64,000 nt of DNA, from positions 372,001-436,000 of the forward strand of contig NZ_CP019067.1 in the NCBI RefSeq assembly GCF_001989615.1, read 5' to 3'. A program made the translations under genes and the position numbers. Below are positions 1-64,000 of this stretch, in pieces. How positions within the stretch are numbered: position 1 is the stretch's first letter; every line of letters starts with the position of its first letter. This stretch comes from Halorientalis sp. IM1011 (GTDB lineage Archaea > Halobacteriota > Halobacteria > Halobacteriales > Haloarculaceae). The notes below the pieces were generated by a model, which was not told where the DNA came from, made no database searches, and was given only the letters and a program-made list of their open reading frames with translations.

Positions 1-711
1 CTGGAGGAGTACGAGACGACCCGGGAGCAGATCGCCGAGATCAGCGTCAAGAACCACGAGAACGGGACGAAGTACCCCCACGCTCACCAGCAGTTCGAGT
101 GCTCGGTCGAGGACGTCAAGGAGTCGCCGACGGTCTCCTACCCCTTGAATCTCTACGACTGCTGTCCCGTCACCGACGGGGCGTGTGCGGTGCTGGTGAC
201 CAGCGAGGACCGCGCCCGCGAGTTCACCGACGATCCGATCCGGGTCGCGGGCTACGGGCTCGCCAGCGACACCTTCCAGCGCGGCGCACCGGAGGCGCTC
301 ACGAACTTCCCGGCCACCCGGCAGGCCTCCAGCCAGGCCTACGAGCGAGCCGGCCTCGGCCCCGAGGACGTCGACGTGGCCGAGGTCCACGACTGTTTCT
401 CCATCACGGAGCTGATCACCTACGAGGACCTCGGGTTCTGCGAGGAAGGCAAAGGCGGCCAGTTCGTCGACGAGGGTCACCCACACCTCGACGGCGACAA
501 GCCCGTCAACCCCTCGGGCGGCCTGCTCTCGAAGGGGCACCCCATCGGGGCGACGGGCGTCGCTCAGATCGCCGAGATCTTCGAGCAGTTGCGGGGCGAG
601 GCCGGTGCCGTGCAGGTCGACGCGCCGGAGGTGGGCCTCCAGCACAACATCGGGATCGGCCGCAACGCGACCGGCGCTGTCTCTTGCGTGAATATCATGG
701 AACGGCCCTGA
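1..711 (+). CDS. Thiolase-family protein (acetyl-CoA acyltransferase / SCP-x type), 3' part
   Basis: The reading frame is open at the left edge, so only the last 236 residues are seen. The region carries the thiolase C-terminal half: the active-site His block HDCFSITE around residue 130 and the GGLLSKGHPIGATG block around residue 175. The sequence resembles the archaeal thiolase/lipid-transfer group, which often acts with a DUF35 OB-fold partner, more than classical degradative thiolases. Expected role is Claisen condensation or thiolysis of acyl-CoA in the cytoplasm. The N-terminal nucleophilic Cys lies outside the window, so activity cannot be judged. It is followed by a convergent lower-GC gene pair. 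Confidence 0.88.
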   Translation: MEEYETTREQIAEISVKNHENGTKYPHAHQQFECSVEDVKESPTVSYPLNLYDCCPVTDGACAVLVTSEDRAREFTDDPIRVAGYGLASDTFQRGAPEALTNFPATRQASSQAYERAGLGPEDVDVAEVHDCFSITELITYEDLGFCEEGKGGQFVDEGHPHLDGDKPVNPSGGLLSKGHPIGATGVAQIAEIFEQLRGEAGAVQVDAPEVGLQHNIGIGRNATGAVSCVNIMERP

Positions 712-774
712 CGCGCGAGTCGTCTCAGAGGCCGTTCAGACGGCTTATTTTGAATAATCGGGATAGAATGTCGC

Positions 775-870
775 TTAGAGATAGAGTACAACAGCTGCAC
801 CGATCAGGAAGAGGAGGAGCATGAGGAGTACTATCCAGTCCGGGAGGTCCTGAAGCGGGTCCTCGTCCAT
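775..870 (-). CDS. Small single-span membrane protein (31 aa)
   Basis: A 31-codon frame starts at ATG 870 and ends with TAA at 775. It has an acidic N-terminus (MDEDPLQDLPDW) followed by about 18 consecutive hydrophobic residues ending at the C-terminus, so it should sit in the membrane with the N-terminus outside the bilayer core. A GGAGG sequence about 10 bases before the ATG fits a ribosome-binding site, which is notable in a genome full of leaderless genes. It lies 57 bases downstream of the 172-residue gene on the same strand, so both are probably one transcript. Function unknown; could be a partner or membrane anchor of that protein. Confidence 0.6.
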   Translation of the reverse strand: MDEDPLQDLPDWIVLLMLLLFLIGAAVVLYL

Positions 871-927
871 TAGAACAGCCCTCCATTCAGACGTCCAGTT
901 GATGGCAATTTCATCGTATTATTAGCC

Positions 928-1446
928 TCAAATCCCAGGGATTCCACCGTCAAAGCCACCGCCGAAATCGTGTTCCTCGCCAAAGTTTTCCCTGCGTTTG
1001 ACGAGGAATGTGAATTCAGTCTGCTCCATCCCCATCCCGCGGCCCTGGGCAAACTTGTTCTCGACCTCGCGCCAGCCATCCATATCATCGATGCCACACG
1101 CCAGGGCGATTACGTAAGGATAATTGTCCGCGTAGTCCTCGAGCTGGCCCCGCAGTTTCCGCTTCTGGTCATTTGAGAAATGTCGCTTCATCTCGATTCC
1201 GACCGTATCGTTGACTACGACGTCACCACGAGCATTGCCACGTTCCCGGCTGACCACGTAGTTATCACCTCCACCACCGCCCAACATCCCACCCATCATT
1301 CCGTCACTATGCTCGTTGAGCTCTACCTCCAGAAAATCCGCTAATTCCTTTTGGAACTTACTTTCGTGGCCATAATCCTGAGACGGTCTCCATGCGTGGA
1401 GGAGATCGACCACGGTTTGATACGTTTGATTCCCTTGTCCAAACAT
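928..1446 (-). CDS. Hypothetical protein with PD-(D/E)XK-nuclease-like core
   Basis: This 172-residue protein is not a family I recognise by name. It has an N-terminal helix with YGHESKFQKELADFL, then RGDVVVNDTVGIEMK, and then a helix beginning QLEDYADNYPYVIALACG. The order Glu-helix, Asp in a strand, E-x-K in the next strand and a Gln/Tyr helix is the layout of restriction-endonuclease-like folds, so a nuclease or a dead relative is inferred. Gly/Met-rich loops occur near residue 50 and at the C-terminus. The DNA is visibly less GC-rich than its neighbours, which suggests transfer. A TATA-like box lies 29 bases before the ATG, so it is probably leaderless. Confidence 0.7.
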   Translation of the reverse strand: MFGQGNQTYQTVVDLLHAWRPSQDYGHESKFQKELADFLEVELNEHSDGMMGGMLGGGGGDNYVVSRERGNARGDVVVNDTVGIEMKRHFSNDQKRKLRGQLEDYADNYPYVIALACGIDDMDGWREVENKFAQGRGMGMEQTEFTFLVKRRENFGEEHDFGGGFDGGIPGI

Positions 1447-1470
1447 ATCGTACCTGTTCGTATCACTACA

Positions 1471-1479
1471 TGATAAAGG
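1471..1479 (-). promoter_or_regulatory. TATA-like box of the PD-(D/E)XK-like gene
   Basis: Read on the minus strand the sequence is CCTTTATCA. It is centred 29 bases before the ATG at 1446, the spacing expected for a leaderless haloarchaeal transcript. Confidence 0.5.
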
Positions 1480-1528
1480 TGCTGTCCGTGATAGAGAGTT
1501 TAAGTCGCGATCCGCCGGTCTCCGACCC

Positions 1529-2248
1529 TCAGTTTTCCGACGGCACGCGCTCGGGTGCGGCGGGGACGGTCTCGTTGTACCCGGAGAACCACGTCACCAT
1601 CGTCGCGCGGCCGATCTCGCCGTCGTGTTGGAACTTGAGCGTCATCTGGACCCGCTGGACGCGGTGTGTCGACCGGTTGACCACGATATCGTAGGAGCGG
1701 TCCAGGACGGTCATCGACGCCGCCCGCTCGATACCGTTCCCGGGCTGGGCTGCGACCGTCTCCGCGACCGTCGTGTTGTTCGGGGTCAGTTCCAGCTGGT
1801 AGGTCTGGCGACCGTTCGTCCGCGTTCGCTGAACGTCGGTCACCCGCGAGTCGTTCAGCAGCTCGATCTGTTCGCGCGCCGGTCGGGTCACGTTCTCGGC
1901 GCCGGTGGATTCGACCTGCCAGCCGTCACTCCCGTTGCGGTAGATCCGGTCATCGACGACGTGTGTGGTGTCGTTGCCGTCGGTGCTGTAGACGCTCGCG
2001 GTCGCCGTGGACCGGTTGACGACCGTCGTTACGTTCGTGAACGTGCGGTTGGCTCCGATCGACACGTCCATGTTCGTGACCGCCCGGTAGCTGTCGACCG
2101 CGGTCATCGCGTCGAGTGAATCCGACTGAACCGATACCGCCTCCCCGTCGACGGCGGTGGCACCCGTACCGGGAGCCAGACCAGCACCGCTCACGAGAAT
2201 GAGGAAAGTTAACACTGCAGTGAGTGTCGCATGGTGGAGGGACGCCAT
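1529..2248 (-). CDS. Secreted haloarchaeal protein of unknown function, rich in N-glycosylation sequons
   Basis: The 239-residue protein begins with a Sec-type signal (MASLHHATLTAVLTFLILVSG, hydrophobic core about residues 9-24, likely cut near the GATA segment). There is no lipobox Cys and no C-terminal membrane span, so a soluble or surface-bound extracellular protein is likely. The mature part is Thr/Asn/Val-rich and contains about ten N-x-S/T sequons, matching the heavily glycosylated surface proteins of haloarchaea. The pattern of short strands resembles LolA/LppX-like carriers, but this is only a guess. It is transcribed convergently with nothing obvious and seems monocistronic. Confidence 0.75.
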   Translation of the reverse strand: MASLHHATLTAVLTFLILVSGAGLAPGTGATAVDGEAVSVQSDSLDAMTAVDSYRAVTNMDVSIGANRTFTNVTTVVNRSTATASVYSTDGNDTTHVVDDRIYRNGSDGWQVESTGAENVTRPAREQIELLNDSRVTDVQRTRTNGRQTYQLELTPNNTTVAETVAAQPGNGIERAASMTVLDRSYDIVVNRSTHRVQRVQMTLKFQHDGEIGRATMVTWFSGYNETVPAAPERVPSEN

Positions 2249-2377
2249 CTCGTTCGGAACAACCGCCCTCGGGGACTATCAACCCATTGGTTTCCGAACA
2301 AATCAACGATCACCAACGACCCCGACGTTCAAACAGGTTCCATTCCGCGGGTGAGTCTGCCCACCGCCGTCACCGGC

Positions 2378-2656
2378 TCAGAGTTTGCTCTCGGCGTCCT
2401 CGGCGAGTTCCTTCATCCGCTTGCCGATCCGGCCGGCGTCGGAGAACTCGTCCTCGCTCATGGCCGTCGCCAGCGCGTTGCCGAGGACGAAGACGGCGTG
2501 TTTGTGCTCGCTCTTGGATTTGTGCACGTCGTTGGGCGTCACGTCGAGTTCCTCGTAGGGGTCGAAAAGCGTCGAGTCGACGTCCTCCAGATCCGAAAAG
2601 TAATCTTTGATCTGCACCATGTGATCGTGCAGTTCGAGCAGTTCGTCTTTGTGCAT
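2378..2656 (-). CDS. UPF0058 family protein
   Basis: A 92-residue acidic cytoplasmic protein beginning MHKDELLELHDHMVQIKDYF. This His/Asp/Glu-rich start and the helical architecture are typical of the UPF0058 family, present in nearly all haloarchaea and methanogens. A metal-binding role has been suggested from the conserved His residues, but the function is unknown. An upstream in-frame start at 2731 would add 25 residues; ATG 2656 is preferred because family members begin with MHK/MKK and the extra residues look untypical. An AT-rich GTTTAAGG stretch at 2687-2694 could be its promoter element. Confidence 0.85.
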   Translation of the reverse strand: MHKDELLELHDHMVQIKDYFSDLEDVDSTLFDPYEELDVTPNDVHKSKSEHKHAVFVLGNALATAMSEDEFSDAGRIGKRMKELAEDAESKL

Positions 2657-2823
2657 CTGTACTATGACATAGGCAAAAGCACTGTTTAAGGGTTTTTGAC
2701 AACCCGTGCCACAGGTGCGCACACGCGACACCTGTCAGGTCGAGCCGATACTATTGCGGCGTCTGGCCGACGGCGACGGGATCCGAGTCGTGACTGGACT
2801 GCCCTCGACCAACCTATGGTCTG

Positions 2824-3039
2824 TCAGAAGACGTACTCGTCGTCGTGGCCCATCATCCCGTCGTCTTCGAACTCCGCCTCGTCGTCGTCGTCGACCGGGC
2901 CGCTGGTCTTGTACGCCTTGATACCGGTCGAGAGGAGGTCTTCGATGGCTTCTTCGCGGTTGAGGAACTCCCCTTTCTCGACGAGCTGGGCGATCTGCAT
3001 CTCGAGGTGCTCGGGGACGGTTATCTCTGCCTTCGGCAT
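2824..3039 (-). CDS. Ribbon-helix-helix (CopG-like) transcription regulator
   Basis: A 71-residue protein. Residues 1-45 form a ribbon-helix-helix: the strand PKAEITVPEHLEMQIA, then a helix and the turn GEFLNREEAIEDLLSTGI. Such proteins dimerise through the strand and insert it in the DNA major groove. The C-terminal 25 residues are a strongly acidic tail (DDDDEAEFEDD) that could modulate DNA or partner binding. It stands alone, with a TATA-like box about 32 bases before the ATG. Targets cannot be told from the sequence. Confidence 0.85.
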   Translation of the reverse strand: MPKAEITVPEHLEMQIAQLVEKGEFLNREEAIEDLLSTGIKAYKTSGPVDDDDEAEFEDDGMMGHDDEYVF

Positions 3040-3067
3040 TTGAACGTGCGTGGTTTCGACTGAGGGG

Positions 3068-3075
3068 TATTTAAC
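3068..3075 (-). promoter_or_regulatory. TATA-like box of the CopG-like gene
   Basis: Minus-strand GTTAAATA is centred 32 bases before the ATG at 3039, compatible with a leaderless or near-leaderless transcript. Confidence 0.45.
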
Positions 3076-3262
3076 TCTGACGGGGGTTCTTCGGGTCCAG
3101 CAAAATAATTCGTCTGTATTCGCAAACTTGTCTTCTCGGATACGAGTGTTTAATTATCAGATTACGGCACACCAGTTCCCGATCCGAAAGAAATCGAGAC
3201 ACCGACAGGGTAGCCGACACTGAGTCGGCACGCCTACGTAGCTGTGGCCCCACTTGCCGAGC

Positions 3263-3859
3263 GTGCCCGTTACCGACGTTACGGACCTCTACGAGGAGTT
3301 TGGCGACGAACGGCTCCCCCCGGGACAACACGAGACGAGCGACTTTCCGGTCCTCTCGAAGGGGAACACACCGCAGTTCGACCCCGACTCGTGGACCTTC
3401 CGGGTCAGCGGTGCCGTCGACGAGGAGCTGGAACTGTCCTGGGAGGAGTTCCGATCGCTGCCCAGCGTCACGCAACGCCAGGACTTCCACTGTGTCACGG
3501 GATGGAGCCGATTCGATTGCGAGTTCACCGGCGTCACGTTCCCGGAACTCGCCGAGCGCGCGGGCGTGCACGACGACGCCTGTCACGTCATGTTCTCGGC
3601 GCTCGACGACTACACGACGGATCTACCGCTCGACGCCTGCATGCGCGACGAAGTACTGTTCGCCTGGGGGTTCGACGGCCAGGACCTCGACCCCGAACAC
3701 GGCGGCCCGCTCCGGGTCGTGACCCCCCACAGGTACGCCTACAAGGGTGCGAAGTGGGTGTGTGGCGTGGAGTTCCTCACCGAACCCGAACGCGGGTTCT
3801 GGGAGAAGCGCGGGTACTCCGTCACGGCCGACCCGTGGGCGGAAGACCGGTATAGCTGA
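3263..3859 (+). CDS. Molybdopterin-dependent oxidoreductase, sulfite-oxidase/YedY fold
   Basis: 198 residues from GTG 3263; an in-frame TTG at 3254 would add three. The whole protein is one oxidoreductase molybdopterin-binding domain. The Mo-ligand Cys lies in QDFHCVTGWSR at about residue 77, and GGPLRVVTPHRYAYKGAKWV near residue 155 is the conserved cofactor/substrate loop. There is no dimerisation domain, heme domain or signal peptide, so it is the short cytoplasmic type seen in many archaea. Substrate unknown. The stretch upstream (3100-3250) holds no gene that I can support. Confidence 0.88.
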   Translation: MPVTDVTDLYEEFGDERLPPGQHETSDFPVLSKGNTPQFDPDSWTFRVSGAVDEELELSWEEFRSLPSVTQRQDFHCVTGWSRFDCEFTGVTFPELAERAGVHDDACHVMFSALDDYTTDLPLDACMRDEVLFAWGFDGQDLDPEHGGPLRVVTPHRYAYKGAKWVCGVEFLTEPERGFWEKRGYSVTADPWAEDRYS

Positions 3860-3950
3860 TCGCCGAGCGGCGGGTTCGGGGGTGGAGCGTCGGGTTTCGC
3901 CGCTGGCGGAAGGACAGTCTCAAGGGGGACCAACCCTGAGATTCAGGGGA

Positions 3951-5291
3951 ATGGAACCGGCCCAACGCGAGGAGAGAGTGGGTCCACGCGCGGGTGCAGT
4001 GCTGGTCAGCCGCACCTGTGAGGTCCCCGACGTGTCCTACCGGGCGTTCCTGGCCAGCCACCCGGCCCCACGGCTCCACTGGGCCGCGCCGGACGGCCTC
4101 GAGGTGGTCGGCAGCGGTGCTGCCGTCACCCTGACGGCGGCCGGCGAGGACCGGTTCGCAACGCTCCGCGAGGGTGCAGCGACGGTGTTTCGCGACGTGG
4201 ACCGGACCGGGCCGACGGAGACGCGCCCGCGATTTCTGGGCGGACTGGCGTTCAACGAGAATCACGATCCGGCACCGCCGTGGACTGGATTCCCCGCGGC
4301 GGCGTTCTTCCTCCCCGAAGTCCAGTTGACGCGGGCCGACGGGACCACCTGGCTGACCGTCAGGGAGTACGGCCAGAACGTCTCGCCCGAAGACGTATCG
4401 GCGCGGCTGGATCGCACACGCGAGGACCTGGAGACGCTACCCTCGATGTGTCCCAGCGGCGGGCCGCCGGGCGTCGAGGGCACCGAAGTCACGCCGACGC
4501 AGGCCGAGTGGACAGCACAGGTCGAGCGGGCCATCGAGCGGATCCGCGACGGCGACCTCCGGAAGGTCGTCCTCGCGACGGCGCTGTCGGTCGACCTCGC
4601 CGAGGCCATCGACGTACCGGACGTGCTCGAACGGCTCCGCCGGACTTACCCCAACTGCTATCGCTTCCTCGTCCAGCCGACCGACGAGGCGGCCTTCTTC
4701 GGCCCGCCACCGGAACGGCTGGTGAAGCTGACCGACGGCCGCGTCCGGACCGAGGCACTGGCTGGCTCTGTCCCACGGGGTGAGACACCCGAGGAGGACG
4801 CCGACCACGCCCAGTCGCTGCTTTCGAGCGAGAAGCTCCAGCACGAGCAAGGGCTCGTCGTCGACGCCATCACGGGCCAGCTAGAACCGCTTGGCGACGT
4901 GTCGAGGGGTCAGCAGGGCGTCCGGAAACTCACGAACATCCAGCACCTCCAGACGCCCATCGAGGCGACGCTCGCCGACGACGACCACGTCCTCACAATC
5001 GTCGAGGCGCTCCACCCGACCCCTGCCGTCGGGGGGCTCCCGCCGGGGAAGGCGTGGGAGGTCATCCGCGACACGGAGACCTTCGATCGCGGCTGGTACG
5101 CCGCACCGGTCGGCTGGTTCGACAGTGATGGAGACGGCGAGTTCGCCGTCGGCATCCGTTCGGGCGTCGTCGGCGGTCGCGAGGCGACCCTGTTCGCCGG
5201 CAACGGCATCGTCGCCGATTCCGTCCCCGACGAGGAGTGGGCGGAGGTCAAACACAAGTACCGTCCGATCCTCGACGAACTCGAACGCTGA
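3951..5291 (+). CDS. menF: Isochorismate synthase (menaquinone pathway)
   Basis: 446 residues from ATG 3951. The frame runs open further upstream, but only from here does the sequence look like the family. It converts chorismate to isochorismate, the first committed step of menaquinone synthesis. The C-terminal half (about residues 185-440) is the chorismate-binding domain, with KVVLATA around residue 205, ALAGSVPRG around 270 and the signature HPTPAVGGLP around 354. The N-terminal 180 residues are divergent, as usual. The stop is separated by a single base from the menD ATG, so the two are co-transcribed and probably translationally coupled. Confidence 0.93.
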   Translation: MEPAQREERVGPRAGAVLVSRTCEVPDVSYRAFLASHPAPRLHWAAPDGLEVVGSGAAVTLTAAGEDRFATLREGAATVFRDVDRTGPTETRPRFLGGLAFNENHDPAPPWTGFPAAAFFLPEVQLTRADGTTWLTVREYGQNVSPEDVSARLDRTREDLETLPSMCPSGGPPGVEGTEVTPTQAEWTAQVERAIERIRDGDLRKVVLATALSVDLAEAIDVPDVLERLRRTYPNCYRFLVQPTDEAAFFGPPPERLVKLTDGRVRTEALAGSVPRGETPEEDADHAQSLLSSEKLQHEQGLVVDAITGQLEPLGDVSRGQQGVRKLTNIQHLQTPIEATLADDDHVLTIVEALHPTPAVGGLPPGKAWEVIRDTETFDRGWYAAPVGWFDSDGDGEFAVGIRSGVVGGREATLFAGNGIVADSVPDEEWAEVKHKYRPILDELER

Positions 5292-5292
5292 C

Positions 5293-7059
5293 ATGGTCGC
5301 ACCCAATCGGAACACGCTGTGGGGCCGAGTGATCGCCGACGAACTCGCCAAGGCAGAGATCTCGGGCGCGGTGCTCTGCCCCGGCAGTCGCTCGACGCCG
5401 CTGACCGTCGCGATATCCGAGCACGACGACATCGAGACGTTTTCCGTACTCGACGAGCGCTCGGCGGCATTCTTCGCACTCGGGCGAGCGCGGCGGACGG
5501 GCGAGCCTACAGCGGTCGTCTGCACGTCCGGGACCGCGGCGGCGAACTTCCACCCGGCGGTGATCGAGGCCAGTCAGTCGCGAGTCCCGCTCCTCCTTTT
5601 GACCGCCGACCGACCGCCCGAACTCGGGGACAGCGGTGCCAACCAGACCGTCGACCAGGAGAAACTGTACGGCGACGCCGTCCGGTGGTACCGCACGCTT
5701 CCCGAACCCGAACCGAGGGACCGAAAACTCCGCTCGCTCCGGACCACGATCGACCGAGCGGTCGGCGAGACCACCGGCGTCCCCGCGGGGCCGGTGCACC
5801 TCAACTGCCCGTTCCGGAAGCCACTCGAACCCGTCGAGGTCGAGGGCGACGTGCCCGCGGATCTGGCCGAGCGCGCCCCCCTCGCTGTCGAGGGTCGAGA
5901 CGGGCCCTTCGTCGAGCGAACCGCGGGACGGCCCGAACTGACCGACGGAGAGGTCGACGACGTGGCCGCGGCCTTGCGGGCCGCCGACCGCGGCCTGCTC
6001 GTGGCCGGGCCGGCCGACGCGCCCGACCTCGACGCCGACGCGGTGGCCGACCTCGCCGCGGCGACCGGCTTCCCGATCCTCGCCGATCCCCTCTCGGGAC
6101 TCCGGTTCGGCGACCACCTCGACCGCGACGGCGTGACCGTCTGTGGCGGCTACGACTCCTACCTGAACGGTGCCGGGGACTGGCCCGCGCCCGAGGTCGT
6201 CGTCCGACTGGGTGCCTCCCCGACCTCGAAGGTCCTCCGCCAGTACCTCAGAGATTACGCAGACAGGCAGTTCGTCGTGGACCCGGCCGGTGGCTGGCGG
6301 GAGGCAGAGTTCACCGCGACCGACCACCTCGTCGCGCACCCCTCGCGGCTGGCGGCCGCCCTGGCGGAGCGGATCGACACCGCGACCAGCGCCGACGGCT
6401 ACCGCGAGCGATTCGAGGCCGCCGAGCGCGACTACTGGAACCTGATCGACGAGGCCCGCGCGGCCGAGACATTCGAGGGACAGGTGCTCGCGACGGTCGC
6501 CGAGCGCGCGCCCGACCCGGCGACCGTCTTCGTCTCCAACAGCATGCCCGTCCGGGATCTGGACCGGTTCGGCCGGCCCCGTGGGGCGGACCTCACGATC
6601 CTCGGAAACAGGGGTGCGAGCGGCATCGACGGCGTCACCAGCACGGCGCTGGGCGCGGGGAGCGCGGCCGACGATCCGCTGGTGCTCGTGACGGGTGATC
6701 TGGCCTACTACCACGACACGAACGGCCTGCTCTCGATCGCTCGCTGTGGCGTCGACGCGACCATCGTCCTCGTGAACAACGACGGCGGCGGCATCTTCCA
6801 CCTCCTCCCGATCGAGGAGTTCGATCCGCCGTTCACCGAGCAGTTCCGGACCCCGCACGGACTGGACTTCGAGTCGACGGCGGACCTCTACGACCTCGAG
6901 TTCCAGCGCGTCCGACCCGACGACTTCGCGGCTGCCTTCGAGGAATCACAGGGGATGGACGGCGCGCAGGTGATCGAGGTCGTCTTCGACAGCGAATCGA
7001 GCCACCGGACGCGGGAGACGATCCACGAGCGTGTCCGCCGGACCCTCCACGGGGAGTGA
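5293..7059 (+). CDS. menD: SEPHCHC synthase, thiamine-diphosphate dependent
   Basis: 588 residues. MenD joins isochorismate with a succinyl-semialdehyde unit derived from 2-oxoglutarate, using thiamine diphosphate and Mg2+. Visible signatures are CPGSRSTPLT near residue 30, the cofactor-activating Glu in LDERSAAFFALG near 55, GNRGASGIDGVTSTALGAG near 436, GDLAYYHDTNGL near 467 and NNDGGGIFHLLP near 494, the last three forming the ThDP-binding domain. Length matches the family (about 560-590). It directly follows menF. The ThDP need is striking because a thiamine transporter follows 730 bases downstream. Confidence 0.95.
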   Translation: MVAPNRNTLWGRVIADELAKAEISGAVLCPGSRSTPLTVAISEHDDIETFSVLDERSAAFFALGRARRTGEPTAVVCTSGTAAANFHPAVIEASQSRVPLLLLTADRPPELGDSGANQTVDQEKLYGDAVRWYRTLPEPEPRDRKLRSLRTTIDRAVGETTGVPAGPVHLNCPFRKPLEPVEVEGDVPADLAERAPLAVEGRDGPFVERTAGRPELTDGEVDDVAAALRAADRGLLVAGPADAPDLDADAVADLAAATGFPILADPLSGLRFGDHLDRDGVTVCGGYDSYLNGAGDWPAPEVVVRLGASPTSKVLRQYLRDYADRQFVVDPAGGWREAEFTATDHLVAHPSRLAAALAERIDTATSADGYRERFEAAERDYWNLIDEARAAETFEGQVLATVAERAPDPATVFVSNSMPVRDLDRFGRPRGADLTILGNRGASGIDGVTSTALGAGSAADDPLVLVTGDLAYYHDTNGLLSIARCGVDATIVLVNNDGGGIFHLLPIEEFDPPFTEQFRTPHGLDFESTADLYDLEFQRVRPDDFAAAFEESQGMDGAQVIEVVFDSESSHRTRETIHERVRRTLHGE

Positions 7060-7284
7060 CCCGACGGCGAAACCCGTGCAGGATGTCGGTCGCAACGTCG
7101 AGCAGGTGACCACCATCCGCTCACGAGAGCGACGGAAGCGGTTCGCAACACGCAGGCGTGTGCGAAATACTGTCATGATGCTGGACCGCGTCCTTCGAAA
7201 CGGATTTCGAGCGGCGTCACCGGGTGGCAGCGGCGCGGTCCGTCGTCGTCGATGACGAGACGACGCGCGAAGTCCGGGATCACA
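7060..7284 (+). other. Intergenic stretch after menD
   Basis: 225 bases with no convincing coding frame, tRNA, TPP-riboswitch-like pairing or TATA box that I can defend. It separates menFD from the AhpD-like gene and may hold the menD terminator and the next promoter. Confidence 0.4.
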
Positions 7285-7689
7285 ATGGTATCAAGCGAAA
7301 TCAGCGGTGAGATAGAAGAGTATCTCGGCCAGGTGCCGAGCTTCATAGAGGCGCTGTCCGAACCGGCCGCGGACCACAGCTGGGCGATCATGCGCGACCT
7401 GGAACTGGCCGAGACGGAACTGCCGAACAGGGAGAAGGCGCTCGTCGGTCTGGGAGCGGCCGCGGCGATCGGCTGTCCCTACTGCATCCACTTCCACAAG
7501 GCCGAATCGCGCCTCGAGGGCGTCGAAGAGGAGGGCCTCGAAGAAGCCGTGAACGTCGCCGCCGGCGTCGGGTACTTCTCGACGGTCCTCCACGGCGCGG
7601 AGGTGGAGATGGACGACTTCGAGCGAGAGACGGCCGAGATCGTAGATCACATCGAGAACCAGCAGGCCGCGGCAGCGGGAGACGACTGA
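7285..7689 (+). CDS. Carboxymuconolactone decarboxylase / AhpD-like protein
   Basis: 134 residues from ATG 7285; an in-frame ATG at 7252 would add 11 basic residues that do not fit the family. The all-helical AhpD-like domain has the redox pair C64-P-Y-C67 followed by His71 (CPYCIHFHKAE), the proton-relay arrangement of AhpD-type disulfide reductases and peroxidases. It probably acts in cytoplasmic thiol/peroxide chemistry. It sits between menD and the thiamine transporter on the same strand, but with real gaps on both sides, so a role in either pathway is not shown. Confidence 0.85.
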   Translation: MVSSEISGEIEEYLGQVPSFIEALSEPAADHSWAIMRDLELAETELPNREKALVGLGAAAAIGCPYCIHFHKAESRLEGVEEEGLEEAVNVAAGVGYFSTVLHGAEVEMDDFERETAEIVDHIENQQAAAAGDD

Positions 7690-7788
7690 TCGCCGCCCGC
7701 GGCCCGCACTTTTTCGAAACCCGGAAACTGGGCCTGCGACGTGGCGAAAAGCCAGCGTTCAAGTATGACCCGGTGTGACAACTGGGTA

Positions 7789-8847
7789 ATGCAACGACGC
7801 GCGTTTCTCTCACAGGCTGGACTCGCTACGGCGGGGCTGGCGGCGACCGCGGGCTGTCTCGGGGACTCCTCGAATTCGGAATCGGGGACGGTCACCGTCG
7901 CGACCTACAGTTCCTTCACGGGCGAGGACACGGCGGGCAACTGGCTCAAGTCGGCGTTCGAGGATGAACACTCGGACGCGACCGTCGAGTTCCGGACGCC
8001 GGAGAACGGGATCAACCGGTTCGTCCAGCGCAAGTCCCAGGGTGCGCCGATCGACGCCGACCTGTTCGTCGGCCTGAACACGGGCGAACTCGTCCGGGCC
8101 GACGAGCAACTCGACGAGGAACTGTTCGCGACCGTCGAGGACGAAGTCGAGGGGGCCAACGTGGTCGACCCGTCGCTGTCGTTCGACCCCGAGGGCCGTG
8201 CGATCCCGTACGACACCGGGTTCATCAGCCTCGTCTACGACGAGAACGAGGTCGACGCGCCGGGGACCTTCGACGCGCTGCTGGAACCGGCCTACGAGGA
8301 CGCACTCATCGTCCAGAACGCCCAGCAGTCCGACCCCGGCCGGGCGTTCCTGCTGTGGACGATCAAGGCGAAGGGACCGGACGGCTACCTCGACTACTGG
8401 CAGGGGCTGGTCGACAACGGCGTGCAGGTCCTCTCGGACTGGCAGCCGGCCTATCAGGCCTACGAGAACGAGGAAGCCCCGATGGTCGTCTCCTACTCCA
8501 CGGATCAGGTGTACTACCACGGCGAGGGCGTCGACATGTCGCGCCACCAGGTCGGCTTCCTGAACGACCAGGGCTACGCCAACCCAGAGGGGATGGCGCA
8601 GTTCGCCGATTCGGACAATCCGGAACTGGCCCGGGAGTTCATGTCCTTCGTCCTCACCGAGGAGGCCCAGAAGGAGATCGCAGTGCGGAACGTCCAGTTC
8701 CCGGCGGTCGAGGGCGTCGAGCCCGGCGGTGACTTCGGCGAGTACGCGTTCAGGCCGCCGGAGGCAGTGACCTACAGCTACGACGAACTCGTGGGCAAGG
8801 TCGACGGCTGGATCGAGGACTGGGCGCGCCAGATCGCGAGCGCGTAG
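7789..8847 (+). CDS. thiB: Thiamine ABC transporter, substrate-binding lipoprotein
   Basis: 352 residues from ATG 7789, where a Tat signal starts (MQRRAFLSQAGLATAGLAA) and ends in a lipobox TAGC, so the protein is exported folded and lipid-anchored outside the membrane. The remainder is a periplasmic-binding-protein fold of the iron/thiamine type: YSSFTGEDTAGNWL near residue 37 and YDTGFISLVYDENEV near 145, with GYANPEGMAQFADSDNPELA near 260, as in TbpA/ThiB proteins. Upstream in-frame ATG 7765 would hide the Tat motif behind eight residues. Two bases separate it from thiP, so the three genes form one operon. Confidence 0.87.
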   Translation: MQRRAFLSQAGLATAGLAATAGCLGDSSNSESGTVTVATYSSFTGEDTAGNWLKSAFEDEHSDATVEFRTPENGINRFVQRKSQGAPIDADLFVGLNTGELVRADEQLDEELFATVEDEVEGANVVDPSLSFDPEGRAIPYDTGFISLVYDENEVDAPGTFDALLEPAYEDALIVQNAQQSDPGRAFLLWTIKAKGPDGYLDYWQGLVDNGVQVLSDWQPAYQAYENEEAPMVVSYSTDQVYYHGEGVDMSRHQVGFLNDQGYANPEGMAQFADSDNPELAREFMSFVLTEEAQKEIAVRNVQFPAVEGVEPGGDFGEYAFRPPEAVTYSYDELVGKVDGWIEDWARQIASA

Positions 8848-8849
8848 CG

Positions 8850-10541
8850 ATGGCACGCCGGGACGGCTGGGCGCTCTGGGCCGGCGTCGCCGCGACGCTC
8901 GCGACGCTGGTCGTGGTCTTCTACTACCCCGTCGCCAGCGTCTTCGCCGAGGCGTTCAGCGCCGAGGGTCGCCTCTCGCTCGCCCCCGTGCTCTCGGTGC
9001 TGAGCGATCCGTTCTACGTCGACCTGTTCGCCTTCACCGCCTACCAGGCGCTGCTCTCGACGGTCGCCAGCGTCCTGATCGGGCTCCCGGGCGCGTACGT
9101 CCTCGCACGCTTCGAGTTCCCCGGCCGGCGGTTTCTGCGATCGGTGACGATCCTGCCGTTCGTCCTGCCGTCGATCCTCGTCGCGGTCGGCTTCCTCGCG
9201 ATGTTCGGCCGGACCGGGCTGTTCAACGACGTGCTCGGGATCGTCGGGCTCGGTCCCGTGAATCTAACGTTCACGCTGGAGATCGTCGTCCTCGCGCACG
9301 CCTTCTACAACGCGCCGCTGGTGACGCGACTCGTGACGGCGGCCTGGGAGTCCGTCGACGCCGACCGCGTCGAGACCGCTCGGACGCTCGGGGCCTCGCC
9401 CCTGCGGGCGTTCCGGGACGTGACGCTCCCGCAGTTGCTGCCCGCGCTGGCGACGGCTGCGGTGTTGACCTTCGTGTTCACGTTCATGTCGTTCCCCATC
9501 GTCCTCGCGCTCGGCGGGCTGGAACTGGCGACGGTCGAGGTCTGGCTGTACTCGCAGGTCCAGAGCCTCGACCTGGCGGAGGCGGCGACGCTGGGTGCGA
9601 TCGAGACCGCGCTCTCGCTGGGGTTGCTGTACGTCTATCTGCGGTACGAGGCGACGCGGACCGGGTCGAGCAGTGGGGACCGCGGCCTGTCACGGCGGCC
9701 GCTGGTCGACGGAGCCCGGTCGCTCCTCGACCCCCTTCGGCTCGCCATGCTCGCGTACGGGGCTGTCGTCCTCGTGCTGTTCGCGGGCCCGCTCGTCAGC
9801 CTGATCGTCGAGAGCGTCACGACGCCCGGGGGACAGTTCACGCTGGAGTACTACGCCTTCCTGCTCGCCCGGCAGGCCTCGACGGCCGCGGGGACGGTCC
9901 AGCCGTTCCCGGCCGTGGTCAACTCCCTGCTGTTCGGCGCAGCCACGCTCCTCGTGGCGATCCCGATGGGTATCGTCGTCTCGGTCGTCGCGACGCGGGA
10001 GGGACGCGGCACCCGCACGGCCGAGGTGTTGCTGACCGCACCGCTTGCCGTCAGCGGGATCGTCCTCGGACTGGGGATGCTCCAGACGCTCGTGTTCGGC
10101 ACGACCCTGTTCGGCCGCCGGCTCACGGTCACCGGGCCGGTCGCCATCGTCGCCGCCCACGCGGTCGCGGCCTACCCGTTCGTCTCCCGCAGTGTGACAC
10201 CGGCGTTGCGCTCGGTGGACGACCGGCTCGGGGAGGCCGCCCGCTCGCTCGGGGCCGACCGGACGACCGTGTTGACCGACGTGGAACTGCCACTGGTCGC
10301 GCCGGCACTGGTGGCCGGCGCGGCCTTCGCCTTCGCCATCAGCGTCGGGGAGTTCGACTCGACCGTCCTGCTCGCGGAGGGCGTCGACACGGCCACGATG
10401 CCGGTCGCGCTCGAACGGTACACCGACGACCGCTCGATCGGTCCGAGTCTCGGCCCGGCGACGGCGATGGGCACAGTATTGTTGGCGGTCACGACCGTCA
10501 GTTTCGTACTGATCGACCGCGTCGGCGGGATGTGGGAGTGA
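8850..10541 (+). CDS. thiP: Thiamine ABC transporter, fused double permease
   Basis: 563 residues with two homologous halves of about six membrane helices each, the fused layout of ThiP/SfuB permeases. Each half ends in an EAA loop that docks on the ATPase: ETARTLGASPLRAFRDV near residue 175 and EAARSLGADRTTVLTDV near 465. It should form the membrane channel by itself, so one ThiP pairs with two ThiQ copies. The ATG follows the thiB stop by two bases and its own TGA overlaps the thiQ ATG by one base. Thiamine specificity is inferred from family resemblance and the MenD neighbour; iron or another organic cation is the alternative. Confidence 0.88.
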   Translation: MARRDGWALWAGVAATLATLVVVFYYPVASVFAEAFSAEGRLSLAPVLSVLSDPFYVDLFAFTAYQALLSTVASVLIGLPGAYVLARFEFPGRRFLRSVTILPFVLPSILVAVGFLAMFGRTGLFNDVLGIVGLGPVNLTFTLEIVVLAHAFYNAPLVTRLVTAAWESVDADRVETARTLGASPLRAFRDVTLPQLLPALATAAVLTFVFTFMSFPIVLALGGLELATVEVWLYSQVQSLDLAEAATLGAIETALSLGLLYVYLRYEATRTGSSSGDRGLSRRPLVDGARSLLDPLRLAMLAYGAVVLVLFAGPLVSLIVESVTTPGGQFTLEYYAFLLARQASTAAGTVQPFPAVVNSLLFGAATLLVAIPMGIVVSVVATREGRGTRTAEVLLTAPLAVSGIVLGLGMLQTLVFGTTLFGRRLTVTGPVAIVAAHAVAAYPFVSRSVTPALRSVDDRLGEAARSLGADRTTVLTDVELPLVAPALVAGAAFAFAISVGEFDSTVLLAEGVDTATMPVALERYTDDRSIGPSLGPATAMGTVLLAVTTVSFVLIDRVGGMWE

Positions 10542-11677
10542 TGACTGGATCCGACGCTGGCGTCGAAGTAGAGGGCCTTACGGTCTCGTTCGGTGAGGTC
10601 GACGCGCTGTCAGAGGTATCCGTCGCCGTCGACGACGGCGAGTTCTTCACGCTCGTCGGCCCCTCGGGCTGCGGGAAGACGACGCTGTTGCGCGCGCTGG
10701 CCGGCCTGGAGACGCCGACGGCAGGCCGGGTCCGCATCGACGACCGCGACGTGACCGACGACCCGCCCGAGGACCGCGGCGTCGGGATGGTCTTCCAGAA
10801 CTACGCCCTCTTCCCCCACATGACCGCCCGCGAGAACGTCGCCTACGGGTTGCAGTTCCACGACCTCCCCGAATCCGACGACGAGCGCGTCGACGAGATG
10901 CTCGACCTCGTGGATCTGAAAGCCGTCGCCGACCGCGAACCCGACCAGCTCTCGGGGGGCCAGCGCCAGCGGATCGCGCTCGCCCGGGCGCTGGCACCGA
11001 AACCCGACGTACTCCTGCTCGACGAACCGCTGTCGGCACTGGACGCCCGGCTTCGCAAGCGGCTCCGGGTCCAGATCCGGACGATCCAGCGCGACCTCGG
11101 GATCACGACGGTGTACGTCACCCACGATCAGGCGGAGGCGCTGGCGATCAGCGACCGCGTCGCCGTCGTCCGCGACGGGGAGATCGAACAGGTCGGGACC
11201 CCGGAAGCGGTGTACCGCGAGCCGGCCACCCGCTTCGTCGCGGAGTTCGTCGGCGACAACAACGTCTTCGACGGCGTCGTTGGCGAGTCGGGTGATCGAC
11301 TCGCCGTCGACGGAACGGCGACGCTCCCGCTCCCGCCCGATATCGACGCGACGGCGGGCGAGTCGTTGACGGTCTCGATCCGCCCGGAGTCGATCACGCT
11401 CCGCGAACGGGAGGGCCCAGCAACCGACCGGAACGGATCGAGGGTCGACGAGACGGATCCGGGAGGTGCGGTGACCCGGCCCGCGACCGTCGAGACCGTC
11501 GAGTACCTCGGGGACGCCTACCGGGTTCACTGCCGGTGGGACGGTCGGCCGGTCACCGTCAAGACCGCCGGGACGAGCGCGCCCGAGGGGGGCGTCTCGC
11601 TCCGGTTCGAGCCGGACGCCGTTCACGTCCTCTCGACCGAACGTCGGGGCGAGCGGACAGAGGTGAACCATGACTGA
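10541..11677 (+). CDS. thiQ: Thiamine ABC transporter, ATPase subunit
   Basis: 378 residues from ATG 10541, which shares its A with the thiP stop. Walker A GPSGCGKTT at residues 40-48, Q-loop FQNYALFPH, signature LSGGQRQRIALARAL, Walker B VLLLDEP with the D-loop SALD, and the H-loop YVTHDQAEAL are all intact. Residues after about 240 form a TOBE-like domain of the MalK/PotA/FbpC group, longer than bacterial ThiQ (about 230 residues), so the ATPase belongs to the MalK-like branch. It energises import from the cytoplasmic side. The next gene starts within its last eight bases. Confidence 0.9.
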   Translation: MTGSDAGVEVEGLTVSFGEVDALSEVSVAVDDGEFFTLVGPSGCGKTTLLRALAGLETPTAGRVRIDDRDVTDDPPEDRGVGMVFQNYALFPHMTARENVAYGLQFHDLPESDDERVDEMLDLVDLKAVADREPDQLSGGQRQRIALARALAPKPDVLLLDEPLSALDARLRKRLRVQIRTIQRDLGITTVYVTHDQAEALAISDRVAVVRDGEIEQVGTPEAVYREPATRFVAEFVGDNNVFDGVVGESGDRLAVDGTATLPLPPDIDATAGESLTVSIRPESITLREREGPATDRNGSRVDETDPGGAVTRPATVETVEYLGDAYRVHCRWDGRPVTVKTAGTSAPEGGVSLRFEPDAVHVLSTERRGERTEVNHD

Positions 11678-12671
11678 CCTGGGGAAGATCGACCGCGACG
11701 TGTTCCGGGAGGTGATCTACCCGTCGCTGGGCGCGACGCGGGACGACGTGACGCTGGGCCCACAGCACGGCGTCGACTTCGGCGTCATCGAGGTGGGAGA
11801 TCGAGCGATCGCCATCGCCACAGACCCGATCTCGCTGCTCCCGGAACTCGGGCTGGAGCGGGCGGGTCGGCTGGCGCTGGAGATCGTGCTGGCCGACGTG
11901 GCCGTCTCGGGAATCGCGCCGACGCACCTGGCGATCAGCCTGACGCTCCCCCCGGACTGGAGCGACGAGGACCTGGCCGCGGTGTGGGGTGGACTCGCAG
12001 ACCACGCCGAGCGGCTGGGCGTGAGCATCGTCACGGGACACACGGCGCGGTACCCCGGCGTCGACAGTTCGTGGGTCGGCGGCGCGACGGTGCTGGGCGT
12101 CGGCGATCCCGAGGACGTGGTCCGACCCGACGGCGCGAGCGCCGGTGACGACCTCGTCATGACAACGGGACCGGCAGCGGAGCTGACGGGGCTGTTCGCG
12201 ACGCTGTTTCCGGAGCAACTGGGCCTCGACGCCGAGACCGTGGCGACCGCACAGGAACGGGTCGACGACATCGCGGCCGTCGCTGACGCCCGCGCGGCGT
12301 TCGAGGCGGGCGGCGTCACCGCGATGCACGACGCGACCGAGGGCGGCGTCGCCGGCGGGCTGACCGAGATGGCCCGCGGCGCAGGCGTCCGGTTCGAGAT
12401 CGAGGGCGACCGGGTGCCGAGCGCGCCCGGTGTCGAAGCCGTCTGTGACGCGGTCGAGCTCGATCCGTGGACCGTGACCAGTGCCGGCACGCTCCTGATC
12501 ACGGTCGAGTCGGGGTCGGGCGAAGCGGTCGCAGAGGCGGTGCGGCGGAACGGGACGCCCGCGGCCGTCGTCGGCTCCGTGACCGACGGCGAAGGCGTCG
12601 TCGTCGACGGCGAGGCGATCGAGCCGCCGGACGGCGATCCCGCGTGGGAGGTCTTCGACCGGTTCTCGTGA
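11670..12671 (+). CDS. AIR synthase-related (PurM/HypE/ThiL superfamily) protein
   Basis: 333 residues. The N-terminal half has the nucleotide-binding PurM-type layout (ATDPISLLPELGLERAG near residue 50; VSIVTGHTARYPGVDSSWVGG near 115). The C-terminal half has MHDATEGGVAGGLTEMARG near residue 212, typical of HypE-like proteins. The ATG lies inside the last codons of thiQ (8-base overlap), so it is the fourth gene of the transporter operon. No hydrogenase genes are near, so hydrogenase maturation is unlikely. Because ThiL (thiamine-phosphate kinase) belongs to the same superfamily, a thiamine-linked kinase is an attractive but unproven guess. Confidence 0.8.
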   Translation: MTDLGKIDRDVFREVIYPSLGATRDDVTLGPQHGVDFGVIEVGDRAIAIATDPISLLPELGLERAGRLALEIVLADVAVSGIAPTHLAISLTLPPDWSDEDLAAVWGGLADHAERLGVSIVTGHTARYPGVDSSWVGGATVLGVGDPEDVVRPDGASAGDDLVMTTGPAAELTGLFATLFPEQLGLDAETVATAQERVDDIAAVADARAAFEAGGVTAMHDATEGGVAGGLTEMARGAGVRFEIEGDRVPSAPGVEAVCDAVELDPWTVTSAGTLLITVESGSGEAVAEAVRRNGTPAAVVGSVTDGEGVVVDGEAIEPPDGDPAWEVFDRFS

Positions 12672-12678
12672 GGGATTT

Positions 12679-13581
12679 TCAGGTCCGCAGGGCGGCCCGG
12701 GTCAGCACCGAGAGGCCGAACGGGACCCAGCAGGCCGTCAGTGCGACGACGCCGACCAGCGAGACGATGCCGACCGCTGGTAATGCGAGCAGTACCGCGG
12801 GAGCCAGCAGGCCCCAGCCGCCGAACACGACCATCCCGACCTCGGGTATCGAGAGGAGATACGCGATCACGAACAGCGTACAGAGCCCGACGACGAGGTT
12901 GACGAGTGCCGGGAACGCGGGGAACAGCGAGGCGAACAGGAACACGGGGTAAAAGGCGAACATCGTCCCGACCTGAATGATCGACTGGGGTGTCAGCGGG
13001 ACCCGAACGCGGTCGAAGGACTGTTCTTTGTAGTCGGTCCGGGTCGCGTACCCGTCCGCCGTCGCCGCACCGGCGCTGGCCCCGCCGGGTTGGCTGCCCG
13101 TTTGCCGCCAGTCGGTCGCGCCGTCGGCGGCCTGGGCCGTGGCATCCTCGGTAGCCGTCGATCCGTTCGCTCCGTCGTCCGACGTCCCCGCGGTATCGGC
13201 CGCCGCGGATCCACCGGTGTCGCTGGCCGTCGTGGATCCGCGGGCGTCGGCAGACCCGCTCCCGCCGGACTGAGTTGCGGTTCGGTCGGCGTCACGACGG
13301 GACGAGTGATCGGTGGGGTCGGACCCACCGGACTCGTCAGCCCAACCCGAACCGTCGACGTACTGGCGGTGGCCGAGCCGGTCGTAGCGAGCGCGTTCCT
13401 CGGGGTCGGTCAGTACCTCCTTGGCTCGCGTGACGCGTCTGAACTGTGTCTCGGCGTCGGGGGCGTCGCTCACGTCGGGATGAGTCTCCTTGGCCTTCTC
13501 GCGGTAGGCCGCCCGAATCTCTTCGCGGGACGCGTCGGGCGAGACGTCGAGCACGTCGTAGAACGTGGGTTGGGCGTGCAT
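12679..13581 (-). CDS. J-domain (DnaJ-like) membrane protein
   Basis: 300 residues from ATG 13581; a GTG at 13614 would add 11. Residues 1-65 are a canonical J domain (FYDVLDVSPDASREEIRAAY) with the HPD tripeptide needed to stimulate DnaK/Hsp70. Residues about 75-185 are Ser/Thr/Gly/Asp-rich and probably disordered. The last 110 residues hold about three to four membrane helices. It lacks the zinc and substrate-binding domains of DnaJ, so it would recruit Hsp70 to the membrane. It converges with the PurM-like gene, with seven bases between the stops, and diverges from menB. Confidence 0.85.
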   Translation of the reverse strand: MHAQPTFYDVLDVSPDASREEIRAAYREKAKETHPDVSDAPDAETQFRRVTRAKEVLTDPEERARYDRLGHRQYVDGSGWADESGGSDPTDHSSRRDADRTATQSGGSGSADARGSTTASDTGGSAAADTAGTSDDGANGSTATEDATAQAADGATDWRQTGSQPGGASAGAATADGYATRTDYKEQSFDRVRVPLTPQSIIQVGTMFAFYPVFLFASLFPAFPALVNLVVGLCTLFVIAYLLSIPEVGMVVFGGWGLLAPAVLLALPAVGIVSLVGVVALTACWVPFGLSVLTRAALRT

Positions 13582-13712
13582 CGGAGGGGTCTGGTTGGGG
13601 TGGTTGCGGGGCACACCGAGCAGGGGGTCGGTGGGGTTCGTTCACACGAATTAACGGGAGCGCGATGATAAATCTCACCCCACGTTCTCGCGGGTGATAG
13701 CGGCCGACCGGG

Positions 13713-13742
13713 AACCTATTTGGCGACACCGACCCGAGTCGG
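13713..13742 (+). promoter_or_regulatory. menB promoter: TATA-like box plus short inverted repeat
   Basis: AACCTATTTGG at about 13713-13722 is centred 28 bases before the menB ATG (13746), fitting a leaderless transcript. The sequence CCGAC-4-GTCGG at 13729-13742 is a perfect short dyad overlapping the predicted transcription start and could be an operator, though five-base arms are easily met by chance in GC-rich DNA. Confidence 0.4.
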
Positions 13743-13745
13743 CGT

Positions 13746-14621
13746 ATGGTCTCGGAGCTTTTCGACGACGACCGCTGGGAAGCGGTCGAGGAGTTCGATT
13801 TCGAGGACATCACCTACCACCGCGCGGCCGACACCGGCGCGGTCCGCATCGCCTTCGACCGGCCGGCGCTTCGGAACGCCTTCCGCCCGCCGACCGTCGA
13901 CGAACTCTACGTCGCGCTGGACCACGCCAAGCGCCAGACCGACGTCGGCTGTGTCCTCCTGACCGGCAACGGCCCCTCGCCGAAGGACGACGGCTGGGCG
14001 TTCTGTTCCGGTGGGGACCAGACCGTGCGGGGGCCGGACGGGTATCAGTACGACGAGGAAGGAAAGACCGGGCGCCTGCACATCCTCGAAGTCCAGCGGC
14101 TGATCCGCTTCATGCCCAAACCCGTCATCTGCGTGGTGCCGGGGTGGGCCGTCGGCGGCGGCCACTCGCTGCACGTCGTCTGTGACATGACGCTGGCCAG
14201 CGAGGAACACGCGAAGTTCCTCCAGACCGACCCGGACGTGGCCTCCTTCGACGCCGGCTTCGGCTCGGCCCTGCTCGCCCAGCAGATCGGCCAGAAGAAG
14301 GCCCGCGAGGTCTTCTTCCTCGGGAAGACCTACGACGCCGAGGAGGCCGAGGAGATGGGCATGGTCAACGAAGTGGTTCCCCACGAAGAACTGGAGGAAG
14401 TCGCGCTGGCCTGGGCCGAGGCGATCAACACCAAGTCCCCCACCGCGATCCGGATGCTCAAGTACGCGTTCAACCTCGCCGACGACGGGCTGGTCGGTCA
14501 GCAGATCTTCGCCGGCGAGGCGACCCGGCTGGGTTACATGACCGAGGAGGCCCAGGAGGGCCGGGACGCCTTCGTCGAGGGCCGGGAACCCGACTTCTCC
14601 GACTTCCCCTGGCACTACTGA
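13746..14621 (+). CDS. menB: 1,4-Dihydroxy-2-naphthoyl-CoA synthase
   Basis: 291 residues, crotonase fold. MenB closes the second ring of the naphthoquinone by Dieckmann condensation of o-succinylbenzoyl-CoA. Diagnostic blocks are AFCSGGDQ near residue 84, the oxyanion-hole stretch GWAVGGGHSLHVVCD near 140, and TDPDVASFDAGFGSA near 165, which distinguishes MenB from ordinary enoyl-CoA hydratases. The C-terminal ending SDFPWHY is also typical of MenB. It has its own promoter and is separated from menFD by 6.7 kb and from menA-C-E by the antiporter gene. Confidence 0.95.
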   Translation: MVSELFDDDRWEAVEEFDFEDITYHRAADTGAVRIAFDRPALRNAFRPPTVDELYVALDHAKRQTDVGCVLLTGNGPSPKDDGWAFCSGGDQTVRGPDGYQYDEEGKTGRLHILEVQRLIRFMPKPVICVVPGWAVGGGHSLHVVCDMTLASEEHAKFLQTDPDVASFDAGFGSALLAQQIGQKKAREVFFLGKTYDAEEAEEMGMVNEVVPHEELEEVALAWAEAINTKSPTAIRMLKYAFNLADDGLVGQQIFAGEATRLGYMTEEAQEGRDAFVEGREPDFSDFPWHY

Positions 14622-14627
14622 GCCGGC

Positions 14628-16049
14628 TCAGTCGGAGGCGTGTTCGGGTTCGGTCGCGGTGCGGTCCTCCCAGCGGTCGAAGGCCCGCATGACGGGGCTG
14701 GCCGTGATCCCGTGGAGGACGACCGATGACAATACGACGAAGCCGACGAGCGCCCAGAGTCTGTCGGCGGCGACAACCAGTTCCATTTCGGCGAAGGTGG
14801 CCTCGTTGAGGGCATAGGAGAGGTAGTAGAACGAGCCGATCCCGCGGATGCCGTAGCTCGCGACGACGGCCCGGGCAGGCCAGGAGAGCTTCGAGCCCAG
14901 CAGGCCGAGCAAGCCAGCGACTGGACGGACCACCAGCAACATCGCGAGTCCGAGCCCGATCTCGACGGGTGTCAGTGGCGAGAGCAGGCCGCCGGCGATC
15001 GCACCGCCGAACAGGACGAGGACGACGGCCATGAGCAGGCGCTCGACCATGACGGCGAAGTCGTGGAGCGTCCGGTGGTAGTCGGACTCCCACTCGAAGT
15101 GTCTGAGGACGAGCGCGGCGACGAACACCGCGATGAAACCGTAGCCGCCGAGCAGTTCGGTGACACCGTAGACGACGAGCGTCGCCGCCAGCGCCTCCGC
15201 GCCCGCCATCGCGTCGGCGACGTGTGAGGAGGCCGGGAGCCGAAAGACGACGAGTCCGGCGGCATAGCCCAGCGCGTAGCCCACGACGACCCCGACGACG
15301 ATCTCGTAGGCCACGTGGTAGCCGAGCCACTCGCCGAGCCAGGAGAACGAGGCCGGACTCGCCGCGGCGGCCAGCAAGATGGCGAGATTCGTGAAGGGAA
15401 AGGCTAGCCCGTCGTTCAGGCCGGCTTCGGAGGTGAGCGCGAACCGGACCGACCGCTCCTGTGGATCCTCGGCCGGTTCGGCCACCTCGTCGTGGTCGAC
15501 GCGCGTCGGGTCGAACTCGACGGCGTCGTCATCGTCCGGATCGGTCCCGTCGTGGACCGGATCGACGTCGTCGTATCTCTCGGCCTCGGCTTTCTCGACG
15601 TGGGTGAGAGGTTCGCCGGCGTCCACGTCGGAGGCGAGCACGGGATCGGTCGGCGCCAGCACGGCTCCTAGCAGGACAGCGGTTGCGATGTCCAGTCCGA
15701 GGACGCCCCGCCCCAACACGACAGCCGCGGCGATGGTGAGCACCATCGTGATCCCCAGCAACCGCCAGGTCGTCCCCCAGCCCTGCCAGGAGAACGGGCG
15801 GTCGATCTTCAGCCCGGCACCGATCAGGGAGACGATGACGACCAGTTCCGTCAGGTGCTCGGCGAGGGCCGGTGTGCCGGCTGGATCGGGGAACCCCACG
15901 CCGTGTGGCAGCGAGAAGAGGACGAAGCCGGCGGCGACGTAGATGATCGGCAAGGAGAGTGGCTGGTCCATCAGCAGACGGGGGAGGAGGACGGCCGCGA
16001 AGATGGCGATGCCGACGATGACCAGACCGACGAAGTATGTCTCGACCAT
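14628..16049 (-). CDS. Cation/proton antiporter (CPA family)
   Basis: 473 residues from ATG 16049 (MVETYFVGLVIVGIAIF); an in-frame upstream start would add 11. About 12-13 membrane helices are seen. The ion-binding helices contain LGAVLAPTDPVLASDV near residue 140 and SEAGLNDGLAFPFTNLA near 220, the ND/TD motifs of NhaP/KefB-like exchangers. Between them lies a strongly acidic cytoplasmic or external loop of about 55 residues (DPVHDGTDPDDDDAVEFD), longer than in bacterial relatives. Likely exchanges Na+ or K+ for protons, as needed in salt-loving cells. Convergent with menB, six bases apart. Confidence 0.9.
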   Translation of the reverse strand: MVETYFVGLVIVGIAIFAAVLLPRLLMDQPLSLPIIYVAAGFVLFSLPHGVGFPDPAGTPALAEHLTELVVIVSLIGAGLKIDRPFSWQGWGTTWRLLGITMVLTIAAAVVLGRGVLGLDIATAVLLGAVLAPTDPVLASDVDAGEPLTHVEKAEAERYDDVDPVHDGTDPDDDDAVEFDPTRVDHDEVAEPAEDPQERSVRFALTSEAGLNDGLAFPFTNLAILLAAAASPASFSWLGEWLGYHVAYEIVVGVVVGYALGYAAGLVVFRLPASSHVADAMAGAEALAATLVVYGVTELLGGYGFIAVFVAALVLRHFEWESDYHRTLHDFAVMVERLLMAVVLVLFGGAIAGGLLSPLTPVEIGLGLAMLLVVRPVAGLLGLLGSKLSWPARAVVASYGIRGIGSFYYLSYALNEATFAEMELVVAADRLWALVGFVVLSSVVLHGITASPVMRAFDRWEDRTATEPEHASD

Positions 16050-16219
16050 CCGTCCCCACGTCACCGTATATCCGTGTAACACCTCGGACGCGGCACGTCA
16101 CTCCGGTGGTATCGGGGACGGAGTCGGAACGGACGCACACTCGATCCGCAACCACAGGAGTCCCAAACGTCGTGACCCTGAGCCGACCGTTTTCCGACTG
16201 GCCGTCGTATCTGCATCCG

Positions 16220-16753
16220 ATGACCACCGAGATCCAGCGCCGACTCGGCTACCGATTCCGGAGCGCCGTCGGACCGTGGATCGACCGGGCTGCACAGACC
16301 GTCGGCGAACCGGTGACCCGCGTCCGGACCGCCGGCTACGCCGGCACGGCCCGCTGTCCCGTCGAGGACCTCGAAGCCGAACTCGCCGAACTCGGGTTCG
16401 GGTGGGATCCGATAGCACTCTATCACTTCACGCCGGTGGGGACGCCCGCCGACGGGAGCTGGGTCTACCGGCAGTCGCCGTTCGCCGACCGACAGCTCCA
16501 CGTCGTGCTGTTCGCGCAGGAACGGGACCGCGTCGACCTGTACGCCCACGACGAGCCGAACTGGCTCCGCCACCCCATCGCACACGCCCGCCAGACCGAC
16601 ATCGAACACGAGCGTGGGGCCGCGCAGATGCGCCGGCACCTCACCGGCGTCGACGTGCCGGTCGAACGGGAATCGCTGGTCCGTCGGAAGGTCAGCCACG
16701 CCGTCCAGCGACTGCGGGACCCGGACGCTCGCGGGCTCCAGTTGCCGCTCTGA
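16220..16753 (+). CDS. Hypothetical haloarchaeal protein
   Basis: 177 residues from ATG 16220; the frame is open upstream but the sequence there is not protein-like. No signal peptide or membrane span. It is rich in Arg, His and Trp (NWLRHPIAHARQTDIEHERG near residue 120) and has a mixed alpha/beta look. I do not recognise a family. It lies between the divergent antiporter gene and menA, 95 bases upstream of menA on the same strand, so co-transcription with menA-menC-menE is possible. Confidence 0.65.
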   Translation: MTTEIQRRLGYRFRSAVGPWIDRAAQTVGEPVTRVRTAGYAGTARCPVEDLEAELAELGFGWDPIALYHFTPVGTPADGSWVYRQSPFADRQLHVVLFAQERDRVDLYAHDEPNWLRHPIAHARQTDIEHERGAAQMRRHLTGVDVPVERESLVRRKVSHAVQRLRDPDARGLQLPL

Positions 16754-16848
16754 GAGGCGTCCGTCGTCGTACGTCGGGCCCCCGTCTGACCGGCGTGTCC
16801 CGCCGTCGCATCCGGAGGGCTAACCTTCACACGGCTGGACACCCTACG

Positions 16849-17808
16849 ATGAACACGATGGCAACGGCAGACGCGGAGGTATCGCGCACGGAAGCGTGGC
16901 TGATGGCCGCGAGACCGCAGACCCTGCCCGCGGGGGGGGCCCCGGTCGTCGTCGGGACGGGGCTGGCGCTACACGCCAACGTATTCGCGCCAGTTGCAGC
17001 TATCGCCGCGCTCCTGGGTGCGCTCCTCCTGCAGGTGGGGACCAACTTCGCGAACGACTACTACGACGCCGTCAAGGGGACCGACTCGGCAGACCGCGAG
17101 GGGTTCACCCGGGTGACCGCCGGCGGTCTGATCGAACCCGCCCGCGTCAAGCAGGCGATGGCCGCGACGTACGCACTGGCGGTCGTCGTGGGGCTCTATC
17201 TCGTCTACGTCGGCGGCCTCCCGATCCTCGTGGTCGGGCTCTCCAGCATCGTCGCCGGCGTGGCCTACACCGGCGGTCCCTACCCCTACGGCTACCGCGG
17301 GCTCGGCGACCTGTTCGTCTTCCTCTATTTCGGCGTGATCGCCGTCGTCGGGACCTACTACGTGCAGGCAGCAACCTCCCTCCCGACCGTCCAGCCCCTC
17401 GCGATGGGGATCCCCGAGGGGACCGTCACCGCCGCGGCGCTGGTGGCGAGTCTCCCGGCGGCCGGGCTCTCGACCGCGATCCTGATCGCGAACAATATCC
17501 GGGATCGCGAGGAGGACGCCGACGCGGGCAAGCGGACCCTGGCAGTGATGTTCGGCTACACGTTTAGCCGGATCGAGTGGCTGGCGATGACCGGGATGGC
17601 CTACGTCGTGCCCGTCCTGTTCGCGCTGGATCCGGCCTTCGGACTCCCCGCGCTCGCGCCCCTCGTGACGCTCCCGCTGGCGGTGAAAGTCGGGGCGACG
17701 ATCCTGGACCGGACCGACGGCGCGGCCCTGAACCCGGCGCTCGAACGCACCGGGCAGTTGCTGGCGGCCCACTCGGCGCTGTTCGCGGCCGGTCTCGCAC
17801 TCGCATGA
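16849..17808 (+). CDS. menA: 1,4-Dihydroxy-2-naphthoate prenyltransferase
   Basis: 319 residues from ATG 16849 (a second ATG at 16858 is equally possible). An integral membrane UbiA-family protein with about eight to nine helices. The two Asp-rich Mg-diphosphate motifs are NDYYDAVKGTD near residue 65 and NNIRDREEDADAGKRT near 220. It attaches the polyprenyl tail to dihydroxynaphthoate, the step that makes the quinone membrane-bound. A run of seven G at 16927-16933 lies inside the gene; the frame is intact here. Its TGA overlaps the menC ATG (ATGA), so the two are coupled. Confidence 0.95.
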   Translation: MNTMATADAEVSRTEAWLMAARPQTLPAGGAPVVVGTGLALHANVFAPVAAIAALLGALLLQVGTNFANDYYDAVKGTDSADREGFTRVTAGGLIEPARVKQAMAATYALAVVVGLYLVYVGGLPILVVGLSSIVAGVAYTGGPYPYGYRGLGDLFVFLYFGVIAVVGTYYVQAATSLPTVQPLAMGIPEGTVTAAALVASLPAAGLSTAILIANNIRDREEDADAGKRTLAVMFGYTFSRIEWLAMTGMAYVVPVLFALDPAFGLPALAPLVTLPLAVKVGATILDRTDGAALNPALERTGQLLAAHSALFAAGLALA

Positions 17809-18839
17809 TCGACATCGAACCCTACCACCTGACCCTGGCACGCCCGCTCTCGACTGCTCGCGGCGAGATCGAGGAGCGCGAGGGCTTCCTCGTCAGGATC
17901 CAGTACGCCGATCAGGTGGGAGTGGGCGAGGCCGCGCCGCTTCCCGGCTGGACCGAGTCGCTGGAGACTTGCCGGGAGGCCCTGGAGTACGCCCCCGAAC
18001 TCGCCCGCGACGAGGACTGGGGGGTCACACTCGGCGAGACCTCCGCGCCGGCGGCCCGCCACGCGCTCGCGCTGGCGCTGTCCGACGCCCGGGCGAAGCT
18101 GAACAACACGCCGCTGTACCGCTATCTCGGCAACGAGCGACTCGTCCGCCGGGTACCCGTGAACGCGACCGTCGGCGACGCGGACGCCGAGACGACCGCA
18201 CGGCTGGCGGTCGAGGCCGTCGAGAACGGCTTCGACTGCGTGAAGGTCAAGGTCGGCGCACGGTCCGTGGAGGCGGACGCCGACCGCCTGCGGCGGGTGA
18301 GAGAGGTCGTCGGCGACGACGTGGAGCTCCGGGCCGACGCCAACGGCGCGTGGGACCGCGAACAGGCCGAGAACGCACTCGACGCCGTCGAACCGCTCGA
18401 TCTGGAGTACGTCGAACAGCCCATGCCGGCCGAGGAAGTGGCCGCCCACGCGGGCCTCCGGAACGGGGGCAACGAGGTGCCCATCGCGCTCGACGAGTCG
18501 CTGGTCGAGCGCCCCGTCACCGACCTGCTGGCCGCCGAGGCGGCCGACTACCTCGTCCTCAAGCCGATGGCGCTGGGCGGCCCCGACAGGGCGAGAAACG
18601 CCGCCCGGCAGGCCAGACAGGCCGGCGTGACCCCCGTGATATCGACGACGATCGACGGCGTCGTCGCGCGCACCGCCGCGGTCCACGTCGCCGCCGCCGT
18701 GCCGGAGATTCCGGCCTGCGGGCTGGCGACCGCCGACTGGCTGGCCGACGACCTCGGCCCCGATCCCGCGACGGTCGCGGACGGGCAGATCGAAGTCCCA
18801 CAGGCCAAGGGGCTGGGCGTCTATCTCGGGGACGAGTGA
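17805..18839 (+). CDS. menC: o-Succinylbenzoate synthase
   Basis: 344 residues, enolase superfamily (muconate-lactonizing subgroup). It dehydrates SHCHC to o-succinylbenzoate. The catalytic Lys pair is in VKVKVG near residue 147 and LVLKPMALGG near 250. Metal ligands are D in ELRADANGAW near 176, E in EYVEQP near 205 and D in ALDES near 230. The start is fixed by the ATGA overlap with menA and the end by a one-base overlap with menE. Relatives in this subgroup can also racemise N-acyl amino acids or dipeptides, but the men context makes MenC much the best call. Confidence 0.93.
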   Translation: MIDIEPYHLTLARPLSTARGEIEEREGFLVRIQYADQVGVGEAAPLPGWTESLETCREALEYAPELARDEDWGVTLGETSAPAARHALALALSDARAKLNNTPLYRYLGNERLVRRVPVNATVGDADAETTARLAVEAVENGFDCVKVKVGARSVEADADRLRRVREVVGDDVELRADANGAWDREQAENALDAVEPLDLEYVEQPMPAEEVAAHAGLRNGGNEVPIALDESLVERPVTDLLAAEAADYLVLKPMALGGPDRARNAARQARQAGVTPVISTTIDGVVARTAAVHVAAAVPEIPACGLATADWLADDLGPDPATVADGQIEVPQAKGLGVYLGDE

Positions 18840-20335
18840 TGGACTGGCCGACCAAGGACCTCGTCGCCGCCCGCGCCGCCGCGACACCCGACCGGATCGC
18901 CGTGATCGACGCCGACCGCGACGCGTCTCGAACGTACCGCGAGTACGACGCCGCGGTGGGCCGCAAGGCGACTGCCCTCGCCGCGCTGGCCGGAGCCGAC
19001 CCCGACCGGATCGCCCTGTTGCTGGACACCCGGCCGGCGTTCGCCGACCTCTTTTTCGCCGCGATGCGACTCGGTGCCACCGTCGTCCCGCTGAACGTCC
19101 GGCTGACGCCCACCGAGTTGACCGAGCGGATCGCCCGCACCGATCCAGACGTACTGGTCTGTGAGAAAGAGACGGCGGGGACGGCCCGCGACGTGTTCGA
19201 CGGTCCCGTGGCGTCGGTCGACGAGTCCGAGGATGACGACGTGCAAGCGCTGAGCGACGTGGAAGGCGCACCCGTCGAACCGGCGTCGCTGACCGCCGAC
19301 ACGGAACAGCTGATCATGTTCACGTCGGGGACGACCGGCCGGCCGAAAGGGGTTCGGCTGACCGTCGGGAACCTCGTCGCGAGTGCGACGGCCTCGGCCT
19401 TCCGTCTGGGGGTCTCGCCGGGTGATCGGTGGCTCTGCTGTCTCCCGACCTACCACATGGGCGGGCTCGCACCGGTCGTCCGGTCGGCGCTGTACGGTTC
19501 GACGGTCGCGATCCAGCGCGAGTTCGACGCAGAAGCGACCGCGGCCGTCCTCGACGAGTACGGGATAACGGGCGTCTCGCTCGTCCCGACGATGCTCTCG
19601 CGGTTGCTCGACGCGGGCTGGTCCCCCGCCGAGTCGCTGCGGTTCGTCCTGCTCGGGGGCGCACCCGCCACGGACGAGTTGCTCGCGCGCTGTCGGGACC
19701 TCGGCGTTCCAGCCCACCCGACCTACGGGATGACCGAGACGGCCTCTCAGATCGCCACGGCGGCGCCCGAACAGACAAGTTCCCACGAAGGAACCGTCGG
19801 CCAGCCGCTCGTGAACACCACGGTGACGGTCGTCGACGAGGACGGCGATCCGGTCGCACCGGGCGAAACCGGCGAGATCGTCGTCTCCGGCCCGACGGTG
19901 ACGCCGGGGTATCTCGATCCCGAGGTGACCGAGGCCGCGTTCGGCGAGCTCGGCCTGCACACCGGCGACGTGGGGTCCCGCGACGAGGACGGGCGGCTGT
20001 GGATCCACAACCGCCTCGACGACCGGATCGTCACCGGGGGCGAGAACGTCGACCCCGGCGAGGTCGTCGCGGTCCTCCGGGACCACCCTGCGGTCGAAGA
20101 GGCCGCCGTGGTGGGACTGGACGACGAGGAGTGGGGCGAGCGCGTCGCCGCGCTGGTGGTGCCGATTGCGGGGCGATCCCCGTCGACCGAGGAGATCGAG
20201 ATCCACTGCCGGGAGCGACTGGCCGGGTTCAAACTCCCGCGGACGGTCGGGTTCGCCGAGGAACTCCCGCGAACAGCCTCGGGCACTGTGGATCGGGACG
20301 CCGTGCGGGAGCGCCTGCGCGACCGCCGGGAGTGA
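18839..20335 (+). CDS. menE: o-Succinylbenzoate-CoA ligase
   Basis: 498 residues, ANL adenylate-forming family. It activates o-succinylbenzoate with ATP and CoA to supply MenB. Core motifs: FTSGTTGRPKGV near residue 161 (P-loop), YGMTETAS near 300, HTGDVGSRDEDGRL near 377 and the C-domain hinge and catalytic Lys in LPRTASGTVDRDAV, where the usual GK at the end of the family motif is replaced by GT-V; the Lys used for adenylation would normally sit just here, which deserves a check. The ATG shares its A with the menC stop. No menH-like hydrolase follows. Confidence 0.92.
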   Translation: MDWPTKDLVAARAAATPDRIAVIDADRDASRTYREYDAAVGRKATALAALAGADPDRIALLLDTRPAFADLFFAAMRLGATVVPLNVRLTPTELTERIARTDPDVLVCEKETAGTARDVFDGPVASVDESEDDDVQALSDVEGAPVEPASLTADTEQLIMFTSGTTGRPKGVRLTVGNLVASATASAFRLGVSPGDRWLCCLPTYHMGGLAPVVRSALYGSTVAIQREFDAEATAAVLDEYGITGVSLVPTMLSRLLDAGWSPAESLRFVLLGGAPATDELLARCRDLGVPAHPTYGMTETASQIATAAPEQTSSHEGTVGQPLVNTTVTVVDEDGDPVAPGETGEIVVSGPTVTPGYLDPEVTEAAFGELGLHTGDVGSRDEDGRLWIHNRLDDRIVTGGENVDPGEVVAVLRDHPAVEEAAVVGLDDEEWGERVAALVVPIAGRSPSTEEIEIHCRERLAGFKLPRTVGFAEELPRTASGTVDRDAVRERLRDRRE

Positions 20336-20395
20336 CCGGAGGAGGTACCGCCCGCTCACCGACCGCTTAAGCGGCCGGAGCCACTACGGAGGCCC

Positions 20396-21136
20396 GTGTG
20401 TACACTCGTTCTCGCCTGGCAGGTGTTCGCCGACACGCCCGTCGCCGTCGCGGCCAACCGCGACGAGATGGTCGACCGCCCCTCGGAGCCACCGCAACGG
20501 CTCGAAGACGACCCTGCAGTCGTCGCACCGCGTGACTCCGAGGCCGGCGGGACCTGGATCGGACACAACGAACACGGCCTGTTCGTCGGCATCACGAACC
20601 GCTGGACCGACGCCGAACTGGCGGGCGGTCGCTCCCGCGGCCTGCTCACCCGTGACGCCCTGCGGAAGGAGAGCGCGGAAGCGGCCGCCCGTTTCGTGGA
20701 GAGCGAGGTCCGCGACCACGAGTTCGACGGGTTCAACCTCGTCGTCGCCGACGAGAACGCCGCTCTCCTGCTGGAGTGGGACGGTCAGCTCGCGGTCCGG
20801 AACTTCCAGCCGGGCGTCCACGTCGTCGTCAACGTCGGCGCCGCCGGGGACGTACGGATTCCAGAGGAACGCCCCGAGGAGAGTCGCCAGCAGGCCGACA
20901 ACGCCGCCGCGGTACAGACGGAACTCCGGCCCGAACCCGGCGAGCAAGCCGGCGCGTGGATCGAGCGCGCCGCCGACGTGATCGCCGACCACGAGTACGG
21001 CGTCTGTATTCACCGGGATCGGTTCGGGACGCGTTCGTCGTCGCTTCTGACCATCGGCTCGGAAGGGAGTCGCTACCGGTTCGCGGACGGGCCGCCCTGC
21101 GAGACGGAGTATCGTCGCGTCGAAAGCCAAATTTAA
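20396..21136 (+). CDS. NRDE family (TANGO2-like) protein
   Basis: 246 residues from GTG 20396. The start is decided by the family: TANGO2 proteins begin Met-Cys, as here (MCTLVLAW), and the NRDE motif follows in VAANRDEMVDRP near residue 20. GGTWIGHNEHGLFVGITNR near residue 50 is the second conserved block. The fold resembles N-terminal-nucleophile hydrolases. The human homologue affects heme and lipid handling; the archaeal function is unknown. A short AT-rich block (CTTAAG at 20366-20371) lies 28 bases before the GTG and may be the TATA element of a leaderless transcript. Confidence 0.85.
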   Translation: MCTLVLAWQVFADTPVAVAANRDEMVDRPSEPPQRLEDDPAVVAPRDSEAGGTWIGHNEHGLFVGITNRWTDAELAGGRSRGLLTRDALRKESAEAAARFVESEVRDHEFDGFNLVVADENAALLLEWDGQLAVRNFQPGVHVVVNVGAAGDVRIPEERPEESRQQADNAAAVQTELRPEPGEQAGAWIERAADVIADHEYGVCIHRDRFGTRSSSLLTIGSEGSRYRFADGPPCETEYRRVESQI

Positions 21137-21138
21137 AC
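21131..21138 (+). promoter_or_regulatory. TATA-like box of the winged-helix regulator gene
   Basis: ATTTAAAC, one of the clearest boxes in the window, overlaps the end of the NRDE gene and is centred 28 bases before ATG 21162, pointing to a leaderless transcript and favouring 21162 over the GTG at 21156. Confidence 0.6.
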
Positions 21139-21161
21139 CACAGACGGTCCCAGAGGTGGGT

Positions 21162-21506
21162 ATGGTTACGCCCGAATCCGAACTCACCGAGGACGAGCGC
21201 GGCGGCCTCGAACTCGTCCGGGAGACCGGTGGCATTCACCAGAGCGAGTTCTGGAAGGAACTCGACGTCTCCTCCCGCAAGGGGAGCCGTATCGTCGAGT
21301 CGCTGGCCGACAAGGGGCTCATCCAGCGCGAGGAGACAATCTACGAGGGCCACAACACCTACCACCTCACCCCCGCGCCACGCGATCTCGACTTCTCCCT
21401 GTTGATGGCCGGCGACATGCTCTCCCCGTTCATCGGCGACGAGGAAGTCGACCCCCACTCCGACGCTTTCTCCCAGTGGGTCATGAACCTCGCCTACGAG
21501 GAGTAA
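21162..21506 (+). CDS. Winged helix-turn-helix regulator
   Basis: 114 residues. Residues about 12-75 form a MarR/Lrp-like winged helix: TGGIHQSEFWKELDVSSRK is the recognition-helix region, then SRIVESLADKGLIQREE and the wing YEGHNTYHLTP. The C-terminal 40 residues are acidic and may mediate dimerisation. Very similar small one-domain regulators are common in haloarchaea and often conserved in position. Targets are unknown. The gene starts 25 bases after the NRDE gene but has its own TATA-like box. Confidence 0.82.
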   Translation: MVTPESELTEDERGGLELVRETGGIHQSEFWKELDVSSRKGSRIVESLADKGLIQREETIYEGHNTYHLTPAPRDLDFSLLMAGDMLSPFIGDEEVDPHSDAFSQWVMNLAYEE

Positions 21507-21538
21507 CTGTCATCCGGCTGGTGTGAGAACCGGCGGGT

Positions 21539-22234
21539 ATGGTCGCCCGTGGCTGGTCCCCCACCGAACGAACGCGCACCGGCTTCTATCTCGTCGTCGG
21601 ACTCCTGCTGGTGCTGAACCCGCTCGCCGTCCAGGCGTTCGATCTGGGTGGGCCGCGACACCAGTACCGCGCCTCCGAGGTCACTGTCCTGTCCGACCGG
21701 ATCGGGTTCGCGGACGCCGGTGCTGCCGGTGTCTCGATGGTCAGCGGTGTCGACGGTATCGCCTGTTCCACGTTCACCGTCTCGACTCCGTGGCGGTGTA
21801 CCCTCGAAGCACACGTAGCCGGAACCGGGAACGTCAGCATCACCGCCACCCGGTACGATTCGCCCCCGAGAGAGCCGTTCGTCCGTCTCGACGGGGAGTA
21901 CTACCGACGAGTCGTCGAGCAGCGCAACGACTCGACGACGCTGTCGTACGAACCCGTCTCCCCCCGGACCGTTCTCGAAAGCGTCGGTGATGACGTCGAG
22001 TCGGCTCGCGATCCGGTCTCCCGAGCCGTCCGGTCGGGGACGGCGCGCTCGACGCTCGAAATCGAAACCGGTCGACTTCTCCGGGACGGTGACCAGTATT
22101 ACTACGTTAGCAGGATCGGGAGCACCGATGGCGTCCCCGGCCGCTGGGGCCTCTCCGCCATGGGCGCGCTGGTCGGCCTCGTGCTGCTGGCTCGTGGCCA
22201 CCGGCTCCGCATCGAACGCCGGATCAGTGACTGA
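21539..22234 (+). CDS. Hypothetical membrane protein with two spans
   Basis: 231 residues. A hydrophobic helix at about residues 14-34 (FYLVVGLLLVLNPLAVQAF) and another at about 207-222 flank a domain of roughly 170 residues that should lie outside the cell; it contains N-x-S/T sequons (GNVSITA, RNDSTT) and two Cys (GIACSTF, WRCTLEA) that could form a disulfide. The C-terminus is basic and short, hence cytoplasmic. I do not recognise a family. It lies 32 bases after the winged-helix gene and may be co-transcribed. Confidence 0.7.
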   Translation: MVARGWSPTERTRTGFYLVVGLLLVLNPLAVQAFDLGGPRHQYRASEVTVLSDRIGFADAGAAGVSMVSGVDGIACSTFTVSTPWRCTLEAHVAGTGNVSITATRYDSPPREPFVRLDGEYYRRVVEQRNDSTTLSYEPVSPRTVLESVGDDVESARDPVSRAVRSGTARSTLEIETGRLLRDGDQYYYVSRIGSTDGVPGRWGLSAMGALVGLVLLARGHRLRIERRISD

Positions 22235-22337
22235 CCCGAGATAATGACAATCGGACAACTTGAATCGCCACGCAGCGACGGTCTGAGGGTTGCTCCCTTC
22301 ATTACATTCATTATCGTGGACGAATTTAACGGACACC

Positions 22338-23285
22338 ATGGGGATTGGTGACGTGAGTCGTGTCGAGACGGGGAGTTGTACCGACCTGTACTACGTCGAT
22401 CCCGGGGTCTACGAAGCGCCGGGGCACACGTCGGTCTACGTGCTGGACGGCGAGCGGCCGACGATAGTCGAATCGGGGATCGGCAAACACACCGACCGTG
22501 TGCTGGCCGCGCTGGACGAACTGGGGATCGCCCGCGAGGAGATCGAGGTGCTCGCGCTGACCCACGTCCACCTCGATCACGCCGGTGGTGCCGCGGAGAT
22601 CGCCGCCGCCTGCCCGAACGCGGAGGTGGTCGTCCACGAACGGGGCGCGTCCCACCTCGTGGATCCGTCGATGCTCGTCAGCGGGACGAAACGGGTCGTC
22701 GGCGAGTCCGGCTGGCAGTTCTACGAGGCACCGGATCCGGTCCCAGAGGCCCGGATCCGAACGGTGACCGACGGTGACGTAGTCGATCTCGGGGACCGCG
22801 AACTGATCGTCCACCACGCGCCGGGCCACGCGACCCACCAGGTGATGTACCACGATCCGGCCGACGACGCGGTGTTCACCGCGGACGTGCTGGGCTGTTT
22901 CTACGAACCGCTCGACACCGCCCGCGTGGCGACGCCGCCGCCCACGTTCGACCTCGACCAGTGTCTCGCCGACGTCGAGACCCTCCGCGGGATCGACGCC
23001 GAGACGCTGCTGTACAGTCACTTCGGCCCGCGCCCCGCCGACGGTGCGCTCGACGCCTACGCCGACGTACTGAAGGCGTGGGTCGCCCGTGTCGCACAGG
23101 CCCGTCGGGAGCGCGAGGACGACCGCGCCGCGTTCAAACACCTGCTTGACCGCAACGACGTGCCGGCGGACTGGAGCGACGATCTGGAGTACGGCGAACT
23201 TCGGATGAACTTCTCGGGCGCGGTGGCCTATCTGGACCAGCGGGACGGGGCTGTCGACGACCGGGAACGCCAGACCGCGGAGTGA
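22338..23285 (+). CDS. MBL-fold metallo-hydrolase
   Basis: 315 residues from ATG 22338; the frame is open upstream but untypical. The zinc-binding signature T-H76-V-H78-L-D80-H81 is intact, with further His residues at HHAPGHATHQ near residue 160 and SHFGPRP near 225. The overall shape resembles glyoxalase II/quorum-quenching-type beta-lactamase-fold enzymes with a helical C-terminal extension rich in Arg, Glu and Asp. Substrate unknown. Probably cytoplasmic and monocistronic. Confidence 0.87.
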   Translation: MGIGDVSRVETGSCTDLYYVDPGVYEAPGHTSVYVLDGERPTIVESGIGKHTDRVLAALDELGIAREEIEVLALTHVHLDHAGGAAEIAAACPNAEVVVHERGASHLVDPSMLVSGTKRVVGESGWQFYEAPDPVPEARIRTVTDGDVVDLGDRELIVHHAPGHATHQVMYHDPADDAVFTADVLGCFYEPLDTARVATPPPTFDLDQCLADVETLRGIDAETLLYSHFGPRPADGALDAYADVLKAWVARVAQARREREDDRAAFKHLLDRNDVPADWSDDLEYGELRMNFSGAVAYLDQRDGAVDDRERQTAE

Positions 23286-23446
23286 GACACTCAGGGAGCC
23301 ACCACGACGGTCTTTCCGGGAGGCCGATATCCCGGAGTCGATTGGCGCCGAGTGGTTCGCAAGCACGTCGGTTCGGATACGTAGCCACATCGCAAATTTA
23401 CGGACACACGACGTGTACGGACGACTGACGAGGATATTCGCAGTTG

Positions 23447-23454
23447 GTTTAATG
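23447..23454 (+). promoter_or_regulatory. TATA-like box of the peroxiredoxin gene
   Basis: GTTTAATG is centred about 29 bases before ATG 23480, so the transcript is probably leaderless and the second of the two adjacent starts (GTG 23477, ATG 23480) is preferred. Confidence 0.5.
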
Positions 23455-23479
23455 AGGGTTCCGACCGAAGAATACGGTG

Positions 23480-23953
23480 ATGTCCGAATCCGGAGACACC
23501 GCACCGACCTTTTCGGCGACGCTCGGCACGAGTGACCACGAATCGTTCGCGCTTGAAGACCGACTGGGTGACGGGCCTGTCGTCCTCGCCTTTTTCCCGG
23601 GCGCGTTCACGCCACCGTGTACCAACGAGATGGTCGCCCTGCAGGAGCGACTCGACGACTTCCGCGACGCTGGCGCGACCGTCCTCGGGGTGAGCGCCGA
23701 CTCGCCGTTCTCGCAGGGCGCGTTCCGCGAGGAGCACGGGATCGAGTTCGACCTCGTGAGCGACATGTCCGGCGAGGCCATCCGCGCGTACGACCTCGAG
23801 ATGGACATCGAGGACCTCGGCCTGCACGGCATCGCCAACCGATCGGTGTTCGTCCTCGACGACGACGGTGAGATCACCTACAGCTGGACCGCCGACGACC
23901 CGACGAACGAACCCGACTACGACGACCTCCTCGACGCCGTCCGATCCGCGTAG
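23480..23953 (+). CDS. Peroxiredoxin (1-Cys, AhpE/BCP-like)
   Basis: 157 residues, thioredoxin fold. The peroxidatic Cys47 lies in FFPGAFTPPCTNEM, matching the P-x3-T-x2-C active site, with the partner Arg further on (GIANRSVFV). No second Cys exists in the protein, so the sulfenic acid must be reduced by an external thiol. It would detoxify hydrogen or organic peroxides in the cytoplasm, sensible next to respiratory genes. Confidence 0.92.
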   Translation: MSESGDTAPTFSATLGTSDHESFALEDRLGDGPVVLAFFPGAFTPPCTNEMVALQERLDDFRDAGATVLGVSADSPFSQGAFREEHGIEFDLVSDMSGEAIRAYDLEMDIEDLGLHGIANRSVFVLDDDGEITYSWTADDPTNEPDYDDLLDAVRSA

Positions 23954-24065
23954 GCCAGGCCGACGCCGTTCTTCGGAAGACCCGATCGGGAGCGGGTTCC
24001 GACGCCGGTTGCCGGACATCTTCGCGATAACTGTCTCGGGGGAGCGACGAGACGGAACGGACGTA

Positions 24066-24299
24066 ATGGCCGACCATCAACTCGACCTCCGTGAGATCCC
24101 GCCGCCACAGCGACATCCGAAGATCTTCGACGCGTTCGAGGACCTGGAACGCGGCGAGGCATTGACGCTGGTCAACGACCACGAACCGACGCCGCTGTAC
24201 CACCAGATGGCTGCCGAAGTCGACTCCTTCGACGCCGAGGCGTACACCGTCGACCGCGTCGGTCCGAACGAGTTCGTCGCGACGCTCCCGAAGAAGTAG
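24066..24299 (+). CDS. Single-domain DUF2249 protein
   Basis: 77 residues, a single DUF2249 domain. It has the family hallmarks LDLREIPPPQRHPKIFDAF at the start, LTLVNDHEPTPLYHQM in the middle and an FVATLPK end. DUF2249 is a small ferredoxin-like/TusA-like fold often found beside hemerythrins, denitrification and heme-copper oxidase genes; its biochemical role is not known. ATG 24066 is chosen because the domain begins directly after it. A four-repeat version of the same domain is encoded at 28653-29732. Confidence 0.88.
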   Translation: MADHQLDLREIPPPQRHPKIFDAFEDLERGEALTLVNDHEPTPLYHQMAAEVDSFDAEAYTVDRVGPNEFVATLPKK

Positions 24300-24333
24300 T
24301 TCGACGGTCGCTGGTGCCTGAGATTTGCGGAGT

Positions 24334-24714
24334 TCAGGCGGGGGCTTCCATGTCCTCGACTGTCTCGACGAGGTCCTCGAACAGCACAGCGGCCCGTTCC
24401 TCGTCGTAGTCCGTGTGGTACTCCTTGGGCACCCCCTGTTTGGCGAGGTTCACGTGGCGGTTCGGCGTCACGTCGTGCTGTTCGAGACTCTCGCGGGCAC
24501 ACTCCAGTGGACAGCCGTCGATGACCAGCATCGGGCGGCCCGAGGTCGCGGTGTCGACGAGCGGGCCCACGTCGCCACCGACGCCGGCGATACAGGACAT
24601 CTCCGCGACGCGTTCGCGGTCGAGTCGCACGGCGAGGTCGTTCGCCATCTGTGCGGCGCTCGAACACCCCGAGCAGGAGTAAACGAGCGGCAGGTCGTCG
24701 TAACTCGCTGTCAT
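24334..24714 (-). CDS. DGC-domain (putative zinc-binding) protein
   Basis: 126 residues from ATG 24714; an upstream start at 24861 would add 49 residues that overlap the oxidase gene and look random. It has the Cys motifs C14-S-G-C17, C41, and D67-G-C-P-L-E-C73-type block (DGCPLECARE), the DGC signature that names the family. Metal binding is likely through these Cys residues. Family members are linked to heavy-metal or nitrogen-oxide respiration clusters, but function is not established. It lies just downstream of the oxidase subunit on the same strand (64-base gap) and could share its transcript. Confidence 0.82.
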   Translation of the reverse strand: MTASYDDLPLVYSCSGCSSAAQMANDLAVRLDRERVAEMSCIAGVGGDVGPLVDTATSGRPMLVIDGCPLECARESLEQHDVTPNRHVNLAKQGVPKEYHTDYDEERAAVLFEDLVETVEDMEAPA

Positions 24715-24778
24715 CGAATCGACATCGACCGGCCGGCCGTGAATCGATTGTCCCGAACGATGTTCGGTCACGTCGCCT

Positions 24779-32613: not shown

Positions 32614-32891
32614 TACGAGACCTTCGGGCCCTTGAAGAAACCGTCCTCGCTCTCGGGGGCGTTAGCCAGTGCCTCGTCCTGATCGAGGGAGTCGCGCACC
32701 TCGTCCGCCCGCATCACGTTCGCGAGGTCGGTCTCCTCGTCGACCTCGGGGACCTCGTCCAGCGTCTCGAAGTAGTCGAGGATGTCCGCGAACTGCTCGA
32801 CGAACCGGTCGACCTCCTCGTCGTCGAGGTCGACGCGGGCCAGCGAGGCGACGTGGCGCACGTCCTCGGGTTCGACGGCCGAATCGCTCAT
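32613..32891 (-). CDS. gatC: Aspartyl/glutamyl-tRNA amidotransferase subunit C
   Basis: 92 residues from ATG 32891; a further upstream start would add 43 unrelated residues. It has the GatC features EDVRHVASLARVDLDDEEV at the N-terminus, ILDYFETLDEVPEVD in the middle and the ending DGFFKGPKVS. GatC wraps around and stabilises the GatA-GatB complex. It is encoded directly upstream of gatA with a one-base TAATG overlap, so the two are translated together. Confidence 0.93.
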   Translation of the reverse strand: MSDSAVEPEDVRHVASLARVDLDDEEVDRFVEQFADILDYFETLDEVPEVDEETDLANVMRADEVRDSLDQDEALANAPESEDGFFKGPKVS

Positions 32892-33001
32892 GTTCGCGGC
32901 GAGGCCCGGACCGGCGGTAAGGGTTTCGATACCCGACTTTCGCGTGTTGCCGTCGCTCGCCGACACACGCTCGCACGCTCGCACGAAGGCGCCAGTACAA
33001 C

Positions 33002-33054
33002 GGCCGAAAACGGTACGCATGAAGTCTCAGAAGGCCGAAAACTTTAAGTCGGCC
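33002..33054 (+). promoter_or_regulatory. tfb promoter with inverted and direct repeats
   Basis: ACTTTAAG at 33041-33048 is a TATA-like box. It is flanked by GGCCGA (33033-33038) and TCGGCC (33049-33054), a perfect six-base inverted repeat. The word GGCCGAAAAC occurs at 33002-33011 and again at 33033-33042. Transcription would start near 33072, leaving about 45 bases of leader. The dyad around the TATA box is a candidate site for an autoregulator or repressor. Confidence 0.5.
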
Positions 33055-33116
33055 GAGCCACGACATAATAACGCATTAGAGAGTTTTCCGGGCACCAGCG
33101 CCCGCCGATCCAACCA

Positions 33117-34103
33117 ATGACAGACACCACCATCAGAGAGTATACGGGCGAGCGCGAGCGCACGCGCGAAGACGGAGATGAGACGGAGGAGCGGGAGCGC
33201 GAAGAGCCGGTCGTCTGTCCGGAGTGTGGCGGTTCGCTCGTGACCGACTCGGAGCGTGGCGAGACGGTCTGTGAGGAGTGTGGACTGGTCGTCTCCGAGG
33301 ACGAAGTCGATCCCGGACCGGAGTGGCGCGCCTTCGACGCCAAGGAGAAAGACGAGAAGAGCCGGGTCGGGGCCCCGACCACGAACATGATGCACGACAA
33401 GGGGCTCTCGACCAACATCGGCTGGCAGGACAAGGACGCCTACGGCAACTCCCTGTCCTCGCGCCAGCGCGAGAAGATGCAGCGGCTGCGCACCTGGAAC
33501 GAGCGGTTCCGCACCCGCGACTCCAAGGAGCGCAACCTCAAGCAGGCACTCGGCGAGATCGACCGCATGGCTTCCGCACTGGGTCTCCCCGAGAACGTCC
33601 GCGAGACCGCCTCGGTCATCTACCGCCGGGCACTCGACGAGGACCTCCTCCCCGGTCGGTCCATCGAGGGCGTCTCGACGGCCTCGCTGTACGCCGCCGC
33701 CCGACAGGCCGGCACGCCCCGCAGTCTCGACGAGATCGAATCGGTCTCCCGGGTCGACAAGGACGAGATCGCACGCACCTACCGCTACGTCGTCCGGGAA
33801 CTGAACCTGGAGATCCAGCCCGCAGATCCCGAGAGCTACGTCCCCCGCTTCGCCTCGGATCTCGACCTCTCCGAGGAGGTCGAGCGCCGGGCCCGGGAAC
33901 TGCTGAGTTCGGCCAAAGAGCAGGGCGTCCACTCCGGGAAGTCCCCGGTCGGGCTGGCCGCGGCGGCCGTCTACGCCGCCTCGCTGCTGGCCAACGAGAA
34001 GGTGACCCAGTCGGCGGTCTCCGAGGTCGCCTCCATCTCCGAGGTCACCATCCGCAACCGCTACCACGAACTGCTGGAAGCCGAGGATACCGTCGCGCAG
34101 TAA
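33117..34103 (+). CDS. tfb: Transcription initiation factor TFB
   Basis: 328 residues, archaeal TFIIB. The N-terminal zinc ribbon binds RNA polymerase with C34-x2-C37 and C52-x2-C55 (CPECGG, CEECGL). B-reader/linker residues 65-115 include PGPEWRAFDAKE and GLSTNIGWQDKDAYG. Two cyclin folds follow at about 125-215 and 220-315, binding TBP and the BRE next to the TATA box. The first 30 residues are an acidic/basic leader. Haloarchaea carry several TFBs; which one this is cannot be told. The promoter shows inverted repeats around the TATA box. Confidence 0.95.
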   Translation: MTDTTIREYTGERERTREDGDETEEREREEPVVCPECGGSLVTDSERGETVCEECGLVVSEDEVDPGPEWRAFDAKEKDEKSRVGAPTTNMMHDKGLSTNIGWQDKDAYGNSLSSRQREKMQRLRTWNERFRTRDSKERNLKQALGEIDRMASALGLPENVRETASVIYRRALDEDLLPGRSIEGVSTASLYAAARQAGTPRSLDEIESVSRVDKDEIARTYRYVVRELNLEIQPADPESYVPRFASDLDLSEEVERRARELLSSAKEQGVHSGKSPVGLAAAAVYAASLLANEKVTQSAVSEVASISEVTIRNRYHELLEAEDTVAQ

Positions 34104-34149
34104 CCGTCTCCACGCTCTTCTCGCTGTCGTCACGACCCGCACGCGACGG

Positions 34150-35265
34150 CTAGTCGACCAGCGACCGGACGTACTTCGTGACGTGGTCGTCCATCCGACG
34201 CTTGTACCCCGCTTGCCGGGCCAACCGGTCGAGTTCCCGCGCGACCAGACTACCGTACTGAACGGCCTTCTTGTCCCGCTCGGCGATCTTCGCGGGGAGC
34301 CACTCCGCCGCCGCTCGGCGGAGCGCGACCTTCCGCTCGGCGTCGCCCCGGTCCTCGTCAGGGCCGGGGTCGGCCACGAGTAGATGGCCGGGGAGCGGGA
34401 GCGCCGCCTCGACCACCCGGTCGTCGAGCAGCGGCGCGACGGGGTCGACGCCCGCGGCCCGCAGAGCGAGCACGTCCCGCTCCAGTTGCTCGGGGAGCGT
34501 AGTCAGGACCTCGCGGCGCGCTCCCCGGACCGTTCCGGCGTCGACGCGGGGGTCCTCCGGCGCTTTCGCGACCTTGGCGTAGCCGCCGAACAGTTCGTCG
34601 GCTCCCTGTCCGACGGCGAGCCGGTCGTAGCCGTCGGCGGCGACGCGGTCGGCCACCAGATAGAGCGGGAGGCCGATCTGGACGTCCATCGCGTTGGTCC
34701 GGCCGATGGCGCGGGCGAGGTCCGGCACCGCACGTTCGAGATCGTCGTGGGTGAGTTCGACCACCGTGAGGTCCCGCCCGAGCGCGTCGGCGGCCGTGCG
34801 GGCGGCTTCGACGTCGTGACTGTCCTGGAAGCCCGCGACGTACAGCGGTGCGTCCAGCCGCGCTGCCAGGATGGCCGAGTCGACGCCGCCCGAGAAGGCG
34901 ACGGCCAGCCCAGCGGTGTCGACCGCCTCGGTACTCGCTGCGACGGCGTTACGGACCGCCCTGATGGCTGCGTCCTCGTCGTCACTGGCAGGCGGGTCCG
35001 GGAGCGTCCAGACTTGCTCGTCGCCCCCGGCGGTGCGAACGTGGCCCGCGGGCACCGGATCGGGATCGGACAGGTCAGTCGGGTCGAAACTCCACCGGGT
35101 CGGATCGTCGGCCTCGGTGAAACAGGGGCGGCGACCGAGCACGTCGCGGACGAGTTGCCGTTCCCCTGAGTCGGCGAGTTCCCCGGCGAACCCACGGGTG
35201 CCGGGCAGTGGGTCGCCGTCGTCGAGTGCCTCGCGGACGGTCGCCAGGTCGGCACTGTCGATCAT
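34150..35265 (-). CDS. Asparagine-synthetase-like ATPase without a complete glutaminase
   Basis: 371 residues. The C-terminal two thirds is the asparagine-synthetase ATP-pyrophosphatase domain: P-loop AVAFSGGVDSAILAA near residue 121, GQGADELFGGYAK near 224 and DKKAVQYGS near 340. The N-terminal 105 residues correspond to a shortened, degenerate glutaminase domain with no Cys at position 2, so glutamine hydrolysis is unlikely and free ammonia or another amine would be used. It may make asparagine or an unrelated amide. The ATG overlaps the stop of the PHP gene (ATGA), forming a two-gene operon. Confidence 0.85.
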   Translation of the reverse strand: MIDSADLATVREALDDGDPLPGTRGFAGELADSGERQLVRDVLGRRPCFTEADDPTRWSFDPTDLSDPDPVPAGHVRTAGGDEQVWTLPDPPASDDEDAAIRAVRNAVAASTEAVDTAGLAVAFSGGVDSAILAARLDAPLYVAGFQDSHDVEAARTAADALGRDLTVVELTHDDLERAVPDLARAIGRTNAMDVQIGLPLYLVADRVAADGYDRLAVGQGADELFGGYAKVAKAPEDPRVDAGTVRGARREVLTTLPEQLERDVLALRAAGVDPVAPLLDDRVVEAALPLPGHLLVADPGPDEDRGDAERKVALRRAAAEWLPAKIAERDKKAVQYGSLVARELDRLARQAGYKRRMDDHVTKYVRSLVD

Positions 35266-35945
35266 CGCAGATCGGAGAGGCGGCGCTGGACGCGGCGCTT
35301 CACGCCACCGGCGGCCTGCCGGAAGCTGATCCGCCAGGGCGTCCGTTTGCCCTCGACGGTGGTGTGGCCCTCGCGGATCGCGTCGAGGATGGCGTCGACA
35401 CTACGTTCGGCGGCGTCGATGCGGGTCACGGCCTGTCCGACCATCTCGCTGATGTGGGCGTCGCTCCCGGCGGTCATGGGCATGCCGTTGCGGCGGGCGA
35501 ACCGCTCGGCCTGTCGGTTCGACCGGCCGGTAAGCAGGCGGGAGTTGTACACCTCGATGGCGTCGGCGGCGGTCAGCGTCTCCTGTGAGATGTTCGCGAG
35601 GACGCCGCTGCGGGACTCCTGGAAGGGGTGTGGGACGACGGCGATGCCGCCGAGCGAGCGGATGCGATCCAGTGTCTCCCCGAAAGAGAGGCCTGGCGGG
35701 ACCGCTTCCCGGACTCCGAGCGCGAGGACGTGACCAGCGGCCGTCGAGACCTCCATCCCGGGGATGCCGACGAGGTCGTACTCTTCGGCTTTCTCGACGG
35801 CCGCGAGGCTGGCCTCGATCTCGTCGTGGTCGGTGACGGCGAGTGCGTCCAGGCCGACGGCCTCGGCCTGACCCAGAAGCAGTTCGATCGGGTCACGGCC
35901 GTCGTGGGACAGCGACGAGTGGGAGTGCAACTCGGCGGCGAGCAC
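35262..35945 (-). CDS. PHP-domain phosphoesterase
   Basis: 227 residues from GTG 35945. Metal-binding PHP motifs are ELHSHSSLSHDG at the N-terminus, VTDHDEIEASL near residue 40, VVPHPFQ near 107 and GSDAHISEM near 160, the layout of histidinol-phosphatase/3',5'-nucleotidase-like enzymes. The longer upstream frame (to 36020) is rejected because a TATA-like box at 35967-35975 lies 26 bases before the GTG, predicting a leaderless transcript. The next gene overlaps by four bases. The substrate is probably a small phosphorylated molecule or nucleotide. Confidence 0.87.
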   Translation of the reverse strand: MLAAELHSHSSLSHDGRDPIELLLGQAEAVGLDALAVTDHDEIEASLAAVEKAEEYDLVGIPGMEVSTAAGHVLALGVREAVPPGLSFGETLDRIRSLGGIAVVPHPFQESRSGVLANISQETLTAADAIEVYNSRLLTGRSNRQAERFARRNGMPMTAGSDAHISEMVGQAVTRIDAAERSVDAILDAIREGHTTVEGKRTPWRISFRQAAGGVKRRVQRRLSDLR

Positions 35946-35966
35946 GTCCCCCCATTGACCCGGCCC

Positions 35967-35975
35967 TATCAAAAG
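35967..35975 (-). promoter_or_regulatory. TATA-like box of the PHP/Asn-synthetase-like operon
   Basis: Minus-strand CTTTTGATA is centred 26 bases before GTG 35945 and settles that start as a leaderless GTG. Confidence 0.5.
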
Positions 35976-36106
35976 CCAACCGGTCCGAGAGTCGAACGAC
36001 CGCCGGCCGCGGCGTCTCACGACCGGCCGCGACGCTCGAACATGTTCCCCGGCAGAGACGGTCAGACCGGGACGTACGGGCGCTTTGGCCGGGCCCGTGT
36101 CGACGA

Positions 36107-36137
36107 TATTATAAGCGTTCGTCCGCCAGTAGCGGAC
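36107..36137 (+). promoter_or_regulatory. Promoter and candidate operator of the regulator/membrane pair
   Basis: TATTATAAG (36107-36115) is a strong TATA box centred 29 bases before ATG 36140. Between the box and the start lies a perfect dyad, GTCCGC (36121-36126), five bases, GCGGAC (36132-36137), ending two bases before the ATG. A protein bound there would block transcription start, so this is a good candidate for self-control by the encoded regulator. Confidence 0.55.
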
Positions 36138-36139
36138 AC

Positions 36140-36520
36140 ATGGTCCGAGACCCGTTCGCGGACGAGGACCAACCGGATCTACAGGACGTGCTCGACGCGC
36201 TGGACGACCCCAAGTGTCGAGCCATCGTTCGCAACCTCGACGAACCCATGACAGCCGAAGAGATCTCGGAGGTCTGTGACGTGCCGCTCTCGACCACCTA
36301 CCGGAAGCTGGATCTGCTGACCGAAGCGTCGCTGTTGCGCGAAGGCATGGAGATTCGCCCCGACGGGCAACACGCCAGCAAGTACGAGGTGGACTTCGAG
36401 GAGGTCGTCGTGGGCCTCGACGACGGCGACCGGACGTTCGAGGTCGGGATCAGCCGAGTCCCACGGACCGCCGACGAACGACTGCGGGATCTGTGGTCGG
36501 AGGTGCGCAAAGAAACGTGA
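36140..36520 (+). CDS. ArsR-like winged-helix regulator
   Basis: 126 residues. Residues about 15-75 are an ArsR/HTH_20-type winged helix: LDDPKCRAIVRNLDEPMTAE, then SEVCDVPLSTTYRKLDLL as recognition helix and EGMEIRPDGQHASKYEV as the wing. The C-terminal part carries a beta-rich dimerisation or effector segment. It overlaps the next gene by GTGA, and such helix-turn-helix/small-membrane-protein pairs recur in haloarchaea. The membrane partner may sense a signal and sequester or free the regulator. TATA box and dyad operator precede it. Confidence 0.85.
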   Translation: MVRDPFADEDQPDLQDVLDALDDPKCRAIVRNLDEPMTAEEISEVCDVPLSTTYRKLDLLTEASLLREGMEIRPDGQHASKYEVDFEEVVVGLDDGDRTFEVGISRVPRTADERLRDLWSEVRKET

Positions 36521-36810
36521 TCGAACTCTATCCCCTCTTTCACCTGCCGACGGTCATCACCGCACTCAAGACGGTGACGCTCGTCCTCGGCGCGATGATC
36601 ACTTACTTCTCGTACAAGGCCTACCAGCGGACCGGCGCGCGCCCCCTCGGGTTGCTCGCGTTCGGCTTCGCCCTCGTGACCCTCGGGAGCATGCTGGCCG
36701 GCGTGTTCGACCTCGGCCTGTCGCTCCAGCGGGAGTACGCCATCATCGCCGAGACCGGCCTCATGGCGCTTGGGTTCGGCGTCATCGTCTACTCGCTGTA
36801 CGCGCGGTAG
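36517..36810 (+). CDS. Small three-span membrane protein partnered with the regulator (DUF7521-like)
   Basis: 97 residues from GTG 36517, which overlaps the regulator stop (GTGA). Three hydrophobic segments at about residues 10-30, 43-64 and 77-95 fill most of the chain, with short loops and a Tyr/Arg end. It resembles the haloarchaeal DUF7521 membrane proteins that accompany winged-helix regulators. Likely function is to control or anchor that regulator; nothing catalytic is visible. Confidence 0.78.
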   Translation: MIELYPLFHLPTVITALKTVTLVLGAMITYFSYKAYQRTGARPLGLLAFGFALVTLGSMLAGVFDLGLSLQREYAIIAETGLMALGFGVIVYSLYAR

Positions 36811-36837
36811 CTGGCCCGTCGGCGGCCGCGAACGCAC

Positions 36838-37632
36838 TCAGGCCTTTCTGAGCCGGTTCATCGCGTCCGGGAGCTCGTTGGCGGCCGTCGAGGTGGCGTC
36901 GTCCCCGTTCCAGAACCGCTCGACGTAGCCGTCGGCGTTGACCAGCAGAATCAGCGATCGGTGGTTGAACATGTACCCCCCGGAGTCCGCTGCGGGTTCC
37001 GTCTCCGTCGCCGTGGACGGCGTCGACGCTGACTCCTCGGTCGCGGTCGGTGTGGAACCGGTCGCCGTCGAACCAGTCGCCGTCCCGTGGGATCCGGGGC
37101 CGGTCTTCTCGAAGTACACGCCGAGCTCCTCCTGAACGGTCGCTTTCGCCCGCGCTTCCGTCTCGGGACGGAGGAAGGTCCAGTTGCCGGCCTCGAGATT
37201 CACGTTCCGTTCCTGTGCGTAGGTCCGCAATCGTTCGGCCGTGTCTCTGGCCGGGTCGAAGGTTATCTCGGCGAACTCGACCGCGTCGCCCCACCCCTCG
37301 TCGAGGGCCTTCCCCTGAGCCGACACGAGTGCCTGCGTCAACAGCGGGCAGGCCGTCTCGCAGTTGCTGAAGACGAAGGTTAGCGCGAGCGGCTCGTCGA
37401 ACTCTGTGGTCGATTGCTCGCCACCACCCAGGGCGTCCGGGAGTGTCACGGCGGGAATCTGCTGTCCCCACGCCGGAAACCGAACGTCCTCCGGGTCGAA
37501 CTCCATCTCCTGTTTCGGGAGCTTCGTGTTCGGGTTCTGGTCCGAGGAATCACCGCCACCGAGACAGCCGGCGACTGCGACCGTCCCTGCCGTCGCGCCG
37601 AGCGCGGTCCGGATGTACTGTCGTCTGTCCAT
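36838..37632 (-). CDS. SCO1/SenC-family copper protein (lipoprotein)
   Basis: 264 residues. It opens with a Tat lipoprotein signal (MDRRQYIRTALGATAGTVAVAGC, lipobox Cys23). The thioredoxin-like SCO domain has the copper ligands C91-x3-C95 (SNCETACP) and His224 (FNHRSLIL). It delivers copper to the Cu-A site or redox-maintains it in cytochrome oxidase, outside the membrane. Residues about 182-218 form a Thr/Ser/Ala-rich insert placed just ahead of the ligand His, unusual for SCO proteins and probably O-glycosylated or flexible. It lies 10 kb from the oxidase subunit I gene. Confidence 0.9.
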   Translation of the reverse strand: MDRRQYIRTALGATAGTVAVAGCLGGGDSSDQNPNTKLPKQEMEFDPEDVRFPAWGQQIPAVTLPDALGGGEQSTTEFDEPLALTFVFSNCETACPLLTQALVSAQGKALDEGWGDAVEFAEITFDPARDTAERLRTYAQERNVNLEAGNWTFLRPETEARAKATVQEELGVYFEKTGPGSHGTATGSTATGSTPTATEESASTPSTATETEPAADSGGYMFNHRSLILLVNADGYVERFWNGDDATSTAANELPDAMNRLRKA

Positions 37633-37763
37633 TGTGAGGGGGTTTCGGTCGGACGGGCTAAAGTGTCGCGTTCCCGTCCGCTCGTGCGCGCCGGAGACAC
37701 GAGCGTTCCCGGTTGGCTGGAATCTCGCGAGGGCTTAATCCGGACGAGCACCTAGAACGAGAC

Positions 37764-38201
37764 ATGACCGATCACGTACTGGTGCCAGTCGACGCCTCAC
37801 CGCTGTCCGAGCAGGCGGTGGAGTTCGCCCTCGAGGAGTACGCCGACGACGCGACGATCACCGTCCTGCACGTCATCGATTTCGTCGAGGCGGGCTACGG
37901 TGCGCCGATGGAGGCCTCACTCCCGGGCTACTGGGAAGACTGGTACGAGACGGAAAAAGAGAACGCGGAAGAACTGTTCGAGAATCTCCAGTCGATGGCC
38001 GACGACTACGACGTTACGCTGGCGACCGAGACGGTGATGGGCCAACCGGCCCGCAGCATCGTGGAGTTCGCCGACACCGAACCGATCGATCACGTCGTCA
38101 TGGGAAGCCACGGTCGCTCGGGCGTCTCCCGGATCTTGCTCGGGAGCGTCGCCGAGACGGTCCTCCGACGCGCCCACTGTCCCGTCACGATCGTCCGCTG
38201 A
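37764..38201 (+). CDS. Universal stress protein (UspA family)
   Basis: 145 residues. It has the UspA fold: VLVPVDASPLSEQAVEFAL at the N-terminus and the ATP-binding loop VMGSHGRSGVSRILLGSVAE near residue 113, matching G-x2-G-x9-G-S, so it probably binds ATP. The ending HCPVTIVR is typical. A single stand-alone domain in the cytoplasm; role in stress response is general. ATG 37764 is chosen because the domain begins there. Confidence 0.93.
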   Translation: MTDHVLVPVDASPLSEQAVEFALEEYADDATITVLHVIDFVEAGYGAPMEASLPGYWEDWYETEKENAEELFENLQSMADDYDVTLATETVMGQPARSIVEFADTEPIDHVVMGSHGRSGVSRILLGSVAETVLRRAHCPVTIVR

Positions 38202-38268
38202 CGGGCGCTCCGGACCTTGGCGGGACACCATGGAAACCATTCACAAGCCCTGGTACGTTTAGTCGGGC

Positions 38269-38274
38269 TTATAC
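38269..38274 (+). promoter_or_regulatory. TATA-like box of the membrane-anchored halocyanin gene
   Basis: TTATAC is centred 27 bases before ATG 38298, pointing to a leaderless transcript. Confidence 0.5.
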
Positions 38275-38297
38275 AGGATGGTGAAAAACCGACGGGT

Positions 38298-38987
38298 ATG
38301 GAGACAGAACGTTCGAGCGATTCCGACGGGTCGGCGACCAGTCGTCGCGGCTTTCTGCGGACTGCGGCGGTAGGCGCGGCGGCCACGAGCGTCGCGGCAG
38401 GTGCGACCGGGACGGCGACGGCACAGGAAGGGACGCCAGCACCGGAGGACATGTTCGACGGGTGGCTGTCGGAGACGACCAACTTCGACGGCACCGTCGT
38501 CGACGAGACCGGGCAGGACTCGATCACCATCGCGGTCGGTGGCAACAGCCTCGTGTTCGACCCGCCCGCGGTCCGGGTCGATCCCGGCACGACGATCACC
38601 TGGGAGTGGGAAGGTGGCCGTCACAACGTCGTCGGCGAAAACCGCGACTTCTCCAGCGGTGACCCGACCAGCGAGACGGGGACGACCTACGAGCAGACCT
38701 TCGAGGAAACCGGCGTCGTCAAGTACCTCTGTGAGCCCCACGCCGGCGTCATGCAAGGCGTCGTCGTCGTCGGCGACGCCGAAGCCGGTGCGGGCGGCGA
38801 AGGCGGTGACCACGGCGGCGGCGAACTCGTCCTGACCGACAGCCTGCTTGCGATGGGCGTCGCTCTGGTGCTCGGCGTGCTCTCGCCGATTCTGTTCGCC
38901 GTCCACCTCGCGATGAACCGCGACAAGGTCGGCGGCCGCGGCAACTCCGGCGACGGCGAACTCAAGCGGATCGACTCACAGGACTGA
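38298..38987 (+). CDS. Halocyanin, Tat-exported and membrane-anchored
   Basis: 229 residues from ATG 38298. The Tat signal TSRRGFLRTAAVGAAAT is followed by an AxA cleavage area (ATAQEG), not a lipobox. A plastocyanin-like type-1 copper domain follows, with ligands His109 (GRHNVV), Cys145, His148 and Met152 (YLCEPHAGVM). A Gly-rich linker leads to a C-terminal membrane helix at about residues 180-202 and a short cytoplasmic end, so the copper domain is tethered outside. It should shuttle electrons from the bc/quinol side to the terminal oxidase. Confidence 0.92.
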   Translation: METERSSDSDGSATSRRGFLRTAAVGAAATSVAAGATGTATAQEGTPAPEDMFDGWLSETTNFDGTVVDETGQDSITIAVGGNSLVFDPPAVRVDPGTTITWEWEGGRHNVVGENRDFSSGDPTSETGTTYEQTFEETGVVKYLCEPHAGVMQGVVVVGDAEAGAGGEGGDHGGGELVLTDSLLAMGVALVLGVLSPILFAVHLAMNRDKVGGRGNSGDGELKRIDSQD

Positions 38988-39039
38988 TCGACTCGCCGGC
39001 CGACGAAAGGGTTAGCACCGTCGCGCCGGTAGCGCAGTC

Positions 39040-41388
39040 GTGGACGAGACGATCCGCTGGCTCCGCGAGCGCCCCTATTACGACGGGCAGATCACCCACC
39101 ACGAGACGGTCCCCGGCCGCGAGGCCAGCTTCGCCGATCTCGACCTCCCGGATCGACTGGCTACCGCCCTCGAGAAACGGGAAATCGAGCGGCTCTACCG
39201 CCACCAGGCAGACGCCGTCGAGCGCGTCCGGGCCGGCGACGACGTGGTGCTGGCGACCGACACCGCGAGCGGGAAGAGCCTCGCCTACACCGTCCCCGCC
39301 TTCGAACGCGCGCTCGATCACACTGGCTGTACCCTCTACGTCGCCCCGCAGGTCGCACTCATCGAGGACCAGACCGACGCCCTGCAGGACCTCGCACACG
39401 GCCTCGGCTTCGGCAGTCGCGTCACGGTCGCCCAGTACACCGGCCGGCAGTCGAAATCCGAGAAAGAGGCGATCAGGGAGCGCCAGCCCACCGTCTTGCT
39501 GACGACGCCGGACATGCTCCACTACGGCATCCTGCCCCACAGCCACCGGCTCTGGGACTGGTTCTTCGAGCGCCTCGAAACGGTGGTGATCGACGAGGTC
39601 CACGAGTACCGCGGCGTGTTCGGCAGTCAGATCGGACTCGTCATCCGCCGACTGAATCGGGTCTGTGATCGATTCGACGCCTCACCCCAGTACGTCTGCT
39701 GTTCGGCGACCATCGGCAATCCGGTCGAACACGCGGCGACGGTGACGGGGCGGCCAGAGTCCTCGTTCGCGGCGATTACGACCGACGAGAGCGCGACGGG
39801 GCCGACCCACTGGCTGGTCTGGAATCCGCCGGAGTACGAGGAGAACAGGGGCTGGGGAAGCGGCCGCCGGAAGTCCAGCCACACCGAGACGAAGCGGCTG
39901 TTCGTCGACCTCGTGAGCCGCGGACTCCAGACCGTCGTGTTCACCCGCTCGCGCCAGACCGCCGAGCGCTACGCCACGGAGAGCGCCGACGAGTTGCGCC
40001 GGCGGGGCGACCGCGAGGCGGCCGACGGCGTGACGGCCTACCAGGCGGCGCTGACGAGCGAGCGCCGCCGGTCGGTGGAGGACGGGCTCCAGTCCGGCGA
40101 GATCCGGGGCGTCTGGAGCACGAACGCGCTCGAACTCGGCGTCGACATCGGCGGCCTCGACGCGGTCCTGCTCGACGGCTACCCCGGCACCCGGATGCAG
40201 GCCTTCCAGCAGGCCGGCCGCGCCGGCCGCGGGACCGACCCGAGCCTCGTGGTCATGGTCGCCGGCGAGGACCAGCTCGACCAGTACTTCGCGACGAATC
40301 CCGTGGAGTTCTTCGAGGGCGAACCGGAACGCGCCATCTCGAACCCGGGGAATCGAAACCTGATGCCCGGCCACGTCCTGTCGGCCGCCCGCGAGACGTG
40401 GCTCACGCCGACCGACGACCGCCACTTCGGCGCGGTGTTCCCCGAGGTCGTGGCCGAGTTGACCGAGACCGGCGACCTCGACCGACGGGAGACCGACGCC
40501 GGCATCCGCTGGCTCTACGACGGCGACGGGAGCCCACAGCACGAGATGAACCTCCGGACCGTCGACGACCGGCAGGTCAAGCTACGGGACCGCGCGAGCG
40601 GTGATACCATCGCGGAACTCCCCTTCGGCGACGCCCTCCGGGACGCCCACCCGGGCGCGATCTACCACCATCAGGGCCGCAGCTACGAGGTGGTCGATCT
40701 CGACCTCGATCTGGGCGTCGCAGAACTCTCCCAGACCCACGCCGACTACTACACGCAGGTACTCCACGACAAGACGATCACCGTCGAGGAAGACCGCGCG
40801 GAGACGACGCTGCCGGGGCGGTCCGACAGCACCTTGCGGCTCGCGGACGTGACGATGCGCAAGCAGATCACGGGCTACGAGCGCCGGGACGGCTCCAGCG
40901 GCGAACCCCTCGGCCGGTTCGGGCTGGACCTGCCCGAGACGACGCTTTCGACGACCGCCTTCTACTTCACCGTCCCCGAACCGGTGGAGACGGAGATGCG
41001 CCAGCGGGCGGGCGATCGGGAGGGAATCGCGAACACCGACGAGGCCTTCGGGGGCGGCATCCACGCCGCCGAGCACGCCACGATCGCCATGATGCCCGCC
41101 GAACTCCTCTGTGACCGCCGGGACGTGGGCGGGCTGTCGACGCCGCTGCACCCCCACACGGACCAGTCGACCATCTTCGTCTACGACGGCTACCCCGGCG
41201 GCGTCGGGTTGACGGAACGCGCCTACGCCGATATCGGGTCGCTCCTCTCGACGACCCGGCGGATGGTCGCCTCGTGTGAGTGTTCGGACGGCTGTCCGGC
41301 CTGCGTCCAGTCGCCCCACTGCGGGAACGCCAACGACCCGCTGGACAAGGACCTCGCACTCTTCCTGCTGGAGGAAGTCGAAGGATGA
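39040..41388 (+). CDS. DEAD/DEAH-box helicase of the MrfA (YprA) type
   Basis: 782 residues from GTG 39040. Superfamily 2 helicase motifs: Q-like RHQADAVERV near residue 56, Walker A ATDTASGKSLAY near 72, DEVH near 186, SAT near 225, then the second RecA domain with LELGVDIGGLDAV near 370 and QQAGRAGRG near 396. The C-terminal DUF1998 domain carries four Cys in CECSDGCPACVQSPHC near 750, the metal site of mitomycin-repair helicases. It probably acts in repair of crosslinked or bulky DNA damage. The partner exonuclease MrfB is not adjacent. Confidence 0.92.
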   Translation: MDETIRWLRERPYYDGQITHHETVPGREASFADLDLPDRLATALEKREIERLYRHQADAVERVRAGDDVVLATDTASGKSLAYTVPAFERALDHTGCTLYVAPQVALIEDQTDALQDLAHGLGFGSRVTVAQYTGRQSKSEKEAIRERQPTVLLTTPDMLHYGILPHSHRLWDWFFERLETVVIDEVHEYRGVFGSQIGLVIRRLNRVCDRFDASPQYVCCSATIGNPVEHAATVTGRPESSFAAITTDESATGPTHWLVWNPPEYEENRGWGSGRRKSSHTETKRLFVDLVSRGLQTVVFTRSRQTAERYATESADELRRRGDREAADGVTAYQAALTSERRRSVEDGLQSGEIRGVWSTNALELGVDIGGLDAVLLDGYPGTRMQAFQQAGRAGRGTDPSLVVMVAGEDQLDQYFATNPVEFFEGEPERAISNPGNRNLMPGHVLSAARETWLTPTDDRHFGAVFPEVVAELTETGDLDRRETDAGIRWLYDGDGSPQHEMNLRTVDDRQVKLRDRASGDTIAELPFGDALRDAHPGAIYHHQGRSYEVVDLDLDLGVAELSQTHADYYTQVLHDKTITVEEDRAETTLPGRSDSTLRLADVTMRKQITGYERRDGSSGEPLGRFGLDLPETTLSTTAFYFTVPEPVETEMRQRAGDREGIANTDEAFGGGIHAAEHATIAMMPAELLCDRRDVGGLSTPLHPHTDQSTIFVYDGYPGGVGLTERAYADIGSLLSTTRRMVASCECSDGCPACVQSPHCGNANDPLDKDLALFLLEEVEG

Positions 41389-41404
41389 GGGGCCGGGAGG
41401 CCGG

Positions 41405-42625
41405 TCAGTCCGCCGGTTCCGGCCCGGTGTCGAACATCGGGCTCTCGCCGGCGATCTCGTCGTCGTGGAGGTAACACTGCGGGTCGGGGGCGAAGGGGTC
41501 GTCGTGGACCGACAGCGCGCGCAGTCGCGAGCCGCCGCGACAGACCGACTGGTAGGCACAGTCCGCGCACTTCCCCGTGAGGTGGTCCTCGCGGTTCCGG
41601 AGTTTCTGGAGGAGTGGGTTGGACTCGTCGTCCCAGATCGCACCGAACGGGCGGTCCCGGACGTTACCCAGCGAGTAGTTCTGCCAGAACTGGGTGAGGT
41701 GGACGTTGCCCTGGTAGTCAACGTCGGCGACGCGCTCGCCGGTCGGGTCGCCACCGTTGATCTGCAGGTAGCGGTAGATCCGCTCGGCGGCGGCGTCGCT
41801 CAGATGCTCGCGGGCGTACTCGACGAGGTAGCCGGCGTCGGCGTAGTTACCCACCAGCAGGGTCTCGATCTCCTCGCCGCGGGCGTGGTACTCGCGGGTC
41901 ATGTCACAGACCGTCTGGACCGCTTCGCGGCGCTCCTCGGGCGTGAGGTCCACGTCCTGAATCTCGTTGCCGCGGCCGCCGTAGTCCAGGTGGTAGAAAC
42001 AGAACCGGTCGAGCCCGGCGTCGTGGAGCAACTCGACCACGTCTTCGAGGTCGTCGGCGTTGTGTTTCGTGATCGTGTATCGGAGGCCGGTCTTGAGGCC
42101 CGCGGACTGGCAGGCCTCGATGCCCCGGAGCGCTGCGTCGAACGCGCCCTCCTCCCCGCGGAAGGCGTCGTTGCGCTCGGGGAGCCCGTCGACGGAGACG
42201 CCGGCGTACTGCAGGCCGGCGTCTTTCAGATCGTGGGCGCGTTCCTCCGTGATGAGCGTCCCGTTGGTCGAGAGCACGGGGCGAATCCCGCTGTCGGCGG
42301 CGTAGGCGACGAGTTCTTCGAGGTCGTCCCGAACCAGCGGTTCCCCGCCCGAGAAGAGGACGACGGGGACGCCGTAGTCGGCCAGGTCGTCGAGCAGGCG
42401 CTTGCCTTCCGCGGTCGAGAGTTCGCCCGGCGCGGTCTCGGTGTCGGCGGCGGCGTAGCAGTGGTCGCAGTAGAGGTTGCACTGCTTGGTGGTGTTCCAG
42501 ACGACGACGGGGCGGCGCTGTTTCTCCTCGCGGATCTGCTCGCGGTCGGACTCGTCGGCGGCGTCGTACCGGAGGCCGTCCCCCTCGGCGTCGAGGTCGC
42601 AGAGGAGTTTACTGACGGAGATCAT
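41405..42625 (-). CDS. Radical SAM/SPASM protein, NirJ/Ahb-like
   Basis: 406 residues. The radical-SAM cluster motif is C49-x3-C53-x2-C56 (CNLYCDHC), followed by VVLFSGGEPL near residue 90 and STNGTLITEE near 118. The C-terminal SPASM region has GKCADCAYQSVCRGG near 351 and a later Cys, ligating an auxiliary Fe-S cluster. It resembles NirJ/AhbC/AhbD enzymes of the siroheme-dependent heme pathway, which haloarchaea use instead of the classical one. Its position beside halocyanin and oxidase-related genes supports a heme role. Which step it catalyses cannot be decided from sequence alone. Confidence 0.85.
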   Translation of the reverse strand: MISVSKLLCDLDAEGDGLRYDAADESDREQIREEKQRRPVVVWNTTKQCNLYCDHCYAAADTETAPGELSTAEGKRLLDDLADYGVPVVLFSGGEPLVRDDLEELVAYAADSGIRPVLSTNGTLITEERAHDLKDAGLQYAGVSVDGLPERNDAFRGEEGAFDAALRGIEACQSAGLKTGLRYTITKHNADDLEDVVELLHDAGLDRFCFYHLDYGGRGNEIQDVDLTPEERREAVQTVCDMTREYHARGEEIETLLVGNYADAGYLVEYAREHLSDAAAERIYRYLQINGGDPTGERVADVDYQGNVHLTQFWQNYSLGNVRDRPFGAIWDDESNPLLQKLRNREDHLTGKCADCAYQSVCRGGSRLRALSVHDDPFAPDPQCYLHDDEIAGESPMFDTGPEPAD

Positions 42626-42765
42626 CGGCCCACCCCGTTCGTCGGCGACCGATCACGACCCACGATACTGCGGGCGCTTTGCTCCAGGCTCGGCGACATA
42701 CCTGATCGAAGGGAACACGTTCACAAACCGCCACTGTGCGTTCTCAAACCGTGGGAACGGGACTG

Positions 42766-42804
42766 TTTATTTACCCGTATCCAACCCTCACGATCAGAGT
42801 GAGG
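42766..42804 (+). promoter_or_regulatory. Halocyanin promoter with inverted repeat
   Basis: TTTATTTA (42766-42773) is a TATA-like box predicting a start near 42796. The dyad CCTCAC (42786-42791), seven bases, GTGAGG (42799-42804) straddles this start and could be an operator. A leader of about 20 bases before ATG 42816 would follow; GTG 42804 in frame lies in the dyad. Confidence 0.45.
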
Positions 42805-42815
42805 TGACCATTGAG

Positions 42816-43316
42816 ATGGAGCGACGTACGTTCGTGCGTGGAATCGGAGCGGTGACAGTGGCCGGCGCGCTGGCTGGCTGTAGCGGTGGCGGAAACGGCG
42901 ACGGAGACGGCGGTGGCGACACCACCACCACGAGCGGTGACGGTGGCGGGGAAGCGACTGCCAGCGTTCCCAGCGAAGTCGACACCTACCTGAACGACAA
43001 CGACGCGCGGCTGTACAACGGTAACGCAGTCGACGAGACCGGGAACGACACCGTGACCGTCAGCGTCGGGGCCGGCGAGCAGAACTACGCGTTCGATCCT
43101 GCGGCGGTCAAGATCTCGACCGGTACGACAGTCGAGTGGGCCTGGGGCGGAGACCTCCAGCACAACGTCGTCGCGACCGACGGCACGTTCGAGAGCGAGC
43201 GGTACACCAGTCCCGGCGTCAACTTCTCGTACACGTTCGAGGAAGCCGGCAACTACACCTACTACTGTACGCCCCACCGGCAGCTGGGGATGCACGGCGC
43301 GATCATCGTCGAATAG
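42816..43316 (+). CDS. Halocyanin (lipid-anchored blue copper protein)
   Basis: 166 residues from ATG 42816 (an in-frame GTG at 42804 would add four). The Tat signal RRTFVRGIGAVTVAGALAGC ends in a lipobox with Cys22, so it is exported folded and lipid-anchored. A Gly/Asp/Thr-rich spacer (residues 24-48) precedes the plastocyanin-like domain, whose copper ligands are His116 (LQHNVV), Cys151, His154 and Met159 (YYCTPHRQLGMH). It is the classical mobile halocyanin of haloarchaeal respiration. The promoter has an inverted repeat at the start site. The other halocyanin (38298) differs in having a C-terminal anchor. Confidence 0.92.
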   Translation: MERRTFVRGIGAVTVAGALAGCSGGGNGDGDGGGDTTTTSGDGGGEATASVPSEVDTYLNDNDARLYNGNAVDETGNDTVTVSVGAGEQNYAFDPAAVKISTGTTVEWAWGGDLQHNVVATDGTFESERYTSPGVNFSYTFEEAGNYTYYCTPHRQLGMHGAIIVE

Positions 43317-43365
43317 ACTGCGACGCTCGCTTTCTTTCCCGCCCGATACGATCGGACAGCGTCCG

Positions 43366-43452
43366 CTAACTCACGACCAGCACGAAGCCCGTGACGAACA
43401 TCATCAGCGCGATCCCTGCGAGGACGAGAAAGAGCAGGTCTTTTTCGGTCAT
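43366..43452 (-). CDS. 28-residue single-span membrane protein
   Basis: From ATG 43452 to TAG at 43366: MTEKDLLFLVLAGIALMM and a second hydrophobic half ending VVS. A charged start (TEKD) and one long hydrophobic helix fill the whole chain, as in tiny accessory subunits of cytochrome oxidases. It is divergent from the 'cox cluster' gene at 43507 and shares with it a palindromic TATA-like box, which supports that it is real. Function unknown; a small oxidase subunit is a guess. Confidence 0.6.
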   Translation of the reverse strand: MTEKDLLFLVLAGIALMMFVTGFVLVVS

Positions 43453-43478
43453 CGTTGCCCACTACGATGTGAAACGGC

Positions 43479-43484
43479 TAATTA
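43479..43484. promoter_or_regulatory. Shared palindromic TATA-like box (bidirectional promoter)
   Basis: TAATTA is its own reverse complement. Its centre is 25-26 bases before ATG 43507 on the plus strand and about 29 bases before ATG 43452 on the minus strand, so one box could serve leaderless transcription in both directions. Confidence 0.5.
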
Positions 43485-43506
43485 CCTTCGTCTCCAACCG
43501 GAGCCA

Positions 43507-43779
43507 ATGGCAGACACCGCGACCCAGACACCGAGCGGCCGGCCGGGCAATCGCGTCGTCCTGTTCATCTACGCCGCCATCGTCGCCATCGCCGGCGTGA
43601 TGGGCTTCATCCTCGGCAACGCCCGCCCCGAGGACCTCGACCCGGAGCTGTTCGGGTTCATCCAGTTGCCGCCCAACGCCTTCGGCACCGCACTCTACGG
43701 CATGATCACCGTCGCCATCGGCCTGGGAATCCTCCTCGGACTGGTGATCTACGTCTCCGAACGGTACCCCGACGCCTGA
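43507..43779 (+). CDS. 'Cox cluster' small membrane protein (DUF7520-like)
   Basis: 90 residues with two membrane helices at about 18-38 and 60-82, linked by the loop NARPEDLDPELFGFIQLPP. The chain ends ERYPDA. Haloarchaeal proteins of this kind are annotated as cox-cluster proteins because they occur beside cytochrome oxidase genes, suggesting an assembly or accessory role in the membrane. In this window the nearest oxidase gene is 17 kb away, but halocyanin lies next door. Leaderless start supported by the TAATTA box. Confidence 0.75.
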   Translation: MADTATQTPSGRPGNRVVLFIYAAIVAIAGVMGFILGNARPEDLDPELFGFIQLPPNAFGTALYGMITVAIGLGILLGLVIYVSERYPDA

Positions 43780-43790
43780 GTTCCGGGTCC

Positions 43791-45410
43791 TCACCCCTGG
43801 CCGACCATGCTGTCCTCGTCGTCCCACTCCTGCTCGCGGAGTTCGTACTTCTGGATCTTGCCCGTCGCCGTCGTCGGGAGCTCCTCGACGAACTCGAACC
43901 GGTGGACGACCTTGTAGCCGGCCAGTTGCGACTCGCAGAAGGTCTTGAGTTCCTCGGGCGAGACCGGCGGGTTCTCGGGGTCGTCGTTGGACGGGACGAC
44001 GAAGGCCTTGGGCGTCTCGCCCCACTCCTCGCTGGGCGAGGGGATCACCGCGACCTGACTCACCGCGTCGTGTTCGTAGAGGGTGTCCTCCAGTTCGATG
44101 CTCGAGATGTTCTCCCCGCCCGAGATGATGATGTCTTTCTTGCGGTCCTGAATCGAGATCATCCCGTGCTCGTCGACCACGGCGAGGTCGCCGGTGTGGT
44201 AGTAGCCCTCGATCCGGTCGGTGAAGGCCTCCTCGGTGGCCTCTGGTTTGTTCCAGTAGCGATCCATCACCTGATTGCCGCGGACGACCACCTCGCCGAT
44301 GGTCCCGTCGTCCCACGGCACTTCCTCGCCGTCCTCGTCGACGACGCGCACGTCCGTCCCGAGGTAGCCGAGGCCCTGTCGCTTCTTGATCTTGAACCGC
44401 GAATCGCTGTCCGCGTCGAGCAGCCGGGGGGCGTCGGAGGTGGTGATCAGCGGGCCAGTCTCGGTCGCGCCGTAGACGTGTTTGAGTCGCCAGCCGAACT
44501 CGTCCTCTACTTTCCGGATGGTGGCTTCGGGCGGTGCGCTCCCGGCGGTGGCGATGCGAACGGGGTTGTCGCCGGTGGTCGTCACGTCACCGTCCTCGCT
44601 CTCGTAGTGATCGGAGAGCATGTTCAACACCGTCGGTGCACCGCACATGTAGGAGACGTCCTCCTCGGCGACTGTGTCGAAGATCCACTCGGCGTCGACG
44701 CCGCGGGTGCAGACGTGGGTCGCGCCCATGCCCGTGACGGCGTAGATGTGCCCCCAGCCGTTGACGTGGAACATCGGCAGGGTCCAGAGGTAGACGTCGT
44801 CGTCGCGAATCTCCTGGTGGACGGAGACGAGGTAGGCGTGGATCGTCTCGGTCCGGTGGGTCCGGACGACACCCTTCGGATCGCCGGTCGTCCCGGAGGT
44901 GTAGTTGATCGTGATGTCGTCGTCCTCGCTCATCTCCGGCCGGTCGTAGTCGGTGCCGGCGTCTTCGATCACCGCGTCGAAGGACTCCCAGTCGCCGTCG
45001 ACCGCGTCGACGTCGTTGGTGACGAACGTCTCGGTCGGCACGTCGTCCCTGACGGCCTCGATCCGGTCCGCGTACTCGTGGTCGGCGTAGATGGCGTCGA
45101 CCTCGGCGTCGCTCAGGATGTACTCGAAGTCGTCGGGGACCAGCCGGTAGTTCAGCGGCGTGTGGACGGCACCGATCTGCATGCTCCCGTAGGCGGCTTC
45201 GAGGTGGTAGTGCGTGTTGGGGTCCAGTACCGCCACGCGGTCCCCTTTCTCGATGCCCCGATCCTGCAGAAATGCGGAAAACCCGTCGGCTCGCTCTCCG
45301 AGTTCGTCGTAGCTGTACCGCTCCCCGGTCGTCGCGACGACGGCCTCCTCGTCGCCGTAGTGGCGTCGCGCCCGGTCCAGAAAGTCCGTGACCAGCAGTG
45401 GTTTCTCCAT
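43791..45410 (-). CDS. Fatty-acid-CoA ligase (AlkK/medium-chain type)
   Basis: 539 residues from ATG 45410 (a GTG at 45422 would add four). Adenylate-forming enzyme with P-loop YTSGTTGDPKGVVRTH near residue 185, YGATETGP near 325, GYYHTGDLAVVDEHGMI near 410, DRKKDIIISGGENIS near 428 and the C-terminal catalytic Lys in TATGKIQKYELR near 522. It activates a medium- or long-chain fatty acid with ATP and CoA in the cytoplasm, feeding beta-oxidation. A TATA-like box centred near 45440 supports a leaderless transcript from 45410. Confidence 0.9.
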   Translation of the reverse strand: MEKPLLVTDFLDRARRHYGDEEAVVATTGERYSYDELGERADGFSAFLQDRGIEKGDRVAVLDPNTHYHLEAAYGSMQIGAVHTPLNYRLVPDDFEYILSDAEVDAIYADHEYADRIEAVRDDVPTETFVTNDVDAVDGDWESFDAVIEDAGTDYDRPEMSEDDDITINYTSGTTGDPKGVVRTHRTETIHAYLVSVHQEIRDDDVYLWTLPMFHVNGWGHIYAVTGMGATHVCTRGVDAEWIFDTVAEEDVSYMCGAPTVLNMLSDHYESEDGDVTTTGDNPVRIATAGSAPPEATIRKVEDEFGWRLKHVYGATETGPLITTSDAPRLLDADSDSRFKIKKRQGLGYLGTDVRVVDEDGEEVPWDDGTIGEVVVRGNQVMDRYWNKPEATEEAFTDRIEGYYHTGDLAVVDEHGMISIQDRKKDIIISGGENISSIELEDTLYEHDAVSQVAVIPSPSEEWGETPKAFVVPSNDDPENPPVSPEELKTFCESQLAGYKVVHRFEFVEELPTTATGKIQKYELREQEWDDEDSMVGQG

Positions 45411-45482
45411 CGTGCCTGCCACAACGAGGGTAAACCTAATAGTAGTTTCCGACGGATCCGCGCGGTGGGAACCCGGAAGCGC

Positions 45483-47915
45483 TCAGCGGTCGCGGGACGC
45501 GTCGGTGCCGACCGGGAGCGACAGTTCGATCACGGTGCCGTCCGCGTCCGCTTCGAGCACCGAGATCGACCCGCCGGCGGCGGTGACGACCCAGTCGGCC
45601 AGCCAGAGCCCCAGTCCGCTCCCGTGGTCCAGTGGCGTCTCCAGCCCCCCTTCCAGCACGGCGTGGTCCTGGTCGGGGAGGCCCGGCCCTTCGTCGGCGA
45701 TCCTGACCGTCACGCCGTCGGCCGCCCGCGTGATGGCCACGTCGACGGTCGGTTCGTCGGTCCGGGCGTGTTTGATGGCGTTCTCCAGAAGTTCCCGGAC
45801 GGCCACGTCGAGCGTCGGATCGACGGCGGCGACGGCCTCGCGATCACCCCGCACCGTCACTGTCGCGTCGGGGTACTCTTCGACCAGGGACTCGCCGACC
45901 CGGTCGACGAACGGCCCGAGTTCGACGCTGTCGGCGTCGGGATCGCGCTCGTCCAGCTGGCCGAACGTCCGGGCTTTCTCGCCCAGATCCGCCAGATTGC
46001 GTGCGGTCTCCATGATGCGAGCGAGGTGAGTCAGATCGTCCTCGTCGTCGAGCGACGCTTCGAGGATCGAGGCGCGCCCGACGATGACGTTCATGTCGTT
46101 GCGAATGTTGTGCCGGAGGACGCGGTTGAACACGCTCAGCGCCTGTTCGCGGCGTTTGCGGTCGCGCACGTCTCGCAGACTGGCGAGGACGTACTCCTCG
46201 CCGTCGAGTTCCAGCGCGGCGGCCGAGACGGCGACCGGTACGTGACCGCCGTCTCCCGTCCGACAGACGAGTTCGTCGGCCCGCGCGCGGCCGTTGTCGT
46301 GGGTGCGGTCGAGCAGCCGCCGGAAGGCGTCGAGGTCGTCGCGACAGATCGTCGAGGGCGCGATCGTCCGGAGCGCCGCCCGGTCGTACCCCAGTAGCTC
46401 ACAGATCCGGTCGTTGCAGTCGACGATCTCGTCGGCCTCGTCGTCGACCAGCAGGAGGCCGTCGCTTGCCGACTCGAAGATACGCCGGAACCGCTCGCGG
46501 GCACCCTGTAACTGCTCGATCCAGTCGGTCCGGTCGAGGGCCGCCACCACGTTCGAGCCGAGCATCCCCGCCATCGACCTGTCGATGCCGTCGAAGGCAT
46601 CGACCGTCTCCGAGCCCGCCACGAGGACCCCTTCGGTTCCGAGCGGTGTGACGAGTGCGCTCCGGGTCAGGGAGCCGAAACCACAGCCGTCCAGTTCCCC
46701 GGGATTACCCGAGGGGGTCCGATCACCGTCGGAGTCTCGATCCGACTCCTGCTCGGACAGGCCGCCGTACCGGCCGGTCTCGCCCGTGTCGAGTGCGGTC
46801 CAGAGTTTTTCTCCGCGGTCGTCGCTACGGTCGATCCGGCCGGGGTCGTCCGAACAGCCGTGGCTCGCGGCCGGGCGGAGCGTCGTCCCGGCTTCGTCGT
46901 CGACCAGCCAGACCCGACTTCGGGGGGCGTCAAGCACCGTCGCGGTCACCTCTGTGGCCGTCTCACAGACCGCGGTCGCCGTCCGCGCCCGAAGCAGGTC
47001 GGCGGTGCCGTCGTGGAGCCGATCGAGAGCGTCCTCGCGGCGCGCCCGTTCGAGTTCGTGGCTGAGCCACCGCGCGACGAGGCTGACGAAGGCCCGTTCG
47101 GCCTCGTCGAACGAGGGGTGTGCCGAGCGGTCCATGAAGCAGACGGTGCCGTACAGCGACCCGCCGACGGTGATGCGAGCGCCGAGATAGCACTCCACGC
47201 CGGTTGCCTCGTAGGCCGGATCGCCGACCCACCCCTCCTCGGCGGCGTGAGCGATCGTCAACACCTCCTCGGACTGGATCGTCCGCCGACAGAACGTCTC
47301 GGGCAACTCCAGCAACTCGCCGGGTTCGATGGGCAGTTCGCCGACGCTCGCGACCACCTCGTACCGCTCGGGCTCGCGGTCGATCGTCGAGAAGTGCGCG
47401 TTTTCGACGCCCAACCTGTCGAGTCCGATCCCGAGGATGCGGTCGGCCTTCTCCTCGAAGGTCAGCGTCTCGTCGGTCGCCACGTCGTAGAGGTCGCGCA
47501 GGTACCGCCCGTCCGGCCCAGTGTCGGCCGCCGACCCCGGGTCCTCCATCGACCGGCGACCCCGGACCACGCCCAGCACGCGGTTCGCCAGCGCAGCGAA
47601 CCGGTCCTCGTCGGTCACGACCACGTCGGTCACGCCTCCTTCCTCGGCGCGGCGGCGGACCGCGGCCGCCTCGTCGGGGGCCGCGAGGACGACGAGGGGG
47701 AGAGTTCCGCGGTCGGCGAGTCGCTCCCAGTCCGCGTCGGACTGGGGTGTGACGGCCACGACGCAGTCCAGCGCCGAGGCGTCCGACTCCACGGCGGACG
47801 CGTCCCGCTCCACGACGGTCACGTCCCCGTCTGCGACGGCGGCGAGCGCCCGGCGGACCCGCTCGGTCGCGTCCGCGGCCTCCGCGACGACACAAACCGA
47901 GATGCGGTCAGTCAT
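45483..47915 (-). CDS. Multi-sensor histidine kinase
   Basis: 810 residues, cytoplasmic. Residues 1-120 look like a degenerate receiver-type domain. Two GAF-like domains follow (about 150-300, with VECYLGARITVGGSLYGTVC, and about 310-455). A PAS domain occupies about 465-590 (DGLLLVDDEADEIVDCND). The H-box is RHNIRNDMNVI with the phosphorylated His near 601, and the HATPase domain shows N-box ELLENAIKHA, G1 DEGPGLP and G2 GSGLGLWL. No membrane span, so it reads internal signals, possibly redox or light through GAF/PAS ligands. No response regulator lies next to it. Confidence 0.9.
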   Translation of the reverse strand: MTDRISVCVVAEAADATERVRRALAAVADGDVTVVERDASAVESDASALDCVVAVTPQSDADWERLADRGTLPLVVLAAPDEAAAVRRRAEEGGVTDVVVTDEDRFAALANRVLGVVRGRRSMEDPGSAADTGPDGRYLRDLYDVATDETLTFEEKADRILGIGLDRLGVENAHFSTIDREPERYEVVASVGELPIEPGELLELPETFCRRTIQSEEVLTIAHAAEEGWVGDPAYEATGVECYLGARITVGGSLYGTVCFMDRSAHPSFDEAERAFVSLVARWLSHELERARREDALDRLHDGTADLLRARTATAVCETATEVTATVLDAPRSRVWLVDDEAGTTLRPAASHGCSDDPGRIDRSDDRGEKLWTALDTGETGRYGGLSEQESDRDSDGDRTPSGNPGELDGCGFGSLTRSALVTPLGTEGVLVAGSETVDAFDGIDRSMAGMLGSNVVAALDRTDWIEQLQGARERFRRIFESASDGLLLVDDEADEIVDCNDRICELLGYDRAALRTIAPSTICRDDLDAFRRLLDRTHDNGRARADELVCRTGDGGHVPVAVSAAALELDGEEYVLASLRDVRDRKRREQALSVFNRVLRHNIRNDMNVIVGRASILEASLDDEDDLTHLARIMETARNLADLGEKARTFGQLDERDPDADSVELGPFVDRVGESLVEEYPDATVTVRGDREAVAAVDPTLDVAVRELLENAIKHARTDEPTVDVAITRAADGVTVRIADEGPGLPDQDHAVLEGGLETPLDHGSGLGLWLADWVVTAAGGSISVLEADADGTVIELSLPVGTDASRDR

Positions 47916-48028
47916 CGTGGTCTGGACCGACGCGTCCGGCCGCCACTCGTTCGATCATGGCACCCCCGAGGAGCCGCGACCGCTTCAATGTAGGGGGCTC
48001 GACATGCGCGGGCGACCACCGACGTCGA
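47916..48028. other. Short gap between the kinase and mutase genes
   Basis: 113 bases lie before the kinase start and behind the mutase stop, both on the minus strand. It should hold the kinase promoter; I see no convincing TATA box. Confidence 0.3.
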
Positions 48029-49729
48029 TCAGGCCAGTCCGAGCGCCTCCTGATAGGAGCCGTGGTGCTCCTCGAAGACGCCCATGATCTCGCCCATCGT
48101 GGCGTAGACTTTCACCGCGTCGACGATAGCGGGCATCACGTTCTCGTCGTTCTCGATGGCTGTCCGCAGGTCGGAAAGCGCGTCCTCGACTGCCTCGTCG
48201 TCGCGCTCGTCTTTCACCTCGGCCAGGCGCTCGCGCTGGCGCTCGCCCGTCGTCTCGTCGACCCGCAACAGGTCCGGCGAGGTGTCCTCGGCGATGGTGT
48301 ACTCGTTGACGCCGACGACGACCTCCTCCCCCTCGTCGACGCGTTCCTGGTACTCGTAGGCCGAGTCCTGGATCTCGCGGTGGAAGTAGCCGTCTTCGAT
48401 CCCCGTTAGCACACCGTCCCGGACCGAGCCGTCGCCCATCGCTTTGATCTCTTCGAGGTAGGCCATCGTCTCGGCTTCGACCTCGTCGGTCAGGGCCTCG
48501 ATGGCGTAGCTCCCGCCCATCGGGTCGACGATGTCGGCCGCGCCGGACTCCTCGGCGATGATCTGCTGGGTCCGCAGGGCGACCCGGACCGCCTCCTCGC
48601 TCGGCAGGGCCAGCGCCTCGTCGAAGCTGTTGGTGTGGAGGCTCTGGGTGCCGCCCAGTACGCCCGCCAGCGCCTGGATCGTCACGCGGACGATGTTGGT
48701 CATGGGCTGCTGGGCCGTCAGCGACTGCCCCGCCGTCTGGGTGTGGAACTTCATCTGCTTCGTCGCGTCTGACTCCGCGTCGTACCACTCGTCCATCAGC
48801 CGGGCGTAGATCCGACGGCCCGCCCGGAACTTCGCCACCTCCTCGAAGATGGAGTTGTGGGAGTTGAAGAAAAAGGAGAGCTGTGGCCCGAACTCGTCGA
48901 CATCCAGTCCGCGGTCGAGACAGTCCTCGACGTAGGCGAACCCGTCGGCGAGGGTGAAGGCCAGTTCCTGGACTGCGGTCGACCCGGCCTCGCGGATGTG
49001 ATAGCCGGAGATCGAGACGGGCTTGAATTTCGGCGTCTCCGCGACGGCGAACTCGATCACGTCGGTGACGATATCGAGCGAGGCCGCCGGGGGAACGACC
49101 CACTCCTTCTGGGCGATGAACTCCTTGAGCATGTCGTTCTGGAGGGTCCCGCGGATCTCCTCGCGGGGGACGCCCTGATCGTCCGCGAGTGCGAGATACA
49201 TCGCGTAGATCACCGGCGCACTCGGGTTGATCGTGAAGGAGGTCGAGACCTCACCGAGGTCGATCCCGTCGAAGAGGATCTCCATGTCCCGGAGCGTGTC
49301 GACGGCGACGCCCTCCCGGCCGACCTCGCCCTGACTCATCCGGTCGTCGCTGTCCAGTCCCATCAGGCTGGGCATGTCGAACGCGACGGAGAGTCCGGTC
49401 TGGCCCTCGTCGATCAGGTAGTGAAAGCGCTCGTTGGTCTCCTCGGCGGTCCCGAAGCCGGCGAACTGCCGCATCGTCCAGGTCCGGCCGCGGTACATCG
49501 TGGGGTAGACGCCCCGGGTGTAGGGTTCCTCGCCGGGAAAGCCCAGATCATCGCCGTAGTCCAGATCGGCCACGTCCTCGGGGGTGTAGAGGCGGTCGAC
49601 CTCGTGGTTGGAGACGGTCGCGAACCGATCCTTTCGCTCGCCGTGCCGGTCGAGTACTGGGTCGCGCGTCTCGCGTTCCCACTCCTCGCGGCGCTCCCGA
49701 ATGGCAGCGAGGTCGTCCTCGTCGTACAT
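48029..49729 (-). CDS. mcmA: Methylmalonyl-CoA mutase, large (catalytic) chain
   Basis: 566 residues from ATG 49729; the frame extends upstream only to a TTG. It has the substrate-barrel start YPTMYRGRTWTMRQFAGFG near residue 75, SVAFDMPSLMGLDSDD near 115, and QSLTAQQPMTNIVRV near 355. The C-terminal cobalamin-binding domain (DxHxxG) is absent, so this is the separate large subunit that pairs with a small B12 subunit encoded elsewhere. It converts methylmalonyl-CoA to succinyl-CoA in propionate or odd-chain fatty acid breakdown. A CTTAAC box 28 bases upstream suggests a leaderless transcript. Confidence 0.92.
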   Translation of the reverse strand: MYDEDDLAAIRERREEWERETRDPVLDRHGERKDRFATVSNHEVDRLYTPEDVADLDYGDDLGFPGEEPYTRGVYPTMYRGRTWTMRQFAGFGTAEETNERFHYLIDEGQTGLSVAFDMPSLMGLDSDDRMSQGEVGREGVAVDTLRDMEILFDGIDLGEVSTSFTINPSAPVIYAMYLALADDQGVPREEIRGTLQNDMLKEFIAQKEWVVPPAASLDIVTDVIEFAVAETPKFKPVSISGYHIREAGSTAVQELAFTLADGFAYVEDCLDRGLDVDEFGPQLSFFFNSHNSIFEEVAKFRAGRRIYARLMDEWYDAESDATKQMKFHTQTAGQSLTAQQPMTNIVRVTIQALAGVLGGTQSLHTNSFDEALALPSEEAVRVALRTQQIIAEESGAADIVDPMGGSYAIEALTDEVEAETMAYLEEIKAMGDGSVRDGVLTGIEDGYFHREIQDSAYEYQERVDEGEEVVVGVNEYTIAEDTSPDLLRVDETTGERQRERLAEVKDERDDEAVEDALSDLRTAIENDENVMPAIVDAVKVYATMGEIMGVFEEHHGSYQEALGLA

Positions 49730-49793
49730 GCCAGACAATTACACACGGGACGCGCTTAACAGTTCGGCCACAGGCAGTCGCTCTACAGATCGT

Positions 49794-50609
49794 TCAGGCG
49801 TCGTCCTGCAACCGTTTGGTCGTCTCGACCAGCGGGTGGTGGGCGTACTCGACCTCCTCGATGTCGTCGATCGAGTTCAGGTCCTCCTTCCGTGCGGTCT
49901 CGGCCATCCCGAGGTCGACCCGCTCGTCGATGACGATGAGGTAGGCGTCCATCTCCTCGATCCCGAGGCTGTCGGCGGCCTTGACGCGGTGGTGGCCGTC
50001 GGCCAGGAGAACCTCTCCGTCGTTGTCGATGACGACCAGCGGTTCCGCGAGACCGCGTTCCAGTTCGTAGCGTCGCCCCTCCAGTTCGTCGGCGTAGACC
50101 CTGCTCTGGGTCGGTGTGAGTTTCTCCAGGGAGACTTCGCGACGGTCCTCTCGGGCCTCGATCCCGTGGATGGTTTCGAGGGTGCGCTGGAGTTTCTCGA
50201 CCTTGCCGGGGGTGGCGCGTTCGATCTGGCTGCGGATCACGTCGGCGTTCGAGATGATCCCGACGAGGTTGCCGGCGTCGTCGACGACGGGGAGCCGCTG
50301 GATGCCCGACCGGAGGATGACGCGGCCGGCATCGTTGAGCTTCATTTCCGGGTGGGCGACCAGCAGATCCTGGGTCATGACCTTGAAGATGGGGTCGTGG
50401 TCCTCCGCGAGCAGGAGGTCGCGGGCGCTGACGAACCCCTCGACGTGACGGCCGTCACAGACCGGGAACCCGCTGTGGGTGTCGTCGCTGTCGGCGATTC
50501 GACGCGCGACGGTTTCGACCGAATCGTCCGGCGAGACGGTCACCACGTCCCGGGTCATGTAGTCTTTGACGCGTGGCTTCTCGTCCTCGGAATCCATCAC
50601 CCGTGACAT
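49794..50609 (-). CDS. CBS-pair protein fused to a ParB-like domain
   Basis: 271 residues from ATG 50609 (MSRVMDSEDEK); ATG 50597 is also possible, and the much longer upstream frame is random in composition. Two CBS motifs occupy about residues 15-130 (VKDYMTRDVVTVSPDD and GRVILRSGIQRLPVVDDAG), likely binding adenine nucleotides. Residues about 160-245 are ParB/sulfiredoxin-like: LTPTQSRVYADELEGRRYE, then EVLLADGHHRVKAA with the catalytic-type GHHR. This suggests a nucleotide-controlled CTP- or ATP-using enzyme. The role is unknown; the fusion is uncommon. Confidence 0.82.
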   Translation of the reverse strand: MSRVMDSEDEKPRVKDYMTRDVVTVSPDDSVETVARRIADSDDTHSGFPVCDGRHVEGFVSARDLLLAEDHDPIFKVMTQDLLVAHPEMKLNDAGRVILRSGIQRLPVVDDAGNLVGIISNADVIRSQIERATPGKVEKLQRTLETIHGIEAREDRREVSLEKLTPTQSRVYADELEGRRYELERGLAEPLVVIDNDGEVLLADGHHRVKAADSLGIEEMDAYLIVIDERVDLGMAETARKEDLNSIDDIEEVEYAHHPLVETTKRLQDDA

Positions 50610-50661
50610 CTCCCCGCGCCGGGATAACCCCTTCGCCGACGGCCGCCCGACCGCCGAGCGA

Positions 50662-52272
50662 TCACCAGCCCGGCTCCTGCTCCGTGAACGTGCCGCCCAG
50701 TAACAGCCCCGTCCGCTCGTCCGGCGGCCGTTCCCGGAGCGCCTCGAAGAACCGCTCGGCCACGAACTCCTCCAGATCGCCGGCGAGATCTGTTCCCACG
50801 AGCCCGTCTGTGTCGGCGTCGGGGCTCGCGTCGTCACCGTTTGCGGTCGCATCCGGGGTCGCCGCGTCCGCGTCGCCGTCCCCGCCCACCGCCGTCGCGT
50901 CCGCGCTGGGCTCGTCATCGCCGGGGGTCTCGCCGTCGCTCGCCGGGTCCAGAGCGGTGTCGACGACGGGGATCTGTGCACCGGCCATGTCGGCGTGGCC
51001 GCCGGCGCTGCCGATCTGGTCGAACGCCGACCGCAGCGTCTCGCCCAGGTCGAGGTCGGTCCCGCGGGCGCGACTGGAGACGTAGATCACGCCGTCGATG
51101 AGGCCGTATACGACGGTCGCCTGTACCCCCTCCAGGTTCAGCAGGCGGTCGGCGGCCTGTGCGAGGGCGTCCCGGTCGTTCAACTCGCCGACGCAACTGG
51201 TCAGGACGGGGCCCCGGCGGTGGCGGTTGGAGATGGCCTGCGCGATCGTGTCGAACGTGTCGCCGCTGATCGACGGGGACTCGATCCGGTCGAGCGCGCC
51301 CATGTCCGCGGTCCGGACGACCGTCGCGGCCGCCTCGAAGTCCGCCGTCGACACCTCCCGGCTGAAGTCGTTCGTGTCGATCCGGATGCCAAAGAGCAGG
51401 CCGGTCGCCACGTCGGCCTCGATGGCGATGCCGAACTGGTCGAGGTACTGCACCAGCAGGGTGCTGGTCGCGCCGACGTTGCTCCGGAGGTCGACGAACC
51501 GTGCGTCGACCGGCGCTCGCGGTGGGTGATGGTCGATGACGATGTCGACGGGCGTGTCCTCGGGCAACTGGTCGTTGACGCCCGGCCGGGAGTGATCGAC
51601 CAGCGCGAACCCGCCGAACCGGTCGAGGTCGGCGTCGGGGTCAAGCTGTGTCAGGTCGTACTCCAGCAGGTTGACGAACGCACGGTTCTCCTGGTGGGAT
51701 ATCTCCCCGTAGTAACACACCTCGGCCTCGACGCCCAGCACCGACGCGACCCGTTCGAGCGCCACCGCGCTCGCGATGGCGTCGGGATCGGGATTGTCGT
51801 GGGCGACGATGGCCAGGGGCTCCTCGATGTCCCAGAAGGCCTGGCGGAGTTTCCGGGTCTGGAGCCCCTCGTCGCCGATCCGACGACCCAGGAAGTCGGC
51901 AGTCACGGTCCCGGGTTCGACCAGCGTGTCCGTCAGCGACCGCAGTTGGGAGAGGACGGCCTCGTCCGGTTCGAGACCAGCGAAGGCGAACAGCATGGCG
52001 TCGGGGATAGCCTCGCTGGCGACGGTCGCCCGGCGGTAGTTCTCCCGGGGGTCGTCGCCCGCGACGACGACCGTGTCGACGCCGTCGGCGTGATCACCCA
52101 GCGTCGCGGCGTCGAGACGGTCCACGTGGGACGCGGCGATACCTTCCTCGCGCAGGCGCTCGACGCGTCGCTCGCTCTCCTCGAGAACCGATAGCTCGCC
52201 CGGCCTGTCCGCGAGCGCCGAGACGAGATCGTAACCGACCGATCCACACCCCACGACCAGCCGGGTATCCAT
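50662..52272 (-). CDS. DHH phosphoesterase with N-terminal RCK (TrkA-N) domain
   Basis: 536 residues. Residues 1-125 form a Rossmann TrkA-N/RCK-like domain (LVVGCGSVGYDLVSAL). The DHH domain follows with AHDNPDPDAIASAVAL near residue 160, VDHSRPG near 230 and VIDHHPP near 247. DHHA1 comes next, with GSAGGHADMAGAQIP near 433. It probably hydrolyses small nucleotides such as c-di-AMP, pApA or short RNA. Residues about 450-490 are Ala/Asp/Thr-rich and disordered. RCK-DHH fusions are a recognised archaeal arrangement that may link potassium or nucleotide sensing to hydrolysis. Confidence 0.9.
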   Translation of the reverse strand: MDTRLVVGCGSVGYDLVSALADRPGELSVLEESERRVERLREEGIAASHVDRLDAATLGDHADGVDTVVVAGDDPRENYRRATVASEAIPDAMLFAFAGLEPDEAVLSQLRSLTDTLVEPGTVTADFLGRRIGDEGLQTRKLRQAFWDIEEPLAIVAHDNPDPDAIASAVALERVASVLGVEAEVCYYGEISHQENRAFVNLLEYDLTQLDPDADLDRFGGFALVDHSRPGVNDQLPEDTPVDIVIDHHPPRAPVDARFVDLRSNVGATSTLLVQYLDQFGIAIEADVATGLLFGIRIDTNDFSREVSTADFEAAATVVRTADMGALDRIESPSISGDTFDTIAQAISNRHRRGPVLTSCVGELNDRDALAQAADRLLNLEGVQATVVYGLIDGVIYVSSRARGTDLDLGETLRSAFDQIGSAGGHADMAGAQIPVVDTALDPASDGETPGDDEPSADATAVGGDGDADAATPDATANGDDASPDADTDGLVGTDLAGDLEEFVAERFFEALRERPPDERTGLLLGGTFTEQEPGW

Positions 52273-52330
52273 GTCCTTCCATGACGGACGAGCGTGTATA
52301 AACAGTACGCACCGCGTCCACGGAGCCGGG

Positions 52331-52759
52331 TTACTTCAGTCGTTCCTGGAGGAAGGAAGGGTGTGCGGCGGCGACGCCGTCGCGGTCGACGATCTCCTCG
52401 TTGATCACGTCGCCCAGCGCGTCGCCGTCGGGGGCGTGCACCTCCGCCATCAGCATGTGGTCACCGCTCGACGTGTAGAGGGCGTCGATCGCGTCGATCT
52501 CCTTGAGGTCCCGGGTCACCTCGACGTAGCGTTCGCTCTCCACGTCGATCCCCACCAGCGCGATGGATTTCGACGCGAGTTTCTTCGGGTCCACGTCCGC
52601 GGAGTACCCCACGATCACACCGTCCTCTTCGAGCTGTTGGATGTACTTCCGCACCGTGGGCTTCGAGACGTCGGCCCGCTCGGCTATCTCTGCGTAGGAG
52701 GCCTGTGCGTCCTCTTCGAGGACGGACAGGATTCGCTCCTCCGTGGACTCGACTGCCAT
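52331..52759 (-). CDS. Lrp/AsnC-family regulator
   Basis: 142 residues from ATG 52759. N-terminal winged helix (ILSVLEEDAQASYAEIAERA, then SKPTVRKYIQQLEEDGVI) and C-terminal RAM ligand-binding domain (IALVGIDVESERYVEVTRDL, SSGDHMLMAEVHAPDG). It should form dimers/octamers that respond to an amino acid. It lies 120 bases downstream of korB with its own strong TATA-like box, centred 28 bases before the ATG. Control of the neighbouring korAB genes is plausible. Confidence 0.92.
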   Translation of the reverse strand: MAVESTEERILSVLEEDAQASYAEIAERADVSKPTVRKYIQQLEEDGVIVGYSADVDPKKLASKSIALVGIDVESERYVEVTRDLKEIDAIDALYTSSGDHMLMAEVHAPDGDALGDVINEEIVDRDGVAAAHPSFLQERLK

Positions 52760-52781
52760 ACGGGTAGGTTTTGCGTCCGGG

Positions 52782-52791
52782 AAAAAATATC
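52782..52791 (-). promoter_or_regulatory. TATA-like box of the lrp gene
   Basis: Minus-strand GATATTTTTT is centred 28 bases before ATG 52759, an excellent match for a leaderless transcript. It shows the gene is not dependent on read-through from korAB. Confidence 0.6.
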
Positions 52792-52879
52792 TTCCGAACC
52801 CGAAAACGGGTCGAACAGGCCGAAAGTTTCGGCTCACAGACGGAAACCGGGTGTTCGGTGTGCGCGAAACGCGTCGTCC

Positions 52880-53815
52880 TCAGCGGTGGTGGTGGAGCAG
52901 GTCCGCCGAGCGCTCCCACTCGCTGTCCTCGTCGAGGTACCGCTCCGCCAGCGGATCGTCCGGCATCTCGTCGGTGGCGCGTTTCTCCTCGCCGTAGGAC
53001 GGGCGGTCGCTGTCGACGTAGAACCGCCCCGTCAGTACCTCGCCCTCGTGGAGGCGGGATTCGGCCTCGTACATGGCGTCGGCGGCTTCACGCCGGTCGG
53101 TCACGTCGAAGTCGAACTCGTCGTCGTCCTGCACGTCCGTGTACGGGACGTACTGCTTGGCGTCCTTGTTCCAGGTGGGACACTGGGTGAGGAAGTCGAC
53201 GTGGGCGAACCCGTCGTGTTCCATGGCCTCGATCAGGATCTCCTTTGCCTGGTTGGGGTTGACCGCCGCCGTCCGGGCGATGTAGGACGATCCGGAGGCC
53301 AGCGACAGCGACATGGGCCGCACGGGGTCCTTGGCGCTGCCGTGGGGCTGGGTCTTCGATTTGTGCCCCTTCGGACTGGTCGGGGAGGTCTGGCCCTTCG
53401 TCAGCCCGAAGATCTCGTTGTTGAACACGATGTAGGTCATGTCGTGGTTCTCCCGGGCGGTGTGCATGAAGTGGTTGCCGCCGATACCGTAGCCGTCGCC
53501 GTCACCGCCCGCCGCGATCACCTCGAGGCCGGGGTTGGCGAGTTTGGCGGCCCGGGCCACGGGCAGCGAGCGGCCGTGGATGCTGTGGAAGCCGTAGCTC
53601 TCGAAGTAAGAGGAGAGCTTGCCCGAACAGCCGATCCCGGTGACCAGCAGGGTCTCGTCGGGGGTGCGGCCGATCTCGGGCATGGCCTGTTTCAGCGCCT
53701 TCAGGACGCCGAAGTCGCCACAGCCCGGACACCACGTCGCCTGCGGTTCGATGCCGGGTGTGAACTCGTCGCGGTCGATCTCCCGTTCCTCGCCGATTGC
53801 GCTGAATACACTCAT
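52880..53815 (-). CDS. korB: 2-Oxoacid:ferredoxin oxidoreductase, beta subunit
   Basis: 311 residues. It binds thiamine diphosphate and a [4Fe-4S] cluster: Cys29 and Cys32 (TWCPGCGDF), GIGCSGKLSSYF near residue 60, the ThDP motif GGDGDGYGIGGNHFMH near 103 with NNEIFGLTKGQTSPT near 130, and TQCPTWN near 212. Length and C-terminus agree with haloarchaeal KorB. With KorA it decarboxylates 2-oxoglutarate (or pyruvate) to the CoA ester with ferredoxin as acceptor. Its ATG follows the korA stop by two bases. Needs ThDP, as does MenD. Confidence 0.93.
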   Translation of the reverse strand: MSVFSAIGEEREIDRDEFTPGIEPQATWCPGCGDFGVLKALKQAMPEIGRTPDETLLVTGIGCSGKLSSYFESYGFHSIHGRSLPVARAAKLANPGLEVIAAGGDGDGYGIGGNHFMHTARENHDMTYIVFNNEIFGLTKGQTSPTSPKGHKSKTQPHGSAKDPVRPMSLSLASGSSYIARTAAVNPNQAKEILIEAMEHDGFAHVDFLTQCPTWNKDAKQYVPYTDVQDDDEFDFDVTDRREAADAMYEAESRLHEGEVLTGRFYVDSDRPSYGEEKRATDEMPDDPLAERYLDEDSEWERSADLLHHHR

Positions 53816-53817
53816 GG

Positions 53818-55722
53818 TTAGTCACCTGCCGCGGGCACGAACTTGGTTCCCTCCGGGATCGCGGCGTCCCGGGAGACGATGCGCTCGAAGCCCTCGACGA
53901 CCTCGGAGGGCTCGAAGGCCTCGCCGTTGTACTTCAGGAGGCTGTTGAGTTTCGGCCCGAACCGGCCGAGTTCCTTCTGGGTCAGCCCCCGGAACTGCGC
54001 CGAGGCGTTCATCTCGACCACCAGGCAGGACTCGACGGATTCGAGGAACGCCGACACCTCGTCTTCGGGGTAGGGCATGAGGTCGCTGACGCCAAGCGCC
54101 TTCACGGACTCGCCGGCCTCGTTCAACTGATCGACGGCCTCGAAGACGGTGTCCTGCTGACTGCCCCACACCAGCAGCCCGTACTCGGCGTCCTCGGGGC
54201 CGTAGTGGGTCTGGTGGGACGAGTCGCCGTCGTCCAGTTCCGCCCGGATCGAGTCGAGTTTCGACATCCGCCGGTCCATCTGGGCGACGCGGTTGGTCGG
54301 GCTCTCACTGATGTGGCCCTCCGGCGTGTGTTCGTTACCCGACGCGAGGAAGCGACCGTCCTTCTGTCCGGGGATCGCGCGCGGACTCGCGCCGTTCTCG
54401 GTGTCGTGCTGATAGCGCTTGAACTTCCCCGACTCGTGGTGGGCCGCCTCGCGGATCTCCTCTTCCGTGAGGACGCTACCCGGATCGGCGTTGGGCTCCC
54501 GATCGAAGAAGGACTCGTCTGCGTTGCGCATCTCGCCGGAGAGCTTCTGGTCGATGATGACGATGGCCGGGAGCTGGTACTCGTAGGCCAGTCGGAAGGC
54601 CGCGCGAGTCTGGTCGTAACACTCCCGGACGTTCGCGGGCGCGAACACGATCCGGCAGGAGTCACCCTGACTCGTATAGAGGATGTGCTCGAGGTCGGCC
54701 TGCTCGGGTTTCGTGGGCATCCCCGTCGAGGGGCCGGCCCGCATCGCCTCGATCAGGACGATCGGCGTCTCGGTCATCTCCGCCAGCCCGAGCGGTTCGG
54801 ACATCAGCGCGAATCCGCCGCCCGAAGAGCCGGACATCGCCTTGACGCCGGCGTGGGACGCCCCCACGGCGAGGGAGGCGGCGGCGATCTCGTCTTCGAC
54901 CTGCTCGGCGATGCCGCCGAACTTCGGGAGGTGCTGGGAGAGGATCGTGAACACGTCGGTCCAGGGGGTCATCGGGTAGCCCGAGATGAACCGACAGCCC
55001 TCGTCGATGGCCCCGTAGGCGACGGCGTTGCTCCCCGACATCAGGACCTGCTGTTCGTCGTGGTCACCGGTCGGGGTCCGGAGGTCGTGGGTGAACTCGT
55101 ACTCCTCGTTCACCGACTCGTGAGCACGTTCGAGGATGTCGAGGTTCGCCTCCAGCACCTCGCCGGTCATGGCGTCCTCCATCAGCGCCTCGATGTGCTG
55201 GAGGTCCATGTCGAGCAAGGCGGCGGTCGCGCCGACGCCGGCGGTGTTGCGCATCACCTCCCGGCCGTGTTCGCGGGCGAGGCCCCGGAGGTCCAGCGGG
55301 TAGACGTGCCAGTCGTTCTCCTCGGCCATCGCCTCCAGGTCGATGTCGGCCCGCTCCAGCGTCTCCTCGTCGAGCAGGCCCTCGTCGTAGACGATCACAC
55401 CGCCCTCGTTGAGATCGTCCAGATTCTCCGAGAGAGGTTTGATCTCCTCGTTGCCGTAGACGGTATCGGACCCTTCCTGTGGATTGCGGGCGAAACTGTC
55501 GCCCAGCGCCAGCAGGAAGTTGAAGCCGTCGCCCCGCGACCGGACGGGGTCCTCGTCGGCCCGTACCTCGACGTAGGTGTGGCCGCCCCGGATCCGGGAG
55601 GGGTAGTGTCGGTGTGTGAATACGTCGAGTCCCGCACGCATCAGTGCCTTGGCGAAGTTCTGACTGGTCGAGTCGATCCCGTCGCCGGACCCGCCAGCGA
55701 TGCGCCACATTAGTTCTGTCAT
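53818..55722 (-). CDS. korA: 2-Oxoacid:ferredoxin oxidoreductase, gamma-alpha fused subunit
   Basis: 634 residues. Residues 1-195 are the gamma domain (MWRIAGGSGDGIDSTSQNFA). The alpha domain follows: SGSNAVAYGAIDEGCRFISG near residue 228, GYPMTPWTDV near 246 (the YPITPS-type motif), SSGGGFALM near 300 and a transketolase C-terminal-like end. It provides the substrate/CoA part of the complex with KorB. The gamma-alpha fusion is the form typical of archaeal and actinobacterial KorA. First gene of the korAB operon. Whether 2-oxoglutarate or pyruvate is preferred cannot be seen. Confidence 0.93.
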   Translation of the reverse strand: MTELMWRIAGGSGDGIDSTSQNFAKALMRAGLDVFTHRHYPSRIRGGHTYVEVRADEDPVRSRGDGFNFLLALGDSFARNPQEGSDTVYGNEEIKPLSENLDDLNEGGVIVYDEGLLDEETLERADIDLEAMAEENDWHVYPLDLRGLAREHGREVMRNTAGVGATAALLDMDLQHIEALMEDAMTGEVLEANLDILERAHESVNEEYEFTHDLRTPTGDHDEQQVLMSGSNAVAYGAIDEGCRFISGYPMTPWTDVFTILSQHLPKFGGIAEQVEDEIAAASLAVGASHAGVKAMSGSSGGGFALMSEPLGLAEMTETPIVLIEAMRAGPSTGMPTKPEQADLEHILYTSQGDSCRIVFAPANVRECYDQTRAAFRLAYEYQLPAIVIIDQKLSGEMRNADESFFDREPNADPGSVLTEEEIREAAHHESGKFKRYQHDTENGASPRAIPGQKDGRFLASGNEHTPEGHISESPTNRVAQMDRRMSKLDSIRAELDDGDSSHQTHYGPEDAEYGLLVWGSQQDTVFEAVDQLNEAGESVKALGVSDLMPYPEDEVSAFLESVESCLVVEMNASAQFRGLTQKELGRFGPKLNSLLKYNGEAFEPSEVVEGFERIVSRDAAIPEGTKFVPAAGD

Positions 55723-55954
55723 GATAGATCGGTGGCCGAATCGGCCGCCCTAGCGGGAAAACGTCGCGCCGGGACAAAAGAGTTTGCGACGTGTTACCAT
55801 GTATTAATCATGACAGTTGGAGGCATAGCGACGGCCAGCGATCCCGAAGTCGGCCGAATCGGGGTTCCGGCGTGTCTCCGGTTTCCGATGGACGGGTGTG
55901 CGTCACTGCCTCGCAAACGATTTACGCGCCGAGAACGTGGTAGTTACGAAGCGA
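55723..55954. promoter_or_regulatory. Divergent promoter region of korA and the DICT gene
   Basis: A 232-base region between two divergent genes. For the plus-strand gene, GATTTACG at 55919-55926 lies about 32 bases before ATG 55955. For korA no TATA-like box stands out at the usual distance, so a leader is likely. I see no gene here. Confidence 0.4.
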
Positions 55955-56719
55955 ATGTCACTTTCGGAACTGATCGCGGGAGTCGAGGACCACGAGAAGA
56001 CGCTGACGGTTTTCAACGCGGATTCGGACGTGGCGGCGGAGTTTCGCGAGCGGTTCGCAGACCGGAACGTGACGGTCAGGCGAGAGACGACGCCGAGCGG
56101 CAAACCGGGCCAGTTCGTCACGCTGAGCGAGGCCGAGGAGGTGTTGACGGCGACGAGCATCACCGACCTCCAGCGGATGCTCGACGGCACGGACGGTGCG
56201 CTGGGGCTCTCCGACAGCCCGTACCAGCCGATCCTCGATCACATGGACGAGACCATGTTCACCTCCTGGAGCATCGAACAGATGGTGGCCGCCTCCCGGG
56301 AGATCGAGGACCGCGCCTGGCGGGTCGGCGACGGGACGCTCCACGCCGGCTTCCAGTACCTCTCGACGCTGCGCGGCGAACTGCCGGTCTACGAACGACT
56401 GGCCTCGAAGAACCTCGACGTCCACACCTACGCCACCCCCGACGAAGAACCACCGGAGCACGAGGGCTTCACTCTCCACATCGAGCGCGCCAACGAAATC
56501 GAGCGCTGCTGGTTCGTGGTGTTCGACGGTGGGGCGTCCGCGACGCCGACGGAAACCGGCGAACCCGGAGACCAGAACGGCGAGGCGGGAAACAAGTGCG
56601 CCCTGCTGGCCGAAGAGCGCGACCCCCGAAAATTCTACGGCTTCTGGACGTACGACCCCGACACCGTCGACTGGATCGTCGACCATCTGGAGTCGGCCTA
56701 CGGCGTCGTCGAGCAGTGA
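55955..56719 (+). CDS. DICT sensory-domain protein
   Basis: 254 residues from ATG 55955. The N-terminal 75 residues are a haloarchaeal-type helical segment (LSELIAGVEDHEKTLTVFNA). The remaining part, with LGLSDSPYQPILDHMDETMF near residue 95, SREIEDRAWRVGDGTLHAGFQ near 120 and the C-terminal FYGFWTYDPDTVDWIVDHL, is a DICT domain, a sensory module often joined to diguanylate cyclases and two-component proteins. No output domain is attached, so it must act by contact with another protein. It may respond to redox or light; ligand unknown. Confidence 0.82.
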   Translation: MSLSELIAGVEDHEKTLTVFNADSDVAAEFRERFADRNVTVRRETTPSGKPGQFVTLSEAEEVLTATSITDLQRMLDGTDGALGLSDSPYQPILDHMDETMFTSWSIEQMVAASREIEDRAWRVGDGTLHAGFQYLSTLRGELPVYERLASKNLDVHTYATPDEEPPEHEGFTLHIERANEIERCWFVVFDGGASATPTETGEPGDQNGEAGNKCALLAEERDPRKFYGFWTYDPDTVDWIVDHLESAYGVVEQ

Positions 56720-56847
56720 GCCGTTTCGACGACTGAGCCGGTACGAACCCTTGTCACCGTCTGACGCCTAGTTATCGACATGGTTCGTATCTCTGATCCA
56801 ACACATCAGGTTCGTTGGGCCATCCTGCCCAGGGGCCACACGCGATC

Positions 56848-64000: not shown

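Follow-up and report, generated by a model that had tools for sequence, protein, structure and literature searches.

The cassette and its genes

The window analysed here, a stretch of 64 000 nucleotides from Halorientalis sp. IM1011 (contig 1, 372001–436000), contains two short genes on the minus strand that form a cassette present in one copy in the source genome (whole-genome search). The first (928..1446) starts with ATG and encodes a protein of 172 residues, assigned below to the PD-(D/E)XK nucleases, with the residues E28, D75, E85-x-K87 and Q101xxxY105 and a Gly-rich, hydrophobic C-terminal tail. The second (775..870), hereafter the anchor gene, lies downstream after a spacing of 57 nt, also starts with ATG, and encodes a single-span membrane protein of 31 residues (MDEDPLQDLPDWIVLLMLLLFLIGAAVVLYL) belonging to what we call the LPDWI family. 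The anchor gene is preceded by a ribosome-binding site region (871..887, minus strand) with GGAGG approximately 8–12 nt before the ATG (ATGGAGGGCTGTTCTAATG). The initial annotation had predicted a single-span protein with a good ribosome-binding site on the same strand, and the GGAGG and the reality of the reading frame were both confirmed. Upstream of the nuclease gene, a segment conserved among cassettes (1447..1482, minus strand) contains the TATA-like sequence CTTTATCAT around 25–33 nt before the ATG, and on sequence grounds is a probable leaderless archaeal promoter; a sigma-70 promoter scan represents a bacterial model that is inapplicable to archaea.

Comparison of the window with its counterpart in genome G370 gave pS and pN values of 0.81 and 0.10 for the small reading frame, and of 0.77 and 0.07 for the nuclease. 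When one-span cassettes were compared pairwise, synonymous change was near saturation and nonsynonymous change was rare in both genes. Because synonymous sites are nearly saturated and nonsynonymous differences are few, both reading frames are, to judge from their substitution pattern, real genes under purifying selection. The pair had also been described as less G+C-rich than its surroundings: the G+C content of positions 775–1446 is 0.527 compared with 0.675 for the window, and is the lowest value among 634 equally long sliding windows.

The 57 nt between the two genes (window 871–930) are untranslated and end in GGAGGGCTGTTCTAATGG, which in frame would encode a GGLF-stop tail typical of the nuclease homologues. 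Possibly an older, overlapping C-terminus has been lost from the nuclease of the window.

Insertion site, spread and neighbours

Two congeneric genomes (G167 and G704) have an uninterrupted sequence from window position 728 to 1528, and therefore around 800 bp (729..1527, no strand assigned) were inserted in the window. The pentanucleotide CTCAG flanks the insert on both sides (724–728 and 1528–1532) and exists as a single copy in the empty site; this repeat could have arisen either by a 5-bp target duplication or by recombination at a microhomology. Apart from the 5-bp CTCAG on each side, a search of the insert for terminal inverted repeats found none. At the site occupied in G331, the cassette was absent from all 38 other Halorubrum genomes searched, with syntenic flanks in most of them, and the site occupied in G287 is empty across its genus. 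Similarity in DNA between cassettes at different sites starts approximately 35–46 bp before the nuclease gene and stops with the anchor gene, and in close relatives the upstream start of this similarity includes the TATA-like CTTTATCAT.

Homologues of the 172-residue protein were found by whole-genome search in 27 of the 391 genomes of the class, and in 15 of its 86 genera. The sister of the window copy is that of G370, which belongs to another family (88% identity), while a copy from the same genus is 78% identical. Broken nuclease copies are frequent (G264, G277 and G368), and in G264 a stop interrupts the nuclease gene (L053) next to an intact anchor gene of 32 codons. The cassette is thus very probably a mobile unit, inserted at this site and patchily distributed between haloarchaeal families. 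The horizontal acquisition proposed in the initial annotation is supported by the empty site in sister genomes, the patchy distribution and a tree that crosses families; the "defence or mobile-element" character also proposed there is one that we infer. Relatives were searched for in viral contigs and in phage and plasmid collections, and none was found.

The neighbours of the cassettes differ from site to site and are mostly housekeeping genes, such as those for GatB, diphthamide synthesis, the CCA-adding enzyme, thiolase, succinate dehydrogenase and the thermosome, so that there is no defence-island argument to be made. No other neighbour is conserved beyond a few loci, and its position there is scattered; neither mobility genes nor known defence genes are conserved beside the cassettes. 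A defence-island context was rejected given these neighbours, of whose proteins PADLOC matched 0 of 71. Convergent genes flank 14 of the 27 sites, whereas 21% of neighbouring gene pairs in those flanks are convergent (P = 3e-4; the count rests on mechanical calls of open reading frames).

Two loci have unusual surroundings. Halorubrum genomes contain many copies of a MITE-like repeat of around 245 bp, one of which (L040:9313-9558) is located immediately upstream of the cassette in G331; several genomes have the repeat at this position but no cassette, and the repeat and the cassette are therefore separable. In G223, a distance of 60.7 kb separates two identical cassettes (L036 and L037, at 572 kb and 633 kb); the duplication, which takes in at least 9 kb of flanking sequence, is a long segmental one.

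The nuclease and its exchangeable anchors

The order E–D–ExK–QxxxY is that of the PD-(D/E)XK nucleases, and the window protein has the ordered catalytic residues E...D...(D/E)xK of this superfamily, as the initial annotation had recognized. E28 and D75 do not vary among 20 close homologues, in which E85, K87, Q101 and Y105 are each retained in at least 90%; in a wider set of 40 homologues, comprising haloarchaea, Candidatus Nanohalarchaeota, Bathyarchaeota and genomes of the phylum that fall outside the class, E28, D75, E85, K87 and Y105 are all at least 90% conserved. A structure prediction had been proposed as the check on this assignment, and its outcome is nuclease-like. Two AlphaFold2 models (pTM 0.76 and 0.80) contain the alpha-beta-beta-beta-alpha-beta core, the predicted elements being helices 2–18 and 28–49, strands 65–67, 76–78 and 82–90, helix 92–108, strand 111–119, helix 122–134 and strand 144–150. 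In these models E28 opens helix 28–49, D75 precedes strand 76–78, and E85 and K87 are within strand 82–90.

The top structural matches are nearly all PD-(D/E)XK proteins (EcoT38I, PaqCI, BamHI, Can2, BspD6I, SgrAI, AF1548, NucC and XPF/ERCC1), at single Z-scores of around 7 that are inside the tool's stated noise range; the fold claim therefore rests on the conservation of the motifs and on the uniformity of the match list. Foldseek gave no match below E 0.02 against the PDB, and its best match in a viral library (E 0.004) was to an uncultured phage protein that is itself a PD-(D/E)XK nuclease. Taken together, sequence and model indicate that the 172-residue protein almost certainly has a nuclease fold with an intact active site.

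Sequence searches against solved structures returned chance matches only, and neither protein of the pair was matched by Pfam, NCBIfam, PHROGs or PADLOC. A distant relative (G595) scored 2.8e-4 against Pfam PDDEXK_3, just under the cut-off, and one homologue matched DpnII-MboI weakly (0.0098). By these searches the family is new and unnamed, and the annotation "no named family" holds for the 172-residue protein.

Whether the small reading frame accompanies the nuclease elsewhere had been proposed as a check, and it does. Alignable single-span proteins of 29–40 residues, sharing the motif (G/D/N)LPDW(I/L)V...FL.GA..VL, are found at seven other loci (the G223 duplicate being counted once). A profile of this LPDWI family detected seven loci in six of the 391 genomes (E <=2e-16), the next match coming only at 1e-3. 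The one-span partner is specific to the nuclease, since every LPDWI locus lies directly downstream of a nuclease gene. No report of the micro-protein motif was found in a literature search. A conserved protein of 31 residues, a size that annotation usually drops, thus gains a genetic context.

Other nuclease homologues are followed, after a gap of zero to a few bases, by an unrelated two-span protein of 53–61 residues; a search of the 391 genomes with its QPLSG profile yielded only four loci (E <1e-24), each of them next to the nuclease gene. In four homologues (L047, L049/L068, L069 and L052) the Gly-rich tail is replaced by a transmembrane helix fused to the C-terminus, and seven distant relatives outside the haloarchaea have an N-terminal transmembrane helix. 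Among distant relatives, G600 has a 34-codon one-span gene immediately upstream of the nuclease gene, and two others have two-span small genes adjoining it, each of these three being a single observation. A transmembrane segment is thus genetically linked to the nuclease in the form of one-span genes, two-span genes, and C-terminal and N-terminal fusions.

On the maximum-likelihood tree, branches with strong support imply a minimum of three changes for the one-span type and likewise for the two-span type, and, as reconstructed from sequence, the tree requires that anchor types were exchanged during the history of the nuclease. Since anchor types replace one another on this tree, what has been kept is the membrane association and no particular partner. 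The occurrence of fused as well as separate anchors provides a Rosetta-stone type argument for physical tethering, from which we infer direct binding. A recognizable adjacent anchor is absent in six homologue genomes (G137, G174, G307, G045, G088 and G012), and tethering is therefore not universal. These arrangements make it likely that the pair is a membrane-tethered nuclease module.

The N-terminal helices outside the haloarchaea belong to the archaeal PD-(D/E)XK proteins of loci L129, L133, L127, L128, L132, L135 and L136. From their sequences, N-terminally anchored proteins of this kind apparently constitute a wider group of membrane nucleases.

Possible function and related systems

The explanation that we favor, with a probability of about 0.5, is that this mobile two-gene cassette encodes a membrane-tethered DNA nuclease that cuts foreign DNA on entry. 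The anchor would bind the nuclease, possibly through the Gly-rich hydrophobic tail, which in fusion homologues is replaced by a linker and a helix, and would keep it on the cytoplasmic side of the membrane. The nuclease has no apparent signal peptide or hydrophobic export signal, and its domain is therefore most likely cytoplasmic. The tethered enzyme would then cut viral, plasmid or mated DNA while this is entering, and the nucleoid would escape by its location or through a trigger. Action of the nuclease against invading DNA has, in our estimate, even odds. An antiviral, anti-plasmid or mating-control role is a reasoned guess by analogy, made because of the mobility, patchiness and frequent decay of the cassette and the bacterial precedents for membrane nucleases.

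Membrane-located DNA defence is an established strategy, represented by SNIPE (PMC13190303) and by Zorya and Kiwa (reviewed in PMC12904381), and in these bacterial precedents a membrane location lets the nuclease meet injected DNA first (PMC13190303, PMC12904381). SNIPE (Nature 2026, PMC13190303) is bacterial and combines a GIY-YIG nuclease with DUF4041 in a single protein. Like SNIPE, the cassette would provide a membrane-bound nuclease at the cytoplasmic face, with self/non-self discrimination by location proposed here. In contrast, the nuclease is archaeal, its anchor is usually a separate, exchangeable micro-protein, and its defence role is putative; the chain has no Pfam match to GIY-YIG or DUF4041, and its fold and motif are those of PD-(D/E)XK. 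Kiwa is also a two-gene unit, KwaA/KwaB, of a membrane protein and a DNA-acting cytoplasmic protein (PMC12904381). However, KwaB binds DNA without cutting it, the anchors described here have one or two spans (one in the window), and the curated PADLOC models for KwaA and KwaB found no match. Zorya similarly couples a membrane component to a nuclease effector (PMC12904381), but the cassette is without the motor proteins ZorA/ZorB and without conserved neighbours. By analogy the cassette would work like SNIPE or Kiwa; it is a member of neither, nor of Zorya.

The core fold order and E..D..ExK are shared with known PD-(D/E)XK enzymes (BamHI, EcoT38I, Can2, BspD6I, AF1548 and ERCC1/XPF; Pfam PDDEXK_3 and DpnII-MboI), but none is close in sequence and no family model reaches its cut-off. 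The unclassified PD-(D/E)XK nucleases of archaeal "dark matter islands" are likewise narrowly spread (PMC4158269). Their description ties them to plasmid-like or viral elements (PMC4158269), a link by which they would differ from the cassette.

More tentatively, the family may define a previously undescribed class of archaeal immune module, in which one PD-(D/E)XK family has repeatedly been combined with interchangeable anchors (micro-proteins of 29–61 residues or fused helices) and self is consistently told from non-self by location at the membrane. The proposed module sits outside defence islands and would therefore have escaped island-based searches. The nuclease family and the arrangement are new, and the underlying principle of membrane location is already known. 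If the favored explanation is true, this small and mobile nuclease, which stands alone and has a swappable anchor, is an archaeal counterpart of recently described bacterial membrane nucleases, and searches of defence islands miss cassettes inserted amid housekeeping genes. That one enzyme has repeatedly been joined to different membrane anchors across archaea suggests that it guards the cell boundary against invading DNA.

A toxin-antitoxin or abortive-infection unit, in which the small protein keeps the nuclease as an inactive toxin at the membrane, to be freed when the membrane is disturbed and to kill the infected cell, would account for two small co-directional genes with often overlapping stop and start, and for a mobile, patchy cassette whose nuclease copies are often broken (as in G264, G277 and G368). 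It is nevertheless unlikely, because the partner proteins are mutually unrelated, a helix fused in the same chain would not be tolerated by a separable antitoxin, and motif-intact nuclease homologues exist without any adjacent partner, whereas a type II system has a cognate antitoxin beside every intact toxin (adjacent genes only being considered). The combination of tether and nuclease is, from general knowledge, also the anatomy of EndA-like enzymes that degrade or process DNA at the envelope for nutrition or DNA uptake. Such a function appears quite unlikely for a mobile, patchily distributed protein with a most likely cytoplasmic domain and no apparent signal peptide, whose listed neighbour families include none for competence or uptake.

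The naked cassette of approximately 0.75–0.8 kb, the empty sites in relatives and the bias of insertion sites to convergent genes would suit a selfish endonuclease of the free-standing homing type, which would propagate by cleaving the empty site and carry the membrane protein as a passenger. But different cassettes occupy unrelated sites, and the anchor, which a homing enzyme does not need, is conserved or replaced by other anchors and fusions, making this highly improbable. Finally, the existence of degenerate paralogues without catalytic residues and with fused helices (L055–L058) raises the idea of a catalytically retired protein with a structural or regulatory role at the membrane. This is very unlikely for the window protein, which together with its close clade keeps all catalytic residues under strong purifying selection.

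The relatives without catalytic residues are located at L055:9900-10553 (+), L056:9557-10204 (-), L057:9594-10076 (-) and L058:10029-10688 (+). In this type GIExKR is replaced by, for example, GIRFVTD or GIKIVGE, and the C-terminal two-helix membrane segment is kept. Unlike the active cassettes, the catalytically degenerate relatives in G203 and G214 show conserved synteny.
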